A stretch of 64,000 bases of DNA from Akkermansia muciniphila (GCA_945890645.1 CAMDCV010000002.1:1-64000); one strand, 5' to 3'; shown: positions 1-64,000, counted from the first letter of the stretch. Translations and numbers: made by a program. The notes: a model not told the origin generated them from the letters alone.

Positions 1-141
1 TGCGTAATAGCCATGCTCGGGGTGATAGAGGCAAAGCTCCATGAATTCAGCAAAGGAAAGTGGACTGCGTTCATGGATGATTTTCCGCAAGGCTGTGGTT
101 GCGTTTGCAGGGGGATTCAGGTTATTATCTTTGCGAAACAT
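1..141 (-). CDS. SAM-dependent methyltransferase, MidA/NDUFAF7 family (N-terminus only, cut by window edge)
   Basis: Reading the minus strand from an ATG at 141 gives 47 codons without a stop, running off the left edge. The peptide contains SFAEFMELCLYHPEHGYY, the N-terminal signature of the MidA/NDUFAF7 (DUF185) methyltransferases, in which this helix-turn precedes the SAM-binding core. Known members methylate an arginine of a complex I subunit in mitochondria; bacterial roles are less clear. The fragment is too short for the ORF track. Its ATG overlaps the preferred ATG of the divergent penicillin-binding protein in a shared CATG. The catalytic core lies outside the window, so activity cannot be judged. 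Confidence 0.8.
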   Translation of the reverse strand, partial: MFRKDNNLNPPANATTALRKIIHERSPLSFAEFMELCLYHPEHGYYA

Positions 142-2584
142 GGCAGGCAGCGACAACAGTTGGAGAAACAAGCGTCGAAAAAAGCGATTCTACAAGCGAA
201 AAGGCTTTTGGATCGGTTTTTTGCTGTTCTTTCTTGTCATGGGTATTGTCGGTTGGCAGGTGTTTGATCACTATAGCAAACCCTACCGGGAACGCTCACT
301 GACTTATGACTTAGAACGCATCAACGACATCGAGGTGCCGAGTCTTATTCTTGATCGCAATGGCAAAGAGATTGGCCGTATTTTTGTGGAAAATCGCAGC
401 ATGATCGCTTATGAAGACGTGCCGCAAAATTTCATCAACGCACTGAAAGCGGGTGAAGACAGTCGTTTTGATACTCATGATGGCGTCGATTACATCGGTG
501 TGGGTCGAGCGGGATCAAAAATCATCGCGAATAAAGGCGAGGTTACGCAAGGGGCGAGTACTATCACTCAGCAATTAGCACGCGATGCATACAGCTTGAA
601 AGCCGAGGCGAAGAAGCGAGGAGAATCGGGGTTCCAACGCAAGATGGTAGAGATGTTTCTCGCGCAACGCATAGAGAAACGTTATAAAAAAAATGAAATT
701 CTTAGTTTTTTCGTTAACCGCAGCTTTTTGGGAAGTGGTTATTATGGATTGCGCTCTGCTTCGCTCGGTTATTTTGGCAAGGAACCCAAAGATCTAACGA
801 TTCCTGAATGTGCGTCGATCGTAACAATCTTGCGCAATCCCTACGATTTTAGTCCACTCAATGATTTGGCAGCGAACAAACGAGGTCGTGACCACGTGTT
901 ATGGCGTATGCGTGAAGAGGGCATGATCAGTAGCAATGACCTCGCCATATATTTGTCTCAGCCAGTAGTGCTGAACCCGCGGCCATTGCAGCGTGGCACT
1001 ACCCATGTATATGAATTAATTGCAGCAGAGGCGCGCAATCTTATTGGCGAGGACGCTTTTGCGAAAGGCGGATTTGTCATCCGGACAACGATTGTCAAAG
1101 AGGCTCAGGACGCGGCGCAGGTGGCGATGCAGGCAAGCTTGCAAGCGGTAGAGGCGCAACCGAATTATCCTCATGCAAAACATTCTCAATTTGTGAAATC
1201 CAATCGTCCGCCCGCTTATGTGCAGGGTGCGTTATTGATGATGGATCACGAAACTGGAGAGGTGCTGGCATATGTCGGGGGGCGCGATTATTCGCATTCA
1301 CAATATAACTTTATCGAAGAGGGAAAAAAGCCGTTAGGCACAGCATTTTTTCCCTTCATCACAGCCGCGGGATTTTCGAATGGACTAACTCCCGCGACGA
1401 TGGTCGAGGATGAGCCGATGGACAACCGCATGATCATGGTCGGCGGACGCGAAGGCATATTGGGCGAGTGGGGGGCGGAGATTTCCAACCCTCGCTACCA
1501 AGGCATGATTCCCATTCGTCGCGCACTCGAGGAATCAAAAGTTGCGGCCATGGTGCGTTTTGGTTCGCAAGCTGGTCTCGATCGTGTGGCCGAATCGGCT
1601 CAGCGATTTGGATTTATCATTCCCGATAGTGAAAAACTCCCGCGGATGCTTGTTGGTTGGGAGTCGGCTTCCCTTCCGCAAGCCGTTTCTGCGATCGCGA
1701 GCTTCGCTCGTGCCGGGCAAACTGGACCACTGCAAGCCATATACGTGGAACGCATCGAAGACAGCACAGGTCATGTCGTCATGCAACGAGTGCCAGCGGA
1801 ACCGAAACGTAGCACGGCCACCGATGAAGCATCTGCCTATCAAGTGCATCACATGCTACAAGGAACCATCAAGCATGGCAATTTGCAGTCGGCGATGGAA
1901 AACATGAACCCTGCCTTCAAAGGCGGCGTTAAGACCGGAACAGTTCATGATTTTTCGGGATGCTGGAGTCTCGGTTATAGCAACCGCGTTGCATGTGGTG
2001 TGTGGTGTGGATTTTTGCAAGGCTCCGCTCCACCTATTTATGAAGGTGCGTTTGGCAAGGACATCGCTTTGCCGATTTGGAAAGCAGCGATGAGTGCATT
2101 ACCGAATGAATACTTGCAAGGGGAAATCCGACGTCCCGCAAGCATTGAGGAAGTGGATGTCTGTCGCACCAGTGGTCAGCGCGCCAGTCAGTATTGCTAC
2201 GAAACAGTGACGGATCCTCAAACAGGCTTACCCAAGCTCAAGGATTCGCGCATCAAGGAACTATTTCGCGCTGGTACGGAATCGATACCAACGTGCCCCT
2301 TGCATGCCTCTGGAATTCTGGGCCTTCCCGGTTCGCATAGAGATGGTGTGGGCGATCTTGCCGCCATCGATGCCATTCCAGTGCGCGCGAAAGAACCTCT
2401 TTTGATCGGCACCGATCCTTATCAAGCGGAAATCCCGAAAGGGGGAAATGCTGAAGATGATCAAGCGGAAGAAGGCGCATTTTTCCGCAGCATCCAGAAT
2501 GGGCTCGATGCCTTGGACTTGGGCGATGAACAAGCGCAATTGCCACTTAATCCTCCAGGCAAGTTGGAAATCGAAATTGAATAA
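140..2584 (+). CDS. Class A penicillin-binding protein with intact glycosyltransferase but degraded transpeptidase motifs
   Basis: About 814 aa from the ATG at 140. I prefer this start because it gives a short basic tail followed by one membrane anchor (about residues 22-39), and because the ORF upstream overlaps the divergent methyltransferase. The GT51 domain is complete: catalytic EDSRF near residue 106, QGASTITQQLAR near 137-148 and a basic IEKRYKKNEIL segment, so it should polymerise lipid II. In the transpeptidase domain the SxxK box reads TAFF (GTAFFPF, about residue 400) and the SxN box reads SKV; only KTGT (about 598) survives. Family knowledge says Ser and Lys of SxxK are needed for acylation, so I infer a mono-functional glycosyltransferase with a pseudo-transpeptidase domain. 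A CxxSGxxA..C tail follows. The next gene starts 8 nt downstream. Confidence 0.9.
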   Translation: MAGSDNSWRNKRRKKRFYKRKGFWIGFLLFFLVMGIVGWQVFDHYSKPYRERSLTYDLERINDIEVPSLILDRNGKEIGRIFVENRSMIAYEDVPQNFINALKAGEDSRFDTHDGVDYIGVGRAGSKIIANKGEVTQGASTITQQLARDAYSLKAEAKKRGESGFQRKMVEMFLAQRIEKRYKKNEILSFFVNRSFLGSGYYGLRSASLGYFGKEPKDLTIPECASIVTILRNPYDFSPLNDLAANKRGRDHVLWRMREEGMISSNDLAIYLSQPVVLNPRPLQRGTTHVYELIAAEARNLIGEDAFAKGGFVIRTTIVKEAQDAAQVAMQASLQAVEAQPNYPHAKHSQFVKSNRPPAYVQGALLMMDHETGEVLAYVGGRDYSHSQYNFIEEGKKPLGTAFFPFITAAGFSNGLTPATMVEDEPMDNRMIMVGGREGILGEWGAEISNPRYQGMIPIRRALEESKVAAMVRFGSQAGLDRVAESAQRFGFIIPDSEKLPRMLVGWESASLPQAVSAIASFARAGQTGPLQAIYVERIEDSTGHVVMQRVPAEPKRSTATDEASAYQVHHMLQGTIKHGNLQSAMENMNPAFKGGVKTGTVHDFSGCWSLGYSNRVACGVWCGFLQGSAPPIYEGAFGKDIALPIWKAAMSALPNEYLQGEIRRPASIEEVDVCRTSGQRASQYCYETVTDPQTGLPKLKDSRIKELFRAGTESIPTCPLHASGILGLPGSHRDGVGDLAAIDAIPVRAKEPLLIGTDPYQAEIPKGGNAEDDQAEEGAFFRSIQNGLDALDLGDEQAQLPLNPPGKLEIEIE

Positions 2585-2592
2585 TTGGTCCC

Positions 2593-3876
2593 ATGGCTTC
2601 TCCTTCGTTACATCCAACTACCGCTCCTCCCTCCGATAAACGACGGTGGAACGCATTTGTGTGTCAGGATTGTCGTGCCATTTTTCGCGTCCCTGCGGAT
2701 TACGAAGGTGCTGGCGTGGTATGTCCATCATGCGACCGCATGCTGCGCATACCCCGTGCGGGTGAGTCAATCCCGACTCTTATGCAGGACGAGACCGGCG
2801 ACTCGTCGCATCCTCAAATTGAGCCAGCCCAAATCCATCTTATCGAGGAGGTCGAGCAGGAGGAAGTTTCTGCGGCAATGATCGAAGAGGAAAAGCCTGC
2901 TGCCATCGCAGCGACCACAGATACTACAGTGGCTGCGCCCACGGGCGGCGAATGGAGGCGCAGAAAAAAACATCGTGCACGGGGGAAAGACTTGGAGAGC
3001 GAATGGCAACAAAGTGATAAAAAAATCATGCTTCGTTTCTCTCGGCGCGTGCCGCTAGGATGGTGGTTGGCTGGCTCTGCTCTATTGCTTGTATGTATTG
3101 TTGGAATTGTGGTCTCGATGCTGCCTAACCAAGCGGATCCTTCACCGGTCGCAAACCTTCCCGGTATGGGTGTCATTCTTCCCGATGCCACAGAAGATTC
3201 TGCAAAAACGAGTTCCACAACTTTGCAACAAATGGCGGCTGTGCGTGAAGCTCAGGAGGTGATTGAAACATTTCTCAATGCCAACTCCGTGAAAGCAATA
3301 TTGCCGCTGATCCGTCCGGTCAAAAATTTGGAAAATAATGTTACTGCTTTTTATGCGAAGCATCCGATCACTCCAACAAAATTCAATAGCATCGACAATG
3401 TAGATGCCTCATCAAGGGCAGATCAAAACGTCGTGACCGCTGTCGTTCGCTTTAGCGATTTCAGTACACAATTCATCACGGCGATCAAAGTGGATGGACG
3501 TTATCTCATCGACTGGGAAAGTTGGGTTGGTTGGTCGGAAATGGATTATGAAACTCTCATCTCTGAAAAACCCCTCGCGCCAGTAGAGGTGCGTGTGATC
3601 GTGAACTCTGAGTCGTATTACAACTATGATTTTCCGAATAGTAGTGAGAATGAATGGCAATCGTATCGACTCAGATTCGTCGGAGAGAATCAAGAACTGC
3701 ATGGTTATGTGAAGCGCACTTCTGAGCTGAACAGTCTGCTGACTCCTACCTTGGACCAAGGTGCCAAGTCCATGGTTTTGCACATTCGTTACCAAGACTC
3801 TAACAGTCATCAATCGCAAGTCCTCATTGATGCGGTGGTCGTTGACGGATGGGTAAAGGAATTGCCACCACCCTGA
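2593..3876 (+). CDS. Zinc-ribbon, single-pass membrane protein of unknown function
   Basis: 427 aa, starting 8 nt after the penicillin-binding protein stop, so probably cotranscribed. A four-cysteine zinc ribbon (CQDC...CPSC, residues 24-47) sits at the N-terminus, followed by an acidic/Ala-rich linker (about 65-115), a basic patch and one membrane segment (about 154-177). The remaining 250 residues would be extracytoplasmic and contain no motif I recognise. Similar zinc ribbon plus TM designs are common in hypothetical proteins of Verrucomicrobiota and Planctomycetota. Context hints at a cell-envelope role, but no function can be assigned. Confidence 0.75.
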   Translation: MASPSLHPTTAPPSDKRRWNAFVCQDCRAIFRVPADYEGAGVVCPSCDRMLRIPRAGESIPTLMQDETGDSSHPQIEPAQIHLIEEVEQEEVSAAMIEEEKPAAIAATTDTTVAAPTGGEWRRRKKHRARGKDLESEWQQSDKKIMLRFSRRVPLGWWLAGSALLLVCIVGIVVSMLPNQADPSPVANLPGMGVILPDATEDSAKTSSTTLQQMAAVREAQEVIETFLNANSVKAILPLIRPVKNLENNVTAFYAKHPITPTKFNSIDNVDASSRADQNVVTAVVRFSDFSTQFITAIKVDGRYLIDWESWVGWSEMDYETLISEKPLAPVEVRVIVNSESYYNYDFPNSSENEWQSYRLRFVGENQELHGYVKRTSELNSLLTPTLDQGAKSMVLHIRYQDSNSHQSQVLIDAVVVDGWVKELPPP

Positions 3877-3894
3877 TTTGAAGCGAATTTACCT

Positions 3895-4653
3895 TCACGC
3901 TTCGATTACCTCGACGCCGCTGCCGGCGAGATCCGAGAGAATTTTTTTATCGGCATTTGCATCTGTAATAATGCAAGTCAGATCGCTGAGTTGCGCAAAG
4001 AAAAAAGCCGCTTTTTGACCGAGTTTCGTGTGGTCTGCTAGGAATATCACATCTTCCGCACAGGCAACGACTCTCTCTTTAAAGACTGCTTGGCGGTTGT
4101 TTGTCTCGGAAATTCCGCGTGTCAAATGCAACCCGCTACCAGAAAAAAACATGCGGTGAATGTTGAAACGACGCAGCGACTGCTCCGCAATCAGCCCAAT
4201 GTAGGAGCGCGAACGCGAGTCGTACAGACCACCCGTGCATATCAAGTCAAGGTTGGGTCGGCCTTCCAGCGCGGTGAATACATTGAGCGCATTGGTAAGG
4301 ATGGTGAGGGGGTAATCCGGTAGAAATTCTGTAAGCGTCAGTGTTGTCGACGAAGCATCAAGAAATATAGTCTCGTTTGGCTGGATGCGTTTGACTGCTT
4401 CACGAGCTATGGCCGTTTTCTCCTCACGATTGGTCAATTGCCGCTCCGTGAGCGAAATTTCCTCTCGAATTTTCAGTGGTCGGGTCGCACCGCCGTGAAC
4501 TCTGATGAGATAGCCACGCTTTTCTAGAGCTTCGAAATCCTTACGAACTGTCTCGTCAGTCACATTTAACAACGCTGCGATGTCCATCGTGCGGATATTG
4601 CCGGTGTCCTGCAATTGCTGTAAAATTTTTTGCTGTCGTTCAAGCGGTAGCAC
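3895..4653 (-). CDS. DeoR/GlpR-family transcriptional regulator
   Basis: 252 aa from a GTG start. The N-terminal helix-turn-helix (about residues 20-55; VTDETVRKDFEALEKRGYL and the RVHGGA hinge) is the DeoR-family signature. A C-terminal sugar-phosphate sensing domain of the DeoRC type follows (about 75-235, with IFLDASSTT and VIFLADHTKLG). Family members mostly repress sugar-phosphate catabolism and are released by a phosphorylated sugar. The gene converges on the zinc-ribbon gene and diverges from glutamine synthetase, with about 250 nt between the two starts. Its target cannot be read from the context. Confidence 0.88.
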   Translation of the reverse strand: MLPLERQQKILQQLQDTGNIRTMDIAALLNVTDETVRKDFEALEKRGYLIRVHGGATRPLKIREEISLTERQLTNREEKTAIAREAVKRIQPNETIFLDASSTTLTLTEFLPDYPLTILTNALNVFTALEGRPNLDLICTGGLYDSRSRSYIGLIAEQSLRRFNIHRMFFSGSGLHLTRGISETNNRQAVFKERVVACAEDVIFLADHTKLGQKAAFFFAQLSDLTCIITDANADKKILSDLAGSGVEVIEA

Positions 4654-4785
4654 CCCTGTTTCCTAGCAGTTTGGGTCAATCAAGACAAGCATTCAAAAAT
4701 TTACGAATATTCGGGCAGTCGGTTCGTCTGTTAGATCCTACATAGTTGATGCCTCTGGTGAATTAAATTCATACTTTTTCAAAAG

Positions 4786-4802
4786 TTGGCGCGCTTGTTG
4801 CT
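4786..4802 (+). promoter_or_regulatory. Candidate sigma-54 (-24/-12) promoter of the glutamine synthetase gene
   Basis: The string TGGCGC-GCTTG-TTGCT matches the RpoN consensus TGGCAC-N5-TTGCW with one mismatch and the diagnostic GG-N10-GC spacing. It lies about 100 nt upstream of the preferred ATG of the GSII gene. RpoN control of glutamine synthetase is well known in other bacteria. Enhancer sites and an rpoN gene are not visible here, so this is a motif-level call. Confidence 0.5.
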
Positions 4803-4902
4803 TATTCTCACGAGTGATAGCTACGTCCGTAGTTTTTCTCTGGAAACTCTGCGGGAAACGTACAATATCCGCGCGACTCGAATCAACCAAACAATAACAA
4901 CC

Positions 4903-5919
4903 ATGACCAAATTCAAATTGGAGTATATCTGGCTCGACGGCTACACCCCCGTCGCTAACCTTCGCAGCAAAACTCAAATCAAAGCGTATGAGCAATTTCC
5001 AACGCTCGATCAACTGCCAAACTGGGGCTTTGACGGCAGTTCCACACAACAGGCCGAAGGACGCAGCTCCGATTGCGTTCTTAAGCCGGTTGCCATTTAT
5101 CCCGATTCCACTCGCCTCAATGGTGCTCTCGTTATGTGCGAAGTCATGATGCCTGATGGCGTGACTCCGCATCCTACCAACACACGTGCCACCATCCTTG
5201 ACGATCCAGGCACTTGGTTTGGTTTCGAACAAGAATATTTCCTCTATCAAAATGGTCGTCCCCTCGGTTTCCCGAAAGACGGCTACCCCGCTCCTCAAGG
5301 TCCTTACTATTGCGGCGTTGGATACAAGAATGTTGGCGATATCGCTCGTCAAATTGTCGAGGAGCACCTCGATCTATGCCTCGAAGCCGGCATCAATCAC
5401 GAAGGCATCAATGCCGAGGTTGCCAAAGGTCAGTGGGAATTCCAAATTTTCGGCAAAGGCTCCAAAAAAGCGGCTGACGAAATCTGGGTCGCTCGTTACA
5501 TCCTCAACCGCGTTTGCGAAAGCTACGGCGTAGATGTTGAGTACCATTGCAAACCACTCGGCGCAACCGACTGGAATGGCTCGGGTATGCACTGCAACTT
5601 CTCCACCGAATACATGCGTGAAACTGGTGGCAAAGAATACTTCGAAAAACTCATGGCTTCTTTCGAGAGAAACGTTAACGAGCACATCGCCGTCTATGGT
5701 CCCGACAACCACATGCGTCTTACCGGTCTGCACGAAACACAAGCCATTGACAAGTTCAGCTACGGTCTCGCCGACCGCGGTGCTTCAATTCGTATGCCAC
5801 ACAGCTTCGTCAACAACGGTTACAAGGGTTACCTCGAAGACCGTCGTCCGAACAGTCAAGGCGATCCTTATGCCATTGCCGGCCGCGTGTTGAAAACAAT
5901 CTCCGAAGTGACGATTTAA
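4903..5919 (+). CDS. glnII: Glutamine synthetase, type II (GSII)
   Basis: 338 aa from the ATG at 4903 (MTKFKLEYIWLDGY); the upstream 39 codons of the ORF are unlike the family and overlap the promoter candidate. The enzyme makes glutamine from glutamate, ammonia and ATP. The N-terminal beta-Grasp domain carries NWGFDGSST (about residue 40); the catalytic domain has FGFEQEYFLY (about 108), the metal-binding AEVAKGQWEFQ segment, GSGMHCNFST and a C-terminal RMPHSF/YLEDRRPNS. Length and motifs fit the eukaryote-like GSII rather than the roughly 470-residue GSI. GSII is not usually adenylylated, so control is expected at transcription. A strong terminator follows. There is no Shine-Dalgarno; the leader is A-rich. 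Confidence 0.93.
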   Translation: MTKFKLEYIWLDGYTPVANLRSKTQIKAYEQFPTLDQLPNWGFDGSSTQQAEGRSSDCVLKPVAIYPDSTRLNGALVMCEVMMPDGVTPHPTNTRATILDDPGTWFGFEQEYFLYQNGRPLGFPKDGYPAPQGPYYCGVGYKNVGDIARQIVEEHLDLCLEAGINHEGINAEVAKGQWEFQIFGKGSKKAADEIWVARYILNRVCESYGVDVEYHCKPLGATDWNGSGMHCNFSTEYMRETGGKEYFEKLMASFERNVNEHIAVYGPDNHMRLTGLHETQAIDKFSYGLADRGASIRMPHSFVNNGYKGYLEDRRPNSQGDPYAIAGRVLKTISEVTI

Positions 5920-5940
5920 TTTTCCTTTGTTCATAGCCTT

Positions 5941-5976
5941 AACGACCGCCCCTCAAAGGGCGGTCGTTTTTTATTT
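5941..5976 (+). terminator. Rho-independent terminator after glnII
   Basis: An 11-bp perfect stem (AACGACCGCCC / GGGCGGTCGTT) with a CTCAAA-type loop is followed by a T-rich tail, 22 nt after the glnII stop. Confidence 0.92.
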
Positions 5977-6079
5977 TAAGCAATTCTTTGAGCACTGCAG
6001 GACCATCACTTCAGTCTACATTTTCTCACCGCTTTTTCTTTTCTTATCCAGATGATGCAGGATAGTCTGTGGCTGCCGA

Positions 6080-6574
6080 ATGGAGGAAGGAATTTTAGAG
6101 CGCTTTAATGAATTTGTGAAACGTCGCTCGCTGCGGCGTACTTCTCAGCGTGATTCCATCGTGCGTTCGATTTTTGCCAAGGACGAACATTTCACGGCAG
6201 AAGAATTATTTGATCGCATTCACCGCACGGATTCACGCGCTTCCCGTGCCACAGTCTATCGTACTATCAGTCTGCTTGTTGAGGCAGGGTTGCTCCGAGA
6301 AATCGATCTTGGCAGTGAGGAAAAAACCTACGATCCCAATTTTGTCGACAAACCATCGCACAACCATCTTGTCTGCGTGGACTGCGGCAAGGTCGTCGAG
6401 TTCGAAGATGCTCACATCGACCTTCTCAATGATTGCATCACCCGGCGTTTGGGCTATCGTCCCATGCGCCAATCCATTCACATCGAAGCTGGTTGCGAGC
6501 AACTGCGCCTCAAAGGCCGTTGCCCGAACCTTCTTGCTACCCGCCTCTCGGGCAAGCGCATCAAAAAACGTTAG
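6080..6574 (+). CDS. Fur-family metalloregulator
   Basis: 164 aa. The winged helix (about residues 15-85) has TSQRDSIVRSIF, HFTAEELFDRI and ASRATVYRTISLLVEAGLL, the Fur recognition region. The dimerisation domain has HNHLVCVDCGKVVEFED, which supplies the His and first CxxC metal ligands. The second CxxC usual in zinc-structured Fur and Zur proteins is absent; the region reads CEQLRLKGRC. The metal specificity (Fe, Zn or peroxide sensing) cannot be decided. trpA starts 9 nt downstream, so the two may be cotranscribed, although no functional link is known. Confidence 0.88.
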   Translation: MEEGILERFNEFVKRRSLRRTSQRDSIVRSIFAKDEHFTAEELFDRIHRTDSRASRATVYRTISLLVEAGLLREIDLGSEEKTYDPNFVDKPSHNHLVCVDCGKVVEFEDAHIDLLNDCITRRLGYRPMRQSIHIEAGCEQLRLKGRCPNLLATRLSGKRIKKR

Positions 6575-6583
6575 AACATTTTC

Positions 6584-7384
6584 ATGAATCGCATCACACG
6601 CACATTCGAGTCACTCAAAGCCCAGGGGAAAAAAGCATTCGTCGCTTACGTTGCAGCGGGCGATCCCGACTACGATCCATCACTCGAAATCCTCAAAGGC
6701 CTCGCCGATGCTGGTGCGGACATCCTTGAACTCGGCTTGCCATTCTCTGACCCTTTAGCCGATGGCATCGTCAATCAAATGGCTGCTGAGCGCGCGTTGC
6801 GTGCAGGCATGAACACCGTGCGTGTTCTTGATCTCATTCGTGATTTCCGCAAAACACATGAAACGCCGCTGGTGCTTTTCACCTACCTCAATCCAATCTT
6901 TGCTTATGGTTTCGAGGCCTTCCAAGCCGACGCCGTAGCGGCCGGGGCCGATGGCATTCTCTTGCTCGACCTGCCGCCTGATGAAGCTGAGCAAAGCCAT
7001 CAGTTCGATGGTAACAATGGTCTCCTGCGGATCCGCTTGATTGCTCCGAATACTCCTCCTGCTCGGGCGAGCATGCTTGCCGCAAAGGCGGAAGGTTTTA
7101 TCTACGCGCTCTCCCGCACCGGTGTTACTGGCGCTCACGGTGCGCCGTCTGCTGATATCGGCAAGTTGGTGGCTGCTCTGCAAGAGCATGCGAGCGTGCC
7201 TGTGTGTGTAGGCTTCGGCATCTCGAACGCCGCGCAGGCACTCGCCGTGGCAGAATTGGCCGATGGTGTGATTGTCGGTTCGGCGCTGGTGAAACAAGTC
7301 GAACTACATGCCACGGAAGATCATCCAGTCGAAGCCGTGCTGGCCTTTGCGAAGGACCTTATCGATGCCGTGCACAGTGTGTAA
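6584..7384 (+). CDS. trpA: Tryptophan synthase alpha chain
   Basis: 266 aa. The alpha subunit cleaves indole-3-glycerol phosphate and channels indole to TrpB. The catalytic pair is present at the canonical numbering: Glu49 in ILELGLPFSDP and Asp60 in LADG. The YLNPIFAYG, LLLDLPPDEA, YALSRTGVTGA and CVGFGIS phosphate-binding loops follow in order. It stands apart from other trp genes in this window, 9 nt after the Fur gene, and is convergent with nuoA (13 nt between stops). Confidence 0.96.
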   Translation: MNRITRTFESLKAQGKKAFVAYVAAGDPDYDPSLEILKGLADAGADILELGLPFSDPLADGIVNQMAAERALRAGMNTVRVLDLIRDFRKTHETPLVLFTYLNPIFAYGFEAFQADAVAAGADGILLLDLPPDEAEQSHQFDGNNGLLRIRLIAPNTPPARASMLAAKAEGFIYALSRTGVTGAHGAPSADIGKLVAALQEHASVPVCVGFGISNAAQALAVAELADGVIVGSALVKQVELHATEDHPVEAVLAFAKDLIDAVHSV

Positions 7385-7397
7385 TTTAAAAGGAAAT

Positions 7398-7769
7398 TTA
7401 TGATTTCCAATTCAAAGCGCCTTTTTTCAGCGCATACACGTAGGCAAGAGCCAGAATACCCGCGAAGCCAGCAATGCTGAGCAAGGGCACCGTGGAGATT
7501 TGAATCATGTCACGGAACTGCACCGCCCATGGATACATGAAGACAACCTCGATATCAAAAATCACAAACAGCATCGCGACCAAATAAAACTTCACCGAAA
7601 AGCGCGGTGCGCCGTCGCCGATGGGAAGCATGCCGCACTCGTAAGCGCTGTCCTTGGTTTCATTCGAGCGTGCCGTTTTACCAAACACCACACTCAACGA
7701 AAGCACCACCACGGCAAAACCGATGGCGATAATCATCTGGAAAAAAACTGGCAAGTAGTCAGAGAGCAT
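7398..7769 (-). CDS. nuoA: NADH-quinone oxidoreductase subunit A
   Basis: 123 aa with three membrane helices (about 10-32, 60-82, 88-110). The conserved loop SAYECGMLPIGDGAPRFSVKFYLVAMLFVIFDIE is diagnostic for NuoA/ND3, including the Cys-containing loop between helices 1 and 2. It is a membrane-arm subunit of complex I. It lies 60 nt downstream of lspA on the same strand and is not followed by nuoB: the next gene is the convergent trpA. Either the rest of complex I is encoded elsewhere or this is an extra copy. Confidence 0.93.
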   Translation of the reverse strand: MLSDYLPVFFQMIIAIGFAVVVLSLSVVFGKTARSNETKDSAYECGMLPIGDGAPRFSVKFYLVAMLFVIFDIEVVFMYPWAVQFRDMIQISTVPLLSIAGFAGILALAYVYALKKGALNWKS

Positions 7770-7828
7770 GGCGGAGAAAAATTTGTTGGTAGTGCACTAA
7801 GAAGTCAAGAACAGAGCGAAAAAATCAC

Positions 7829-8410
7829 TCACGGCTTTGCCTTCTTCTCTTCAAAAAAACCGGAGATAAACAACAGCGCTGCGGCGATGCAGATGCAGGA
7901 GTCGGCTACATTAAAAGTGGGCCACCAGCCGCCGCTGTCGGGCATGATTTTTTCGAAGCCGGGGAGCCAGATACTGATGAAATCGACGACGTAACCTTCG
8001 GACAAACGTGTCCAGAAACTCTCATCGGCATAGCGTTGGAGTTGGAAACCTTGGAACAATCGATCGGTGAAATTACCGAAGATGCCAGCTAACAATAATG
8101 CCACTGCGATGCGGGAAGGTCTGTTGGCGAAGATGCCTTTTTTCCAAAAGTGGCGGATGCCAAATAAGGCAATCATCGGTACGAAGAAAAATACAATAGG
8201 TGCCCAAGTCGTGCCATTGCCCATGCCAAAAGCGACACCTTGATTGTGCACGCGGATGATGTGAAACCAGGATGTGAGTTCGATCTGACGAAATCCATAC
8301 CCTGGCTCCGGAAAATTCAGCACGATCCACCACTTGCTGATTTGATCGAGCACGAAAAGCGGCAGGGTGAGCCAGAGGAAGAGTTGTCGGAAAGAGAGAT
8401 TCATGGTCAC
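7829..8410 (-). CDS. lspA: Lipoprotein signal peptidase (signal peptidase II)
   Basis: 193 aa from a GTG at 8410 that overlaps the ileS stop as GTGA; an ATG at 8404 is the alternative. The enzyme cleaves prolipoprotein signal peptides in the inner membrane. Family motifs are visible in order: LDQISKWW, NQGVAFGMG, GNFTDR (usually GNxIDR), VVDFI and FNVADS, the last two carrying the catalytic aspartates. Four hydrophobic helices are evident. The ileS-lspA order is a widely conserved arrangement and supports the call. Confidence 0.95.
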   Translation of the reverse strand: MTMNLSFRQLFLWLTLPLFVLDQISKWWIVLNFPEPGYGFRQIELTSWFHIIRVHNQGVAFGMGNGTTWAPIVFFFVPMIALFGIRHFWKKGIFANRPSRIAVALLLAGIFGNFTDRLFQGFQLQRYADESFWTRLSEGYVVDFISIWLPGFEKIMPDSGGWWPTFNVADSCICIAAALLFISGFFEEKKAKP

Positions 8411-11148
8411 GCTTTTTGAATGACGTCATCGCAACGCTGGCACAGACCGCTTTCGAGGATGGGCTCATGACGACGGCAACGCGGGCAGAGGCAGAGCTCG
8501 GTTTTGCGCGCGGTGGCGGTTGCGGTTTCGCCAGTGAGCACTTCTAGTTCGGCGACGATGAACATTTCTTTCAAGGCCTCGATGTCATGCAAAGCAGGTC
8601 GTGCTGCATCATTGTCGGGCACGGTCAGCACGATGGCAGCTTCGTTGTTGCGTGAAAATTCTTTGGCTTGGATGCACGGTTCGATTGCGGTTTGGATGAG
8701 ATAACGCAGTTCAAACAAACGCTCCATCAAAGGTGTCGCGGTGGCATCGGAGAAGCGAGCATCAGGCTCGGGGAAATCTTGTTCGTGAATGCTGCCCTTG
8801 GTGAATGTTGCGTGTTCCCATGCCTCATCCGCCGTGTAGGCGAGGATGGGCGCGAGCAAGCGACTGATTGCGCTGAAGAGTTCATACATCGCAGTTTGGC
8901 TGGCGCGTCGACGCGACGAATCGGGCGCATCGCAGTACATCCTGTCCTTGGTGACATCGATGTAAACCGCGCTGAGGTCAGCGGTGCAGAATTGATTCAA
9001 CGCGTTAAAGACCTTGCGGAACTCGTAGTGTTCATAAGCCTTGCGACATTCGCCGACAACAGCATGCAGGCGCTCCATGATCCATCGATCAAACAATGGC
9101 ATTTGTTCCGCTGGCACACAATCGGTTTCAGGGCAGAAGCCATCGAGGTTTCCTAACAGAATCCGTAGCGTGTTACGCAGACGGCGATACGGTTCGGCGA
9201 CTTGTTTGAACAACTCTTCGCCAAACGGCACCTCGCTCTGCCAGTCCACGGAACTGACCCACAGACGCACGATATCGGCACCGTACTTGTTGTAGTAATG
9301 CGCAGCATCGATGGGCTTACCAGCTTTTTCGGCTTCGGACTTCGAGAGTTTTTTCTTATCCTTATCAACGACGAATCCGTGGGTGAGCACTGCTTTGTAG
9401 GGCGCGGCATTGCGATACGCAACGCTGAGCATGAGCGAGCTCTGGAACCAACCGCGGTGCTGGTCGGTGGCTTCGAGATAAAGGTCGGCAGGACCATGCA
9501 GTGCAGGATTGCGATCGAGCACGGCGGCGTGCGAGCAACCGCTATCGATCCACACGTCGAGTGTGTCGCGGCATTTTTTCACGCCAGCGGGCAAGCCTAA
9601 CAACTCTGCGAGTTCGGCGTCGGATTTTTCAAACCACACATTCGTGCCTGCGGTTTCAACGAGGTCGGCGACCTTGCGGGCGAGCACGGCATCGAGGATG
9701 ACGGTGCCATCTTCTTGGTAGAATACAGGCAAGGGAACTCCCCACGTGCGTTGACGAGAAATACACCAATCAGGTCGGGACTCGACCGTGCCATAGATGC
9801 GGTTGCGACCCCATGTCGGCAGCCATTGCACTTCATCGATGGCCTTGAGCGCGCGGTCGCGGATGCCATCGAGCGAAATGAAGAACTGCTCGACGGCGCG
9901 AAAGATGATCGGCGTTTTCGAACGCCAGCAATGCGGGTAGCTGTGACGATAATTTTCGCGACCTAACAAAACGCCGTTCGCAGTGAGCATCTCGATGATC
10001 GGCTCGTTGCTGGCAAAGACGTGCTTGCCGAGAAGTTCGGGCATTTCCGCCTCTTCGGTAAAGAGGCCATTGTCATCGACGGGAGAAAGCAGACCGAGTT
10101 TGTTCTGCATGCCGGCCACGTAGTCGTCGGCGCCATGACCCGGTGCGATGTGGACAGCACCTGTGCCGGTATCGGTGGTGACAAAAGTCGCGAGAATCAC
10201 ACGCGAAGTGCGATCAATCAGCGGATGCTTCGCTTCAAGACCATCGAACTCACGGCCCTTGCATTCGCGCAACGTTTCCTGCAGCAGGTAGCCGGTTTTT
10301 TGTTGGAATGCTTCCACCAATTCGCGAACGATGACCAATGTTTCGGTCGAATCGTCTTTGGTAAAGCGAGCGACGACATAGGTGAATTCTGGATGCACCG
10401 CGATGCCGAGGTTGGCGGGCAGTGTCCATGGTGTGGTCGTCCAGATGACCATTGATGTGTTTTCCGGTAGCGGGGCGGACTGAAGTCCGCGCTCCAATGG
10501 AAATTTCACAAAGATTGCCGGGCTTTCTTTATCCATGTATTCCACTTCTGCTTCGGCGAGGGCGGTGTGCGCGCCATACGACCACTGCACCGGCTTGCGG
10601 CTTTGGTAAATGCGACCATCCTCCACCATCTTCGCGAACACGCGCAGGATGTCGGCTTCGTAGCTCGGTGCCATCGTAAGATACGGATTTTGCCAATCGC
10701 CGAAGACACCGAGACGACGGAACGAAGCGCGTTGGATGTCGATGAATTTTAAAGCAAACTCCGTGCAGCGACGACGGATTTCTCCAGCCTCTAATCCGGC
10801 GGCTTGCTTGACAACTTTAAACTCGATCGGCAGGCCGTGGCAGTCCCAACCGGGCACAAACGGCACTGCGAAACCCGCCATCGTTTTTGATTTTACCACT
10901 AAGTCTTTGAGCACTTTGTTGAGCGCGGTTCCCATGTGGACGTCGCCATTCGCAAACGGTGGGCCGTCGTGGAGGATGAACGTTGGTGCCTTTTGGGCGA
11001 GTCGACGGTCGAGGATCGTGCGATACAAATCACGGGCCTCCCAGGCGGCGAGGCGCTTGGGTTCATTTTCCACAAGATCCGCGCGCATGGGGAACTGCGT
11101 CTGCGGCAATGTGATGGTGTCTTTGTAATTTGTCGAAGCCTCGCTCAT
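8407..11148 (-). CDS. ileS: Isoleucyl-tRNA synthetase
   Basis: 913 aa, full length. Class I synthetase charging tRNA-Ile, with CP1 editing. The N-terminal PPFANGDVHMG is the HIGH signature, the editing domain contains TTTPWTLPANL, and KKLSKS replaces the common KMSKS. A C-terminal zinc finger (CPRCRRHE...CQRC) places it in the bacterial type with a C-terminal Zn site. It heads an operon with lspA (overlap) and nuoA. No T-box leader is visible upstream, where about 240 nt separate it from recQ. Confidence 0.97.
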   Translation of the reverse strand: MSEASTNYKDTITLPQTQFPMRADLVENEPKRLAAWEARDLYRTILDRRLAQKAPTFILHDGPPFANGDVHMGTALNKVLKDLVVKSKTMAGFAVPFVPGWDCHGLPIEFKVVKQAAGLEAGEIRRRCTEFALKFIDIQRASFRRLGVFGDWQNPYLTMAPSYEADILRVFAKMVEDGRIYQSRKPVQWSYGAHTALAEAEVEYMDKESPAIFVKFPLERGLQSAPLPENTSMVIWTTTPWTLPANLGIAVHPEFTYVVARFTKDDSTETLVIVRELVEAFQQKTGYLLQETLRECKGREFDGLEAKHPLIDRTSRVILATFVTTDTGTGAVHIAPGHGADDYVAGMQNKLGLLSPVDDNGLFTEEAEMPELLGKHVFASNEPIIEMLTANGVLLGRENYRHSYPHCWRSKTPIIFRAVEQFFISLDGIRDRALKAIDEVQWLPTWGRNRIYGTVESRPDWCISRQRTWGVPLPVFYQEDGTVILDAVLARKVADLVETAGTNVWFEKSDAELAELLGLPAGVKKCRDTLDVWIDSGCSHAAVLDRNPALHGPADLYLEATDQHRGWFQSSLMLSVAYRNAAPYKAVLTHGFVVDKDKKKLSKSEAEKAGKPIDAAHYYNKYGADIVRLWVSSVDWQSEVPFGEELFKQVAEPYRRLRNTLRILLGNLDGFCPETDCVPAEQMPLFDRWIMERLHAVVGECRKAYEHYEFRKVFNALNQFCTADLSAVYIDVTKDRMYCDAPDSSRRRASQTAMYELFSAISRLLAPILAYTADEAWEHATFTKGSIHEQDFPEPDARFSDATATPLMERLFELRYLIQTAIEPCIQAKEFSRNNEAAIVLTVPDNDAARPALHDIEALKEMFIVAELEVLTGETATATARKTELCLCPRCRRHEPILESGLCQRCDDVIQKA

Positions 11149-11350
11149 GATGGGACGGCGAGACTACACAGAACGGGCGGCAGGTCAAGAAAGGCTGGGC
11201 ATTTTCCTTGCGGATCATGAGAAACCAAGGATGTGAGAGATGAGGCGGCAGGATACACTTCATTACTAAATTCAACATTCTGCAAATTCTGTCAAAAATG
11301 GCTGTTCCGCTTATGCGACTATTTTTGACCTTGTATTTCCTATTCTTGGA

Positions 11351-11379
11351 TTGACACCGACTCCTTTTTATTGTTCATT
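11351..11379 (+). promoter_or_regulatory. Weak sigma-70-like promoter candidate for recQ
   Basis: A perfect TTGACA (11351-11356) is followed after 17 nt by TTCATT, a poor -10 box. It lies 41-13 nt upstream of the preferred recQ start. The -10 match is weak, so confidence is low. Confidence 0.25.
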
Positions 11380-11391
11380 TGCGCAGTAAAC

Positions 11392-13494
11392 ATGAGCGCG
11401 ACATCACGACCTATTATTCTTTCTCCGCACGAGGCTTTGCAACGTTATTTCGGCTTTAATGCGTTTTTGGACGGTCAAGAAGAGGTGATGAACTCTATTC
11501 TTTCGGGGCGAGATGGACTTGTTGTCATGCCCACCGGCGGCGGAAAATCCTTATGCTATCAGCTTCCTGCGCTCTGTCTGGAGGGAGTAACTTTGGTGAT
11601 CAGCCCTCTGATCGCATTGATGAAAGATCAGGTCGATGCTCTGCTCGCTCGCGGGATCGCGGCGACTATGATTAATTCCACGCAATCATGGGACGAGCAA
11701 AAAGAACGCCTGCAGGGGATTCGGGAGGGCCGATGGAAACTAGTATATGTTGCACCGGAACGCTTCCGCGCCGAGAGTTTTCTGCAAGCGCTTTCGGGCA
11801 TTGAAATCGCGCTGTTTGCCGTCGATGAAGCGCATTGCCTGAGCCAATGGGGGCATGATTTTCGTCCGGATTACTTGCGGCTAGGTAGGGCCTTGGAAAA
11901 AATTGGTCGCCCGCAGTGCATCGCGCTCACGGCGACTGCGACCCCGATCGTGCGCAAGGACATCATCGATGTGCTGCAGTTGCGCGATTATTTTGAGCAA
12001 GTGAGTGGCTTCTCTCGTCCGAATCTATCACTGAACATTACCGCCACGGAAAATGCTCAGCAAAAGGAAGACCGCTTGCGTGCCGTGATTTGTGCGCATC
12101 GTACGGGTATCGTTTATTGCGCGACGCGGAAGAAAGTTGAGGCGGTATCGGAGACGATCAGCAGTTGGGGATTGAAATGCGTGGCCTATCACGGCGGCAT
12201 GAGCGATGAGGAACGCGAACGCGCGCAGAATGTGTTTATTAGCAAAAAGGCCGATGTCGCAGTCGCGACGAATGCTTTTGGCATGGGCATCGACCGCTCC
12301 GATGTGCGCTTCGTAGTGCATTATGAAATTCCTGGCAGCGTCGAGGCCTACTACCAAGAGGCAGGTCGGGCTGGTCGTGATGGTGAGAGTGCCCATTGCG
12401 AATTGCTTTACAATTATGCGGATACTCGGACGCAGGAATTTTTTATCGACGGTGCGAATCCCTCGGTGCCAGTGATTCGCGATGTGTATCAGTTTTTGCA
12501 AAACTCCGCCGATGGTGAGTTCGAAGTGCGAAAAACGTTAGAAGAGATCGCCGAAGGATCGGAAGTCAAAAACTCGATGGCGGTGGGCAGTGCGCTGGCG
12601 ACACTAGCGCGGGCCGGTTATTTGGAACGATTTGATATTCCCGGCAAGCGCATGCGCGGCACGCGTTTGTTAAAGCCGCAGATTCTGACGCGCGATCTCG
12701 CGATCGATGAAAAAGCGATCGAAGAAAAAGACCAACGCGACCGTGAAAAACTGAAGTCGATGATCGATCTCTCGTATTCTCGCGTCTGCCGTCAGCAATG
12801 GATTTTGCAATACTTTGGGGAAGAGGGAGCGGAACTTTGTGGCAACTGTGATTATTGTCGATCCGCTGATTCCGGCGAAGCGCGTGCGGCAACTGCCGAG
12901 GAAGACGTGGTGGTGAAAAAAATCCTCAGTGGCGTGGCGCGGATGTCGCGCAAAACCAATGCCGGCTGGGAAGCCCGTTTCGGGCGTGGGAAAATCGTGC
13001 AAATGCTCGTTGGCAGCAAATCACAGGACATTCTCAGCAGCGGACTCAACCAACTGAAAACCTATGGCATGCTCAAGGACAAGGGCACGGGCTACGTGAA
13101 TGGTGTGATGCGTTCTTTGCTCGACCGTGGACTATTGCGTACAGAAAACGGCGAGTATCCGGTGATCACTCTCACACCACTGGGCGAGAGCGTGATGCTC
13201 GGCAAAAGCTCCTATCAATTGATCTGGCCGAATCCTAGTGCAGAAAAAATGATCGACCTGAAAGATGCTGGATTCGATCCCTCGATCTATCAGGCCTTGC
13301 GAGACCTTCGCGAAAAATTCGCCAAAGCGGAAAACGTGCCTGCGTATGTGATTTTCAGCAACAAAACATTAGAGGCGTTGGCGCGTTATCGACCAACGAA
13401 CATTGATGAATTTCTCGCGGTGCCAGGTGTAGGACCTGTCAAAGCCCAGCGCTATGGAAGGGGCTTCCTTGATGCACTTGCGCTGCACAAATAG
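11392..13494 (+). CDS. recQ: ATP-dependent DNA helicase RecQ
   Basis: 700 aa from the ATG at 11392; seven earlier ORF codons look non-coding. RecQ unwinds DNA 3'-5' in recombination and fork repair. Visible in order: Walker A MPTGGGKSLCYQLPAL (about residue 48), the DEAH box with the RecQ aromatic loop (VDEAHCLSQWGHDFRPDY), motif IV-VI strings CATRKKVEAV, AFGMGIDRSDVRFVVH and QEAGRAGRDG, the RQC zinc site (C..Q...CGNCDYC), a winged helix, and a C-terminal HRDC domain (FLAVPGVGPVKAQRYG). All parts of a full RecQ are present. It is convergent with the SMP-30 gene, with only 9 nt between stops. Confidence 0.96.
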   Translation: MSATSRPIILSPHEALQRYFGFNAFLDGQEEVMNSILSGRDGLVVMPTGGGKSLCYQLPALCLEGVTLVISPLIALMKDQVDALLARGIAATMINSTQSWDEQKERLQGIREGRWKLVYVAPERFRAESFLQALSGIEIALFAVDEAHCLSQWGHDFRPDYLRLGRALEKIGRPQCIALTATATPIVRKDIIDVLQLRDYFEQVSGFSRPNLSLNITATENAQQKEDRLRAVICAHRTGIVYCATRKKVEAVSETISSWGLKCVAYHGGMSDEERERAQNVFISKKADVAVATNAFGMGIDRSDVRFVVHYEIPGSVEAYYQEAGRAGRDGESAHCELLYNYADTRTQEFFIDGANPSVPVIRDVYQFLQNSADGEFEVRKTLEEIAEGSEVKNSMAVGSALATLARAGYLERFDIPGKRMRGTRLLKPQILTRDLAIDEKAIEEKDQRDREKLKSMIDLSYSRVCRQQWILQYFGEEGAELCGNCDYCRSADSGEARAATAEEDVVVKKILSGVARMSRKTNAGWEARFGRGKIVQMLVGSKSQDILSSGLNQLKTYGMLKDKGTGYVNGVMRSLLDRGLLRTENGEYPVITLTPLGESVMLGKSSYQLIWPNPSAEKMIDLKDAGFDPSIYQALRDLREKFAKAENVPAYVIFSNKTLEALARYRPTNIDEFLAVPGVGPVKAQRYGRGFLDALALHK

Positions 13495-13503
13495 AGGAGA
13501 GTA

Positions 13504-14355
13504 TCATCCAGCAAACGCATTACTGGAGCGGCCTTTGACACCGAGATTTTTGATCACAAGCAATCTTCCCGCGTGCTCTTCCTGCACGGACTTGTGTATG
13601 CCCGTGGTAACAAACAAATCCGCAAGATCAGGACCGCCGAAAGTGCAGGCCGTTGTTTCGAGGCAGGGCAGTTCGATGCGTTGTTTCTCATTTCCGCTCA
13701 CCGGATCATAACAAACGACACAGGCACCGTGACAGAATGCGACCCACAGGTGGTCGTTTTCATCAATGCACATGCCGTCGGGTGAGGCATCGATGGCATC
13801 CGTAGAAACAACTTTGCGTGGGTCTAACAACTCGCCGTTGACGTAGTCGAAGGCAAGAATTTCTCGGCGCGGGGTATCGATGTAGTACACTGTTTTTCCA
13901 TCGCCCGACCAGACGATGCCATTGGAGTTGGTGACAGGGCCGAATGCCTCGCTGACTGACAAGTCTGGCAAAAGTCGATAAAGTCGAGCATCGCCCGTTT
14001 GTTTCACTAGGCTAATGGTTCCCGCGAAAAACGAGCCATCGGGTGAGCATTTGCCATCGTTGAAGCGGTTGTTTGGCTTGTCGGGCTCTGGATCGGAGAT
14101 GGGAGTGATGGCGCCGGCTTCAGTATCGAGAAAAAAGAAGCCATCATCACCTGCGCAGAGAAGTCCACCATCGGCGCGTGGCACCACCGTGCCGACTCTC
14201 TGTCCCACATTCCAAAATGTTTCCTCGCCGGTGGCGGGATCAAAGCGGATGACTTGATGTTTTTCGATATCGACGTAATACAACGCATCTTTCCACCAGA
14301 TCGGGCCTTCGCCCCATTGAGCGCGGTAGTTTCCAGCAACTTCGATTTCAGTCAT
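13504..14355 (-). CDS. SMP-30/gluconolactonase/LRE-family protein
   Basis: 283 aa from the ATG at 14355 (MTEIEVAGNYRAQWGEGPIW); the longer ORF start adds residues unlike the family. A six-bladed beta-propeller of the SMP-30 type: EGPIWW metal-ligand Glu near the N-terminus, NRFNDGKCSPDG (Asn/Asp metal ligands), NSNGIVWSGDGKTVYYIDT and SPDGMCIDENDHLWVAFCHGA. Such enzymes hydrolyse sugar lactones using a divalent cation. The substrate cannot be inferred. It could assist oxidative sugar catabolism with the Gfo/Idh/MocA dehydrogenases of this window, but it is not adjacent to them. Confidence 0.88.
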   Translation of the reverse strand: MTEIEVAGNYRAQWGEGPIWWKDALYYVDIEKHQVIRFDPATGEETFWNVGQRVGTVVPRADGGLLCAGDDGFFFLDTEAGAITPISDPEPDKPNNRFNDGKCSPDGSFFAGTISLVKQTGDARLYRLLPDLSVSEAFGPVTNSNGIVWSGDGKTVYYIDTPRREILAFDYVNGELLDPRKVVSTDAIDASPDGMCIDENDHLWVAFCHGACVVCYDPVSGNEKQRIELPCLETTACTFGGPDLADLFVTTGIHKSVQEEHAGRLLVIKNLGVKGRSSNAFAG

Positions 14356-14454
14356 GGCGGACGCTAGAAAAGCGTTAGCAAGATGACAAGATGTTTCAGC
14401 AAGCAACTAAATTTGCATGTGAGAAATGCCTAGCTTGCAATCTTCGCCAAAGCT

Positions 14455-15735
14455 TTATCCAATCGCAGAGGCTCCAAAGTACGGCACCAGAGCATCGGGG
14501 ATACGGATAGTACCGTCAGATAGCTGGCATTGTTCTAAGAGTGCTACATAAAGACGGGGCAGGGCAGTGCCCGAGCCATTGAGCGTGTGAGGAAAACGAT
14601 TTTTCCCTTCGCTGTCTTTGAAACGTAGTTTCATACGACGCGCTTGGAAATCACCGAACCACGAGCAGCTCGATACTTCGAGATACTTGCCTTGTCCGGG
14701 CGCCCAAACTTCGATGTCGTAGGTCTTAGCGGAATTTGCACCGAGGTCGCCGGTGCAGAGTTCGATGGTGCGATAGTGAAGTCCGAGTTTTTGTAAAATC
14801 GATTCGGCGTGTGAGGTGAGGAGTTCCAATGCGGCAAGTCCGTCATCGGGATGCACAAGCTGTACGAGCTCGACTTTATCGAACTGATGCATGCGAATGA
14901 TCCCTTTGTTATCACGGCCTGCGGAGCCTGCTTCGCGTCGAAAGCAGGGCGTATACGCGACCATTTTCACGGGCAATTCGCTTTCTTGCACGATTGTGTC
15001 GCGATACAAGTTGGTCACGGGAACTTCCGCTGTAGGGGCGAGAAAAAGATGATTTTGCCCGTCTTCACCGCGCTCGGTGCCATACATGTCGTCCTCGAAT
15101 TTTGGCAATTGCCCAGTACCTTCCATGCACTCGCGTTTTACCAAATGCGGCACGTTGACTTCTTCGTAGCCGTGGGCGGTTTGTGTATCTAACAGGAAAT
15201 TAATCAGAGCACGTTCGAGCTTTGCTCCCTTGCCCCGATAGACGGCAAAGCCTGCACCAGAGACGCGGATGGCATCGTCCCAGTCGATGAGACGGTGTTG
15301 CGTGGCGAGATCCACATGATCCTTTGGGTTCTCGAGTGTAGGCTTCGATCCCCATTCGCGGACGACAGGATTTTCTGTTTCGTCCTGACCTTGAGGACAA
15401 GCAGCATGCGGGAGATTAGGAATGTGTAAGAGCAAGTCCTGTTGACGTAGCGATGTGGCTTCGACTTCCGCATCGAGGGCATCGATTTTCGCATTGATGC
15501 TGCGCGCTTCCGCTTCGGCGCTGGTGGTATCTTCGCCCTTGCCTTTCGCCATGCCGATTTGCTTCGCAATTTGTTTGCGTAGGGATTGCAGAGTTTGCTT
15601 TTCGGTTTCAGCGGCGCGGCGCTTTTCGTCGCAGGCGAGCACATCATCGATGAGCTTCCAGTGATTGCCGCCGCGCAGCTTGAGTTGTTCTTGGACGGTT
15701 GTGGGATTATCGCGGATGAGTCGGATATCGAGCAT
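14455..15735 (-). CDS. serS: Seryl-tRNA synthetase
   Basis: 426 aa, starting MLDIRLIRDNP. Charges tRNA-Ser and tRNA-Sec. The long antiparallel coiled-coil arm (about residues 25-105) contacts the tRNA long variable arm. The class II core has motif 2 (FRREAGSAGRDNKGIIRMHQFDKVE) and motif 3 (LNGSGTALPRLYVALLEQ). Length is typical of bacterial SerRS. It lies downstream of the TPR-like membrane protein gene, with 13 nt between them, on the same strand. Confidence 0.97.
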   Translation of the reverse strand: MLDIRLIRDNPTTVQEQLKLRGGNHWKLIDDVLACDEKRRAAETEKQTLQSLRKQIAKQIGMAKGKGEDTTSAEAEARSINAKIDALDAEVEATSLRQQDLLLHIPNLPHAACPQGQDETENPVVREWGSKPTLENPKDHVDLATQHRLIDWDDAIRVSGAGFAVYRGKGAKLERALINFLLDTQTAHGYEEVNVPHLVKRECMEGTGQLPKFEDDMYGTERGEDGQNHLFLAPTAEVPVTNLYRDTIVQESELPVKMVAYTPCFRREAGSAGRDNKGIIRMHQFDKVELVQLVHPDDGLAALELLTSHAESILQKLGLHYRTIELCTGDLGANSAKTYDIEVWAPGQGKYLEVSSCSWFGDFQARRMKLRFKDSEGKNRFPHTLNGSGTALPRLYVALLEQCQLSDGTIRIPDALVPYFGASAIG

Positions 15736-15748
15736 GGATCAGAAAGTC

Positions 15749-16945
15749 TTAATGTTGCGGCAAATTTTGGTATTCGGGCGGCACAGGCAGGGGTGTTGCG
15801 TTATCGGGGGGGAAGTCGAGTGGCGGTGGCGGTAGGTCTTCGCTTGCATAATCAGGACGAGTTGGCGGGATGGTTCCTTCGGTAGGTGCGTTCGGCAGTA
15901 ACGGGTTGATGGGATTGTAGTCGGATGGCATTTCTTGATCGAGAAATACGGGGGCGGCGTCGGGCTTATTGAGTTTGTGCGCCAGGATGCGAGGCCAAGC
16001 TTGAGCATCGATGAGTTCACCCTTGTAGCTCAGCTCGACGACTTGGCCGTAGTAGCGTTTGTTGCCAAACAAATGTTCCTGCTGGGGATCTTGCACAGGA
16101 ATGAGGTAGCTGACTTGCAGAAGTTCCTCGCCGCCGCTCCAATCGAGCGGCTCGGTGACCCATTTCGATTCGACCTGACAGTTTACTGTATCCGCTGAGG
16201 AGATTTCTTTGCGTGCACCGACTTCGTCAAAAAAATTGACTCTCACTTCGAGGTCGCGTCCTTCGATTTGTTCCCCGGGCACCGCTTGCACGGGAATGGT
16301 GATGATCACTTTTTCACCGGCCTGCGAGCGAGGGTCTTTAAAAACGCGGACTCGGCCCAACACGATGCGATTGATCTTATCCTGCGGCTGTTCGAAGCCT
16401 TGTTTCAATTTCTCGGCTGCTTGCGCGTAGAGTTGTCCGGCACCAGTCGTCCCCAGAAGATAGACTTGATGGTAAAATTCACGGGCGCGGTCATAAATGC
16501 CCATCGTTTCGTGGCAGAGGCCCATTTCGAAAAGTGCATTCGGCTCTCGGGGAGAAGCGAGCAGAGCTTGCTCTAACTTGGTGATGGCGCTCATCATGTC
16601 CTCGCTCACCCGCGCGGCCTTCGCCTCTGTGACTAATCGCTCGGTCACTGGGTCGGCGACAAATGGCGTATCGAGCGGACGCGGTGGGGGCAGTGGGGGA
16701 GTTACGACAACTGGATCGACGGGTTCTGGTGCCGGACGAATCGTTTCCGGCGGCAAAACAATAGGACGATCCAGTATAACCGCAGGCGCAGAGGGCACAA
16801 CTTTCTCGACGATCTTGACCGTACGCGAGCTTTCCATGCGCATCGCCAACGCGACTCCAGCCACGATGATTTGCGAAAACGCAAGGACGCCCATGAACCA
16901 GCATGCGAGTCGGAAAGTTAGAGTGTTGGCGGATGATTGTGTCAT
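15749..16945 (-). CDS. Membrane-anchored TPR-like protein of unknown function
   Basis: 398 aa from the ATG at 16945 (MTQSSANTLTF). One N-terminal membrane helix (about 14-36), a proline-rich linker (about 55-95), then TPR-like helices (AITKLEQALLASPREPNALFEMGLCHETMGIYDRAREFYHQVY). The C-terminal half looks like a beta-sandwich (VRVFKDPRSQAGEKVIITIPVQ...) and ends in a Pro/Asp-rich tail (about 340-398). I do not recognise a named family. It is probably extracytoplasmic and is encoded directly upstream of serS. Confidence 0.7.
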   Translation of the reverse strand: MTQSSANTLTFRLACWFMGVLAFSQIIVAGVALAMRMESSRTVKIVEKVVPSAPAVILDRPIVLPPETIRPAPEPVDPVVVTPPLPPPRPLDTPFVADPVTERLVTEAKAARVSEDMMSAITKLEQALLASPREPNALFEMGLCHETMGIYDRAREFYHQVYLLGTTGAGQLYAQAAEKLKQGFEQPQDKINRIVLGRVRVFKDPRSQAGEKVIITIPVQAVPGEQIEGRDLEVRVNFFDEVGARKEISSADTVNCQVESKWVTEPLDWSGGEELLQVSYLIPVQDPQQEHLFGNKRYYGQVVELSYKGELIDAQAWPRILAHKLNKPDAAPVFLDQEMPSDYNPINPLLPNAPTEGTIPPTRPDYASEDLPPPPLDFPPDNATPLPVPPEYQNLPQH

Positions 16946-17057
16946 ATCGACGTGACGCCCATGATGCCGTAACATAGGGCGAAGTCAAGCGGGGAAGGGG
17001 GTAGAGAAAAATGCATATTTCTTGGCAATTTCACAGACTACTATTACACTCAGCAAG

Positions 17058-19211
17058 ATGTCTTTTCAACTGTCTAGCGAATACACACCGAGTGGGGATC
17101 AGTCTCAGGCGATTGAAAAATTGGTGCGCTCTTTGGAGGCGGGAAATGGTCATCAAACTCTGCTTGGCGTCACAGGATCGGGGAAAACTTTCACGATGGC
17201 GAACTTAATTCAGCGGGTGAATAAGCCAACGCTGATCATGAGTCACAACAAGACCCTGGCCGCGCAGTTGTATTCAGAATTTCGCAATTTTTTTCCTAAT
17301 AACGCGGTGGAATATTTTGTTTCGTATTTCGATTACTACCAGCCGGAAGCCTACATTCCTCGGTCGGATACTTACATTGAAAAAGATTCGTCCATCAATG
17401 ATGAGATCGAGCGTCTGCGTCTCAGCACGATGGGCTCCTTGCTGACACGTGATGATACGATCGTTATCGCCTCTGTCTCGTGCATATACGGCTTGGGGTC
17501 GCCCGACGATTACCAAAATATGATGGTGCCGATCAAAGCGGGCGAGCAGATTAATCGCGATGCTTTGATAGGAAAATTGTGCGAGTTGATGTTCGAGCGC
17601 AATGACATCGCCTTTGGTCGAGGGAATTTTCGAGTGCGGGGCGATGTGGTAGAGGCTCATCCAGCGTATTTGGAAAGCACTGCCATTCGCGTGGAGTTTT
17701 TCGGTGATGAAATTGAACGCATCAGCAGCATCGATTCGTTGACGGGGGCTATCATTGAACGTCTCGAAGACTACATCTTTTTCCCTGCCAAGCAGTTTGC
17801 CACTCCCGCTGAGAAATTGAAAGTGGCTATGCGTACGATTCAGGAAGAAATGCATGCACGGATTGCGGAACTTGAATCACATAACAAATTGCTCGAAGCG
17901 CAACGCATCAAAATGCGCACTGATTACGATCTCGAAATGATGCGGGAAATGGGTTTCTGCCAAGGCATCGAAAACTACTCACGCCACATCACCGGTCGCG
18001 AGCCGGGGGCGCGTCCTTACACCTTGCTGGACTTTTTTCCCGAAGATTATTTGTTATTGATCGATGAGAGCCACGTCACGATTCCGCAGATAGGTGGTAT
18101 GTATGAGGGTGATAAGTCACGCAAAACTGTGCTAGTCGATCACGGCTTCCGATTGCCCAGCGCACTTGACAACCGTCCGCTGCGGTTTGCGGAGTTCATG
18201 CAAATGACCCACCAGCGCGTGTATGTGAGCGCGACACCAGGGGCGTTTGAATTGGTCAATTCGCGCCCCGACAACAAGTCTTACATCGATGTCAAAACCC
18301 GCCCGGATCAGGTTGGTTACGTCAATCGTAAAAAACTACGCATCAAGCCCAGTGGGGCTGAGGAGTCAATCGAATCGTTTGCGGTGAATCGCGCGGGATT
18401 TCCGCTTGTGGTTGAGCAGATCATTCGTCCCACGGGCTTGCTGGATCCGGTGATTCATTTGCGCGAGTTAAAGGGGCAGATCGATGAAACCATTGAATTG
18501 TGCAGGCAACGCGTAGTGCGTGGTGAGCGGGCGCTGGTCACGACACTAACGAAAAAAACCGCCGAAGATTTATCGGAGTATCTAAAAAATACGGGTCTTA
18601 AAGTGAGATACATCCACTCGGACGTCGATACCATCGAGCGGGTGGAGATATTGCGCCAACTGCGTGCGGGGTCCTTTGATGTGTTGGTGGGTATTAACTT
18701 ATTGCGGGAAGGTCTGGACCTGCCGGAAGTTTCGTTAGTGTGTATTCTCGATGCTGACAAAGAAGGGTTTCTCAGAAATGACACATCGCTGATCCAAACG
18801 GCGGGAAGAGCGGCGCGGCATGTGCATGGGGAGTGTTATCTTTTCTGCGATGTGGTGACTGATTCGATTCAAGCGTTGCTCGATATTACTGCGTCTCGTC
18901 GAGTGCGACAACAAGCTCACAATGAGGCGAACGGGATTACTCCGCAAAGTGTTGTGCGACCGGTGCAAGAGTCGTTGCAAGTTGAGTCGCCTGATGGAAA
19001 GACATCATCTTCGACTCAGTTTGCGTCGGAAGATGAAACGGAATACAACGCGCCGAATGTGATCGCACAATTGGAGGCGCAAATGCGTGAAGCCTCGTCG
19101 CAATTGGAATTCGAATTGGCAGCGCATTTACGTGACCAGATTAAAGCACTGCGTGACAAACAGCCACCTGCACCTATGCCTGCGGTTCGATATCAGCGGA
19201 AGAAGCGGTAA
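17058..19211 (+). CDS. uvrB: Excinuclease ABC subunit B
   Basis: 717 aa from the ATG at 17058 (MSFQLSSEYTPSGDQ), which matches the family N-terminus; the upstream ORF extension does not. UvrB is the damage-verification helicase of nucleotide excision repair. Motif I GVTGSGKTFT, the beta-hairpin region YQPEAYIPRSDTYIEK, DESHVTIPQ, VYVSATPG, GINLLREGLDLPEVSLV and QTAGRAARH are all present. The C-terminal UVR motif (LEAQMREASSQLEFELAAHLRDQI) binds UvrC. uvrC is in the same window about 7.5 kb away. Confidence 0.97.
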   Translation: MSFQLSSEYTPSGDQSQAIEKLVRSLEAGNGHQTLLGVTGSGKTFTMANLIQRVNKPTLIMSHNKTLAAQLYSEFRNFFPNNAVEYFVSYFDYYQPEAYIPRSDTYIEKDSSINDEIERLRLSTMGSLLTRDDTIVIASVSCIYGLGSPDDYQNMMVPIKAGEQINRDALIGKLCELMFERNDIAFGRGNFRVRGDVVEAHPAYLESTAIRVEFFGDEIERISSIDSLTGAIIERLEDYIFFPAKQFATPAEKLKVAMRTIQEEMHARIAELESHNKLLEAQRIKMRTDYDLEMMREMGFCQGIENYSRHITGREPGARPYTLLDFFPEDYLLLIDESHVTIPQIGGMYEGDKSRKTVLVDHGFRLPSALDNRPLRFAEFMQMTHQRVYVSATPGAFELVNSRPDNKSYIDVKTRPDQVGYVNRKKLRIKPSGAEESIESFAVNRAGFPLVVEQIIRPTGLLDPVIHLRELKGQIDETIELCRQRVVRGERALVTTLTKKTAEDLSEYLKNTGLKVRYIHSDVDTIERVEILRQLRAGSFDVLVGINLLREGLDLPEVSLVCILDADKEGFLRNDTSLIQTAGRAARHVHGECYLFCDVVTDSIQALLDITASRRVRQQAHNEANGITPQSVVRPVQESLQVESPDGKTSSSTQFASEDETEYNAPNVIAQLEAQMREASSQLEFELAAHLRDQIKALRDKQPPAPMPAVRYQRKKR

Positions 19212-19275
19212 TGAGTGAAAGCTGAGCGATTCCTTTCATGATTGCCAAAATGTGTGCTTAAGGATAGGAAACGGC

Positions 19276-20205
19276 ATGGCAAACATGCGTGCAGGAGTAG
19301 CGGGGGCGGGGTCGATGGGGCGCAATCATGCGCGGATTTATTCGTTGCTAGAAGGGGTCGAACTTACGGCAGTCTATGACGCTGATGCGGAGCGCGCTGC
19401 AGCGGTGGTGGCGGAGTTTGGTGGTCGGGCTGTTACTACGCTAGAAGAACTTGCGGCATCGTGTGATCTCGTCAGTGTGGCCGTGCCGACAGTGGCCCAC
19501 CGGGAAGTAGGTTGTTTATTGATGGAGAAGGGCGTGCACGTGTTGATTGAAAAGCCCATTGCTGCCACGGTGGCGGACGCACGCTCATTGGTCGAAACCT
19601 CCAAGCGTTGTGAAAAATTGTTGGCTGTGGGACATGTCGAGCGTTTCAACCCGGTGCTGAAACAACTCGAAGACCGCTTAACCAAGCCGCGCTTTATCGA
19701 AGCGCATCGGCTTTCCCCGTTTCCTAATCGCAGCATGGACATCGGCGTGGTGCTCGACCTCATGATTCACGATCTGGAAGTGATTCTCCACTTGGTGAAA
19801 AGCCCGGTTGTGTCCATTGACGCTGTAGGTGTATCCGTATTGACCAGCACGGAGGACATTGCGAATGCACGGATCCGCTTTGAAAACGGCTGCGTCGCCA
19901 ATGTAACCGCCAGTCGCATCAGTCCAGAGCGCATGCGCAAGATTCGTGTGTTTCAGGAAGATTGTTATCTATCGCTCGATTACCAACAACAGGAAGGACA
20001 GATGTATGCGAAGGTCGATACCGGTATTGCCAAATTCGACGTGGAGATTGAAAAAGGTGAGCCCTTGTTAGGGGAATTGCAATCATTTGTGGATGCGGTT
20101 GCTCGGGGCGAGACGCCAGCCGTGACCGGGCAGCAGGGAATGGCGGCTCTGGAGCTAGCGCTTAAGGTGACGGAGCTTGCTCGCTCGGAGATGGTGAGAG
20201 GCTGA
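19276..20205 (+). CDS. Gfo/Idh/MocA-family oxidoreductase
   Basis: 309 aa from the ATG at 19276, preceded by AGGA, one of the few Shine-Dalgarno-like sites in the window. NAD(P)-dependent sugar dehydrogenase family: Rossmann GAGSMGRNHARIY at the N-terminus, the conserved EKPIA (nicotinamide/substrate Lys near residue 95) and VGHVERFNP. The DIGVVLDLMIHDLE segment carries the His near the active site. It resembles enzymes acting on UDP-amino sugars (UDP-GlcNAc 3-dehydrogenase type), but the substrate is inference only. It lies between uvrB and holB. Confidence 0.85.
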   Translation: MANMRAGVAGAGSMGRNHARIYSLLEGVELTAVYDADAERAAAVVAEFGGRAVTTLEELAASCDLVSVAVPTVAHREVGCLLMEKGVHVLIEKPIAATVADARSLVETSKRCEKLLAVGHVERFNPVLKQLEDRLTKPRFIEAHRLSPFPNRSMDIGVVLDLMIHDLEVILHLVKSPVVSIDAVGVSVLTSTEDIANARIRFENGCVANVTASRISPERMRKIRVFQEDCYLSLDYQQQEGQMYAKVDTGIAKFDVEIEKGEPLLGELQSFVDAVARGETPAVTGQQGMAALELALKVTELARSEMVRG

Positions 20206-20236
20206 TTTTACCTTTGATTTATGGGAGGGGCAGGGA

Positions 20237-20280
20237 GGCGAGGACCCTACTTCGTCTCGCAGGGCGGGACTACGAAGGGC
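20237..20280. repeat. Imperfect inverted intergenic repeat, copy 1
   Basis: Read on the minus strand the element is CCTTCGTAG - about 15 nt - CGAAGTAGGGTCCTCGCC, with CTTCGT/ACGAAG able to pair. A related element with the same flanking blocks occurs at 42251-42300. Both sit in gaps between genes, as expected for a dispersed REP-like family. Only two copies are seen here. Confidence 0.4.
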
Positions 20281-20300
20281 ATGCACCTCCGCCGCGTTCT

Positions 20301-21308
20301 TTAACCGAAGGCTTTGAGAAATCCGCACTCGATGGCGAGTTGTTCGCTGGCATTGGTGTTGAGAGTGCTGCGCAAGTCCTCGAGCGCTTCTACCCGTTGA
20401 AGCAGTGATGTGATCGTTACGGAATCCGGTAAATTCGCGATGAGAGATGCTACTTCAGGAAAATCCTCACAGGGTGTGCCCGTTTTGCATCGCAAAGCAT
20501 CGGCCATCCATGCCATCATCACATCGAACAAGCGCGATCGTTCACCAAGATAGGCTGCCCGTTTGGCCGCTTCGTGAAATTCATCACGTTCTCTGAGCCA
20601 AACGCCATCGGTTGTTTGGGCGTAGTGTTTTTTTTCTGCGCTATAAAGTTGATCCTCTTCCTGATCGATTTCTTTTTTGCGTTGATCGAGCACTTCGCTG
20701 AACGCGCTTTTAATCGTGAGTGCGCCCCAAGGGGTTCCAAAGGACGCCGCGGCCACGCGGTTCATTGTGAGGACGAGATCGTCCCCACCGTCTGCTCGGT
20801 AGTCATTATTTCCCATCAACGGCAACTGCACACAACGAGAAAGTATTGTTGGCAGAAGCGTTTGCGGTTGTGCGGTCAGGAGCATGAGCACCGTATTATT
20901 CGGTGGTTCTTCGAGAGTTTTAAGGAACGCATTTTGGGCCTGCGGATTCATGCGATCGCAATCGACAATGATCACAATTTTCCACTGCCCCTGTGCGACC
21001 GCCATGTGCAGTCGGTTTTCCGCTTCACGGATGCTATCGACCGGGATGATGCGCGATTTTTTTTCTGGCCGCAGCACCTGCACCGCATCGCATTCTTGTT
21101 CTTCAAGAGGTAACGGATCGCTGATGATAGGATCGCCAAATAGGTCAGTTCCCTGCGCCATTTTGCCTTGGAGCAGCCAGGAGATTTTCGCGGCAAGTGC
21201 TTCCTTACCAGCACCGCGCTGACCGGAAATCAGCAAGGCGTGGGCGAGTCGCCCATGCTCAAACGCGCGGGCAATGTGCTCATACGCTTGCTCGGAGAGA
21301 AAAGCCAT
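20301..21308 (-). CDS. holB: DNA polymerase III subunit delta'
   Basis: 335 aa. Clamp-loader subunit with a AAA+ fold: GQRGAGKEALA (P-loop-like, about residue 29), the segment VIIVDCDRMNPQAQNAFLKTLEEPPNNTVLMLLTAQ and sensor-1/SRC motif ILSRCVQLPL. The zinc-binding cysteine module seen in many DnaX/HolB proteins is not evident. The all-alpha C-terminal third is weakly conserved, as usual. It is downstream of the Minf_1886-type gene on the same strand, with 9 nt between them. Confidence 0.9.
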   Translation of the reverse strand: MAFLSEQAYEHIARAFEHGRLAHALLISGQRGAGKEALAAKISWLLQGKMAQGTDLFGDPIISDPLPLEEQECDAVQVLRPEKKSRIIPVDSIREAENRLHMAVAQGQWKIVIIVDCDRMNPQAQNAFLKTLEEPPNNTVLMLLTAQPQTLLPTILSRCVQLPLMGNNDYRADGGDDLVLTMNRVAAASFGTPWGALTIKSAFSEVLDQRKKEIDQEEDQLYSAEKKHYAQTTDGVWLRERDEFHEAAKRAAYLGERSRLFDVMMAWMADALRCKTGTPCEDFPEVASLIANLPDSVTITSLLQRVEALEDLRSTLNTNASEQLAIECGFLKAFG

Positions 21309-21317
21309 GGTCGTGAT

Positions 21318-21728
21318 TTAGCCCTTGTGCGACAGTGGCGCTGCCGACTGCGGTTGGAATGGAAGAACAAAAGCTTCATCAAACGAATAGACATCGGCGA
21401 AGTCTTGTTTTGTGTCCGAGTCTTGCTTGCCGAATACTTGCTCCTCGATCAGCAGGAAAACCATGTCGCCTACATCGGAGCAGGTGTGTAAGCCCCATTC
21501 GTTCAGTAGAGTAGATGACATGGGTCCAAATTGTTGCAGCGCCAAATCACGGAAGCCGTGTAAGAGCTCGGCTCCACTGACGTGACGGGCGCGGCCTTCA
21601 TTCGACTCCATGATTTTTTTCAACGTGAAATCGAGAGCTTCCTTGAGGAAAATATAGGCTGCAGGATGAAAACGGGGATCCCGTTTTACAATTGCCTCGA
21701 TGGCATGCTCGTAGGGCAGTGCTTGCAT
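21318..21728 (-). CDS. Minf_1886-family (Verruc_Plancto-restricted) conserved protein
   Basis: 136 aa from the ATG at 21728. The peptide RDPRFHPAAYIFLKEALDFT, followed by HVSGAELLHGFRDLALQQFG and WGLHTCSDVGDMVFLLIE, is the pattern I know for the small conserved protein family restricted mainly to Planctomycetota and Verrucomicrobiota. No function is known. The gene precedes holB, and the family is a good lineage marker for the window. Confidence 0.75.
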   Translation of the reverse strand: MQALPYEHAIEAIVKRDPRFHPAAYIFLKEALDFTLKKIMESNEGRARHVSGAELLHGFRDLALQQFGPMSSTLLNEWGLHTCSDVGDMVFLLIEEQVFGKQDSDTKQDFADVYSFDEAFVLPFQPQSAAPLSHKG

Positions 21729-21795
21729 GGGATAGCAGTAAACGATTTTATACCGCACGTAAAGATGTTAGGTGAAGAAAAGCGCAATTGCTGCT

Positions 21796-22782
21796 TCACA
21801 AAGAATTGATAAAAAATTCGCAGAAGTCCGCATATAGCTCGGTTGAGCCCGTCGACAAAACATTGTGGTGAGATGCATCTTCGATGATGCGCAACGTTTT
21901 CTGATCATGTGGAACGGCTTGGTACAAATCCCGCGCGGATTGCACAGGAATGAAGCCATCCTTACTGCCGTGACACAGAAAGACCGGGCACTGGAGATGC
22001 GAAGCCGCCTGAAGCGGGCTGATTTGTTGCGGGAAGAATCCTGCACGACAATAGATGCCCAGCGCACAGGCGCGCGTTGTCAATGGCTTGAGATCACGGA
22101 TCACCAGAGGCAAGTGATCGGCTGAGGTGTCAATGGGTTGTGTGAGTGAGGTGAAGGCGCAGACGCTGGCCACGCCACGGATGGACCATGCAGGGTTAGC
22201 CGCGGCTTGCAAGGCAATCGCCCCCCCTTGGGAAACGCCGAATAAAAATAGCGGCGCTTCGGCCCTTGGATTTGTGATGAGATATTCGCGCCAAACTTCC
22301 TGAATCAGGGCAACTTCCGTATATCCGAAGGTTGCGTAAGGAGCGGGGTGTTGTCCGTGACCAGGGAGATCGAGGCAAACGCATCGGAAACCCGCAGCGC
22401 AAAAGCGCTCAGCAATGGGTAAATGGTCTTCCTTGCATCCCTTGTGACCGTGCAGTAGCAAAATCGTGCCTCGCATGTTGCCCCAGGGTTCCAATTTCAC
22501 CTTGCGTTGTCGCAATGCGTTTCGAAGAGCGAGGGATTTTTTTCCCGTTTCTACGCTCCCCGGTTCGCAGAGCATGTAAGGTGTGCCGTTATTACTCGTG
22601 TGGTGGCTGACGGCAATCCCGTGGGAAGGGGTATCGGCGAGAATTTCACGGTGCCACTTTTCCATCGAACGACGTGGAGGCGAGAGCGTCGCTTTTGACC
22701 CGATATGAGCAATGATGCCCAGTGCCACAAGCGCCAGAACAACAAGTGTGATGCAGAGCTTACGCAGTAGGCGTTTAGTCAT
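21796..22782 (-). CDS. Membrane-anchored alpha/beta hydrolase
   Basis: 328 aa with an N-terminal membrane helix or uncleaved signal (about 9-28). The alpha/beta hydrolase core begins at ILLLHGHKGCKEDH (oxyanion-hole HG), continues through DLPGHGQHPAP, the nucleophile elbow GVSQGG (about residue 190), the acid in HGSKDGFIP and the histidine in DASHHNV. It is probably an esterase or lipase-like enzyme facing the periplasm; the substrate is unknown. About 140 nt without features separate it from the TPR gene upstream. Confidence 0.85.
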   Translation of the reverse strand: MTKRLLRKLCITLVVLALVALGIIAHIGSKATLSPPRRSMEKWHREILADTPSHGIAVSHHTSNNGTPYMLCEPGSVETGKKSLALRNALRQRKVKLEPWGNMRGTILLLHGHKGCKEDHLPIAERFCAAGFRCVCLDLPGHGQHPAPYATFGYTEVALIQEVWREYLITNPRAEAPLFLFGVSQGGAIALQAAANPAWSIRGVASVCAFTSLTQPIDTSADHLPLVIRDLKPLTTRACALGIYCRAGFFPQQISPLQAASHLQCPVFLCHGSKDGFIPVQSARDLYQAVPHDQKTLRIIEDASHHNVLSTGSTELYADFCEFFINSL

Positions 22783-22926
22783 AGTGGTGGGATGATTCCT
22801 CGGTATAAAACCGAATCTAAGACGGACAGGAATGTATGATCTAGCTCGAGACGTGGCATGGGGTGCGACGAATTATATACAGAACAAGGGACCAAGGACA
22901 AGATGCATGTAACAATGGTTAGAGTA

Positions 22927-25293
22927 TTACTCTTCCTTCCAGTTAGTGAATTTGTCTGCTAGTTCCTTACGATAAAGAGCAGCTTTTTCCGTATCTTGAT
23001 TGGCTTCCAGTGCTTTGATGAGGCGAGAAATTGCCATGGGCTTGAGACGTGCGTCTTCGATCAACAGAGCGACACCTGCATATTTTTTCTGCGCTTCGTC
23101 TGGTTTGTCCAGTGCCATCCAGATATCGCCAAAGACAATGCTAGCTTCAGCTTCGAGTGCGCCTTGAGGTTTGAGTTCGAAACACGTTTCGATCGACTTG
23201 CGCGCGGCGGGCAGATCGTTCAAAGCGAGGTGACAGCGAGCTTGATCGAGATAGGCATCTGCCTTGGTCATGTTATTTTCCTCGACGCTGATAACGTTCT
23301 CAATGGCGGGCAGGGCTCGTTTGTAATCTTTGCAGAGAATCAAGGCTTTGCCGAGATTGCGCCAGACATCGCGCGGGGTGCGGCGCGGTTCCTCGGGGTT
23401 AGAAATCAACATAAAGAACCGAGCCGCTTGCTCTCCTTTGCCTTGACCTAACGATTGAACACCGGCCCATGATACGAGCGCGGGGGACACTTTGTCAGAG
23501 TATCCATTGTCGATGGAGAGATCAATCTCGGCACACAGGCTATCGATTTGTTCCATTTGAAAATAGCTAGAAATCAACAACAAGCCTGCGCGCCGGCCGT
23601 ATGTTTTGACATCCATCTCACGCGATTTTTTGAGGTGAGTGACGGCGTCTTTGTGTTTGTTTTGTTTATGCTGCCCGTAACCGATGTAAAATTCTGCATT
23701 CGCCACGGTGGCCGACGGAAGCTCAGGAAAGGTGCGCAGTAAGGTCTCGTAGCAGGTGACCATACCAGGAAGGTCATTGTTTTGCTTTTTCACCATCGCC
23801 GATTTTTGCCAAGCATAGGCGGTGAGTTTTGGGCCGGGGTTGCTTTCGATGAGTTTGCCAAAATCACGAAGAGCGGCATCGCGTTCGCCGGATTCGAGAT
23901 AAGAATCGCCGCGCAAAGCAATAGCTTCGGCACCGCGTTTGTCCGAAGGATATTCATCGATGAATTTTGTCAACGAACGGATGGCTGCTTGATGGTCATC
24001 GGTATTTGCGAGACACCATCCGCGTTGGTATAACAAATTCGCACGGTTGCTTTCGGCGATCAAAGAAACATCGATGAGGTTGTATGCCTCCGTTGCCTCC
24101 TTGAGTTTGCCCTCGTTTTGCAAAGCACCCGCTTTCATCATTAAGGCCGCGTGAAGGCGTGGGTGGTTCTTGTTCGATTTGTCGAAAATTTCGAGAAAGG
24201 CATCAACCTGTTCCACGATGTGTTTGCCATCAATTTTGTAAAAACATAGCAGTCGATTGTAAGAGGCATCGAAGGCGATGTCAGTTTGTGGAGCAAGTTT
24301 TTGCACTTCTAAGAACAATGGGATCGCGTCGAGATACTGGCCCATGAGCATAAGCGAGCGGGCGGCGACATTGGCGCGTTTCGCTTGTCGTTCGTCGCCT
24401 GTATTGAGCGGATTGGATCGATAGATTTGGATTACCTCGGCATATTTTTTCGTGTTGAAACGAAGCTGCATGATCGAGGTGAGAGCATCGGCGTGAAATG
24501 GTTTCCATTCCTCGTTCTGATTGCTGAGGACATCCTTGAAGTATTGTTCTGCCTGGACTTCTTGGTTCAGTTGGAGGCAAGTGACACCTGCGTATAGTGC
24601 CGCTTCGGCACGAGTTTTTTCAGGGGCAGGTGATTTGAGAATGTCTTCGAAATGTAGCAAGGCTTGCTCGGCATTTCCTTGTTTTAGCAAGAGTGCACCC
24701 ACTGCGCTGCGGCAAAGATGCAAATAGGGGCTAGTGACAGCTTCTGGATCGTCCAGAACTTTCTGGTAGCAGGCAAGCGCTTCTTTTTCGCGAGCACGGT
24801 AATGATGACAAAGGGCTTCAAAGTAATATCCACGCTGACGGTCGGCAGGGCGCACCGCATTCGCAGAGAGGCGCGCGTAGAGTGCCGCAGCGGTGGCGTA
24901 GTCCTTGTTTTCGAATGCATCGCCCGCCATCGCCGAACTGGCTGCCGCGACGTAAGGTCCACTGCGTTGGGTGTTGATGATGGAAGTGAAAATGCGCTTC
25001 GCCTGATCGATTCGACCTGTATTGTAAAAGCAGAGCGCGTAATAGTATTCGGCTGAGCGGGCCTCCGAGTGACGCGGGAAGTCTTGCAGGAACTGTCCAA
25101 ACAATTCACCAGCCCGCGTGAATTGAGCAAGTCGCTGATCGATGTTGGTATTGTTCGCTCCGGCGTCGTAAAGGTTCTTAGCACGATTGAACAAACCATC
25201 GGCAATGTCCGACTGCAGCGGCACGCCACCCGGTTGCTGGCCTAGCGCGGGCAGGGAGAAAGCGAGCATAGCGGCGAGGGCGGTGATTTTCAT
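22927..25293 (-). CDS. Secreted TPR-repeat protein of an ExbB/ExbD operon
   Basis: 788 aa from the ATG at 25293, which gives a clear signal peptide (MKITALAAMLAFSLPALG|QQ). The rest is a series of TPR units throughout, for example YYYALCFYNTGRIDQAKRIF and LLYQRGWCLANTDDHQAAIRSL. It lies immediately downstream of exbD and exbB homologues on the same strand. A periplasmic TPR protein attached to an ExbB/ExbD motor is a recurrent arrangement in this phylum and resembles the YbgF/CpoB partner of Tol-Pal, but is far larger. I infer a role in energised outer-membrane transport or envelope maintenance. Confidence 0.82.
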   Translation of the reverse strand: MKITALAAMLAFSLPALGQQPGGVPLQSDIADGLFNRAKNLYDAGANNTNIDQRLAQFTRAGELFGQFLQDFPRHSEARSAEYYYALCFYNTGRIDQAKRIFTSIINTQRSGPYVAAASSAMAGDAFENKDYATAAALYARLSANAVRPADRQRGYYFEALCHHYRAREKEALACYQKVLDDPEAVTSPYLHLCRSAVGALLLKQGNAEQALLHFEDILKSPAPEKTRAEAALYAGVTCLQLNQEVQAEQYFKDVLSNQNEEWKPFHADALTSIMQLRFNTKKYAEVIQIYRSNPLNTGDERQAKRANVAARSLMLMGQYLDAIPLFLEVQKLAPQTDIAFDASYNRLLCFYKIDGKHIVEQVDAFLEIFDKSNKNHPRLHAALMMKAGALQNEGKLKEATEAYNLIDVSLIAESNRANLLYQRGWCLANTDDHQAAIRSLTKFIDEYPSDKRGAEAIALRGDSYLESGERDAALRDFGKLIESNPGPKLTAYAWQKSAMVKKQNNDLPGMVTCYETLLRTFPELPSATVANAEFYIGYGQHKQNKHKDAVTHLKKSREMDVKTYGRRAGLLLISSYFQMEQIDSLCAEIDLSIDNGYSDKVSPALVSWAGVQSLGQGKGEQAARFFMLISNPEEPRRTPRDVWRNLGKALILCKDYKRALPAIENVISVEENNMTKADAYLDQARCHLALNDLPAARKSIETCFELKPQGALEAEASIVFGDIWMALDKPDEAQKKYAGVALLIEDARLKPMAISRLIKALEANQDTEKAALYRKELADKFTNWKEE

Positions 25294-25328
25294 AGAATGC
25301 AAGAATTTGCTAGCGAAGGGATTCGTGA

Positions 25329-25748
25329 CTACTCGGAAGGCTGAGGTCTCTGTGTGGCAAAGGAAATGTTCCAGATGCCAGCTTTCGTGCAAGTGGAAAT
25401 AACGTTGATTACGTGTTGGTATTCCGTCTTCGCATCGGCACGAAGGCGAATCGGCTGGTTTTTATAAAGCTCTGAGAGCTTTTGCATCATCACAAACAAC
25501 TCTTCCTGAGAGAGCGGAGTTTTGTCCACGATGACACGACCATCGGCGAGCACGTTGATAATTTTTTCCCCCTGCACACGCTGTGGATCGGCTCCCTCGG
25601 CGGTCGTGGGGACGGAGACATCGAGCTCGGTTTCAGACTTGGAGAGTTGTCCGGTAACGATGAAAAAGATCAGCAACTGGAAAACGATGTCAATCATCGG
25701 TGCCATCTGAAAAGTGGCGGGCTCCAATCCTTTTTTTTGAAATTTCAT
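25329..25748 (-). CDS. ExbD/TolR-family biopolymer transport protein
   Basis: 139 aa. One N-terminal membrane helix with the proton-path aspartate (PMIDIVFQLLIFFIVT, about residues 18-34), then the periplasmic ExbD/TolR domain with KIINVLADGRVIVDKTPLSQEEL and IRLRADAKTEYQHVINVISTCTKAGIWNISFAT. It works with the ExbB homologue 18 nt upstream to couple proton motive force to outer-membrane processes. Confidence 0.93.
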   Translation of the reverse strand: MKFQKKGLEPATFQMAPMIDIVFQLLIFFIVTGQLSKSETELDVSVPTTAEGADPQRVQGEKIINVLADGRVIVDKTPLSQEELFVMMQKLSELYKNQPIRLRADAKTEYQHVINVISTCTKAGIWNISFATQRPQPSE

Positions 25749-25766
25749 AATATGCTATTGCGATGC

Positions 25767-26567
25767 TTAGCTATCGTGACCGTTTGAAATTTGATATTCC
25801 TTATTGCGTTGCGGGGCAGTGCCGGCGCTGGGTGCGCGGACGGTGAGTGTTTGCAACAATGCTACCAGGTGGCTTGATGCCGCTTCCAATTCACCGATAT
25901 AGCGCTGCGTGCGAGTGCGGAAAAAGGCATAGGCGAGCATCGTAGGAATGGCAATGATGAGGCCGGCCGCGGTAGTGATGAGTGCGGTGGAAATACCGGA
26001 AGAGAGTTGCATGTGCTTCACTCCTTCATTGCCAGTGGATAGTTCGAAGAATGACTGGATCATGCCAAGTACGGTGCCCAGAAGCCCAAGCATGGGGGCG
26101 ACATTGCCGATGTCGGAAAGGTAGCTCACGCGACTGGTGAGGATGCCCGATTGTCGTGATCCCTCGGACTCCGTGATCTCGCGTACTTCGGCAAGAGTGA
26201 CACTCGGATTGGCGATGATGAAATCGAGCACTCGCTGAGTGATGCGTGCCATGCACTCGGATTGGCGGCGACTGAAGGCGGTGAGCCCTTGCAAATCGCG
26301 CGAGCGTATCATCGTTTCGGCGGCATCCATGAAGCGATCGGACACTACGGAATTTTGACGGATGGTGAACAGGTAAAGCAGGCAGAGTGTCGCTGCGATG
26401 ACCGAGAGACCTGCAAGCGGATACATCACTGGCCCGCCTTGAACGAAAATCTCTATGAAATTGAGTTCTTGAATGCTCTTGGGACTCCCGCTGGGTTTGT
26501 CAGCACCGAAGGCGGTGCTGGTGAAGGCGAGAGCCATCAGGAAAAATATGCGGATACAGCGGTTCAT
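25767..26567 (-). CDS. MotA/TolQ/ExbB-family proton channel protein
   Basis: 266 aa. N-terminal hydrophobic signal (about 5-21), a membrane helix (VMYPLAGLSVIAATLCLLYLF), then the two-helix channel core with the conserved LSDIGNVAPMLGLLGTVLGMIQSF and GISTALITTAAGLIIAIPTMLAYAFF. First gene of the exbB-exbD-TPR operon; its start faces uvrC across a 106-nt divergent gap. The extra N-terminal hydrophobic segment is typical of ExbB variants in this phylum. Confidence 0.93.
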   Translation of the reverse strand: MNRCIRIFFLMALAFTSTAFGADKPSGSPKSIQELNFIEIFVQGGPVMYPLAGLSVIAATLCLLYLFTIRQNSVVSDRFMDAAETMIRSRDLQGLTAFSRRQSECMARITQRVLDFIIANPSVTLAEVREITESEGSRQSGILTSRVSYLSDIGNVAPMLGLLGTVLGMIQSFFELSTGNEGVKHMQLSSGISTALITTAAGLIIAIPTMLAYAFFRTRTQRYIGELEAASSHLVALLQTLTVRAPSAGTAPQRNKEYQISNGHDS

Positions 26568-26673
26568 GTTCGCGACGATTGTATCATGGTTTCTGTGGAG
26601 AGCAATGCTGGATAGCGGGATTCCATTTGTGATTTTCCATGACTGCGGTAGTGTGGGCGCTCATACGATAGCG

Positions 26674-28233
26674 ATGGAGAAAGCAGATTTCAGAATCAAA
26701 TTGCGAGAAGTGCCTCACCAGCCCGGCGTCTATCTGATGAAGGACCGCATCGGCTCGATCATCTACGTCGGCAAGGCAAAAGATCTACGCAAACGGATGT
26801 CGAGTTATTTCATGGCATCGCGCAAAATGCGGGCCGATATCAAAACTCGCGCGCTCATTGAGGCGATCTGGGACTTCGAATTCCACGTCGTGCGCAATGA
26901 GCAAGAATCGCTGCTACTCGAAGGCAAACTGATTAAGGACTATCGACCACGTTACAACGTGAGTTTTCGCGATGACAAACGCTTCTATCTCGTCAAAATC
27001 AACGTGCACGATCCATGGCCGCGGCTGATGATGACGCGCTTAAAAAAAGATGACCAAGCCCGCTACTTTGGACCGTTTGCGCATTCGAGCGCCTTGCGAG
27101 CTTCGGTCGAATGGCTGAACCGCAAATTCGGTCTGCGCACATGCCGCGTGCACGAGCCCGGCGAGCAGGAATACAAGCACTGTCATGCCGATGTAATCCG
27201 CAACTGCGCTGCGCCTTGCATTGGCCGTATCTCCGCTGATGACTATCGCGCCCGTGTCGATGACGTCTGCCGATTGCTTGAGGGCAAAGGGCGTCGCGAT
27301 GTCATCGATGAGTTGCGCGAGGACATGACACGCTCAGCGGAAGCGATGCAATTCGAGCGTGCGGCAATGCTGCGCGACGTGATTCAAAATTTGGAACTCA
27401 CACTGAACCCGACCCGTCAATTCACGCGGGGACGTGGCCTTCCGACCACAGTGAAGCCACTTGAAGACCTTGCGGAGCTCGGTGATTGGCTCGATCTGCC
27501 CGGCCCGCCGAGAGTCATGGAATGCTTCGACATTTCCAACGTTTCCTCCACTCACATTGTCGCCTCGATGGTGCGATTCGTGGATGGACTACCAGACAAC
27601 CAAGCCTACCGTCGCTATCGAATTAGGACAGTGAAAGGGCAGGACGATTTTGCCAGCATGGCTGAGGTAGTACGACGACGCTACTCGCGGATTTTGTTAG
27701 AAAATGCCGTGGCAAATCCCGATATCGCGGAACACACGCAAGAAAACGTGGTCGAGGTGCAACGTCGTCTGGCGTTATTGGGCAAAGCCAAAGTGCTATT
27801 GCCGGATCTGGTGATCGTCGATGGGGGAAAAGGTCAACTCAGCAGTGCATTAGCGGAATTGAGGCAATTGCAGCTGCATGAGTTGCCGGTGATTGGACTC
27901 GCGAAGCAGCGGGAGGAAGTATTTCGTCCCGGCGAGAGTGAGCCATTGGTCATTCCGCACGATCGCGGTGCGTTGAAATTATTGCAACGGATCCGCGATG
28001 AGGCTCACCGTTTTGCGAACTCTTACAATTCGCTGCTGTTGCGCAGGCGCATGAAGGAAAGTTTATTGGACGATTGCCCCGGCATGACGGCGGCGCGCAA
28101 AGCCCTGTTGATGAGACACTTCGGCTCTGTCGCTGAAATGCGTCGTGCCAGCGTAGAGCAAATCGCGCAGGTGCGAGGCATTCCCAAAGGGTTTGCGGAA
28201 TCACTGCACAAGTGGCTCCATCGGGCGGAGTAA
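26674..28233 (+). CDS. uvrC: Excinuclease ABC subunit C
   Basis: 519 aa from the ATG at 26674; the ORF-track start lies inside the divergent exbB gene. Dual-incision nuclease of excision repair. GIY-YIG domain (PGVYLMKDRIGSIIYVGKAKDLRKR, about 13-37), a four-cysteine cluster (C-RVHEP...HC...NCAAPC, about 150-175) corresponding to the proposed Fe-S ligands of E. coli UvrC, UVR motif (AEAMQFERAAMLRDVI), RNase H-like domain (MECFDISNVSSTH, LVIVDGGKGQLS) and tandem helix-hairpin-helix at the C-terminus (LDDCPGMTAARKALLMRHFGS). Somewhat shorter than the usual 600 aa but with all catalytic parts. Confidence 0.96.
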   Translation: MEKADFRIKLREVPHQPGVYLMKDRIGSIIYVGKAKDLRKRMSSYFMASRKMRADIKTRALIEAIWDFEFHVVRNEQESLLLEGKLIKDYRPRYNVSFRDDKRFYLVKINVHDPWPRLMMTRLKKDDQARYFGPFAHSSALRASVEWLNRKFGLRTCRVHEPGEQEYKHCHADVIRNCAAPCIGRISADDYRARVDDVCRLLEGKGRRDVIDELREDMTRSAEAMQFERAAMLRDVIQNLELTLNPTRQFTRGRGLPTTVKPLEDLAELGDWLDLPGPPRVMECFDISNVSSTHIVASMVRFVDGLPDNQAYRRYRIRTVKGQDDFASMAEVVRRRYSRILLENAVANPDIAEHTQENVVEVQRRLALLGKAKVLLPDLVIVDGGKGQLSSALAELRQLQLHELPVIGLAKQREEVFRPGESEPLVIPHDRGALKLLQRIRDEAHRFANSYNSLLLRRRMKESLLDDCPGMTAARKALLMRHFGSVAEMRRASVEQIAQVRGIPKGFAESLHKWLHRAE

Positions 28234-28240
28234 TCCACTA

Positions 28241-28274
28241 CAAAAAACGCCGCAACCGGTCAGGTTGCGGCGTT
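28241..28274 (-). terminator. Rho-independent terminator of the RRM protein gene
   Basis: A 12-bp perfect stem (AACGCCGCAACC / GGTTGCGGCGTT) with a 5-nt loop. On the minus strand the stem is followed by a T-run (complement of CAAAAAA), so it terminates the RNA-binding protein gene; it may also slow transcription from uvrC. Confidence 0.88.
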
Positions 28275-28294
28275 GAAAGAAATTTCTCAATGAC

Positions 28295-29260
28295 TTAGAC
28301 GAAGGTTTCCTTTTGCGCGTCACCTTCGAGCGAGTGAATTTCCTCTACGATTTCGGTAGTTTCGGTTACTGATGCGACTTCTTCCACTTCAGCAAGAGGG
28401 GTTTCCTCGACGAAGGTATCAGCCGCTACGACAGCTGCAGCGCTAGCGGCGGCTGCGGTGGCAGCGCGGGCTTCGGCAGCGGCTTGTTCTTTGGCTTGCT
28501 CTTTGTCTTCGCGCACGGCGACTGCGGCTTCGCCTTCTTCGGCGTTTTTCGCTTTGGCACCGGATACGATCAATTGACGGCCCATGAAGTGTTGGTCGTG
28601 CAGTACTTCGACGGCACGCTTGGCTTCATCGATGCGCAGCATTTCCACGAAGCCGTAGCCCTTGGATTTGTGCGTGTGTTTATTGTAAACAATCTCGACG
28701 TTGCGGACGGGTCCTACCCCTTTGAATAACTCTTCGATGTCTGACTCCGAGGCATCATACGACAAATTGCCGATGTAGAGGCGTGTGGATTCGACGTCGG
28801 CGAGCGATGGCTCACGGCGTTCGCGTGGTTCGCGCGGAGCACGAGGCTCGCGAGGTTCCCGTTGTTCGCGCGGTGGGCGAGCTTCACCGGTGTTGCGGGC
28901 ATCGCGGGTATTACTGCGCGGTGCTTGTTTTTCCGGGCGCGGTCCGCGTGGGCTGTCAGACCTTGCTTCGTCGCGATTGTTTGGCTTCGTGTCGCGGCTC
29001 GGTTTTACAGGTTCTTTGTAGAGGCCGATCATTTTCATGATCTTCTGCCACAGGCTCAGCTTTTTAGCAGGAGCGCGATTTACGAAGGACTGATGCTGTG
29101 AAACAGCACGTGGTTTATTCGGGTTGCCGCCTTGGCTGCGGTTACGATTTTCGTTATTGCGGTTGTCGTTGCTGCGGTTTTCGCCGTTTCGGTTGCGATT
29201 GCGATTGCGGTTGTTGTTACGATTGCGGTTCGGGTTATGTTCCTGTGTTCCGTTGGACAT
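28295..29260 (-). CDS. RNA-binding (RRM) protein with Asn/Arg-rich disordered N-terminus and Ala/Glu-rich tail
   Basis: 321 aa. One RRM domain (about residues 158-235) with RNP2 LYIGNL and RNP1 KGYGFVEM, the two RNA-contact motifs. The N-terminal 35 residues are almost only N, R, G, E and S; a second low-complexity stretch of PRE/APREPRE repeats lies just before the RRM. The C-terminal 80 residues are rich in Ala then Glu/Val/Thr. Small RRM proteins in bacteria are often cold- or stress-related; the long disordered arms here are unusual. The gene is single, with a strong terminator. Confidence 0.88.
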   Translation of the reverse strand: MSNGTQEHNPNRNRNNNRNRNRNRNGENRSNDNRNNENRNRSQGGNPNKPRAVSQHQSFVNRAPAKKLSLWQKIMKMIGLYKEPVKPSRDTKPNNRDEARSDSPRGPRPEKQAPRSNTRDARNTGEARPPREQREPREPRAPREPRERREPSLADVESTRLYIGNLSYDASESDIEELFKGVGPVRNVEIVYNKHTHKSKGYGFVEMLRIDEAKRAVEVLHDQHFMGRQLIVSGAKAKNAEEGEAAVAVREDKEQAKEQAAAEARAATAAAASAAAVVAADTFVEETPLAEVEEVASVTETTEIVEEIHSLEGDAQKETFV

Positions 29261-29836
29261 GGTGGTGTTTCCTGGTTGATGGCAGCATTCCCGACACGAG
29301 GATCCGGATGGATCTCAGGCTCGCAAAATTTTTTGAGCAGATGAGCAAGCTAGCGTGAGCGACACGCTCTCCTAGGTCACCCATGTGAAAAACGGGGTGA
29401 AGAAGAGTGCTTGAGATGGGTCGTGGCGCTGCCATGAATTGTTGAGGCAGACTAGGGTAATCGGGTCTGCACGCAGACATTTTGAACAGTAATCCCAAAA
29501 AATCAAGCTGAAAGCACGGGGTAGTGGATTTTGTGCTTTTCAGCTGGACTTGCGAGGTTTTTGTCGGTTGGGCATGCCTGCCCCCTTGTGCCGACGAGAA
29601 ATTGATTACAAAAGAGTGGTGATTTACAGAAGCAATGAGAATTTGAACCTAGTCATAAATCGAGAGAAAGACTGGTTCTTCGTATTCTGCAAAAAATCGC
29701 CTTTATTTCCGTTCGGGACAGGAAACCCCAAATATGTTCCCTCCCTCGCTTAATCGCCGTATCAAAAAAGCTACATTATTTTTATCGACGTAGCTGCTGC
29801 TTCTGGCTAGCGATCTTCCCAACTGAACTTCCAACT
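29261..29836. other. Gene-free stretch between the RRM gene and the beta-helix gene, with hairpins
   Basis: About 575-645 nt without a convincing gene; a 67-codon ORF at 29550 has no recognisable features. Three inverted repeats stand out: AGCTGAAAGCAC/GTGCTTTTCAGCT at 29506-29545 (15-nt loop, T-run on its minus-strand side), a nested GTCGG[GGGCA-TGCC-TGCCC]CCGAC at 29563-29595, and AGCTAC/GTAGCT at 29769-29795. They may be a terminator and a structured leader of one of the divergent genes, or a small RNA. I cannot assign a known class. Confidence 0.4.
29506..29545 (-). terminator. Hairpin with minus-strand T-run
   Basis: A 12-bp stem with one bulged base and a 15-nt loop. On the minus strand it is followed by TTGATTTTTT, which fits a terminator, although no minus-strand gene is seen upstream of it. 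It could end an unrecognised small transcript from about 29550-29830. Confidence 0.35.
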
Positions 29837-29905
29837 ATGAAAAACCCCACGTACGACATGTTTTCTGTAAAAGTATCGCCGCATCGCAATGCGATTCTGT
29901 GCTCC

Positions 29906-32884
29906 ATGCCCCGTAATCACTTCTATGGATGGTCTACCGCATTGGTGCTCGGTGCCTTGCCGCTTTACGCAGCTCCCAACGACGAGTTGATCGGTGAGCA
30001 GGTCGCTTATAATAACCTGTCCAGAGAAACGGAAAAGTCCTTCTGGGATCCGAGTTTTTGGCGCAACCTTACCCCTCCGTTGGAAATGCCCATTGTGCCA
30101 ACAGATACTCACTACCTGTATTTCGGCGTAAAACAAACTACTGGCGCACCTCTTTCCTTACCGGCGGAAAATCTCAGACTTTATACCGCCGCTCGGCTTG
30201 GATTCGCTCCGCCTCCAGTGACTCCGTCATTTTCTAGTGTGAATTTCGGTTCCCGTGGTGCTGATAAAATCGTGTTCGATGGCACGCCGGATTTACCGGC
30301 AGACCCTGTTGGGCGGTTTAACGTAGCCACAGATGAATGGCTTGAGGTCTTGTCTGGATCCGAGATCGAATTCGACCGCACCATCGTGGAAGCGGATAAC
30401 ACCCGAATCCATGGAGCCTCTCTCACGTTCAGCGGAGATGTGTCTTCCTATAATTTTCGCAGCCTAGGGAATGTGGGTATCCTGCGGAGTGGCTTGCAGA
30501 CCATTCCCTCACTGAAACTGCGAACGGGCGCAATCGCGGAAATCGCATCATTCGTCGATTCCTTCGTGCCCGCAGTTGTTCCGGGGACAAATATTACTGC
30601 GGTAGCCATCGAGAGTGGTGGGCATTTCCATGCCACATCGGTGCAGTTATTCACTCCTGGGGGAAACGTGTTCGATGCCAGCGTAGGTCGCGGCAGGGCG
30701 ACGCTCGGCTCCTTGGTCGTCGATGGCAATGCGCCGGAAGTTGACCCGGCTGTGCTCTTTCGTGCCACCGGAGTCGCATCTCCGGTATCGGCATTTTCCG
30801 TGACAAACAATACCGTGCTGTCTGGCTTCCGCGGCGTGCTGGCGCAGATCGAAGACGGTGCCACGATGAACTTCAACAACACCGTGTTCACTCTGGGCAC
30901 CGGCGGCAAAATGGGGCTGCGCGCCAATCGTGAAGGTGCCATCACCCTGCATGATCTCAGTTCCACCACCACCGCCACCTCTGGGTCCACGCAGCTCGAC
31001 TGGCTCGCCACCTCCCAGGGCAGCATCGCGCTGACCCAATTGATGATCTCGCCACTCCACCTCAACGACCAAGCCCACGTCATCTCCGCTTTCAGCGGCG
31101 GTACCATCGACATCCCCACTTCGCTCGGCATCGACACCGCAGGGAGCTTGTCACTTACCTCTTCCGGAGCGGGTTCCAAGCTGGGTCTCGATGGCTACAC
31201 CGAGTTCACCCCGCACAACTACTTGAGCGACTCCGTAGCCCGCTGGACCAACATAAGCCTGAATATTACCGCCGGGGGTATGTTCCAAGGCGGCGAAACG
31301 AGGGATTTCGGGGGCGGTTATTTTTCTCCCGATGGTCGCTCTCTTTATGTTCATAAAACGACGTCGATGAATAACCTGACCGTCACGGGAGGCATCATGA
31401 AAAACGTCGGGCTGGCATTCATCGAAGCACCCGTGGCCTGCGAACTCGGATCACCCGGCAGCCCGGCCACCTTGAACCAAGTCTCGATCAACATCGGCGA
31501 CGGCTCCACGCTCATCATGCGCGGCGGCACATGGCAGCCCGAACGCGTGGAAATGGCAGACGCCATCAATGGGCTGCAAGTCGGCGACGACACCGGCGGT
31601 AGCAGCGCCAATATCACCGATGCCGCAGTGTGCCATTCCCTCGATTTGACTGCCGGATTCGGCTTTTTCGGCCTCTCGGGAGAAGCTCCTCCTGCTGTGG
31701 CAAATTCCACCATCACCATTCAAGGAGGCTCCACCGTCACCGGCTCGCTCTACGCCGCCCAATTCAACGGCGGAAAAGGAAGTATCCATATCTCTGGAGC
31801 TACCACCCGCTGCGGCTTCCGCAACGCCCAGCTCGGCTTGGTCAGTAATCCATCGCTCGGCAGTCATTCGGGAAGTGGCCCGATTGGATTTACCGGCGAA
31901 TTTTTCTCCGTTCCGGGTGGCGAGAGTTCTTTGAGCGTCACCGCCGGGGCCAGAGTTGCCATCGGAGCATTCGCCGGGGCATACGGGCTGTGGCGGCAAC
32001 CTGATTCTTTCAATCCGGCCTTCCTGTCTGCCAATGCCACGCCTATCACCATTGATGCCACATCCGCCATTTACGTCGGCGATGCTGTGGATTCCTCAGC
32101 GCAAGACTTCCGCAATGGAGCCTGCGTGGTAGGTCCGGGCGGCTACCTGATCGGCACCGGCACCATCAGTGGTGCGGCAGCAGGGGGAAATGACCTCGTC
32201 AACGCTGGCGGCTACATCAGCCCGGGGTTCTCGCCTGGCAGCATGACTGTCGATGGGAGCTTCCTCATGGAGTCCGGCACTTTAGTCCTCGAAGTGAAAT
32301 CCGGCACCCCCGGCGGATGGGATGCCATCATCGCGGATGCCATCACCATTAACGGCGGCACCATCATCATCCGGCCCGCCGCAGACTACGCTTCCGGCGC
32401 AGGCATCTCTGCGGATTTTTTCCAAACCGCCAACCTCACCATTGCTCCCGGCGTGACGATTCAAATCGCCCCGGAGCTGGGAAGTGCTGTATTTGACGCG
32501 GCCACAGGCATGATCTCCATCGTCGGTGGATCGGAGCATGACCTGAACGAAAACTCCATCGATGATCGTTTGGAGGCCGTCTTACCAGCTATTGGGAATA
32601 CTGTGGAATTTCCGTCACTCCAATACGCGTCAGGATCGCCCGCCGTTTTTAGTTTTCGCCGCAAGGACAGCAGTCGTTTCAGTTACAATCTCGTTGTGCA
32701 ATGGTCAGAAGATCTCATCTCATGGACTGATATTCAGGTTCCGTTCTCTTCCTTCGAGGAAATCCAGATTACCGAAAATGAAGATGATCCTGATCTCATT
32801 GAGGTAACATTGCCAAGCCCCAGTGGACTTCATCAGCGGATGTTCGCTCGGCTCGTGGTAACAAAGTCCTTGTTTGCGCCATGA
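29906..32884 (+). CDS. Large secreted beta-helix (autotransporter-repeat-like) protein
   Basis: 992 aa from the ATG at 29906, giving the signal peptide MPRNHFYGWSTALVLGALPLYA|A; an ATG at 29837 in frame would add 23 residues. The body is Gly/Ser/Thr/Asn-rich with repeated short beta strands. Near 32160-32290 it matches the autotransporter-associated beta-strand pattern (NAGGYISPGFSPGSMTVDGSFLMESGTLVLEV). Then comes a dockerin/thrombospondin-3-like DLNENSIDDRLE calcium motif and a C-terminal domain of about 90 residues (FSYNLVVQWSEDLISWTDI) of a kind often seen at the ends of large secreted verrucomicrobial proteins. No catalytic motif is seen; a surface or adhesin role is inferred. The middle and 3' parts are richer in C on the coding strand than the first 800 nt. 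Confidence 0.72.
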   Translation: MPRNHFYGWSTALVLGALPLYAAPNDELIGEQVAYNNLSRETEKSFWDPSFWRNLTPPLEMPIVPTDTHYLYFGVKQTTGAPLSLPAENLRLYTAARLGFAPPPVTPSFSSVNFGSRGADKIVFDGTPDLPADPVGRFNVATDEWLEVLSGSEIEFDRTIVEADNTRIHGASLTFSGDVSSYNFRSLGNVGILRSGLQTIPSLKLRTGAIAEIASFVDSFVPAVVPGTNITAVAIESGGHFHATSVQLFTPGGNVFDASVGRGRATLGSLVVDGNAPEVDPAVLFRATGVASPVSAFSVTNNTVLSGFRGVLAQIEDGATMNFNNTVFTLGTGGKMGLRANREGAITLHDLSSTTTATSGSTQLDWLATSQGSIALTQLMISPLHLNDQAHVISAFSGGTIDIPTSLGIDTAGSLSLTSSGAGSKLGLDGYTEFTPHNYLSDSVARWTNISLNITAGGMFQGGETRDFGGGYFSPDGRSLYVHKTTSMNNLTVTGGIMKNVGLAFIEAPVACELGSPGSPATLNQVSINIGDGSTLIMRGGTWQPERVEMADAINGLQVGDDTGGSSANITDAAVCHSLDLTAGFGFFGLSGEAPPAVANSTITIQGGSTVTGSLYAAQFNGGKGSIHISGATTRCGFRNAQLGLVSNPSLGSHSGSGPIGFTGEFFSVPGGESSLSVTAGARVAIGAFAGAYGLWRQPDSFNPAFLSANATPITIDATSAIYVGDAVDSSAQDFRNGACVVGPGGYLIGTGTISGAAAGGNDLVNAGGYISPGFSPGSMTVDGSFLMESGTLVLEVKSGTPGGWDAIIADAITINGGTIIIRPAADYASGAGISADFFQTANLTIAPGVTIQIAPELGSAVFDAATGMISIVGGSEHDLNENSIDDRLEAVLPAIGNTVEFPSLQYASGSPAVFSFRRKDSSRFSYNLVVQWSEDLISWTDIQVPFSSFEEIQITENEDDPDLIEVTLPSPSGLHQRMFARLVVTKSLFAP

Positions 32885-32947
32885 AAGCTGCTAATAGCTG
32901 TTCGCTCTTTACATAGCGGGATGTTTGTGTATGGATATCGCGAAAGC

Positions 32948-34312
32948 ATGACGATATCCGCGCTGCAATTATTCACTATCGGCATCGGACCATCGTCGTC
33001 GCACACTGTCGGGCCGATGCGGGCCGCGTGGCAGTTTCGGCAGAAAATGATCTCCCATCCGCAAAAAGCGCTGATTGTACGCGTTTGCTGTGATTTGTAC
33101 GGATCGCTCGCGGCCACGGGTAAGGGACATGGCACTGATTCCGCCATCATGCTTGGATTTCTAGGAGAACAACCCGAGAGCATCGATGTCGATTCCGTGG
33201 ATGCCAAGCTCGCGGCTTTGCGGGAAAACAAAAGGCTCGATTCCGAACTCGCGATTCCTTTTCATGAAAAGTCAGACTTGAGTTTTAAGCGACTGAAGCC
33301 GCTCCCGCTCCATCCGAATGGCATGCATTTTTATGCTCTCGATGCACAGGGCGCTGTCCTCTGCGAGGAGGTAATCTATTCGCTTGGTGGAGGCTTTATT
33401 GCGACCGAAGCGCAAATGCAGGAACCAACCACCGATGTCATTGTGCCTTATCCGTTTCGGACTGGCAGTGAATTGGTGCAATTGTGCACCGACCATGGCA
33501 TGTCCGTGAGTGAACTGCTGCTCGCGAATGAATCCGCTTTTCGCCCCGAGGCGGAAACGAGAGCGAGTCTGCAAAAAATCTGGCATGCGATGCAGGACTG
33601 CGTCAAACGAGGTATCAGCCGCGATGGAATTCTGCCTGGTGGACTCTCGGTGAAACGCCGAGCCAAACAGAACTACGACCAACTCTGTCATCGACCCGAA
33701 GCGGCATTGGCGGATCCTCTATCGATTCTCGACTGGGTCAATCTGTATGCGCTCGCTGTAAACGAAGAAAATGCTGCGGGTGGTCGGGTGGTGACGGCTC
33801 CGACCAATGGCGCTGCGGGAATCATTCCGGCGGTGTTGCATTACGCCGTTCGCTTTCGCAATCCTGCGCGTGCTGATGGCGTCGAACGATTTCTTCTCAC
33901 TGCCGCAGCGATTGGAATGCTTTACAAACGCAACGCATCCATTTCCGGTGCCGAAGCTGGTTGCCAGGGGGAAGTCGGTGTAGCTTGTTCAATGGCAGCG
34001 GCGGGGCTTGTCGAATATTTAGGTGGCACCATCAGTCAGGTGGAAAACGCTGCGGAAATTGGCATGGAACACAACCTCGGACTCACCTGCGATCCCATCG
34101 GTGGATTGGTGCAAATTCCCTGCATCGAACGCAATGCAATGGGGGCTGTAAAAGCCATCAACGCCTCACGTTTGGCGATGTCGTCCGACGGCACGCATTA
34201 TGTTTCGTTAGATAAAGTCATTCAGACGATGCGTGCTACCGGGCGCGATATGAATGCAAAATACAAAGAAACGTCTCGCGGTGGCTTGGCGGTGAATGTG
34301 GTCGAATGCTAG
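32948..34312 (+). CDS. sdaA: L-serine ammonia-lyase (iron-sulfur serine dehydratase)
   Basis: 454 aa from the ATG at 32948 ([24 protein letters not shown]), the canonical N-terminus. Converts L-serine to pyruvate and ammonia using a [4Fe-4S] cluster. The fused alpha and beta domains are both present: [13 protein letters not shown] near residue 16, then [41 protein letters not shown] and [23 protein letters not shown], which contain the cluster cysteines. Convergent with sbcD; no terminator is obvious between them. Confidence 0.96.
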
Positions 34313-34330
34313 TTAAGCTTTCTTGTTCGC

Positions 34331-35569
34331 TTATTCGCCTCGATGAAGTGCAAGCAAGGCATGAAAGTGCTGATGAAGAGAAGTTTTTTGCTCTTCCGTT
34401 AGAGATTCTGCTTGTTCGAGGCGCAGCGCGAAAATGGCTTCGGGTTGGTTGAGTCGGGTGTCGATCTCGTCCGAATGTGACTCAAACTCCGCCATGGCCT
34501 GGGCGAGCTGTGATGCCGTTCCGTGGAGAATACGAATGATTTCAAACGGTGCATCGCGCGTAAGTTCTTGGATTTTCGCGGTCATGCCATCTCCGACAAT
34601 CGCGTCGATGAGTGCGAGCTCGACCCATGAGGGGAGTAATTCGTTAGATAGTTCCCCGCGGAGTTGTTGCAGGCAAGTTTCGATGTCCTCGCTTTTGCAT
34701 TTCCGTTGCACCAGTCGTCGAGTCAGAGGAATAGCAATACCCGTTTGTTGCATGATGCCGTCATTCTTGATTTCTAACAAACGCATTTCCTTTTTGTCGT
34801 TCGCTTCACTAAAACTGAGGGGTATGGGGGAACCCGAGTAACGAATGTTTTCCAGAGCGCCACAGGCTTGCGGTCGGTGCAAGTGGCCGAGCGCGACATA
34901 AGAAAAATCGCTCGGAAAATTCTGGGCGGGCAGGGCTCCGAGACCGCCGATGTGGATTTCGCGTTCGCTATCGGAAGTGTTGGCACCTGTGACGGTGAGG
35001 TGTCCCATAGCGATGATTGGAACGTTATGGATTTTCGCTGCTGCCGCGATTTCCTGATAGATCGCAGTGATTGCCGCATTCAACGTCGCTTGGATTTCTG
35101 CGGGAGTTTGCCCGGAAATGCCAACGCGGAGATCGCGATCACGCAAAAAGGGAATCGCCGCGATAATGACCCGGGGCGCTGACGCATCGGGTAGGGGAAT
35201 GAGGTGAGAGTGCGCGTCATCGTGCCATTGTCCCACCACATGCGTGCGCAACAATTGCAGAAGTTGACGCGGTGCCTCAATCTGAGCGGGGGAATCGTGA
35301 TTGCCGGCGATCACCACCACATGGCAGCGACTGCGACGATGCAATTCTGAGAGAAAATTATAATACTGCGTGATGGCCGATTGCGGTGGATTGGCGGAGT
35401 CGAAGATGTCGCCTGCGATGAGTAGCGCATCGACATCACGAGCGACGATTTCATCTAACAAAAAATCGAAAAATCGCTGGTGTTCCGACTCACGCGAAAG
35501 GTCGCCCAGCATTTTTCCCAAATGCCAATCGGCCGTATGTAGAACCCGGAATGGTGAGGTGGCAGCCAT
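34331..35569 (-). CDS. sbcD: Exonuclease subunit SbcD
   Basis: 412 aa from the ATG at 35569, which overlaps the upstream stop by one base (TAATG). Mre11-like calcineurin-fold nuclease: HTADWHLGK, IAGDIFDSANPP, VIAGNHDSPAQ, GHLTVTGAN and LGHLHRPQ supply the metal ligands. SbcD normally acts with the ATPase SbcC on hairpins and protein-blocked ends. No sbcC is adjacent: downstream is the convergent sdaA, upstream a dehydrogenase. Confidence 0.94.
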   Translation of the reverse strand: MAATSPFRVLHTADWHLGKMLGDLSRESEHQRFFDFLLDEIVARDVDALLIAGDIFDSANPPQSAITQYYNFLSELHRRSRCHVVVIAGNHDSPAQIEAPRQLLQLLRTHVVGQWHDDAHSHLIPLPDASAPRVIIAAIPFLRDRDLRVGISGQTPAEIQATLNAAITAIYQEIAAAAKIHNVPIIAMGHLTVTGANTSDSEREIHIGGLGALPAQNFPSDFSYVALGHLHRPQACGALENIRYSGSPIPLSFSEANDKKEMRLLEIKNDGIMQQTGIAIPLTRRLVQRKCKSEDIETCLQQLRGELSNELLPSWVELALIDAIVGDGMTAKIQELTRDAPFEIIRILHGTASQLAQAMAEFESHSDEIDTRLNQPEAIFALRLEQAESLTEEQKTSLHQHFHALLALHRGE

Positions 35570-36399
35570 TACGAAAGATACGGACTGGCGAGAGCGGTGT
35601 AGTCTTCTTCTGCGTGACCTTGCTGACAAAGTTCCGTCATGCGTTGGGAGACGGTGCTGATGGAAGGAAGGGTAAGTCCTAGTTGTTTCGCGAGCTCAAG
35701 TGCATAAACGGAATCCTTGCGCATGTTATCGAGCGAAAAATGGGTGTCGAAATCGCCCGCGAGCATGGTGGGCAATTTCATTTTTGCGAGAGCTGAGGCG
35801 GTGCCGTGTTGAGTGATGGCATTGGCAAACGCATCCGCGCTGATGCCATGAGCCCGAGAGATTGCATAGGCCTCCGAGAGCGCTTCGACTTGACAGGCGG
35901 CAATGAGATTGGTCGCGAGCTTGATGACCGTGGCGTTACCTGTGGCACCCATGCGAATCATGGCGCTGGCAGTCGGTGCAAGGATTTCCTCGGCACGCGC
36001 GACATCATTGTCCGAACCCGCGAGATAATACATCAGCTTGCCCTCACCCGCAGCGATCTTTGATCCCGTAAAGGGAGCATCGACAAATGCACAGCCGATC
36101 GCGGCGCATTGTTCTGCCAGCCATTCGGTGGTTGGTAAATCAATCGTCGAATGATTCATTAAAAAATGATGCGACTGCAATGTTGGGCGGATTTGTTCAA
36201 ACACTGTGCGCAATGCGAGGGAGTCTTTGAGGTAGAAAGATAACACGGGCGAAGCCTGGGCGGCGGTCGCGGCATCGGCTATGAAATGGGGCAGGTCTTT
36301 TGGCGTACGATTCCATCGCGTGACGATTGCGCCTGCCTGTTGCCAATTGTCGGCGCAACGTAAGCCGATGATTCCCATGCCAAAAACGGAGATATTCAT
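35569..36399 (-). CDS. NAD(P)-dependent beta-hydroxyacid dehydrogenase
   Basis: 276 aa. Rossmann motif FGMGIIGLRCADNW (GxGxxG variant) at the N-terminus, substrate-binding DAPFTGSKIAAGEGKL (about 115-130) and the catalytic Lys in VIKLATNLI (about 167). This is the 3-hydroxyisobutyrate / glyoxylate-succinic semialdehyde reductase family. The substrate is not readable. It is coupled to sbcD by a 1-nt overlap. Confidence 0.88.
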   Translation of the reverse strand: MNISVFGMGIIGLRCADNWQQAGAIVTRWNRTPKDLPHFIADAATAAQASPVLSFYLKDSLALRTVFEQIRPTLQSHHFLMNHSTIDLPTTEWLAEQCAAIGCAFVDAPFTGSKIAAGEGKLMYYLAGSDNDVARAEEILAPTASAMIRMGATGNATVIKLATNLIAACQVEALSEAYAISRAHGISADAFANAITQHGTASALAKMKLPTMLAGDFDTHFSLDNMRKDSVYALELAKQLGLTLPSISTVSQRMTELCQQGHAEEDYTALASPYLS

Positions 36400-36421
36400 A
36401 TGTGGTTAGAAGAGTGGAGCA

Positions 36422-37309
36422 TTATTGCCCGTTTTCCAGTTGCGATTTGGTTTTTCGGCGGAATTGTTCATCGCGCATTTTTTTCAGATACTCAAAATAG
36501 CGCTGCTGGGCATCGAGGTCCGGTTGATTCGATGTGGCTTTATTCTGTGGGCCATATTTTTTCCAAGGACCGAAAGGGACTTGCGAATCTTCTACGAAGC
36601 GCCAATGGACTTGGCTGGAATTGGCGATGCCGAGATAGTCACGCACGGCGGGGGAGATGTCGATGCCCGCGCCCCTGTTATTAAGGTTCACAGGGCGCTT
36701 GTCGCCAAACACATACGGCCAGTCATCGACGACAAATGGCCCTACGTCTTCCCACTGAGCATAACACGAGCGGTTGTTAGAATAGACTTGGATCCACCGA
36801 CCCTTCAGCGAAGATTTTCCTCCTTCGCGATCGACGCGGTTAAACCAGGGAACCACTTTACTGGCCTCGGGTCGATAGCCAGTGCGAGTTTTATCATTGT
36901 AGGGAAGGGCGATGTAAAAGGGATTAAGTTTCGGCACGAAATGGCGTGGACGGAACTCTTGCGAGCTATGCGATGCAACGCGCCTCATGGGATCCGGGTC
37001 GTCGTAGCCACCGTAGTTTGCCACCCAATTCATGTCCCAAGAAGAAACATCATTGGGCACTGGGTTATTTTGTCCGGGCAATTCACCAATCCAGAATGCG
37101 GTAGAGGTGATGTTGAGTTTCCACGGATACAAAGTCCGTTCCACTGGGGCGTTCGAAGTGCTTTTCGGGGGAACGACTCTCATGCCGGAGGGAATCACCA
37201 CGCGCGGGGTTGATTGTGCCAGCGTCACTGTGGGCCATGCACAGAGAAACACCACGGCAAGCCATGTCGTGCGGCGCAATTCAGAATATGGAGAGGAGAA
37301 ACAAGGCAT
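36422..37309 (-). CDS. Secreted protein with a double-psi beta-barrel-like region, function unknown
   Basis: 295 aa from the ATG at 37309, giving a signal peptide (about residues 1-31, ending TVTLA|Q). The central region has YAQWEDVGPFVVDDWPYVFG and GAGIDISPAVRDYLGI, which resembles the GPF and D-containing active-site strands of double-psi beta-barrel proteins (RlpA/expansin-like). The C-terminus is a charged helix. Enzymatic activity on peptidoglycan or polysaccharide is possible but unproven. Start-to-start distance to the divergent hisS is about 150 nt. Confidence 0.6.
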   Translation of the reverse strand: MPCFSSPYSELRRTTWLAVVFLCAWPTVTLAQSTPRVVIPSGMRVVPPKSTSNAPVERTLYPWKLNITSTAFWIGELPGQNNPVPNDVSSWDMNWVANYGGYDDPDPMRRVASHSSQEFRPRHFVPKLNPFYIALPYNDKTRTGYRPEASKVVPWFNRVDREGGKSSLKGRWIQVYSNNRSCYAQWEDVGPFVVDDWPYVFGDKRPVNLNNRGAGIDISPAVRDYLGIANSSQVHWRFVEDSQVPFGPWKKYGPQNKATSNQPDLDAQQRYFEYLKKMRDEQFRRKTKSQLENGQ

Positions 37310-37460
37310 GTGGAAAGATCGGGGCGAGTCGGGGAGCGCGTAATGAGGAGGTAAGCATGCCATACGGATCTTGGTGGTTCAAGAGGATTTTCCCTAGCGA
37401 TTCTGTTACCGCAACATCGCCTTGCCACGCAGGCGAATTCCATGCATCCTGCGGCTGTCC

Positions 37461-38756
37461 ATGGCTGTCTCTTCTTTTCAATCGTTGCCCGGATTTCGGG
37501 ATTTTTTGCCCCGTGATTTTGCGGTGCGCCAGTATCTTCAGGAAATGTGGCGTGCCACGGCACGTCGCCATGGGTTTGTGGAATACGAAACTCCGCTGCT
37601 CGAAGACACGGGCTTATATTTGAAAAAATCCGGTGGGGAGTTATCGACGCAATTGTTTCGCTTCGCTGATCAAGGAGGTCGTGACATCACGCTGCGGCCC
37701 GAAGTGACGGCCTCTTTGGCGCGACTCGCCGCGGATCACCAGCGCGATTTCCCGAAGCCATTAAAGTGGTTTGAAATCGGGCAGTGCTTTCGATATGAAA
37801 AACCGCAGAAGGGTCGCGGTCGGGAATTTTTCCAGTTCAATGTCGATATCCTTGGCGAAAGCGCGGCGCAGGCTGATGCTGAATTGCTGGCGGTGGCGAT
37901 CGATACCATGCGCGCGTTTGGATTTGAGAAAGACGATTACCAAGTTCGTGTTTCGGATCGTCAGGCGTGGGCGGATTTTGCCGCCAAGCGTGGCTTGAAT
38001 GCGGAGCAGCTGGCGACGTTTTTGCAGATCGTGGATAAACTCGAACGCGAGCGCCCAGAAGTTTTAGAAGAAAAACTCAGCGCCCTGGGTTTGCAGCTCG
38101 CCGAGGTGAAGGAGTTTATCGCGAATCCCGACAATGCCTCGGAAAACTACCGGACGCTTCTAGCTGATCTAAGGGCACGTGGGCTCGGTGAATTCGTGCG
38201 CTGGGATCTTTCGATTGTGCGCGGGCTCGCTTATTATACAGGGCTGGTGTTTGAAGTATTCGATGCGAAGGCCTCCATGCGTGCAGTAGCAGGGGGGGGG
38301 CGGTATGACACCTTGGTCTCAACGATTTCCGATGGCAAGATCGACCTGCCGGCGACGGGCTTCGCGATGGGCGACTACGTGATCCGCAATTTGATCGAAG
38401 AAACCACTCACGCCTTGATGCAGATGGAAGTCTGGTTGCAGCGGTATCAAGCGGGTTGCGATGTTTATGTGGTCGTGGATCACGAAGAAAAGCGCGCCGA
38501 AGCTCTGCGACTCGTGACCGATCTGCGCACAGCCGGGATATCGGTCGATTTTCCGCTCATGCCGATGAAGTTCAACAAACAACTCCAACGCGCCGAGCAA
38601 GCGGGTGCACGCTTTGCTTTGATTGTGGGCAATGATTTCCCGCAGATGAAGTTGAAAATTTTAGCCACGCGCAGCGATGCGACTGTCGATGCAGAAAACA
38701 TTATCCAAGAAATGATCCATCGCATCCATCGCCCCGATGGGCCATTGCTGGCCTAA
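37461..38756 (+). CDS. hisS: Histidyl-tRNA synthetase
   Basis: 431 aa from the ATG at 37461 (MAVSSFQSLPGFRDFLPRDF). Class II synthetase: motif 2 TLRPEVTASLARL and FEIGQCFRYEKPQKGRGREFFQFNVDILG, histidine-binding boxes RGLAYYTGLVFEVFD and GGGRYDTLV, then the C-terminal anticodon-binding domain. The first histidine box has Ala where RGLDYY is the common form. The GGGRYD box is encoded by a run of nine Gs. HisZ was considered, but the well-formed anticodon domain favours a true synthetase. Confidence 0.9.
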   Translation: MAVSSFQSLPGFRDFLPRDFAVRQYLQEMWRATARRHGFVEYETPLLEDTGLYLKKSGGELSTQLFRFADQGGRDITLRPEVTASLARLAADHQRDFPKPLKWFEIGQCFRYEKPQKGRGREFFQFNVDILGESAAQADAELLAVAIDTMRAFGFEKDDYQVRVSDRQAWADFAAKRGLNAEQLATFLQIVDKLERERPEVLEEKLSALGLQLAEVKEFIANPDNASENYRTLLADLRARGLGEFVRWDLSIVRGLAYYTGLVFEVFDAKASMRAVAGGGRYDTLVSTISDGKIDLPATGFAMGDYVIRNLIEETTHALMQMEVWLQRYQAGCDVYVVVDHEEKRAEALRLVTDLRTAGISVDFPLMPMKFNKQLQRAEQAGARFALIVGNDFPQMKLKILATRSDATVDAENIIQEMIHRIHRPDGPLLA

Positions 38757-38763
38757 CACAATT

Positions 38764-39219
38764 ATGCCCTCGGCCACCATCTCCCAAGTCATGCCATGCT
38801 CCGCCGAGGAGGTGTTTGCGTTGTTGCATGATTATTCGCGTCGTTTGGAGTGGGATACGCTGTTGAAAGAAGCCCGATTGACGCGTGGCCATACCATTGC
38901 AGAAAAAGGCGCGACGTCCCTCTGTGTGGGGAAGCCGTTTTTTGGCATGATCGGCATCGAAACACGCTACCTCACTTTTACGCCGGGAGTCGTGGCAGCG
39001 GTTGAGATGATCAATTCTCCACCCTTTTTCGCGCATTTTGCGGCAAGCATTCGTCATCAAAATACTGAGCAGGGATCGCTGCTGACGTATCGGTTTCAGT
39101 TCACGGCCCGTCCACGATGGTTGCGTTGGATATTGCATCCCTTCATGCGAATCGCACTGGCCTATGAGACCAAAAAGCGTCTGGAGGCACTGGCGGGGTT
39201 TTTGGGGAAAAGAGATTGA
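38764..39219 (+). CDS. SRPBCC-superfamily (polyketide cyclase/START-like) protein
   Basis: 151 aa from the ATG at 38764, 7 nt after hisS, so probably cotranscribed. The START-like pattern MPCSAEEVFALLHDYSRRLEWDTLLKEAR at the N-terminus and LLTYRFQFTARPRWLRWILHPFMRIALAYETKKRLEALAGFL at the C-terminus fit the SRPBCC fold, which binds hydrophobic ligands in a deep pocket. The ligand is unknown. Confidence 0.75.
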   Translation: MPSATISQVMPCSAEEVFALLHDYSRRLEWDTLLKEARLTRGHTIAEKGATSLCVGKPFFGMIGIETRYLTFTPGVVAAVEMINSPPFFAHFAASIRHQNTEQGSLLTYRFQFTARPRWLRWILHPFMRIALAYETKKRLEALAGFLGKRD

Positions 39220-39234
39220 AATCGTGTGTAGAGT

Positions 39235-39441
39235 GTGTATCTTGCGGTGGTGACGAGCAGGGAGATCATACAGCGACTGAAAGCCGATGGTTGGCAGTTA
39301 GTGAATGTTCGAGGTTCTCACCATCAATATAAGCATCCCACGCGAGCTGGAAGAGTTACGGTGCCGCACCCTAAGAAAGATTTTCCGAAAGGCACATTGC
39401 GTAGCGTTTTTCAACAAGCGGGATGGAAATGGCCACCCTAA
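39235..39441 (+). CDS. hicA: HicA-family toxin (mRNA interferase)
   Basis: 68 aa from a GTG; nearer GTGs at 39247 and 39250 would give the usual short N-terminus before SREIIQRLKADGW. The double-stranded-RNA-binding-like fold and catalytic His (RGSHHQYKHP) and the GRVTVPHPKKDFPKGTLRSVFQQAGW tail are diagnostic of HicA, which cleaves mRNA. The HicB antitoxin begins 4 nt downstream. Confidence 0.92.
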   Translation: MYLAVVTSREIIQRLKADGWQLVNVRGSHHQYKHPTRAGRVTVPHPKKDFPKGTLRSVFQQAGWKWPP

Positions 39442-39445
39442 TATT

Positions 39446-39853
39446 ATGAAATTTCCTATCATCATCCATAAAGATCCCAATTCTGATCACGGCGTGACTG
39501 TTCCTGATTTGCCTGGATGCTTTTCGGCGGGAAGCACCGTTGACGAGGCCTTATCGAATGCGATTGAAGCCATCGAATGCCACATTGAGGGCATGTTACA
39601 GGATGGTGAAAATGTGCCGATTCCTCGGACCGTCGAGCATTATAGCACGCAGAAACAATTTCGTGGCGGTGTCTGGGCCTTAGTGGAAGTGGATGTGACA
39701 AAGCTCTCTGGCAAAGCCAAACGGGTGAATATTACCTTGCCCGAACGAATGCTTGTTCAAATCGATGCCTTTGCTGCGCGTCGTGGCGAGACACGTTCAG
39801 GATTGTTGGCGACGGCGGCGATGGAATACGTGGCAGCTCATGGCAAGGATTGA
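39446..39853 (+). CDS. hicB: HicB-family antitoxin
   Basis: 135 aa from the ATG at 39446. The N-terminal partial RNase H fold reads MKFPIIIHKDPNSDHGVTVPDLPGCFSAGSTVDEAL, the HicB hallmark that caps HicA. The C-terminal VNITLPERMLVQIDAFAARRGETRSGLLATAAMEY is a ribbon-helix-helix DNA-binding domain, so the pair should autoregulate. The longer ORF-track start overlaps hicA and is not used. Confidence 0.93.
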   Translation: MKFPIIIHKDPNSDHGVTVPDLPGCFSAGSTVDEALSNAIEAIECHIEGMLQDGENVPIPRTVEHYSTQKQFRGGVWALVEVDVTKLSGKAKRVNITLPERMLVQIDAFAARRGETRSGLLATAAMEYVAAHGKD

Positions 39854-39915
39854 GGTTATCCAGTTTTCTTTTTGCGCAATACCCAAGATTTCTCCTTCCC
39901 ATTCGTTCAAGCATC

Positions 39916-40317
39916 ATGAAGATGTTGCAATATGCGTTGGTAAGTATTTTTTCTATTGTGATCGTGATTCTAGCCACTGCTGGTCCTAAGCCTATCGTGT
40001 ATCATAAACGACCTATCCCTTATGTTCATTTATCAGCAATGTCATACGGTAAAAAAATGTGCTTGGAGCAAGCGATCCCGGTAGTGACAGTGAATCGCGA
40101 GCGGCGATGGTTTATGAATGGCATTGAAATTCGATCGTTTGATCAAATGGAGAAACTTTTACTAGAACAACGCAATTCCCAACTGGAACGTAACAGAAAA
40201 GCATATGTCAGGTGTCGTATCGACCACGGTTGTCCGGCTCGGGATTTTCTTGATATCCATGCGCTGGCGAATGCGTGTGGCTTCGATGGTATTATGGTGG
40301 CGGGGACGGTAGAGTAA
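39916..40317 (+). CDS. Small membrane-anchored ExbD/TolR-domain-like protein
   Basis: 133 aa from the ATG at 39916. An N-terminal membrane helix (about 4-22), then a domain whose order of strands and spacing resembles ExbD/TolR: VVTVNRERRWFMNGIEIRSFDQMEKLL, then KAYVRCRIDHGCPARDFLDIHALANACGFDGIMVAGT. The proton-path Asp of ExbD is absent from the helix and no ExbB lies nearby. I infer an ExbD-fold relative without motor function. A terminator follows. Confidence 0.5.
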   Translation: MKMLQYALVSIFSIVIVILATAGPKPIVYHKRPIPYVHLSAMSYGKKMCLEQAIPVVTVNRERRWFMNGIEIRSFDQMEKLLLEQRNSQLERNRKAYVRCRIDHGCPARDFLDIHALANACGFDGIMVAGTVE

Positions 40318-40344
40318 GTTTGGAGCAACAGGTATCCCCCAAAC

Positions 40345-40376
40345 AACGCAAAAATCCATTGATTTTTTTGCGTTTT
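40345..40376 (+). terminator. A/T-rich hairpin terminator before aspS
   Basis: AACGCAAAAATC pairs with GATTTTTTTGCGTT (two extra Ts) around a short loop and is followed by TTC. It lies about 30 nt after the ExbD-like gene and 30 nt before aspS. Confidence 0.6.
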
Positions 40377-40407
40377 CAGTCTTTAACACCCGTCCACCAA
40401 ACGAATC

Positions 40408-42186
40408 ATGCGAACACATCACTGCAACCAACTCCGCCTTTCTGACATCGATCAATCCGTGACTCTGATCGGTTGGGTGAATTCGGCTCGCGACCATGGT
40501 GGGGTGATTTTCGCTGACTTGCGCGACCGCGAGGGCCTGACGCAGTTGGTGTTTCGTCCAGAAGAGGACGCCGCCTTGGCGGAACTTTCGCATACTTTAC
40601 GCGATGAAGACGTGATTCAGGTTACGGGCCGCGTTTCCAAGCGTCTCGATGGCACGACCAATGAAAAAATCGACACCGGTGAAATTGAGATCATCGCCAC
40701 GGCCCTGAACATCATCAACAAGGCCGATGTCTTGCCGTTTCAGCTCGATAAGGAGCTGTCGAACGAAGACCTGCGCATGAAGTATCGCTACCTCGACATC
40801 CGCCGTCCGCGCATGACGAACAACCTGCGCACCCGCCACCGTGTCACCAAAAGCTCGCGCGATTTCCTCGACGAGCAGGGCTTTTGCGAAATCGAAACAC
40901 CGATTCTGTCGAAGTCCACGCCAGAAGGCGCGCGCGACTTCCTCGTGCCGTCGCGTTTGCAGCCAGGCAGCTTCTACGCATTGCCGCAGGCTCCGCAGCA
41001 GTACAAGCAGTTGCTGATGGTCGGTGGCATTGAAAAGTATTTCCAAATCGCCAAGTGCTTCCGCGATGAAGACCTGCGTGCCGACCGTCAACCGGAGTTC
41101 ACGCAGATCGATATCGAGTCATCGTTCGTGGGGCAGGAAGACATTCTCGCTTTGGTCGAGGGCTTGATCGGCCGCATTTTCCGCGAGGCGAAAGGCGTCA
41201 CGATCCCGACCTCCTTCGAGCGCATGACATGGCGTGAGGCCATGAACGTCTATGGTTCCGATAAGCCTGACCGTCGTTTCGGCTACCACATCAAGGACCT
41301 CGGTGCGGTGTTTGCGGAATCGACCTTCAAAGTTTTTTCCGGCGCGCTGCAAGCTGGTGGCGTGATCAAGGCGATCAATGTGAAAGGATTTTCCAACATC
41401 AGCACCGGTCAGGTCGAGGCGCTTACACAGGTCGCGATCCAGCACGGTGCGAAAGGCTTGGCCTACATCCAAGTGCGCGGCGAAACCGTCGATACCTGGC
41501 GCTCACCGATCACCAAGTTCCTCAGCGAAAGCGAGATCGCGGCGATGAAAGAGGCGCTCCACATCGAAACCGGCGACCTGATTTTGTTCGGGGCTGGACC
41601 GTGGGAGCAAGTCTGCGAAATTCTCGGTCGTGTGCGTTTGGCCTGTGCGGACATGCAGAAGTTGTTAGAGAATAACACCGAGTTGAATTTCCTGTGGGTC
41701 ACCGAATTCCCGTTGCTGGCCTTTGATGAAGAAAGCAATCGCTATGTCGCCGTGCACCATCCGTTCACGCGTCCGATCAAAGAAGACGAAGACAAATTGT
41801 TGAAGGGCGAGCTTTCGGTCGATCTTCGCGCCAATGCCTATGACGTCGTTCTCAACGGCCACGAGCTGGGCGGTGGTTCCATCCGGATTCACGAAGCACC
41901 ACTGCAGTCGGCAATGTTCAAAGCCTTGGGAATTTCCGAAGAGCAGGCGTCGGAAGAGTTTGGTCATATTCTCGATGCCTTCCGTTTCGGCGCACCGCCG
42001 CACGGTGGTCTGGCGCTTGGCTTGGATCGATTGGTGATGTTGATTTGCGGGGAACATTCGATCCGGGAAGTGATCGCCTTTCCGAAAAACAACAAAGGCA
42101 ACGACCTGATGAGCCAGTCGCCCGCCGAAGTGGATCCCAAACAATTGCGCGATCTCCGCATTCAGACGACTGCGAAGAAGGCGTAA
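40408..42186 (+). CDS. aspS: Aspartyl-tRNA synthetase
   Basis: 592 aa, bacterial type. N-terminal OB-fold anticodon domain (TLIGWVNSARDHGGVIFADLRDREG), class II core with FLVPSRLQPGSFYALPQAPQQYKQLLMVGG and FRDEDLRADRQPEFTQIDIE (motif 2), the bacterial GAD insertion (about 290-400) and motif 3 GLALGLDRLVMLICGEHSIREVIAFPKN. Whether it is discriminating or also makes Asp-tRNA-Asn cannot be settled by eye. No Shine-Dalgarno precedes the ATG. Confidence 0.97.
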   Translation: MRTHHCNQLRLSDIDQSVTLIGWVNSARDHGGVIFADLRDREGLTQLVFRPEEDAALAELSHTLRDEDVIQVTGRVSKRLDGTTNEKIDTGEIEIIATALNIINKADVLPFQLDKELSNEDLRMKYRYLDIRRPRMTNNLRTRHRVTKSSRDFLDEQGFCEIETPILSKSTPEGARDFLVPSRLQPGSFYALPQAPQQYKQLLMVGGIEKYFQIAKCFRDEDLRADRQPEFTQIDIESSFVGQEDILALVEGLIGRIFREAKGVTIPTSFERMTWREAMNVYGSDKPDRRFGYHIKDLGAVFAESTFKVFSGALQAGGVIKAINVKGFSNISTGQVEALTQVAIQHGAKGLAYIQVRGETVDTWRSPITKFLSESEIAAMKEALHIETGDLILFGAGPWEQVCEILGRVRLACADMQKLLENNTELNFLWVTEFPLLAFDEESNRYVAVHHPFTRPIKEDEDKLLKGELSVDLRANAYDVVLNGHELGGGSIRIHEAPLQSAMFKALGISEEQASEEFGHILDAFRFGAPPHGGLALGLDRLVMLICGEHSIREVIAFPKNNKGNDLMSQSPAEVDPKQLRDLRIQTTAKKA

Positions 42187-42192
42187 AGTGGC

Positions 42193-42209
42193 GGCGGCAT
42201 CTTGCCGCC
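42193..42209 (+). terminator. GC-rich hairpin after aspS
   Basis: Seven-base-pair stem GGCGGCA/TGCCGCC with a TCT loop, 7 nt after the aspS stop. There is no T-run, so termination would be weak or factor-assisted. Confidence 0.4.
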
Positions 42210-42250
42210 TAGCCTGTTGTATTCAGTAATTGAATGTTGAAATTTGGCAT

Positions 42251-42300
42251 GCGGGCGAGATCCTACATCGCTAAAGCTACGAAGGACAGGCTGCCCGCGC
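42251..42300. repeat. Imperfect inverted intergenic repeat, copy 2
   Basis: GCGGGC...GCCCGC brackets TCCTACATCG - CTAAAG - CTACGAAGGA. On the minus strand it reads CCTTCGTAG...CGATGTAGGATCTCGCC, sharing blocks with 20237-20280. Confidence 0.4.
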
Positions 42301-42373
42301 CACGGATTGAATAACTTCGAAAGCTTTCTTGTCATATGGCTGGTCTCCATTACACTGAGACCATCTACTGATT

Positions 42374-43096
42374 ATGAAAACTGCGATTTGTCTGCTGTGC
42401 TCCGTTTTATCTCTATACGTATTTGCCCAAGAAGCGCCAAATGCGGAGCAGATCATCGGCGGTGCGAAAATGGTTGCCTCCCTTCAGCAGGCCGATCTGG
42501 AAGGTAATATGACACGTGGTCGCGATAAAGTTCCTGTGGCCTTATTTCTGCGCAATCATGATATTCAGTTTCAGTATTACGAAAATAAAGCGTGGCAGAA
42601 ATTCCATCTTCGTATGAAGGATGACGTTTGTGACCTCTTTGAAATGATCAACAACAAAGAGTCGAAATTTCCGATAAACAAACTCGCTACTCCGATTGCA
42701 GGCACCGACCTTTCCTATGAGGATCTGGCCATGCGATTCTTTTATTGGAAAAAGCCGATTCTGCTAGGTGCAGAGCGGGTGGGTGTCCACAACTGTTGGA
42801 AAATCCGCCTGAACAACCCTGGTCAAGGCGGGGCCTATCAAGTGATGTATGTGTGGGTGCACCAAAAGTATGGTGCCTTCATGAAAATCGAGGGCTTCAA
42901 TCGTCAGGGACAAATCCTCAAACGTTTCGAAGTCACCGATGTGATGAACATTGGCAAAAATGCCGAAGGTGTGGAAATCTACACGCTCAAGCAAATGAAT
43001 GTCAGCACGATGAATCCCGCCAACAGTCGGGCGGTTTCGCAGACAAAGTTAATTTTCAATCAACCGGCATTGGTCGCTCCGAAAGGGCCTCGATGA
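42374..43096 (+). CDS. Outer-membrane lipoprotein-sorting (LolA-like) protein
   Basis: 240 aa with a signal peptide (MKTAICLLCSVLSLYVFA|Q). The segment IAGTDLSYEDLAMRFFYWKKPILLG is characteristic of the LolA-like family annotated as outer membrane lipoprotein-sorting protein, a half-barrel that carries hydrophobic molecules across the periplasm. It is distinct from classical LolA and often stands near lipid exporters; none is seen beside it here. It converges on the two membrane-protein paralogues. Confidence 0.75.
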   Translation: MKTAICLLCSVLSLYVFAQEAPNAEQIIGGAKMVASLQQADLEGNMTRGRDKVPVALFLRNHDIQFQYYENKAWQKFHLRMKDDVCDLFEMINNKESKFPINKLATPIAGTDLSYEDLAMRFFYWKKPILLGAERVGVHNCWKIRLNNPGQGGAYQVMYVWVHQKYGAFMKIEGFNRQGQILKRFEVTDVMNIGKNAEGVEIYTLKQMNVSTMNPANSRAVSQTKLIFNQPALVAPKGPR

Positions 43097-43140
43097 TATT
43101 TGGCACTCAGCTTCTTGTCTATCTGCAGCCGAATATTTTG

Positions 43141-43635
43141 TTAGGTTGCATGGGAAACTTCCTGAGTTTCGTTTTGGAAGAGTAGTAGAGCTAGGGCGGC
43201 GGTGAGGAAGTTGAGAGAAATACATAGGTGGATCACCATGGCTGATCGATTCATTTCCACGCCTCTAGTGATAAAGTAAATGAATACGCCCAAACCAATC
43301 AACATCATAGTGGCGGGGATTAAACGCAAAAGGGCGGAAGCCTGCCACAGTTTCCATGCGGGCAGTAAACTGAAACTGATGAGAGCGAGAAGAATCATGA
43401 GCACGTAAGCCATAGCCGCTAAGATTTCATGGAACCCGAGATGGGATGTGCCGATGCTGATCAGGTTTTTATAAATATTGGGCCAGAACACGGCTGCCAT
43501 GGTTTGTCTATTAGTATCATAAAGAATATCGATGGGCAGAAAATTCCATGTGATGAACAAGCCTAACGAAACCAATCCCACGAACATCGCGATCCTATTG
43601 CGGGTGGTACGGGGGAAGAAGTTGTTAGATTGCAT
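43141..43635 (-). CDS. Four-helix membrane protein, tandem paralogue B
   Basis: 164 aa with four hydrophobic segments (about 15-33, 72-92, 101-121, 132-152). It starts MQSNNFFPRTTRNRIAMFVGL, nearly the same as its upstream neighbour (MHSNGWFPRSTRNRLAMLVGL), and ends in the shared pattern NFLTAALALLLFQNET. The two genes overlap by 11 nt and are a local duplication. No family is recognised. Confidence 0.68.
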   Translation of the reverse strand: MQSNNFFPRTTRNRIAMFVGLVSLGLFITWNFLPIDILYDTNRQTMAAVFWPNIYKNLISIGTSHLGFHEILAAMAYVLMILLALISFSLLPAWKLWQASALLRLIPATMMLIGLGVFIYFITRGVEMNRSAMVIHLCISLNFLTAALALLLFQNETQEVSHAT

Positions 43636-44107
43636 GGGGAGCGTCAGGGGATTCGTTTTTGAAGATCAGGAGGGCGAGGGCGGTGGTCAGGAAATTGACG
43701 GTAACAAATCGGACTTGATGTAAATAAATGCTGTCTTGATAAAAAACCATATAAACTATGCAAATAATAAAGCCGATCAACATCAAGATGGCGGCAATGT
43801 TTCGGAGCAAGCCAGACGACTGCCAAATTTTCCACGCGGGAATGATGGCTACTGTTAATAATAGTAGAAGGGGAAGTAAGATGGAGACGATTTTTTTAAA
43901 AGTATCACCTAAACCATTCATTGCTTGGTGAATTGATAGGGTTTCTTCTATGCATTCACCCCATAACAAACGCCCAAATGGAAAATAATCAATGAAGCCA
44001 TATACAGGCATCAGATTCCACGTAATGAGTGAAATTAGGGCAGTAAGTCCCACCAGCATCGCGAGGCGATTGCGAGTGCTGCGGGGGAACCAGCCATTGG
44101 AGTGCAT
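43625..44107 (-). CDS. Four-helix membrane protein, tandem paralogue A
   Basis: 160 aa from the ATG at 44107; the ORF-track start reaches back into the divergent sugar gene and is not used. Four hydrophobic segments, the conserved IPAWKIWQSSGLLRNIAAILMLIG block and NFLTTALALLIFKNES end match paralogue B. The function is unknown. Its start faces the mutarotase-like gene across about 85 nt. Confidence 0.68.
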   Translation of the reverse strand: MHSNGWFPRSTRNRLAMLVGLTALISLITWNLMPVYGFIDYFPFGRLLWGECIEETLSIHQAMNGLGDTFKKIVSILLPLLLLLTVAIIPAWKIWQSSGLLRNIAAILMLIGFIICIVYMVFYQDSIYLHQVRFVTVNFLTTALALLIFKNESPDAPHAI

Positions 44108-44191
44108 AAGCGTATGATTACGGTTATCCGTATGTCGACAAGTCGAATTTTTTGATTGGCGGAAATGCGGGAAATCGATTGGATCGGGTGC

Positions 44192-45298
44192 ATGGAGATC
44201 ATTCATGGTAGCGCTAGTTTTTTTGTCAGCACCGCGGAGGTGGATTTTGCGGTAACCGAGCAAGGCGGACACCTGGCGCCGGTGGATTTTTATTTTGAGG
44301 ACTATGCGGTGTCGCCGTATGCGCTGGCACCGTGGGAGCCAGCGCAGGTGGATGCATCGTTGCCGCCTTTGTTGACACAATTGCGCGGGGATTTTTTCTG
44401 TTTGCCCTTCGCGGGACAGGCGGGTGGTCCGCCGCATGGCGATACCGCCAATGCGAAGTGGAGTTTGGTCGAGCAGGGCGAGCGTTCCTTGGTGTTAGAG
44501 ATGAAGCAAACCGATAGCGGGGCCTCGGTGGTGAAGCGCATTGAAGTTCGTGAGGGGCAGCAGGCGCTATACACCGAGCACGTGGTGTCGGGCTTGGTCG
44601 GAGATTGGAATTATGGCAATCACCCGATTCTTGATTTTTCCGAACTCGCCGAAGGGCAGGGGAGATTAGCGGTGAGTCCGTTCAGTTGGGCATCGGTCTA
44701 TGATGGCGTGTTTGCGAATCCGGCGACAGGAGAAACGGGTCGCTTGCAGGAAAGTGCGCAATTTTCCTGCCTGAAAGCCGTCCCTTGCAAGAATGGTTCC
44801 ACGCTGGATCTCACGCATTATCCGACCGCGCCGGGGCATGAGGACTTGGTGATGATGGTGAATGAATCTCCCACTCCCAAACAACCCTTCGCCTGGACGG
44901 CGGCGACCTTCGACGACTATGTGTGGTTCTCGTTGAAAAATGCGTTAGATTTTCCGGCGACTCTTTTCTGGATCTCGAATGGTGGTCGCAGTGCCCATCC
45001 GTGGGAAAATCGACACGTCGGGCGCGTCGGGCTGGAAGAGGTGTGCGGGCATTTTTGCAATGGCCTCGAAGCCTCACGCGAGAACCGACTCGCGGCATTC
45101 GGCATCCCGACCACTCGTCGATTTGAAGAGGGAGAAATCGTTCGTTTGCCCATCATTCAGGGCGTGGCCTTGGTCGAGCCGGGCTTCGGTCAGGTGACGG
45201 CCATCCAGCCGCTTGATGATCATACGATTACGATCACGGGGGAAAACGGTGCCTTTGTGCATGCGAAAATCGACTGGAAAGAGTTTCTGTTAGCCTGA
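44192..45298 (+). CDS. Galactose-mutarotase-fold (aldose 1-epimerase-like) protein
   Basis: 368 aa from the ATG at 44192; an ATG at 44165 is near but less likely. The order EQGGHLAPVDFYF, DFFCLPFAG, then beta-rich strands and WNYGNHPILDF resembles the galactose mutarotase supersandwich, though the classical catalytic His/Glu set is not clear by eye. First gene of a plus-strand sugar cluster that continues with a cupin isomerase, a TIM-barrel isomerase and a Gfo/Idh/MocA dehydrogenase, so a carbohydrate role is likely. Confidence 0.62.
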   Translation: MEIIHGSASFFVSTAEVDFAVTEQGGHLAPVDFYFEDYAVSPYALAPWEPAQVDASLPPLLTQLRGDFFCLPFAGQAGGPPHGDTANAKWSLVEQGERSLVLEMKQTDSGASVVKRIEVREGQQALYTEHVVSGLVGDWNYGNHPILDFSELAEGQGRLAVSPFSWASVYDGVFANPATGETGRLQESAQFSCLKAVPCKNGSTLDLTHYPTAPGHEDLVMMVNESPTPKQPFAWTAATFDDYVWFSLKNALDFPATLFWISNGGRSAHPWENRHVGRVGLEEVCGHFCNGLEASRENRLAAFGIPTTRRFEEGEIVRLPIIQGVALVEPGFGQVTAIQPLDDHTITITGENGAFVHAKIDWKEFLLA

Positions 45299-45396
45299 AT
45301 TTTTGCAGAGAATTTCTTGCAAAATCCGCCCCAGAACGTAAACCCATGCCTGTAAGATTGCGTCTCTTCTGACGTATCAGCTTTTTCTTCACCCGT

Positions 45397-46659
<1,263 letters not shown>

Positions 46660-46689
46660 CTTTTAATAAATAACCGATAACTTACTATC

Positions 46690-47694
46690 ATGAAACTACA
46701 CAACGCCATGTGGCCTGGTCTCGTTGGAAAAGAGCCAGACACCGACCATCCGCCGATCTCGCTCGATCACATGTTAGAAATGACCGCCGCTGCTGAAGTG
46801 GATGGTCAGAAGTTCGACGGTGTCGATTTGTTCCTGTTCCACCCGCACACTGATCCGGATATTTCCGAAGACGATCTGAAAGCCATGGCCGACAAAATTG
46901 CCGCGAAAAATCTACGCGTCGGTTCCTTGGTGGCTCCCATCTGGCCGGGCACGGTCGGTGATTCCTCGATGGGCACCGATGAGCAACAGGCAAAGTTTTT
47001 GCTTTCGATCGAAAAAGCCTGCCGCATCGCGAAATTGTTCAATGAGCACGGCGTGCGTCAGTATGGCGTGATCCGCGTGGACTCCGCGGAATTTGGCGTG
47101 CAGAAATGGGCAGAGGATCCGGTGAAAAACACCGCGCGCATCGTCGATACCTTCCAAAAAGCTGCGAAGATCGCTGCTGACCACGGTGAACGCATCGCCG
47201 CCGAAGGAGAAATCTGCTGGGCGGGCATGCATTCATGGGAAGTGATGCTGCGCACGCTCGAAGGCGTGGGCATGCCCGGCACCTTTGGTTTCCAAGCCGA
47301 CCTTGCGCACACCTACCTTTACCTGATGGGCTACAACGCACCCGAGTCCGCTTTGTTGCAACCTGGCTACACCGACGAAGAATTTTGGCCAGCCTATGAA
47401 AAAATGGTCAGCGCCCTGCGTCCGTGGACCATCGATTTCCACGTTGCCCAAAACGACGGCACCGTACACGGCACTGGCTCGCACGAGAAAACGGGTCGTC
47501 ACTGCCAAGCCGATGATCCAAACGGCAAGCTCGACATCGCCAAGTGCTCCGCCGTGTGGCTGCAAGGTGCCGCCGAGCGTGGCATCCAGCACATCTGCTG
47601 GGACGGTTGCATGTTCCCGAATGCGGTCCTCGAAAACCCCGCCACTTGGAACACCATCCTCAAAGCGATGCTATCGGTGAAAAAGGCTCTCTAA
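46690..47694 (+). CDS. Sugar phosphate isomerase/epimerase (xylose-isomerase-like TIM barrel)
   Basis: 334 aa. A TIM-barrel of the AP-endonuclease-2 family: [16 protein letters not shown], the metal ligand Glu in [37 protein letters not shown] and HICWDGCMF. Members isomerise or epimerise sugars and some cleave 3-keto-glycosides made by Gfo/Idh/MocA enzymes. The neighbouring dehydrogenase makes such a pairing plausible here. The PIN toxin gene starts 16 nt after its stop. Confidence 0.8.
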
Positions 47695-47710
47695 CATTTC
47701 CTGACAGACA

Positions 47711-48157
47711 TTGATCACTCTATACTTGGATACGTGCTGCTTGAATCGTCCTTTTGACGAGCCCTCGCAGTTTCGTGTTCGTGCTGAAGCGGCTGCCGTG
47801 CTAGAAATTCTGCAAGGCGTTGCGATGGGCGAGTATGGCATGATATCCAGTGCGATACTTGACTGGGAAGTTAGCAAAAATCCATATCCACACAAACAAT
47901 TCGAGATTCAGAAAATTCTGACACTCGCCACCAGCTACATCGATCAAGGAGTAAATATCACGACTCGAGCTAGGGCATTGTGTGCTCTTGGATTTCGATC
48001 CTATGATGCCTTACACTTGGCTTCTGCCGAAGAATCTGCTGCAAATTGCTTTTTGACGACTGATGATAAATTGCTTAAGCTCGCCGCGAAACATTCTGAG
48101 GACATTAATGTCCCCGTGATGAATCCGGTGCAGTGGATTTGGAACCAAATGACATGA
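47711..48157 (+). CDS. PIN-domain ribonuclease toxin (VapC-like)
   Basis: 148 aa from a TTG start. The PIN-domain acidic residues are visible: Asp in LYLDTCCLNRPFD, Glu in SAILDWEVSKNP, Asp in FRSYDALHLASAE and the FLTTDDKLLK pair. Such toxins cleave RNA with Mg/Mn. The stop overlaps the ATG of the next small gene (ATGA), giving toxin-before-antitoxin order. The pair sits inside the sugar cluster. Confidence 0.85.
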   Translation: MITLYLDTCCLNRPFDEPSQFRVRAEAAAVLEILQGVAMGEYGMISSAILDWEVSKNPYPHKQFEIQKILTLATSYIDQGVNITTRARALCALGFRSYDALHLASAEESAANCFLTTDDKLLKLAAKHSEDINVPVMNPVQWIWNQMT

Positions 48158-48360
48158 AAACGACTTTGCACGACATCAATGTAAAAGCTCAATCCATTCT
48201 CGCTAGAGAACTGGACCCGCTGGAGTATATTCAGTTTTTTCGCCAATACGAAATGGGCCAAGGCGACTACTCCAGAGATCGTGAAGCTCTACTCGGCGAT
48301 CCTAGCATTGATGAAATCATCGGAGAAATCCAAACGAAGCAAGCAAACAAACCATCGTAA
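48154..48360 (+). CDS. Small protein, probable antitoxin partner of the PIN toxin
   Basis: 68 aa from the ATG at 48154. The pattern [40 protein letters not shown] matches a family of small proteins often found directly next to PIN-domain genes in cyanobacteria and other phyla, with a GxGDYxxxR core. It has no obvious DNA-binding motif. The translational coupling supports an antitoxin role, which is inference. Confidence 0.65.
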
Positions 48361-48395
48361 TCTTTTCCCACTACTTTTACTCTATACAACACCTT

Positions 48396-49544
48396 ATGAA
48401 AAAACAATTGAACGTTGGCGTGATTGGTTACGGCTTTATGGGCCGCACTCACTCGAATGCCCTGTCCCAAGTCGGTCATTTCTTTGACACCGAATACCAA
48501 CCCGTGCGCAAGGCGATCTGCGGTCGCGATGAAGCCAAGGTGAAAGCCTTTGCGGAAAAGTGGGGCTACGAGTCCTATGAAACCGATTGGCGTAAAATGG
48601 TCGTGCGTCCGGACATTGATGCGATCGATATCTGCACGCCCAATGATTCGCACGCCGAGATCGCTCTCGAGTGCATCAAGAACGGCAAGATGATCCTGTG
48701 CGAAAAACCTCTCGCCCTCAACGGCGCGCAAGGCGAAGCCATGGTCGAGGCCGTCGAAGCCTCGGGCTTGCCGAACTTCGTGTGGTACAACTACCGTTTC
48801 CTTCCCGCCGTGACGCATGCAAAAAATATCGTCGAAGCCGGAGAACTCGGTCGCATTTTCCACTACCGCGCGAATTTCCTCCAAGACTGGACGATTTCTT
48901 CCGAACTGCCGCAAGGCGGTGCTGGCCTCTGGCGTCTCGACGCCGCTGCCGCTGGTTCGGGTGTGACAGGCGATTTGCTCGCGCATTGCATCGATACCGC
49001 GCGTTGGATCAATGGCAACATTGTTTCTGTCAGCGCGATGACCGAAACCTTCATCAAAGAGCGCGTCCACACCGCCACTGGTGAAAAAATGCCCGTCACC
49101 ATCGACGATGCCTGCGCCTTCCTCGCCCGATTCGAAAATGGTTCGTTGGCGATCTTCGAATCCACTCGCTACGCACGCGGTCACAAGGCGCTCTACACCT
49201 TCGAGATCAATGGCGAGCACAAGTCACTGGCTTGGGATCTGCATGATCTGAACCGTCTCGAATACTTCGATCACGGCGTGCCGAGCGATCGTCGTGGCTG
49301 GACCAGCATCCATTGCTCCGATGGCGACCAACCCTACGCGGGCAATTGGTGGGTTCCCGGTCTATGCCTCGGCTACGAGCACAGCTTTGTTCACGGACTG
49401 TATGAGTTCCTCAAGTCCTTGGAAAATCCCACCGCACCGAAAGCCTATCCGGACTTCCGCCACGCCCTCGGCACTCAGTATGTGTGCGATGCCGTGCTCG
49501 AATCCGCCAAGACCAAACAATGGGTCGAGGTCAAGCAGTCCTGA
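48396..49544 (+). CDS. Gfo/Idh/MocA-family dehydrogenase
   Basis: 382 aa. Rossmann [16 protein letters not shown] at the N-terminus, [14 protein letters not shown], the EKPLA signature with the catalytic-region Lys (about residue 102), [10 protein letters not shown] and [12 protein letters not shown] (His of the active site). Resembles myo-inositol/scyllo-inositol and glycoside 3-dehydrogenase members. Last gene of the sugar cluster; a strong terminator follows at 49566. Confidence 0.9.
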
Positions 49545-49565
49545 TTTCAGTAACATTCCCACAAG

Positions 49566-49599
49566 CGGGCGATGGGCAAAATCCCATCGCCCGTTTTTT
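49566..49599 (+). terminator. Strong terminator ending the sugar cluster
   Basis: Perfect 11-bp stem CGGGCGATGGG/CCCATCGCCCG, loop CAAAAT, then TTTTTT. Confidence 0.95.
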
Positions 49600-49774
49600 G
49601 CGTTTTCGCGTCACAATTTGGGGGAAAGTCCAGCATAATCGGCAAAACAACAAAGATCATCCTTGCCTTTTCTCTCAGTTCCGTGCTAGGTTCGTCATCC
49701 GATGTGCTGTCCGATGGGACATTGCCTATGATTTCTCGGATGAAATGGAGTAGGGGCATCGTCTCAAATTGATT

Positions 49775-51436
<1,662 letters not shown>

Positions 51437-51453
51437 GTTGTTGATTTTAAAAA

Positions 51454-51488
51454 AAACAGGGGCGCTTTTCGAAGTGCCCCTGTTTTCG
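51454..51488. terminator. Bidirectional terminator between the helicase and the PhyH-like gene
   Basis: A 12-bp stem (ACAGGGGCGCTT / AAGTGCCCCTGT, one G-T pair), flanked by an A-run on the left and a T-run on the right, so it works for both converging genes. Confidence 0.88.
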
Positions 51489-51508
51489 TTTAGCGAGTGG
51501 GCTGTTGC

Positions 51509-52180
51509 CTATGCTAACTTTTCAAACCAACTAAGTTTGGGATCAAGATCGTCTGGCCTAGCGTACTCGAGGTGAATCACTCGGCGTCTTGCTGGCTCTA
51601 ATGAACGTTGTGAAGCATGAAGTAGCAGGGGTGACATCAAAACGGCATCGCCAGCCATGCATTCACATGTAATTGCATTTTCTTTATCGTTCGCGGTAAT
51701 CGAATCGGCGGAGATTTTTCCTCTCAAGTTACTGCGGGGGATGACGCGTAACGCACCATTGGCGGCAGGAGTGTCATCAAGGTGCAATCGAATCGTGACC
51801 ATATGATGCAGCAGTGCAATGGGTGGTTGCACGTGCGGAACGCCGTCTTTGTGCGACCAAGGTCCGTAGCCGGGAACATCATGCTCTTCCGAGACGGCGA
51901 TGGTGATATCTTGATGCCAAGGCACAGGCCAATTTTCCTCAGGCGTTTTATCAAACAATATGCTACGAACGGGCCTGAGACCCTCCGGCAAATGCGATAG
52001 AATCATATTCGACTCGCTAAGCTTATCGAAGATCTCAGAACGGCTTCGCAAATGACGAACGCAAACTGAGCCGGCAGAGATCGCTACTCGTTCTGCTTCT
52101 TCACGCAATGCTGCTAGCTGCGTCTCACTGAGAATACCGCGAATGATCTCAAATCCCTCAGTGGTAAAAGAGCTAGTCAT
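51509..52180 (-). CDS. Phytanoyl-CoA dioxygenase (PhyH)-family protein
   Basis: 223 aa. Fe(II)/2-oxoglutarate oxygenase fold with the facial triad: His and Asp in VPWHQDITIA (about 89-92), and the distal His in LLLHASQRS followed by the 2-OG-binding Arg (ARRRVIHLEY). HLDDTPAANGALRVIPRSN is the typical PhyH strand pair. The substrate is not readable; members hydroxylate lipids, antibiotics or small metabolites. Encoded downstream of speA on the same strand. Confidence 0.85.
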   Translation of the reverse strand: MTSSFTTEGFEIIRGILSETQLAALREEAERVAISAGSVCVRHLRSRSEIFDKLSESNMILSHLPEGLRPVRSILFDKTPEENWPVPWHQDITIAVSEEHDVPGYGPWSHKDGVPHVQPPIALLHHMVTIRLHLDDTPAANGALRVIPRSNLRGKISADSITANDKENAITCECMAGDAVLMSPLLLHASQRSLEPARRRVIHLEYARPDDLDPKLSWFEKLA

Positions 52181-52251
52181 AGCCTAAACGATTTAGAGAT
52201 GAGACCCTGCGGCATACGAGTTGCATGCCGCTATAAAAAACCCAGAAATGG

Positions 52252-54213
52252 TTAACTCTCAAAGTAAGTATACCCACTGAGGCCATCGCGGAAGAGGTCC
52301 ATCACTTCGCGACGCTCGCGAGGGGAAATGTTGCCTTTGCTCACGGCTTGCTCTGCGAAGCTGCGGAAGCGGCTGACGAGTTCCTTGGTATCGTATTCTA
52401 CGTAGCTCAGTACGTCGGCTACGGTGTCGCCTTCGACTTCGTGCGTGTAAACGGGCTTGCCGTTTTCCATATGAACGCCAACTACGTGGGTATCACCTAA
52501 CAGATTGTGGAGGTCGCCCAAGGTTTCTTGGTAGGCGCCGACGAGGAACACGGCAACGTAATAAGGAGTGCCGGGCTTGAACTCGTGGAGTGGGAGAATT
52601 TTCGCGACGTCTTCACGATCGATGAAGCGATCGATCTTGCCATCGCAGTCGCAGGTGATGTCCGCCAGTACGGCGCGGTGGCGTGGGCGTTCATCGAGTC
52701 GATGAATCGGCATGACGGGGAACAACTGATCAATGGCCCAGGAGTCGGGGAGGCTTTGGAACAGACTGAAATTGCCATAATAGAAGTCCGTGAGCGAGCT
52801 GGAGAGTTCGCGCAGGTCCTCGGGGATGTCATCCATTTCGGTGAGCAATTTCGAGACGCGGGTGAGGATGTGCCATGACCAAGCCTCGCCGAGACCGCGC
52901 TCGCGCAGGGTGGCGTTGCCATGGAAAAACTGTGCACGCAATTGGTCTCGGTAGTAGAGCGCATCGTTCACGCACTCTTGGAGATTTTTTTTGCACAACA
53001 CACGATTGACCTCGATGAGGTTCTTCAATTGGTCGTGCGGATTTTCTGGCGTGGCGGGTTCATCATCGGACGACTGCACGCTGGTGACGTCGAGGATGTT
53101 GAAAACTAGCACCGAGTAGTAAGAAACCACGGCGCGACCAGACTCGGAAATGATGTTCGGATGGGCGATGTTCTGCTTTTGGCAAATGCTCGAGATCACC
53201 TCGATGATGTCGGCACAATATTCGGAGATTGAGTAGTTGCACGACGAGGTGAAGTTCGTGTGGGAACCATCATAATCGACGGCAAGACCGCCGCCGATAT
53301 CGAGAATGCCCATCGGTGCGCCTTCGCGAACGAGGTCGCAGTACATGCGCACCGCTTCCGTAGCACCTTCGCGAATCGAGGCGATGTTCGGAATCTGCGA
53401 GCCTTGGTGGTAGTGAAGCATTTTGAGGCAATCGAGATAGCCGTAGTCCTTGAGCCTATCGACGACTTCGATGATCTGTGCCGCATTGAGACCGAAAACT
53501 GATTTATCGCCGGCGGATTCCTGCCAATGCCCGGAGCCGCGTGTAGCGAGCCGGACACGAACGCCGAGGTTTGGTCGGACACCGAGAGCTTTCGAGCGCG
53601 AAATGATCGAGTGAAGTTCACTGGGCATTTCCAACACGAGGATGACGCGCAGGCCCATTTTTTGCGCATGGAGGGCGAGGTCGATGAATTCTTCGTCCTT
53701 GTAGCCATTGCAAATGATATAGGCTTCCGGATCGTGCATGTGGGCCAGAGCGGCGATCAGCTCCGGCTTTGAGCCTGCTTCGAGGCCGTAGTGGTATTGT
53801 TTGCCGAACTCGGTGATTTCCTCGATGACTTGGCGTTGTTGATTGACCTTGATCGGATACACACCACGATAGGAACCTTGGTAATTCAGATCCTTGATGG
53901 CCTTTTGGAACGAGTTATTCAGTTCGGCGATGCGCGAGTGCAAGAGATCGCGGAAGCGCAGAAGGACTGGTAGTTGCGTGCCACGGTCGGCAAGACCATC
54001 AACGATGTTTTTCAGGCTGATGTCGTACGTTTCATCATCCTCGGTGAGTCGCACCGTAGTTTCACCCTGACGCGAAATGTGGAAATAACCATGACCCCAA
54101 TCGTCGATTCCGTAGAGGTCGGCGGATTTGCTCGTGGACCAACCTTTTTGAGATTTGCTGGTGATCGGAGCGGGGGTGGATTTTTTTTTCTTTTTAGTAG
54201 GGCTGGTGGGCAT
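52252..54213 (-). CDS. speA: Biosynthetic arginine decarboxylase
   Basis: 653 aa from the ATG at 54213 (MPTSPTKKKKK). PLP-dependent, alanine-racemase-fold enzyme making agmatine for polyamines. The PLP lysine is in YRGVYPIKVNQQRQVIEEI, followed by YGLEAGSKPEL, LGVRVRLATRGSGHWQES, MLHYHQGSQIPN, DIGGGLAVDYDGS and the C-terminal ITCDCDGKIDRF. The order and length fit SpeA rather than ornithine or diaminopimelate decarboxylase. A Lys-rich N-terminal tail of about 35 residues precedes the core. Confidence 0.95.
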   Translation of the reverse strand: MPTSPTKKKKKSTPAPITSKSQKGWSTSKSADLYGIDDWGHGYFHISRQGETTVRLTEDDETYDISLKNIVDGLADRGTQLPVLLRFRDLLHSRIAELNNSFQKAIKDLNYQGSYRGVYPIKVNQQRQVIEEITEFGKQYHYGLEAGSKPELIAALAHMHDPEAYIICNGYKDEEFIDLALHAQKMGLRVILVLEMPSELHSIISRSKALGVRPNLGVRVRLATRGSGHWQESAGDKSVFGLNAAQIIEVVDRLKDYGYLDCLKMLHYHQGSQIPNIASIREGATEAVRMYCDLVREGAPMGILDIGGGLAVDYDGSHTNFTSSCNYSISEYCADIIEVISSICQKQNIAHPNIISESGRAVVSYYSVLVFNILDVTSVQSSDDEPATPENPHDQLKNLIEVNRVLCKKNLQECVNDALYYRDQLRAQFFHGNATLRERGLGEAWSWHILTRVSKLLTEMDDIPEDLRELSSSLTDFYYGNFSLFQSLPDSWAIDQLFPVMPIHRLDERPRHRAVLADITCDCDGKIDRFIDREDVAKILPLHEFKPGTPYYVAVFLVGAYQETLGDLHNLLGDTHVVGVHMENGKPVYTHEVEGDTVADVLSYVEYDTKELVSRFRSFAEQAVSKGNISPRERREVMDLFRDGLSGYTYFES

Positions 54214-54309
54214 GTACGAAGAGAGGTGGAAGAGCGGATGTATCAGGCAGGAATGCCAAAATGGCAAAGAAAATCGGTCAAAAAGTGAATAATTTTGCTC
54301 TTACGTCAC

Positions 54310-54936
54310 TTACTCACTTGGGGGTGTCACCGGTATAGCGGGAGTCTCTGGTTTACCTTTTTCCGACATGGATTTCAGCAATGTCTGATGGGTTTCCTTT
54401 TGATGGCGAACTGACAAGCCGATGTAAAATGCCAATGCGGCTAGAATGACAAAAACAATAAACGCCAAAAAGGTGTGCGCAGGATTCGCCGAAGCAAGCA
54501 CGGCTTGTGGAGCGACAGACTTGCGGAGAGGTTCACGTACGAGCTCACGCTCCGGTTTTTTCGCGGGTTCTTTTACCGGTTCCTCAGCGATGATCTTCGA
54601 TTCTGTCGGAGGCTTTTCCCTGGCGAGAGCTTCCTTTTCCTCATCGGTGAGCGAGAAATCAAACGATACATCGCCGAGTTTCACCGTGATGCCATCGCGC
54701 AGTGTCACGATGGGCATGCGATTGCCGTCGAGCTTCGTGCCGTTCGTAGACTCGAGGTCGCGGATTTGATAGCCTCCAGGGATGCGTTCCATCACTGCGT
54801 GATGCACTGAGATCGAACCGCAGTTGATGGCGATGTCGTTATCCGACCCTCGCCCCATTTTAACGGCTTGGCGGTCCAATTGGAAACGGTAGGGTTGTGG
54901 AGTTTGGTCCGTGACGGTAATGATGACGCGTGGCAT
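54310..54936 (-). CDS. FHA-domain membrane protein
   Basis: 208 aa. N-terminal forkhead-associated domain (about 20-95): VKMGRGSDNDIAI, SVHHAVMERIPGGYQIRDLESTNGTKLDGNRM, the phosphothreonine-binding signature. Then a charged KEPAKKPERELVREP linker, one membrane helix (about 158-178) and a short Pro-rich tail. The FHA domain would face the cytoplasm if the N-terminus is inside. It implies a Ser/Thr kinase partner, which is not seen in the window. Confidence 0.88.
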   Translation of the reverse strand: MPRVIITVTDQTPQPYRFQLDRQAVKMGRGSDNDIAINCGSISVHHAVMERIPGGYQIRDLESTNGTKLDGNRMPIVTLRDGITVKLGDVSFDFSLTDEEKEALAREKPPTESKIIAEEPVKEPAKKPERELVREPLRKSVAPQAVLASANPAHTFLAFIVFVILAALAFYIGLSVRHQKETHQTLLKSMSEKGKPETPAIPVTPPSE

Positions 54937-55064
54937 ACGATAGATACGTTTGGTTTCGTCGCTTTATAGCGGAATTATTCGAGAAAGGTAAATCGGAATC
55001 TTACAAACAGACAAAATCTTTTTTGCGGCTCCGAAGGCATTTGCATAAGGCAATCACACCATCG

Positions 55065-55784
55065 TTAGGGCAATTTCCACTTGTCGCGGTAGGCTTGGTA
55101 TTCCGCTGCGGGAAGGATAACGTAGAGGGGGTGTTGGGTGGGATCGATGGCGGCGATCAAGCCACGCAGTCGCGCTTCTTCCATGGTGGTGCAGCCGGCG
55201 GTGGCGGAGGCTCCTCCGTTGCGCCAGATGTGAAAAAAGATCGAGCTGCCTGCGCCTTTGGCTACCGTAGGTGGCGCGTTATGGGCGATGAATAGCTTTA
55301 GTTTGTGCGCGTTGTCGTTTTGTTTCATCTGCTGCTTTTTTTCCCATGCCGTGCTGGGCTCGTGCGGCAGGATGACGTGCTGATTGTAGGAGGGCGAGGC
55401 GGGGTCTTCGACCCACAGGTCGCGCGGGGTGACTTGGCGATAGGGAAGTCGGTCGTGCTTGCGAATGGCGGCTTCATAGCCCCAAGCGCCACCGATGCGA
55501 AATACACCGGCGGGTGTGCGACCATCGCCTTCGGCCTTGATGTTGGCTTTAGCGGGCAGGGGATGAAGGCCGAGTCCCCAGATGAGGCCATTTTTTCCGA
55601 GTCGACCATTCCACGCTGCGCCGACTTTTTGCCACTGCTTGCCGGATTTTTGATAGAGTTGCATACTCACATGAGAGGAATTCCAATCCTTGGCAACTCC
55701 CACTAAGCATTGAGTCGATTGTTTCGGCAATTCGAATGCATGGCATAGCGAAGGAATGAGGCACAATAGTATCAAACGAATCAT
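55065..55784 (-). CDS. L,D-transpeptidase (YkuD)-family protein
   Basis: 239 aa with a signal peptide (MIRLILLCLIPSLCHA|F). The catalytic signature is HIWRNGGASATAGCTTM (about residues 192-208), i.e. HxxxxxxxxTxGCxxM with the active Cys. DGRTPAGVFRIGGAWGYE is the usual upstream strand. These enzymes form 3-3 peptidoglycan crosslinks or attach proteins; periplasmic. Notable beside the PBP with a degraded transpeptidase domain in the same window. Confidence 0.87.
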   Translation of the reverse strand: MIRLILLCLIPSLCHAFELPKQSTQCLVGVAKDWNSSHVSMQLYQKSGKQWQKVGAAWNGRLGKNGLIWGLGLHPLPAKANIKAEGDGRTPAGVFRIGGAWGYEAAIRKHDRLPYRQVTPRDLWVEDPASPSYNQHVILPHEPSTAWEKKQQMKQNDNAHKLKLFIAHNAPPTVAKGAGSSIFFHIWRNGGASATAGCTTMEEARLRGLIAAIDPTQHPLYVILPAAEYQAYRDKWKLP

Positions 55785-55872
55785 GGTTGGATCATACGAT
55801 CATCGGGAAAAAAAGCAATGATGCTATGATGTGTGGATTTTCAGAAGGCCGTTTCGTGATTCTATTCGAGGA

Positions 55873-55901
55873 TTGACACATTTCTAAGGGACATTTATCA
55901 C
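55873..55901 (+). promoter_or_regulatory. Candidate sigma-70 promoter of the pyruvyltransferase gene
   Basis: TTGACA, a 17-nt spacer and TATCAC, about 60 nt before the ATG at 55964. Confidence 0.4.
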
Positions 55902-55963
55902 TCCCCGCGTCACCGACTTGATTCGTCACACGGCACTGCGCCATTCTATTCGCCGATTTTCCC

Positions 55964-57121
55964 ATGAGTAACCAGAGCCATGAATCCTCCAGCGAGCGAA
56001 TCGCGATTCTGTTCGGTAATTTGAAAGGGAATTTGGGGGATTTTGCGATATTGCAAGCGATGATTCATCAGATCACGTTGGCGTATCCGGGGCGAGGCAT
56101 TGACGTTTACGCGCATCCGCTTGTGCCGATTGATGCCATGCGTTTGGCGGGATTCCGGCGATTCAATGGCGACGTGAATTTTCCTGGTACGACTTATTAC
56201 AAAGCGGCCACTTCGTTTGAAAAGTTGCTTTTATCATCGTTTCTCCGTCGGCGGATTCAGCCACGTATGATCGAATCGTTGGCGAAGCAGGCGGAGTCGT
56301 CGTTTGCCTCGTTCGCGGCGTATGAAGCGATCTTTTTCGCTGGTGGCGATCAATGGAGTGGCAAAGAGTTAGGTTTGGCGATGTTTGGCACCTTGATGGC
56401 ATTGCAACGCATCAATCCGAATCTCTACTCGTTTCCGTTTTCACTGAAGGCGAGCATTGTCGGTCTGTATCCACCAGGTTTATTAAAATCGTATTTCTCA
56501 CGATTGAGGCAGCCGGTGATCGTGCGGGATAGTCTAACGAAAAAGATCATGGACGATCTTGGCGTGACCTGCGTGCATGGCGCGGATTGTGTGTTCTCGC
56601 TGCCTGATGCCGTGGCAGAGGTTGAGCCCGCTGCCGCAAGAGCGCGTGAGCGGGTGCTTTTCGTCGTCAAGGGCCAAGAAGAGATCCTCGCCACTGCCAT
56701 TGAGCGATTGTTAGCGCAATCCGTTAAGATCGAGTTGCTTTCGACATGCCCTCAGGAAGATGACCGCATTTTTCAACCGCTAGCGAAGCGATTTTCGATT
56801 CCTTATCATACGCCTGCGACGTGGCAGGGGGTGATTGCCGAATTTCGTGCCAGTAGTCTGATTGTCACCAATCGATTGCACGGTTTGATACTTGGTTCCA
56901 TCGCGCGAGTGCCATTGCTTCCCGTGACGGATCGCAAAAAATCGTTAGCCTTCGCTCGTGATGCCGATATGCCCCATCATGTGAAAGCTGCCACTGATGT
57001 GACCAGGGACTTGCTGGAAAATGCGTTATCGGATAAAGAACTGGTGCTTCGACAAATGCGCGCCTATCAAGAGCTTTGCCGAGCCCAACCGAACTCTCCC
57101 GTCACCCCGACCGTGTTATGA
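55964..57121 (+). CDS. Polysaccharide pyruvyl transferase-family protein
   Basis: 385 aa. Family landmarks are GNLKGNLGDFAILQAM near the N-terminus, AIFFAGGDQWSG, VIVRDSLTKKIMDDLGV and the C-terminal VTNRLHGLILGSIARVPLLPV. Members transfer pyruvate from PEP to glycan sugars or act as related glycosyltransferase-like enzymes. It heads a three-gene plus-strand operon (methyltransferase overlaps by ATGA). Context supports a surface-glycan role. Confidence 0.82.
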   Translation: MSNQSHESSSERIAILFGNLKGNLGDFAILQAMIHQITLAYPGRGIDVYAHPLVPIDAMRLAGFRRFNGDVNFPGTTYYKAATSFEKLLLSSFLRRRIQPRMIESLAKQAESSFASFAAYEAIFFAGGDQWSGKELGLAMFGTLMALQRINPNLYSFPFSLKASIVGLYPPGLLKSYFSRLRQPVIVRDSLTKKIMDDLGVTCVHGADCVFSLPDAVAEVEPAAARARERVLFVVKGQEEILATAIERLLAQSVKIELLSTCPQEDDRIFQPLAKRFSIPYHTPATWQGVIAEFRASSLIVTNRLHGLILGSIARVPLLPVTDRKKSLAFARDADMPHHVKAATDVTRDLLENALSDKELVLRQMRAYQELCRAQPNSPVTPTVL

Positions 57122-57834
57122 ACTGTCCCGTCTGTGAATGCCCGAAACACGCATCGATCGCCACCAAAAATGGCTATGCGATTCATCGCTGTGAAGAGTG
57201 CAGCGTTCTTTTCATTCATCCTTTTCCTTCCGCGCAAGAGTTGTTTGATTTTTACAACAACTACCACAAGTCCAAGCAGTACAAGGACAAGATGCAATCG
57301 AAAATCAAAAGGGCGCGCAGCCGTATTGCTTCGTTGCGACGTAGTGGCGATCTTGCGTTTCTGGATGTCGGTTGCAATCTCGGTTTTGCGACTGAGGCAG
57401 GGCGCATGCTGGGCTACCGCGCGACCGGAATCGATGTCGATGCCGATGCCGTGGAGCGTGCTCAAAAGCATTTTCCTGGAGCATCGTTTCGCGCCGTGGG
57501 GATCGAAGTGCTCGCGGCCGAAGGGCAAAAATTCGACGTGATTTATTGCAGTGAAGTCATTGAGCATTTGGTGAATCCGTATGAATTTCTGTGTTCGATC
57601 CGCGCCGTTATGGCGGAGGATGCCGTATTATTTCTCACCACACCCGACGTGGGCCACTTCTCATTGCCGAAGAAGATCGATAAACTGGTCGAGTGGACAA
57701 CCTTCCGTCCACCTGAGCATTTGATTTATTTCGATAAACATTCCCTTGGGCTTCTGTTTAAGCGCGCAGGCTTTGATTCGGCGAAATTTCGTTTCGGCTT
57801 CAAGCCTACGCTCAAAGTCGTTGCAAAACCGTAA
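57118..57834 (+). CDS. Class I SAM methyltransferase with N-terminal zinc ribbon
   Basis: 238 aa from the ATG at 57118, coupled by an ATGA overlap to the pyruvyltransferase. N-terminal CPVC...CEEC zinc-binding knuckles, then the SAM core: FLDVGCNLGFATEAGRMLGYRATGIDVDADAVERA (motif I and acidic post-I) and FDVIYCSEVIEHLVNPYEFL. This design is common in methyltransferases of capsule and O-antigen clusters. Confidence 0.87.
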   Translation: MNCPVCECPKHASIATKNGYAIHRCEECSVLFIHPFPSAQELFDFYNNYHKSKQYKDKMQSKIKRARSRIASLRRSGDLAFLDVGCNLGFATEAGRMLGYRATGIDVDADAVERAQKHFPGASFRAVGIEVLAAEGQKFDVIYCSEVIEHLVNPYEFLCSIRAVMAEDAVLFLTTPDVGHFSLPKKIDKLVEWTTFRPPEHLIYFDKHSLGLLFKRAGFDSAKFRFGFKPTLKVVAKP

Positions 57835-57836
57835 CA

Positions 57837-58538
57837 ATGGAAAATTTTTTTCGAGATCGATACTTCGGCGACCTTGCGAAGTTAAGCCGCTTGCGCAGCG
57901 TGTTGCGTGAAACGATTGCAGGGCGCAGCTGCATCGTCATTGGTTCCGCACCGGATCCCATCGTTCCGGTGATTGAGAACGCTTGTCATTTTTGTGTGAA
58001 TGGTTCGGTGCATTCGGCGGACAAGTATTTTCATGTGACTCCCGATGCGACATTTCTCAATGGTGCCATTTTTAACGATGCGGATTCCTATGCCGAGGCC
58101 ACGGTGGGTGTGCTGCGGGACAAGCGCCTGGGGATCGTGCTAGTATCGCGCAATGCCTACCATTGCTGCTCGACAGTGCTGCAAGAAATCGGTGCATCGG
58201 CTAAGGAATGCTTCCCGATTTCCAAGTATGATAAACGTTTGATCATCGGTGAGGCCATGGGTCATCAATGGTGGGGTGCTTATCCCATCGATGCAAATGT
58301 CTCCAATGGATTATTCATGGCAGTAGTCGCATTGTGGGCCGGTGCGAAGGAAGTGATTCTTGTGGGATTTTCTTTTAACAGTCGTCACGAATACACAACG
58401 GCCAGTCAGCAACTTTCCGTGCGCGGGCACTTGCTAGAGGATAGTAAATTTCTTGAATTCATCGCAGCGGGGCAGTTGCCATTTGCCACGACGTCTGCGG
58501 AGATTCATGAAAAATTTGGCATCACCTTACGTGCCTGA
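57837..58538 (+). CDS. Putative GT42/DUF115-like glycosyltransferase
   Basis: 233 aa, 2 nt after the methyltransferase. SCIVIGSAPDP, CHFCVNGSVHSADKYFHVTPDATF and VSNGLFMAVVALWAGAKEVILVGFSF follow the order seen in GT42 sialyltransferases and DUF115 proteins (nucleotide-sugar loop, RN-type motif, late GFxF strand). The match is weak by eye and no catalytic residue is certain. Surface-glycan context fits. It converges on the sulfotransferase gene with 9 nt between stops. Confidence 0.45.
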   Translation: MENFFRDRYFGDLAKLSRLRSVLRETIAGRSCIVIGSAPDPIVPVIENACHFCVNGSVHSADKYFHVTPDATFLNGAIFNDADSYAEATVGVLRDKRLGIVLVSRNAYHCCSTVLQEIGASAKECFPISKYDKRLIIGEAMGHQWWGAYPIDANVSNGLFMAVVALWAGAKEVILVGFSFNSRHEYTTASQQLSVRGHLLEDSKFLEFIAAGQLPFATTSAEIHEKFGITLRA

Positions 58539-58547
58539 TTTTTTCCG

Positions 58548-59333
58548 TTAGACATTTTCGTATTCTGCATTGATGGCATTGTAGAGTTGGATGTCTTTCG
58601 AAATCAGGGCTTCCAAGAGCGCTTGATCGTAGTCTTCTCCAGCGATGGCGGGCACTTTCTCGGTTTTGTTTTTCCATACAGTGGATGCGGAGGCGCCGAG
58701 TTTTGCGGATAGCTGTTGGGCGAAAAGGTCCATGCGTTCCATGGTTCCGTAGTGGAAATAATTGGCTTTCAGAAACTCGTAAGGATCTGCCACCGCGGCA
58801 CCTCCGGTAACGTATCCGACGAGTGGATTGGCAAAGCGATCACCTTGCGCGTGAAGGTATTGAATATAGTCGCCGAAGCTCCCTTTGCCCGCCACTTTCA
58901 GACGACCGGCGAGATGCCATCGTCTCCACGCGGGGCGCTGGAAATAGCTTTGGCGGCAATAACGGTACTCGGAATACAAACGACTGATCGGCTCACGCAC
59001 CATGGTGATGTAGCGCAAATCCCAGTCGGGCAGAACGGGGGTGCCGTGCATGAAATGTCCAGAAACGATATCGCCCTTGCGCGCTGTGGCATTCAGAATC
59101 TCCCAAGCTTTGGGATAGCTGAGAGTTTGAAATACTTTGCGCAAACGTTTTTTCGTGCGACGAATGCGTCGGAAATCTTCGAAAGAATCCACGCCCATAT
59201 CAGCGGGTGGGGGGATGGGCGGCATGGCAAAAATTTTGCTTTGCGGAAGTGCGGTAGTGATCATTTCCACCAGCGACTGACTACCGGATTTCCGAATCCG
59301 CACCAGTGCGTAAAGATAGGGTTTATTGCTCAT
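58548..59333 (-). CDS. Sulfotransferase-family protein (copy 2, last gene of the glycan operon)
   Basis: 261 aa from the ATG at 59333. The PAPS 5'-phosphosulfate loop reads VRIRKSGSQSL near the N-terminus, and the 3'-phosphate motif reads MVREPISRLYSEYRY (about 124-138). SGHFMHGTPV precedes it. This matches the sulfotransferase-2 / heparan-type fold. It would sulfate a surface glycan using PAPS in the cytoplasm. Separated from the ELM1 gene upstream by about 35 nt. Confidence 0.75.
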   Translation of the reverse strand: MSNKPYLYALVRIRKSGSQSLVEMITTALPQSKIFAMPPIPPPADMGVDSFEDFRRIRRTKKRLRKVFQTLSYPKAWEILNATARKGDIVSGHFMHGTPVLPDWDLRYITMVREPISRLYSEYRYCRQSYFQRPAWRRWHLAGRLKVAGKGSFGDYIQYLHAQGDRFANPLVGYVTGGAAVADPYEFLKANYFHYGTMERMDLFAQQLSAKLGASASTVWKNKTEKVPAIAGEDYDQALLEALISKDIQLYNAINAEYENV

Positions 59334-59367
59334 GAGATAGGGTGGTGATTCGTAGTGTGAGGAAAAT

Positions 59368-60369
59368 TTATGCGCCGCGAGAGTAAGCATTCAGCACCGC
59401 TTGTGCAAGACCTTGGCTGGGGTCGCTGGTGATGAGTTGCCAACCATCCGCGGGTGAAGTATCGGATTTTGTTAGGTCAGAAATGTTCTGCAGCACGATG
59501 TGTCGGGAAGATTCCAAGTGCGATAAATTATTCATCAAGCGCGAGTTTCCTCCCGTTGAGGGAAGGATGACAATGACCGGGCGACCTGAAGAAATCGCTT
59601 CATGCGTCATCGACATGCTATCGGCCGTCACATACAACCATGAACACGCTCCCATCATCGCCAACAGCGAGGGCGCAGAAGCCTCACGTTGATGATACCA
59701 GCAGGACTCGGATAAAATGCCAGCGTCCTGAAACAAGGCGCGTAAGGTTGTTTCGACTTGGGGAGGAGTTCTTCGCGATGTAGCGATGCGCACTTTCACA
59801 CCTTGTCGTTTTGCAGCGGCGATGAATTTCTCTGCGATTGATCGATAGTCTGCTTCCGTCCAATGGATGTCTTCGCCATCGCCACCAATCAACAGTCCCC
59901 AGGTGGTCGAATCGTTGAGATGCGCAAGCTGCGCGGCTTCTTGCGCGGCAGCGGGTGTCACCATCGACGGGATGATGTCAAAGCGGTAATACGGTGCGGT
60001 TTGCGACGGTGCATCGTGAAAAGCGATTAATGAAAAACACTCGGGTTTCAGTTGGCGAGGAGAACCTAGGAAAACATTCGCTTTTCCCGATTGAATCGCC
60101 ATCGCCGCATTCGGCCATTGGGTCGAACCACCGGCGGATAAGATCAAAGAAATATCGGTTAGATCTGGAAAATTTTTAAGGAACCAGCGAATCGGAAGTC
60201 GCAATCCTAGTTCGCCAAGAATGGAAAGAATCGCACGGATGCCGGACCAACGCCAACGGACTTCGTATTCCACAATTTCAATCGCCCTTTGATCAGAAAT
60301 CGCTCGCAGCAAACCCTTGGCTTTGTGCAGGTGACCGGTTTTCGAATCCTTGAGCCAGAGAATTTTCAT
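59368..60369 (-). CDS. ELM1/GtrOC1-family protein (copy 2)
   Basis: 333 aa from the ATG at 60369. Starts KILWLKDSKTGHLHKAKGLLRAI and ends with YVTADSMSMTHEAISSGRPVIVILP, the start and end signatures of the mitochondrial-fission-ELM1 family, with a GT-B-like layout. In bacteria these genes sit among LPS and capsule glycosyltransferases; the reaction is not established. Four nt after the sulfotransferase stop. Confidence 0.8.
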   Translation of the reverse strand: MKILWLKDSKTGHLHKAKGLLRAISDQRAIEIVEYEVRWRWSGIRAILSILGELGLRLPIRWFLKNFPDLTDISLILSAGGSTQWPNAAMAIQSGKANVFLGSPRQLKPECFSLIAFHDAPSQTAPYYRFDIIPSMVTPAAAQEAAQLAHLNDSTTWGLLIGGDGEDIHWTEADYRSIAEKFIAAAKRQGVKVRIATSRRTPPQVETTLRALFQDAGILSESCWYHQREASAPSLLAMMGACSWLYVTADSMSMTHEAISSGRPVIVILPSTGGNSRLMNNLSHLESSRHIVLQNISDLTKSDTSPADGWQLITSDPSQGLAQAVLNAYSRGA

Positions 60370-60373
60370 GGCC

Positions 60374-61078
60374 TTACTGGGCTTGTGGATCAAACACGTA
60401 ACCCATCAGGCGGATTTCGCGGGCAAATTCTTGCGCCACTTTTTCACGAGTTTCGTCATCGTAAAATTCGCGGTAATCGACTTTTTGTTGCGTGATGTTG
60501 GTTTTTTCGCGTGGCATTTCTCCATGGAATGGAACCTGAAGTTTTTCGCAGAGAGCATTGAATCGAGGAATGAATTGATCGTATTCCAGAACCTCATCCA
60601 TCAAGCATTTGTCGCCCTCAAAGTAGAGTGACGCATCGAGAGGTAAGCGGTGGGTTTTTTGCATCACCCACGTTTTGAATGACGGCATTGGTTTGCTCTG
60701 ACCGAATTTTTTCCAGTTATAGTAGGAAACGACTTTGTCCCACGGATTGCGCTCGAAGCAGAACTTGTGATAGCTGTTCCATGTCTCCTCTCCGATCAAT
60801 TCGCGCACCCGCCATGCGGGCATGTGCTCGTAAAACCATTTCCCTAATAGGGGAGAGTGTCGGTCGATGACTTTGCGTGCCCAGCGCGAACGGGCGTAGG
60901 TGCGACCGAGAAAATTTTCCTCATGGTAGTGGCGAGGGATGCCGCTATCGACGTTCGACTCCATCGGCGTGATGATGTCGTCTGGTCCGCAAAGTGGACC
61001 CAGCGCCATTTCCATGCTGCTGCCAGCGGTCTTATGCGTCTTGATGAAAATAAATTTATGCCGATGGCTTACAATCAT
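60374..61078 (-). CDS. Sulfotransferase-family protein (copy 1)
   Basis: 234 aa. The PAPS loop FIKTHKTAGSSMEMAL is near the N-terminus (residues 11-26) and the 3'-phosphate-binding FCFERNPWDKVVSYYNW follows at about 106-122, typical of the sulfotransferase-2 family. The middle of the operon, 18 nt after the GT4 gene, implies sulfation of the glycan built by its neighbours. It is not closely alike to copy 2. Confidence 0.82.
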   Translation of the reverse strand: MIVSHRHKFIFIKTHKTAGSSMEMALGPLCGPDDIITPMESNVDSGIPRHYHEENFLGRTYARSRWARKVIDRHSPLLGKWFYEHMPAWRVRELIGEETWNSYHKFCFERNPWDKVVSYYNWKKFGQSKPMPSFKTWVMQKTHRLPLDASLYFEGDKCLMDEVLEYDQFIPRFNALCEKLQVPFHGEMPREKTNITQQKVDYREFYDDETREKVAQEFAREIRLMGYVFDPQAQ

Positions 61079-61096
61079 GGGAGTGGGCGAAAGGGT

Positions 61097-62203
61097 TCAA
61101 ACAGGACGATGCAAATCAAGATAAATTTCCAGCGTGGCGTCGAGCATTTTACTCAAGGCGAAAGGAGCGACCGATCCGGGAGTGCCGCCCTGTTTCAACA
61201 GGTGCAAGGTGGTGGCTTCGGCGGCATCGATATCGCCGACGGGCACAAGACCAGAGGGAAAGACGACTCGCAATTGCTCCGCAACGCCACCGTGGTCATA
61301 TCCGATGACAGGTTTTCCCAAGGCCATCGCTTCGAGGGATACGCGTCCAAATGCTTCGGGATCGAGCGAGAGAGAATAGACGATGGATGAGATCGCCATC
61401 ACATCGCGCAGGTCTGACCGATGACCCAGAAAACTGATGTGTGCCTCGATGTCGAGAGTGCGTGTAAGTTGTTTCAACTCATCGAGAAAAGCGAGCTTTT
61501 TGGGATGAGGTTCGCCCGCGATGAGACCATGAACCGGTAGGCCTTGTTCGATGAGTCGAGCGATCAAACGGATAAAATCTTCCTGACCCTTCCAGCGTGT
61601 GAGACGGCCTGGCAGTAACAGTGCTATGCGGCCTTCGAGTTGTGAATAAGCGGATTTCCATGCCGCTGTCCACTCGTCGGATGGTTTATAGTCGTGGGTG
61701 TAGGTGTGATCATTCACACCACGATGGATCACACGAATGATCCCGGGATTGGTTTTGGGATAATTTTTGAGGATGTATTCGCGCACACTTTCCGAGACGG
61801 CGATCACGCGTTCACCGCGCGTCATCACGGCGGAGTAAGCATTGACCGAATAAAAGCCGTGAACTGTGGATACGAGGTGGGGACGAGTTTGTGGATTCAT
61901 GCCACGCCAAGCGAGCCATGTCAGCCAACCAGGGGCCCGTGAACGGATGTGTACGATGTCGGGCTTTTCCTTTTCGAACAGAGCCCGTAGTTTACCGACT
62001 TGCAAAAGCGAGCTCAGCGCTTTGCGGTGAACAGGCAGAGCAATGTGCCGTGCGCCCAATGCTTCTAGTTCGCCCACGAGTCGCCCGCCATTTGAAATAA
62101 CGACCGCTTCGTGACCATGGGAGATCAGGTGAGAGGCGACTTCCAAAGTACCGCGTTCGACGCCGCCGGCGTTGAGTTCGGGTAAGATCTGAATGACTTT
62201 CAC
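61097..62203 (-). CDS. Glycosyltransferase family 4
   Basis: 368 aa from a GTG at 62203 that overlaps the ELM1 stop (GTGA). GT-B fold: N-terminal ILPELNAGGVERGTLEVASHL (GG(V/A)E donor loop), LLPGRLTRWKGQEDFIRL and the EX7E motif in PEAFGRVSLEAMALGKPVIGYDHGGVAE. Adds a sugar from a nucleotide donor to a lipid-linked or surface glycan. The closest analogues are LPS core or O-antigen enzymes, by context. Confidence 0.92.
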   Translation of the reverse strand: MKVIQILPELNAGGVERGTLEVASHLISHGHEAVVISNGGRLVGELEALGARHIALPVHRKALSSLLQVGKLRALFEKEKPDIVHIRSRAPGWLTWLAWRGMNPQTRPHLVSTVHGFYSVNAYSAVMTRGERVIAVSESVREYILKNYPKTNPGIIRVIHRGVNDHTYTHDYKPSDEWTAAWKSAYSQLEGRIALLLPGRLTRWKGQEDFIRLIARLIEQGLPVHGLIAGEPHPKKLAFLDELKQLTRTLDIEAHISFLGHRSDLRDVMAISSIVYSLSLDPEAFGRVSLEAMALGKPVIGYDHGGVAEQLRVVFPSGLVPVGDIDAAEATTLHLLKQGGTPGSVAPFALSKMLDATLEIYLDLHRPV

Positions 62204-63105
62204 GTGGAACGATTAAAAAATTTTGCTAACAAAATTTCGGCGCAGCGATCTGCTTCGGCGAGTGGCGGTGATGCTAACAAACGCCCTGTTGCCTGCAAGT
62301 CTTTATATGTTGTGAGCTTGCCCTCGCGGCAAAGTTCGGCGACAGCATTTACGATTTTGGATGACGATTTTCGCGCGGGCATGGGCAACAAACCGACTTG
62401 AGCACCACTGCTGAGCGCTTCGTATATCATCGAAACGCTGTCGTTCGTCACCCATGCGCATTGGCTGATGCGCAGTTGTTCCGGGAGCCAATCGGGAGTA
62501 GTTTGTTGATGCGGGTGGAGCGTGGCAGGCAGATGCGAGAGTGAGTCAAGAAAACCCGCAGGACTGCGCCGTGAGTCGGTGATGTGCCAATCGAGTGATG
62601 ATTGCGCAATTACGGTCGTGATAGCCTCACGTAGAGCAACGAGGTCGATGGAAAATTCGTGCGATTCGCCGCCGATGAGGATTAGGCCTTTTAGCTCTTT
62701 TTGATGCGAGTAAACTATGCGATTGAGGGCACCAGTGGTAGGGATGACAGGGTCGGCAATGGGTTTGCCAATGAGATCATGAGTCGGCACGAGACAGGCA
62801 TCGAAACAAGACATCGGCCAACTAGGTTTCATCAACACGATGGCGCGGGCGGTGAGCCAACCACGCAGCAATAGCGCACAAAGATGCGTTCCGTGGCCCG
62901 CGGCGATGATCCAGTCGGGCTTTGGTCCTGCCAAAGCGAGTTTGCGTGCATGGAGAATTCTTTTCCAGAGTGGGACTTCGTTGAGTTCGATGACTCGACA
63001 TTCTGTATTCGTGCGACGCGCGAGCGCATCGGCGAGACCGAGGCTTTGGTTGCGATGACCGGGTTTGCCATCGGAAAGAATCAGAAGTTGCAGGGCCTTA
63101 CTCAT
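62200..63105 (-). CDS. ELM1/GtrOC1-family protein (copy 1)
   Basis: 301 aa from the ATG at 63105, coupled to the acyltransferase stop by ATGA. LLILSDGKPGHRNQSLGLADAL at the start, IIAAGHGTHLCALLL in the middle and WVTNDSVSMIYEALSSGAQVGLLPM near the end match the ELM1 family. It shares the family pattern with the copy at 59368 but is clearly diverged, so the duplication is old. Confidence 0.82.
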   Translation of the reverse strand: MSKALQLLILSDGKPGHRNQSLGLADALARRTNTECRVIELNEVPLWKRILHARKLALAGPKPDWIIAAGHGTHLCALLLRGWLTARAIVLMKPSWPMSCFDACLVPTHDLIGKPIADPVIPTTGALNRIVYSHQKELKGLILIGGESHEFSIDLVALREAITTVIAQSSLDWHITDSRRSPAGFLDSLSHLPATLHPHQQTTPDWLPEQLRISQCAWVTNDSVSMIYEALSSGAQVGLLPMPARKSSSKIVNAVAELCREGKLTTYKDLQATGRLLASPPLAEADRCAEILLAKFFNRST

Positions 63106-64000
63106 GATGAGGATTCGGGTAAGGAGCAGCCAAGTGCTCTCACATAATGCCACCAAGTGTGTGGGTCGTCCATTGCCGTCTCCGGCGGCGTGATGCGGAT
63201 ATCGAGCGAGGCATTTTTATGGTCGCACAGGCCGACAGCCATCGGGCTGGATCCGATTTTGTGATGACCCAAGGTAGCGGCATCAGGGCAGAAATATACG
63301 ACGATATCCAGCGGGTAGGATTTCGCGTCGTCCCATTGTTGCAGAACTTTACCAAGATCGGAAATTTGAGAGTCTGCGAAAGTTGCATTTTCAGCGGCAA
63401 AAGTCGGTGGTATATTGATCAGAAAAATTTCCGCATCAGGCTGCTGTCTAACAAGATGCTCGATGGCGGCGGTTGATGCTTGGGCGATGGCTGGGTCGGT
63501 CGAGCCAACGAATGCATAGCGCCATGGTTTGGTGATGCCACCACTCTCTTGCGATTGCCTTGACTGACGCAACTCAAACGGTCTCTTGATCGGCAGTTTC
63601 CAGCGGTTGTGAAACCAAAAGCCATCGCAGGGGCTGGTCGAAAGTGCTTGCTCGACGCCTTTCATCACGCTTTGGGTGGTAATTTTTATGGCAGGGTCAT
63701 GCGCGGTGATATTGATCTGCCAGTGTGCAGGGCGCGTGCGTTTGATGGATACGTAAAACACCACAGCGCCAGTTCGCCGGTGGAGCAATTCCACTAAGGG
63801 CGAGCAAGAGGTCGGCCTACCGAAAAAAGGGGTGAGGCTGCCGGAATTTCCTGCGTGTTGATCTGCGAGAATTCCGAGCATGCCACCCGCGCGCAGTAGC
63901 GTGCAGGATTGACTGAATCCTTCCTTGTTCGAATACAACTGCGTGCCGGATTGCTGCCGTCTTCGCATGGTCATGCGATTCATATACGGGTTATTCAGCG
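63102..64000 (-). CDS. LpxL/LpxM-type lipid acyltransferase with extra C-terminal domain (N-terminus cut by window edge)
   Basis: The reading frame is open to the right edge (LNNPYMNRMTMRRRQQSG precedes), so the listed Met is internal and the HX4D catalytic region lies outside. Visible: LLRAGGMLGILADQHAG, LTPFFGRPTSCSPL and the C-terminal WFHNRWK typical of lipid A late acyltransferases. Roughly 150 further residues follow, which typical LpxL lacks: strands such as RYAFVGSTDPAIAQAS and LDIVVYFCPDAATLGHHKIGSSPMAVG, faintly like the first half of a GT9 heptosyltransferase. First visible gene of the glycan operon; its stop overlaps the ELM1 start. Confidence 0.75.
   Translation of the reverse strand, partial: LNNPYMNRMTMRRRQQSGTQLYSNKEGFSQSCTLLRAGGMLGILADQHAGNSGSLTPFFGRPTSCSPLVELLHRRTGAVVFYVSIKRTRPAHWQINITAHDPAIKITTQSVMKGVEQALSTSPCDGFWFHNRWKLPIKRPFELRQSRQSQESGGITKPWRYAFVGSTDPAIAQASTAAIEHLVRQQPDAEIFLINIPPTFAAENATFADSQISDLGKVLQQWDDAKSYPLDIVVYFCPDAATLGHHKIGSSPMAVGLCDHKNASLDIRITPPETAMDDPHTWWHYVRALGCSLPESSS

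Follow-up and report, generated by a model that had tools for sequence, protein, structure and literature searches.

KdoT of Acinetobacter baumannii, a protein of the ELM1 family, was reported in December 2025 to transfer a third Kdo onto Kdo2-lipid A in vitro; it is a proposed inverting GT-B enzyme that needs R180 of its SRRT motif (PMC12856342). KdoT acts just ahead of GnaT/LpsB, a GT4 enzyme that adds GlcNAcA (PMC12856342, PMC10936431) and needs E283 and E291 (PMC12856342). The lipooligosaccharide (LOS) of Akkermansia muciniphila, including that of strain ATCC BAA-835, contains three Kdo residues (PMC12527988, PMC13135019). Furthermore, PAPS-dependent sulfation of bacterial LPS is known in Sinorhizobium meliloti, from sulfotransferase work cited in PMC6192434. 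Here we describe an operon with genes predicted for functions of these kinds in an Akkermansia-related member of the Verrucomicrobiota, family Akkermansiaceae (genome of 3.82 Mb, 97.6% complete).

The window, i.e. the whole stretch of 64,000 nucleotides that was analyzed, contains six co-directional genes on the minus strand in the order ACYL, ELM1a, GT4, STa, ELM1b and STb (Table 1). Stop and start codons overlap by 4 bases where ACYL meets ELM1a (ATGA) and where ELM1a meets GT4 (GTGA), and the later junctions are short gaps. The sequence-only reading had described six packed genes in this order, and the ORF positions, strand, Pfam matches and junctions bear this out. It was also right that the operon faces pyruvyl- and methyltransferases: genes matching PS_pyruv_trans and Methyltransf_23, together with a third gene, DUFx, lie on the opposite strand, convergent with the operon. 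Since the gene order is kept in relatives, it is not due to chance. Ortholog alignments indicate that ELM1a, ELM1b and STb likely start at the ATG codons at 63105, 60369 and 59333, and not at the starts of the longest ORFs (TTG at 63156, TTG at 60393, and 59390, respectively).

Table 1. Genes of the operon and of the facing strand, with predicted functions and their basis.
Gene	Predicted function	Position	Strand	Basis
ACYL	LpxL-like late lipid A acyltransferase (C-terminal part in window)	63102..64000	-	PF03279, HX4E motif
ELM1a	KdoT-clade GT-B glycosyltransferase, predicted third-Kdo transferase	62200..63105	-	PF06258, tree, D-x4-H/HD/SRR
GT4	GnaT-like retaining glycosyltransferase, predicted addition of sugar after Kdo III	61097..62203	-	PF13439/PF00534, EX7E
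STa	Predicted PAPS-type sulfotransferase	60374..61078	-	PF03567 over cut-off, conserved motifs in five orthologs
ELM1b	Second ELM1 paralogue (subgroup B), predicted CMP-sugar transferase	59368..60369	-	PF06258, predicted GT-B, SRRT
STb	Second predicted PAPS-type sulfotransferase	58548..59333	-	PF03567 just below cut-off, ortholog matches, motifs
DUFx	GT42/MptE-like protein, possible CMP-sugar transferase	57837..58538	+	Low-confidence fold, weak CstII match
MT	SAM methyltransferase	57076..57834	+	PF13489 (Methyltransf_23), E 1e-22
PYR	Polysaccharide pyruvyltransferase	55964..57121	+	PF04230 (PS_pyruv_trans), E 5.5e-20

We estimate a probability of roughly two in three that this operon combines late lipid A acylation and LOS inner-core assembly with sulfation by STa and STb, addition of a sugar by ELM1b and decoration by the facing genes. 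The core of the operon very probably serves inner-core assembly, because ELM1a belongs to the KdoT clade, the GT4 has its catalytic glutamates at the GnaT positions, and the same pair is present in A. muciniphila with its three Kdo residues. Gene identities, motifs, clade membership and conserved linkage are direct observations, as is the presence in the host genome of genes for WaaA, CMP-sugar synthetase and PAPS synthesis (APS kinase). Each reaction in the host, as well as the position of the sulfate and the donor of ELM1b, is predicted from these, as follows. WaaA, encoded elsewhere, would make Kdo2-lipid A, to which the LpxL-like ACYL would add a secondary acyl chain. ELM1a would then move a third Kdo from CMP-Kdo, with the SRR arginines positioning the donor, and GT4 would add the sugar after it, by analogy with GnaT of A. 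baumannii. Sulfate from PAPS would be placed on core hydroxyls by STa and STb, ELM1b would add one further sugar, most probably another CMP-activated ulosonic acid, and PYR, MT and the GT42-like DUFx would decorate the same or an outer part of the core.

The first gene fits the lipid A end of this route. The ACYL fragment in the window matches Lip_A_acyltrans (PF03279) with an E value of 5e-19 and contains the catalytic HX4E motif as HMGNWE, the combination expected of an LpxL-type enzyme (PF03279 plus HX4D/E); NCBIfam LpxL models also match, with scores under their cut-offs. The gene continues past the end of the window, and the full ORF encodes 478 aa (contig C2:63102-64538; L003:5103-6539). 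Following the LpxL domain, ACYL and its orthologs have a diverging C-terminal extension of ~150 aa for which no Pfam match was found. By eye, this extension is similar to the N-terminal half of GT9 heptosyltransferases.

ELM1a matches PF06258 with an E value of 4e-57 and 194 bits, the curated cut-off being 27. In a phylogeny built from 121 ELM1 sequences (support values are SH-aLRT), it falls inside a clade of 97 members, clade A (support 100), together with the ELM1 of locus L140, which stands in for KdoT on the basis of gene order and residue positions, not of its name. That gene lies directly downstream of ilvE and is followed by core-type genes (neighbours named by eye), matching the published context of kdoT in A. 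baumannii. ELM1a retains a D-x4-H motif, HD at residues 109-110 and SRR at residues 178-180 (DSRRSP), and reads SRRS where KdoT has SRRT. Because the choice of start codon alters the residue numbering of ELM1a relative to KdoT, and the first D is shifted by four positions, only the spacing from H to R was counted; it is 70 residues, as in KdoT. Among solved structures, even the one nearest to ELM1 in sequence was no significant match. In most loci with a KdoT-clade ELM1, the next gene is a GT4 similar to that in the window, and the pair is kept across Verrucomicrobiota, Gammaproteobacteria and Planctomycetes. The window GT4 (PF13439/PF00534, E 2e-26) is predicted to be of the GnaT/LpsB type, a likeness that rests on the positions of the EX7E glutamates, E283 and E291. 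The lipid A-linked glycan pathway proposed by the sequence-only reading is well supported by an LpxL-like HX4E acyltransferase, a KdoT-clade ELM1, a GnaT-like GT4 and the presence of the ELM1-GT4 pair in A. muciniphila with its three Kdo residues; its view that no reaction is established for bacterial ELM1 proteins is outdated, as the reaction of KdoT is known (PMC12856342). A mitochondrial-fission role, as the name ELM1 might suggest, was rejected, as the fold, the motifs and the chemistry of KdoT point to glycosyl transfer.

ELM1b also matches PF06258 (E 3e-33) and shares 22% identity with ELM1a. It falls outside clade A, and hence outside the KdoT clade, in a subgroup B that it forms with 13 other sequences (14 members, support 81), some of which are gammaproteobacterial. 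ELM1a and ELM1b were considered as recent tandem duplicates, a reading that was rejected because the tree places them in separate deep groups that both include gammaproteobacterial sequences. The SRRT motif is retained in ELM1b, and its predicted model has a GT-B fold (pLDDT 89, pTM 0.85), for which Foldseek returned 137 matches at E <= 0.001, with GT-B enzymes and epimerases of GT-B fold at the top. Our literature search found no biochemistry of subgroup B or of any Verrucomicrobial ELM1. The donor of ELM1b is most likely a CMP-activated ulosonic acid, which would provide a fourth Kdo or a nonulosonic acid. A CMP-ulosonate donor for subgroup B is hinted at because the G049 homolog sits among genes for a CMP-sugar synthetase and a UDP-GlcNAc 2-epimerase; the host genome encodes three CTP_transf_3 proteins and one NeuB. 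We put forward, tentatively and with the odds against it, that ELM1b represents a second class of bacterial ELM1 that brings a different ulosonic acid, activated with CMP, to the inner core, and that STa and STb sulfate that residue or a neighbouring one.

Two further kinds of divergent ELM1 sequence were observed. A third ELM1-like group occurs in Pseudomonadales (G072, G105, G116, G178, G205, G251, G266 and G300; loci L113, L115, L116 and L117), with proteins that are mostly 370-430 aa long, and a single genome often carries two to four of the genes in a stretch of a few kb; the members inspected lack the SRR and D-x3-GH motifs. Two Akkermansiaceae loci (L080:8858-9880 and L081:9066-10115) encode a divergent ELM1 without SRR, and the next gene, of ~340 aa, has no Pfam match.

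Does the STa-ELM1b-STb module belong to the same pathway as ELM1a and GT4? It is conceivable that ELM1a and GT4 build the LOS core, and that the module is merely co-located and serves a capsule or an O-chain. Several observations fit such a separation: homologs of ELM1b are also found away from ELM1a, with the neighbours of the one in G049 including a Capsule_synth protein; a close STa homolog (G021:C7) adjoins neither an ELM1 nor a GT4; and in locus L011, STb faces PYR-MT-DUFx, with ELM1b absent. However, STa lies directly between GT4 and ELM1b in five genomes of the host's genus (G000, G003, G004, G006 and G009) and in one of another genus (G620), and the gammaproteobacterial genes of subgroup B have ELM1a, GT4 and either a polysaccharide deacetylase or another GT4 in their vicinity, in ELM1a-GT4-deacetylase-GT4 loci that resemble core loci. 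We therefore consider mere co-location unlikely. The pairing of ELM1 and sulfotransferase genes, for which the sequence-only reading had called for a survey of adjacency, is real in the case of ELM1b: the arrangement of GT4-STa-ELM1b-STb opposite DUFx-MT-PYR is found again in G009 (same genus) and in G620 (another genus of the same family). Since the module recurs in a second genus, the sulfotransferases would belong to the pathway. In loci L005 and L006, another gene replaces STb (in L006, one for a hexapeptide-type acetyltransferase), and a pyruvyltransferase gene faces it. G620 also carries, on another contig, a second, rearranged cassette (L178:2232-5834, G620:C100) with ELM1b-like, STb-like and STa genes and a gene of 239 aa.

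A second question is whether ELM1a transfers Kdo. Clade A is broad, with 97 sequences and an identity of ELM1a to the KdoT stand-in of 34% (E 1e-46), and SRR is present in 85 of its members (and in 14/14 of subgroup B), the exact motif being missing in 12. Thus, KdoT might represent one specificity inside clade A, and ELM1a might move another sugar in the host. Two observations argue against this. Firstly, a distant homolog from Rickettsia gives partial complementation of kdoT (PMC12856342). Secondly, A. muciniphila encodes a single ELM1, and its LOS contains just the third Kdo that is predicted. In G455, which we take to be the A. muciniphila type strain because its Amuc_1100 is 100% identical to the Amuc_1100 query sequence (which itself matches the PDB entries for this protein), the sole ELM1 locus contains one ELM1 directly followed by a GT4 with E283 and E291, and exactly one ELM1 is present in all 17 genomes examined of its genus. 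Given this single ELM1-GT4 pair, the three Kdo residues of A. muciniphila LOS are the expected product of a KdoT. We found no paper connecting a KdoT-type ELM1 with these residues, and PMC12856342 does not mention Akkermansia. Transfer of another sugar by ELM1a is thus quite unlikely, and we strongly infer that ELM1a adds a third Kdo from CMP-Kdo.

STa matches Sulfotransfer_2 (PF03567) with an E value of 1.4e-4 and 22.5 bits, just over the cut-off of 22, and it was the sole PF03567 match returned by a genome-wide search of the host. STb scores under this cut-off (E 5e-4, 20.7 bits), and 3/3 of its orthologs match the family at E <= 0.01. The STa motifs IKTHKTAGSS and ERNPW-x-KVVSYY are invariant in five orthologs, and STb contains RIRKSGSQSL and VRxPxxRLxSEY. 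That STa and STb are not PAPS sulfotransferases, so that diverged relatives with another transfer or a regulatory role would leave the core unsulfated, is very unlikely: their scores lie at or just under the cut-off, and profile searches of solved structures gave no significant match (for STb, insignificant matches to heparan sulfotransferases only), but 5'-PSB-like and 3'-PB-like motifs are kept in all aligned orthologs of both proteins and an APS kinase is encoded in the genome. STa and STb are predicted to sulfate the LOS core. STa matches are present in 17 of the 335 genomes of the class, with the close ones confined to the host's own family; a literature search for a sulfated LPS core with Kdo, or for sulfated LPS in Verrucomicrobia, found nothing directly relevant.

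DUFx has no Pfam match. The top fold match of its low-confidence model (pLDDT 59) is the Campylobacter sialyltransferase CstII of family GT42, a CMP-sugar transferase (E 1.3e-3), and the sequence match to CstII is weak and not significant. With DUFx, the locus may encode three CMP-sugar transferases. It adjoins PYR and MT in every locus in which it was seen.

The presence of an ELM1a-GT4 pair in these bacteria would mean that the KdoT/GnaT route occurs beyond the Proteobacteria, in Akkermansia and related bacteria, and offers an explanation at the gene level for the three Kdo measured in A. muciniphila LOS. A second ELM1 subgroup linked to sulfotransferases would predict sulfated inner-core LOS. 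If our view of ELM1b and the sulfotransferases is true, the host would make a sulfated, ulosonic-acid-rich and pyruvylated LOS core; to our knowledge, no described lipooligosaccharide has one. We also know of no ELM1 linked to LPS sulfation in S. meliloti, which resembles the proposed system in being PAPS-dependent LPS sulfation in a bacterium (PMC6192434). As to the LOS core of A. muciniphila, this species belongs to the same family and has a single KdoT-clade ELM1 followed by a GT4. However, its genus contains neither ELM1b nor a close relative of STa, and for its LOS phosphate is reported, and sulfate is not, in the available parts of the sources (PMC13135019, PMC12527988). The KdoT/GnaT system of A. 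baumannii shares with our locus an ELM1 with HD and SRR, a GT4 with the EX7E glutamates E283 and E291, and the predicted substrate Kdo2-lipid A (PMC12856342, PMC10936431). On the other hand, kdoT lies in the ilvE-aspS locus of A. baumannii, with lpsB/gnaT elsewhere and no sulfotransferase described (PMC12856342, PMC10936431), whereas in the window ELM1a and GT4 are neighbours and share their operon with an LpxL-like gene, another ELM1 and a pair of sulfotransferase genes. The sequence-only reading had proposed an undescribed system, which goes too far; the frame is that of a known type of pathway, and the second ELM1 and the two sulfotransferases are new. The locus is best read as an LOS inner-core operon based on a KdoT/GnaT pair, to which ELM1b, STa and STb have been added in one branch of the Akkermansiaceae.
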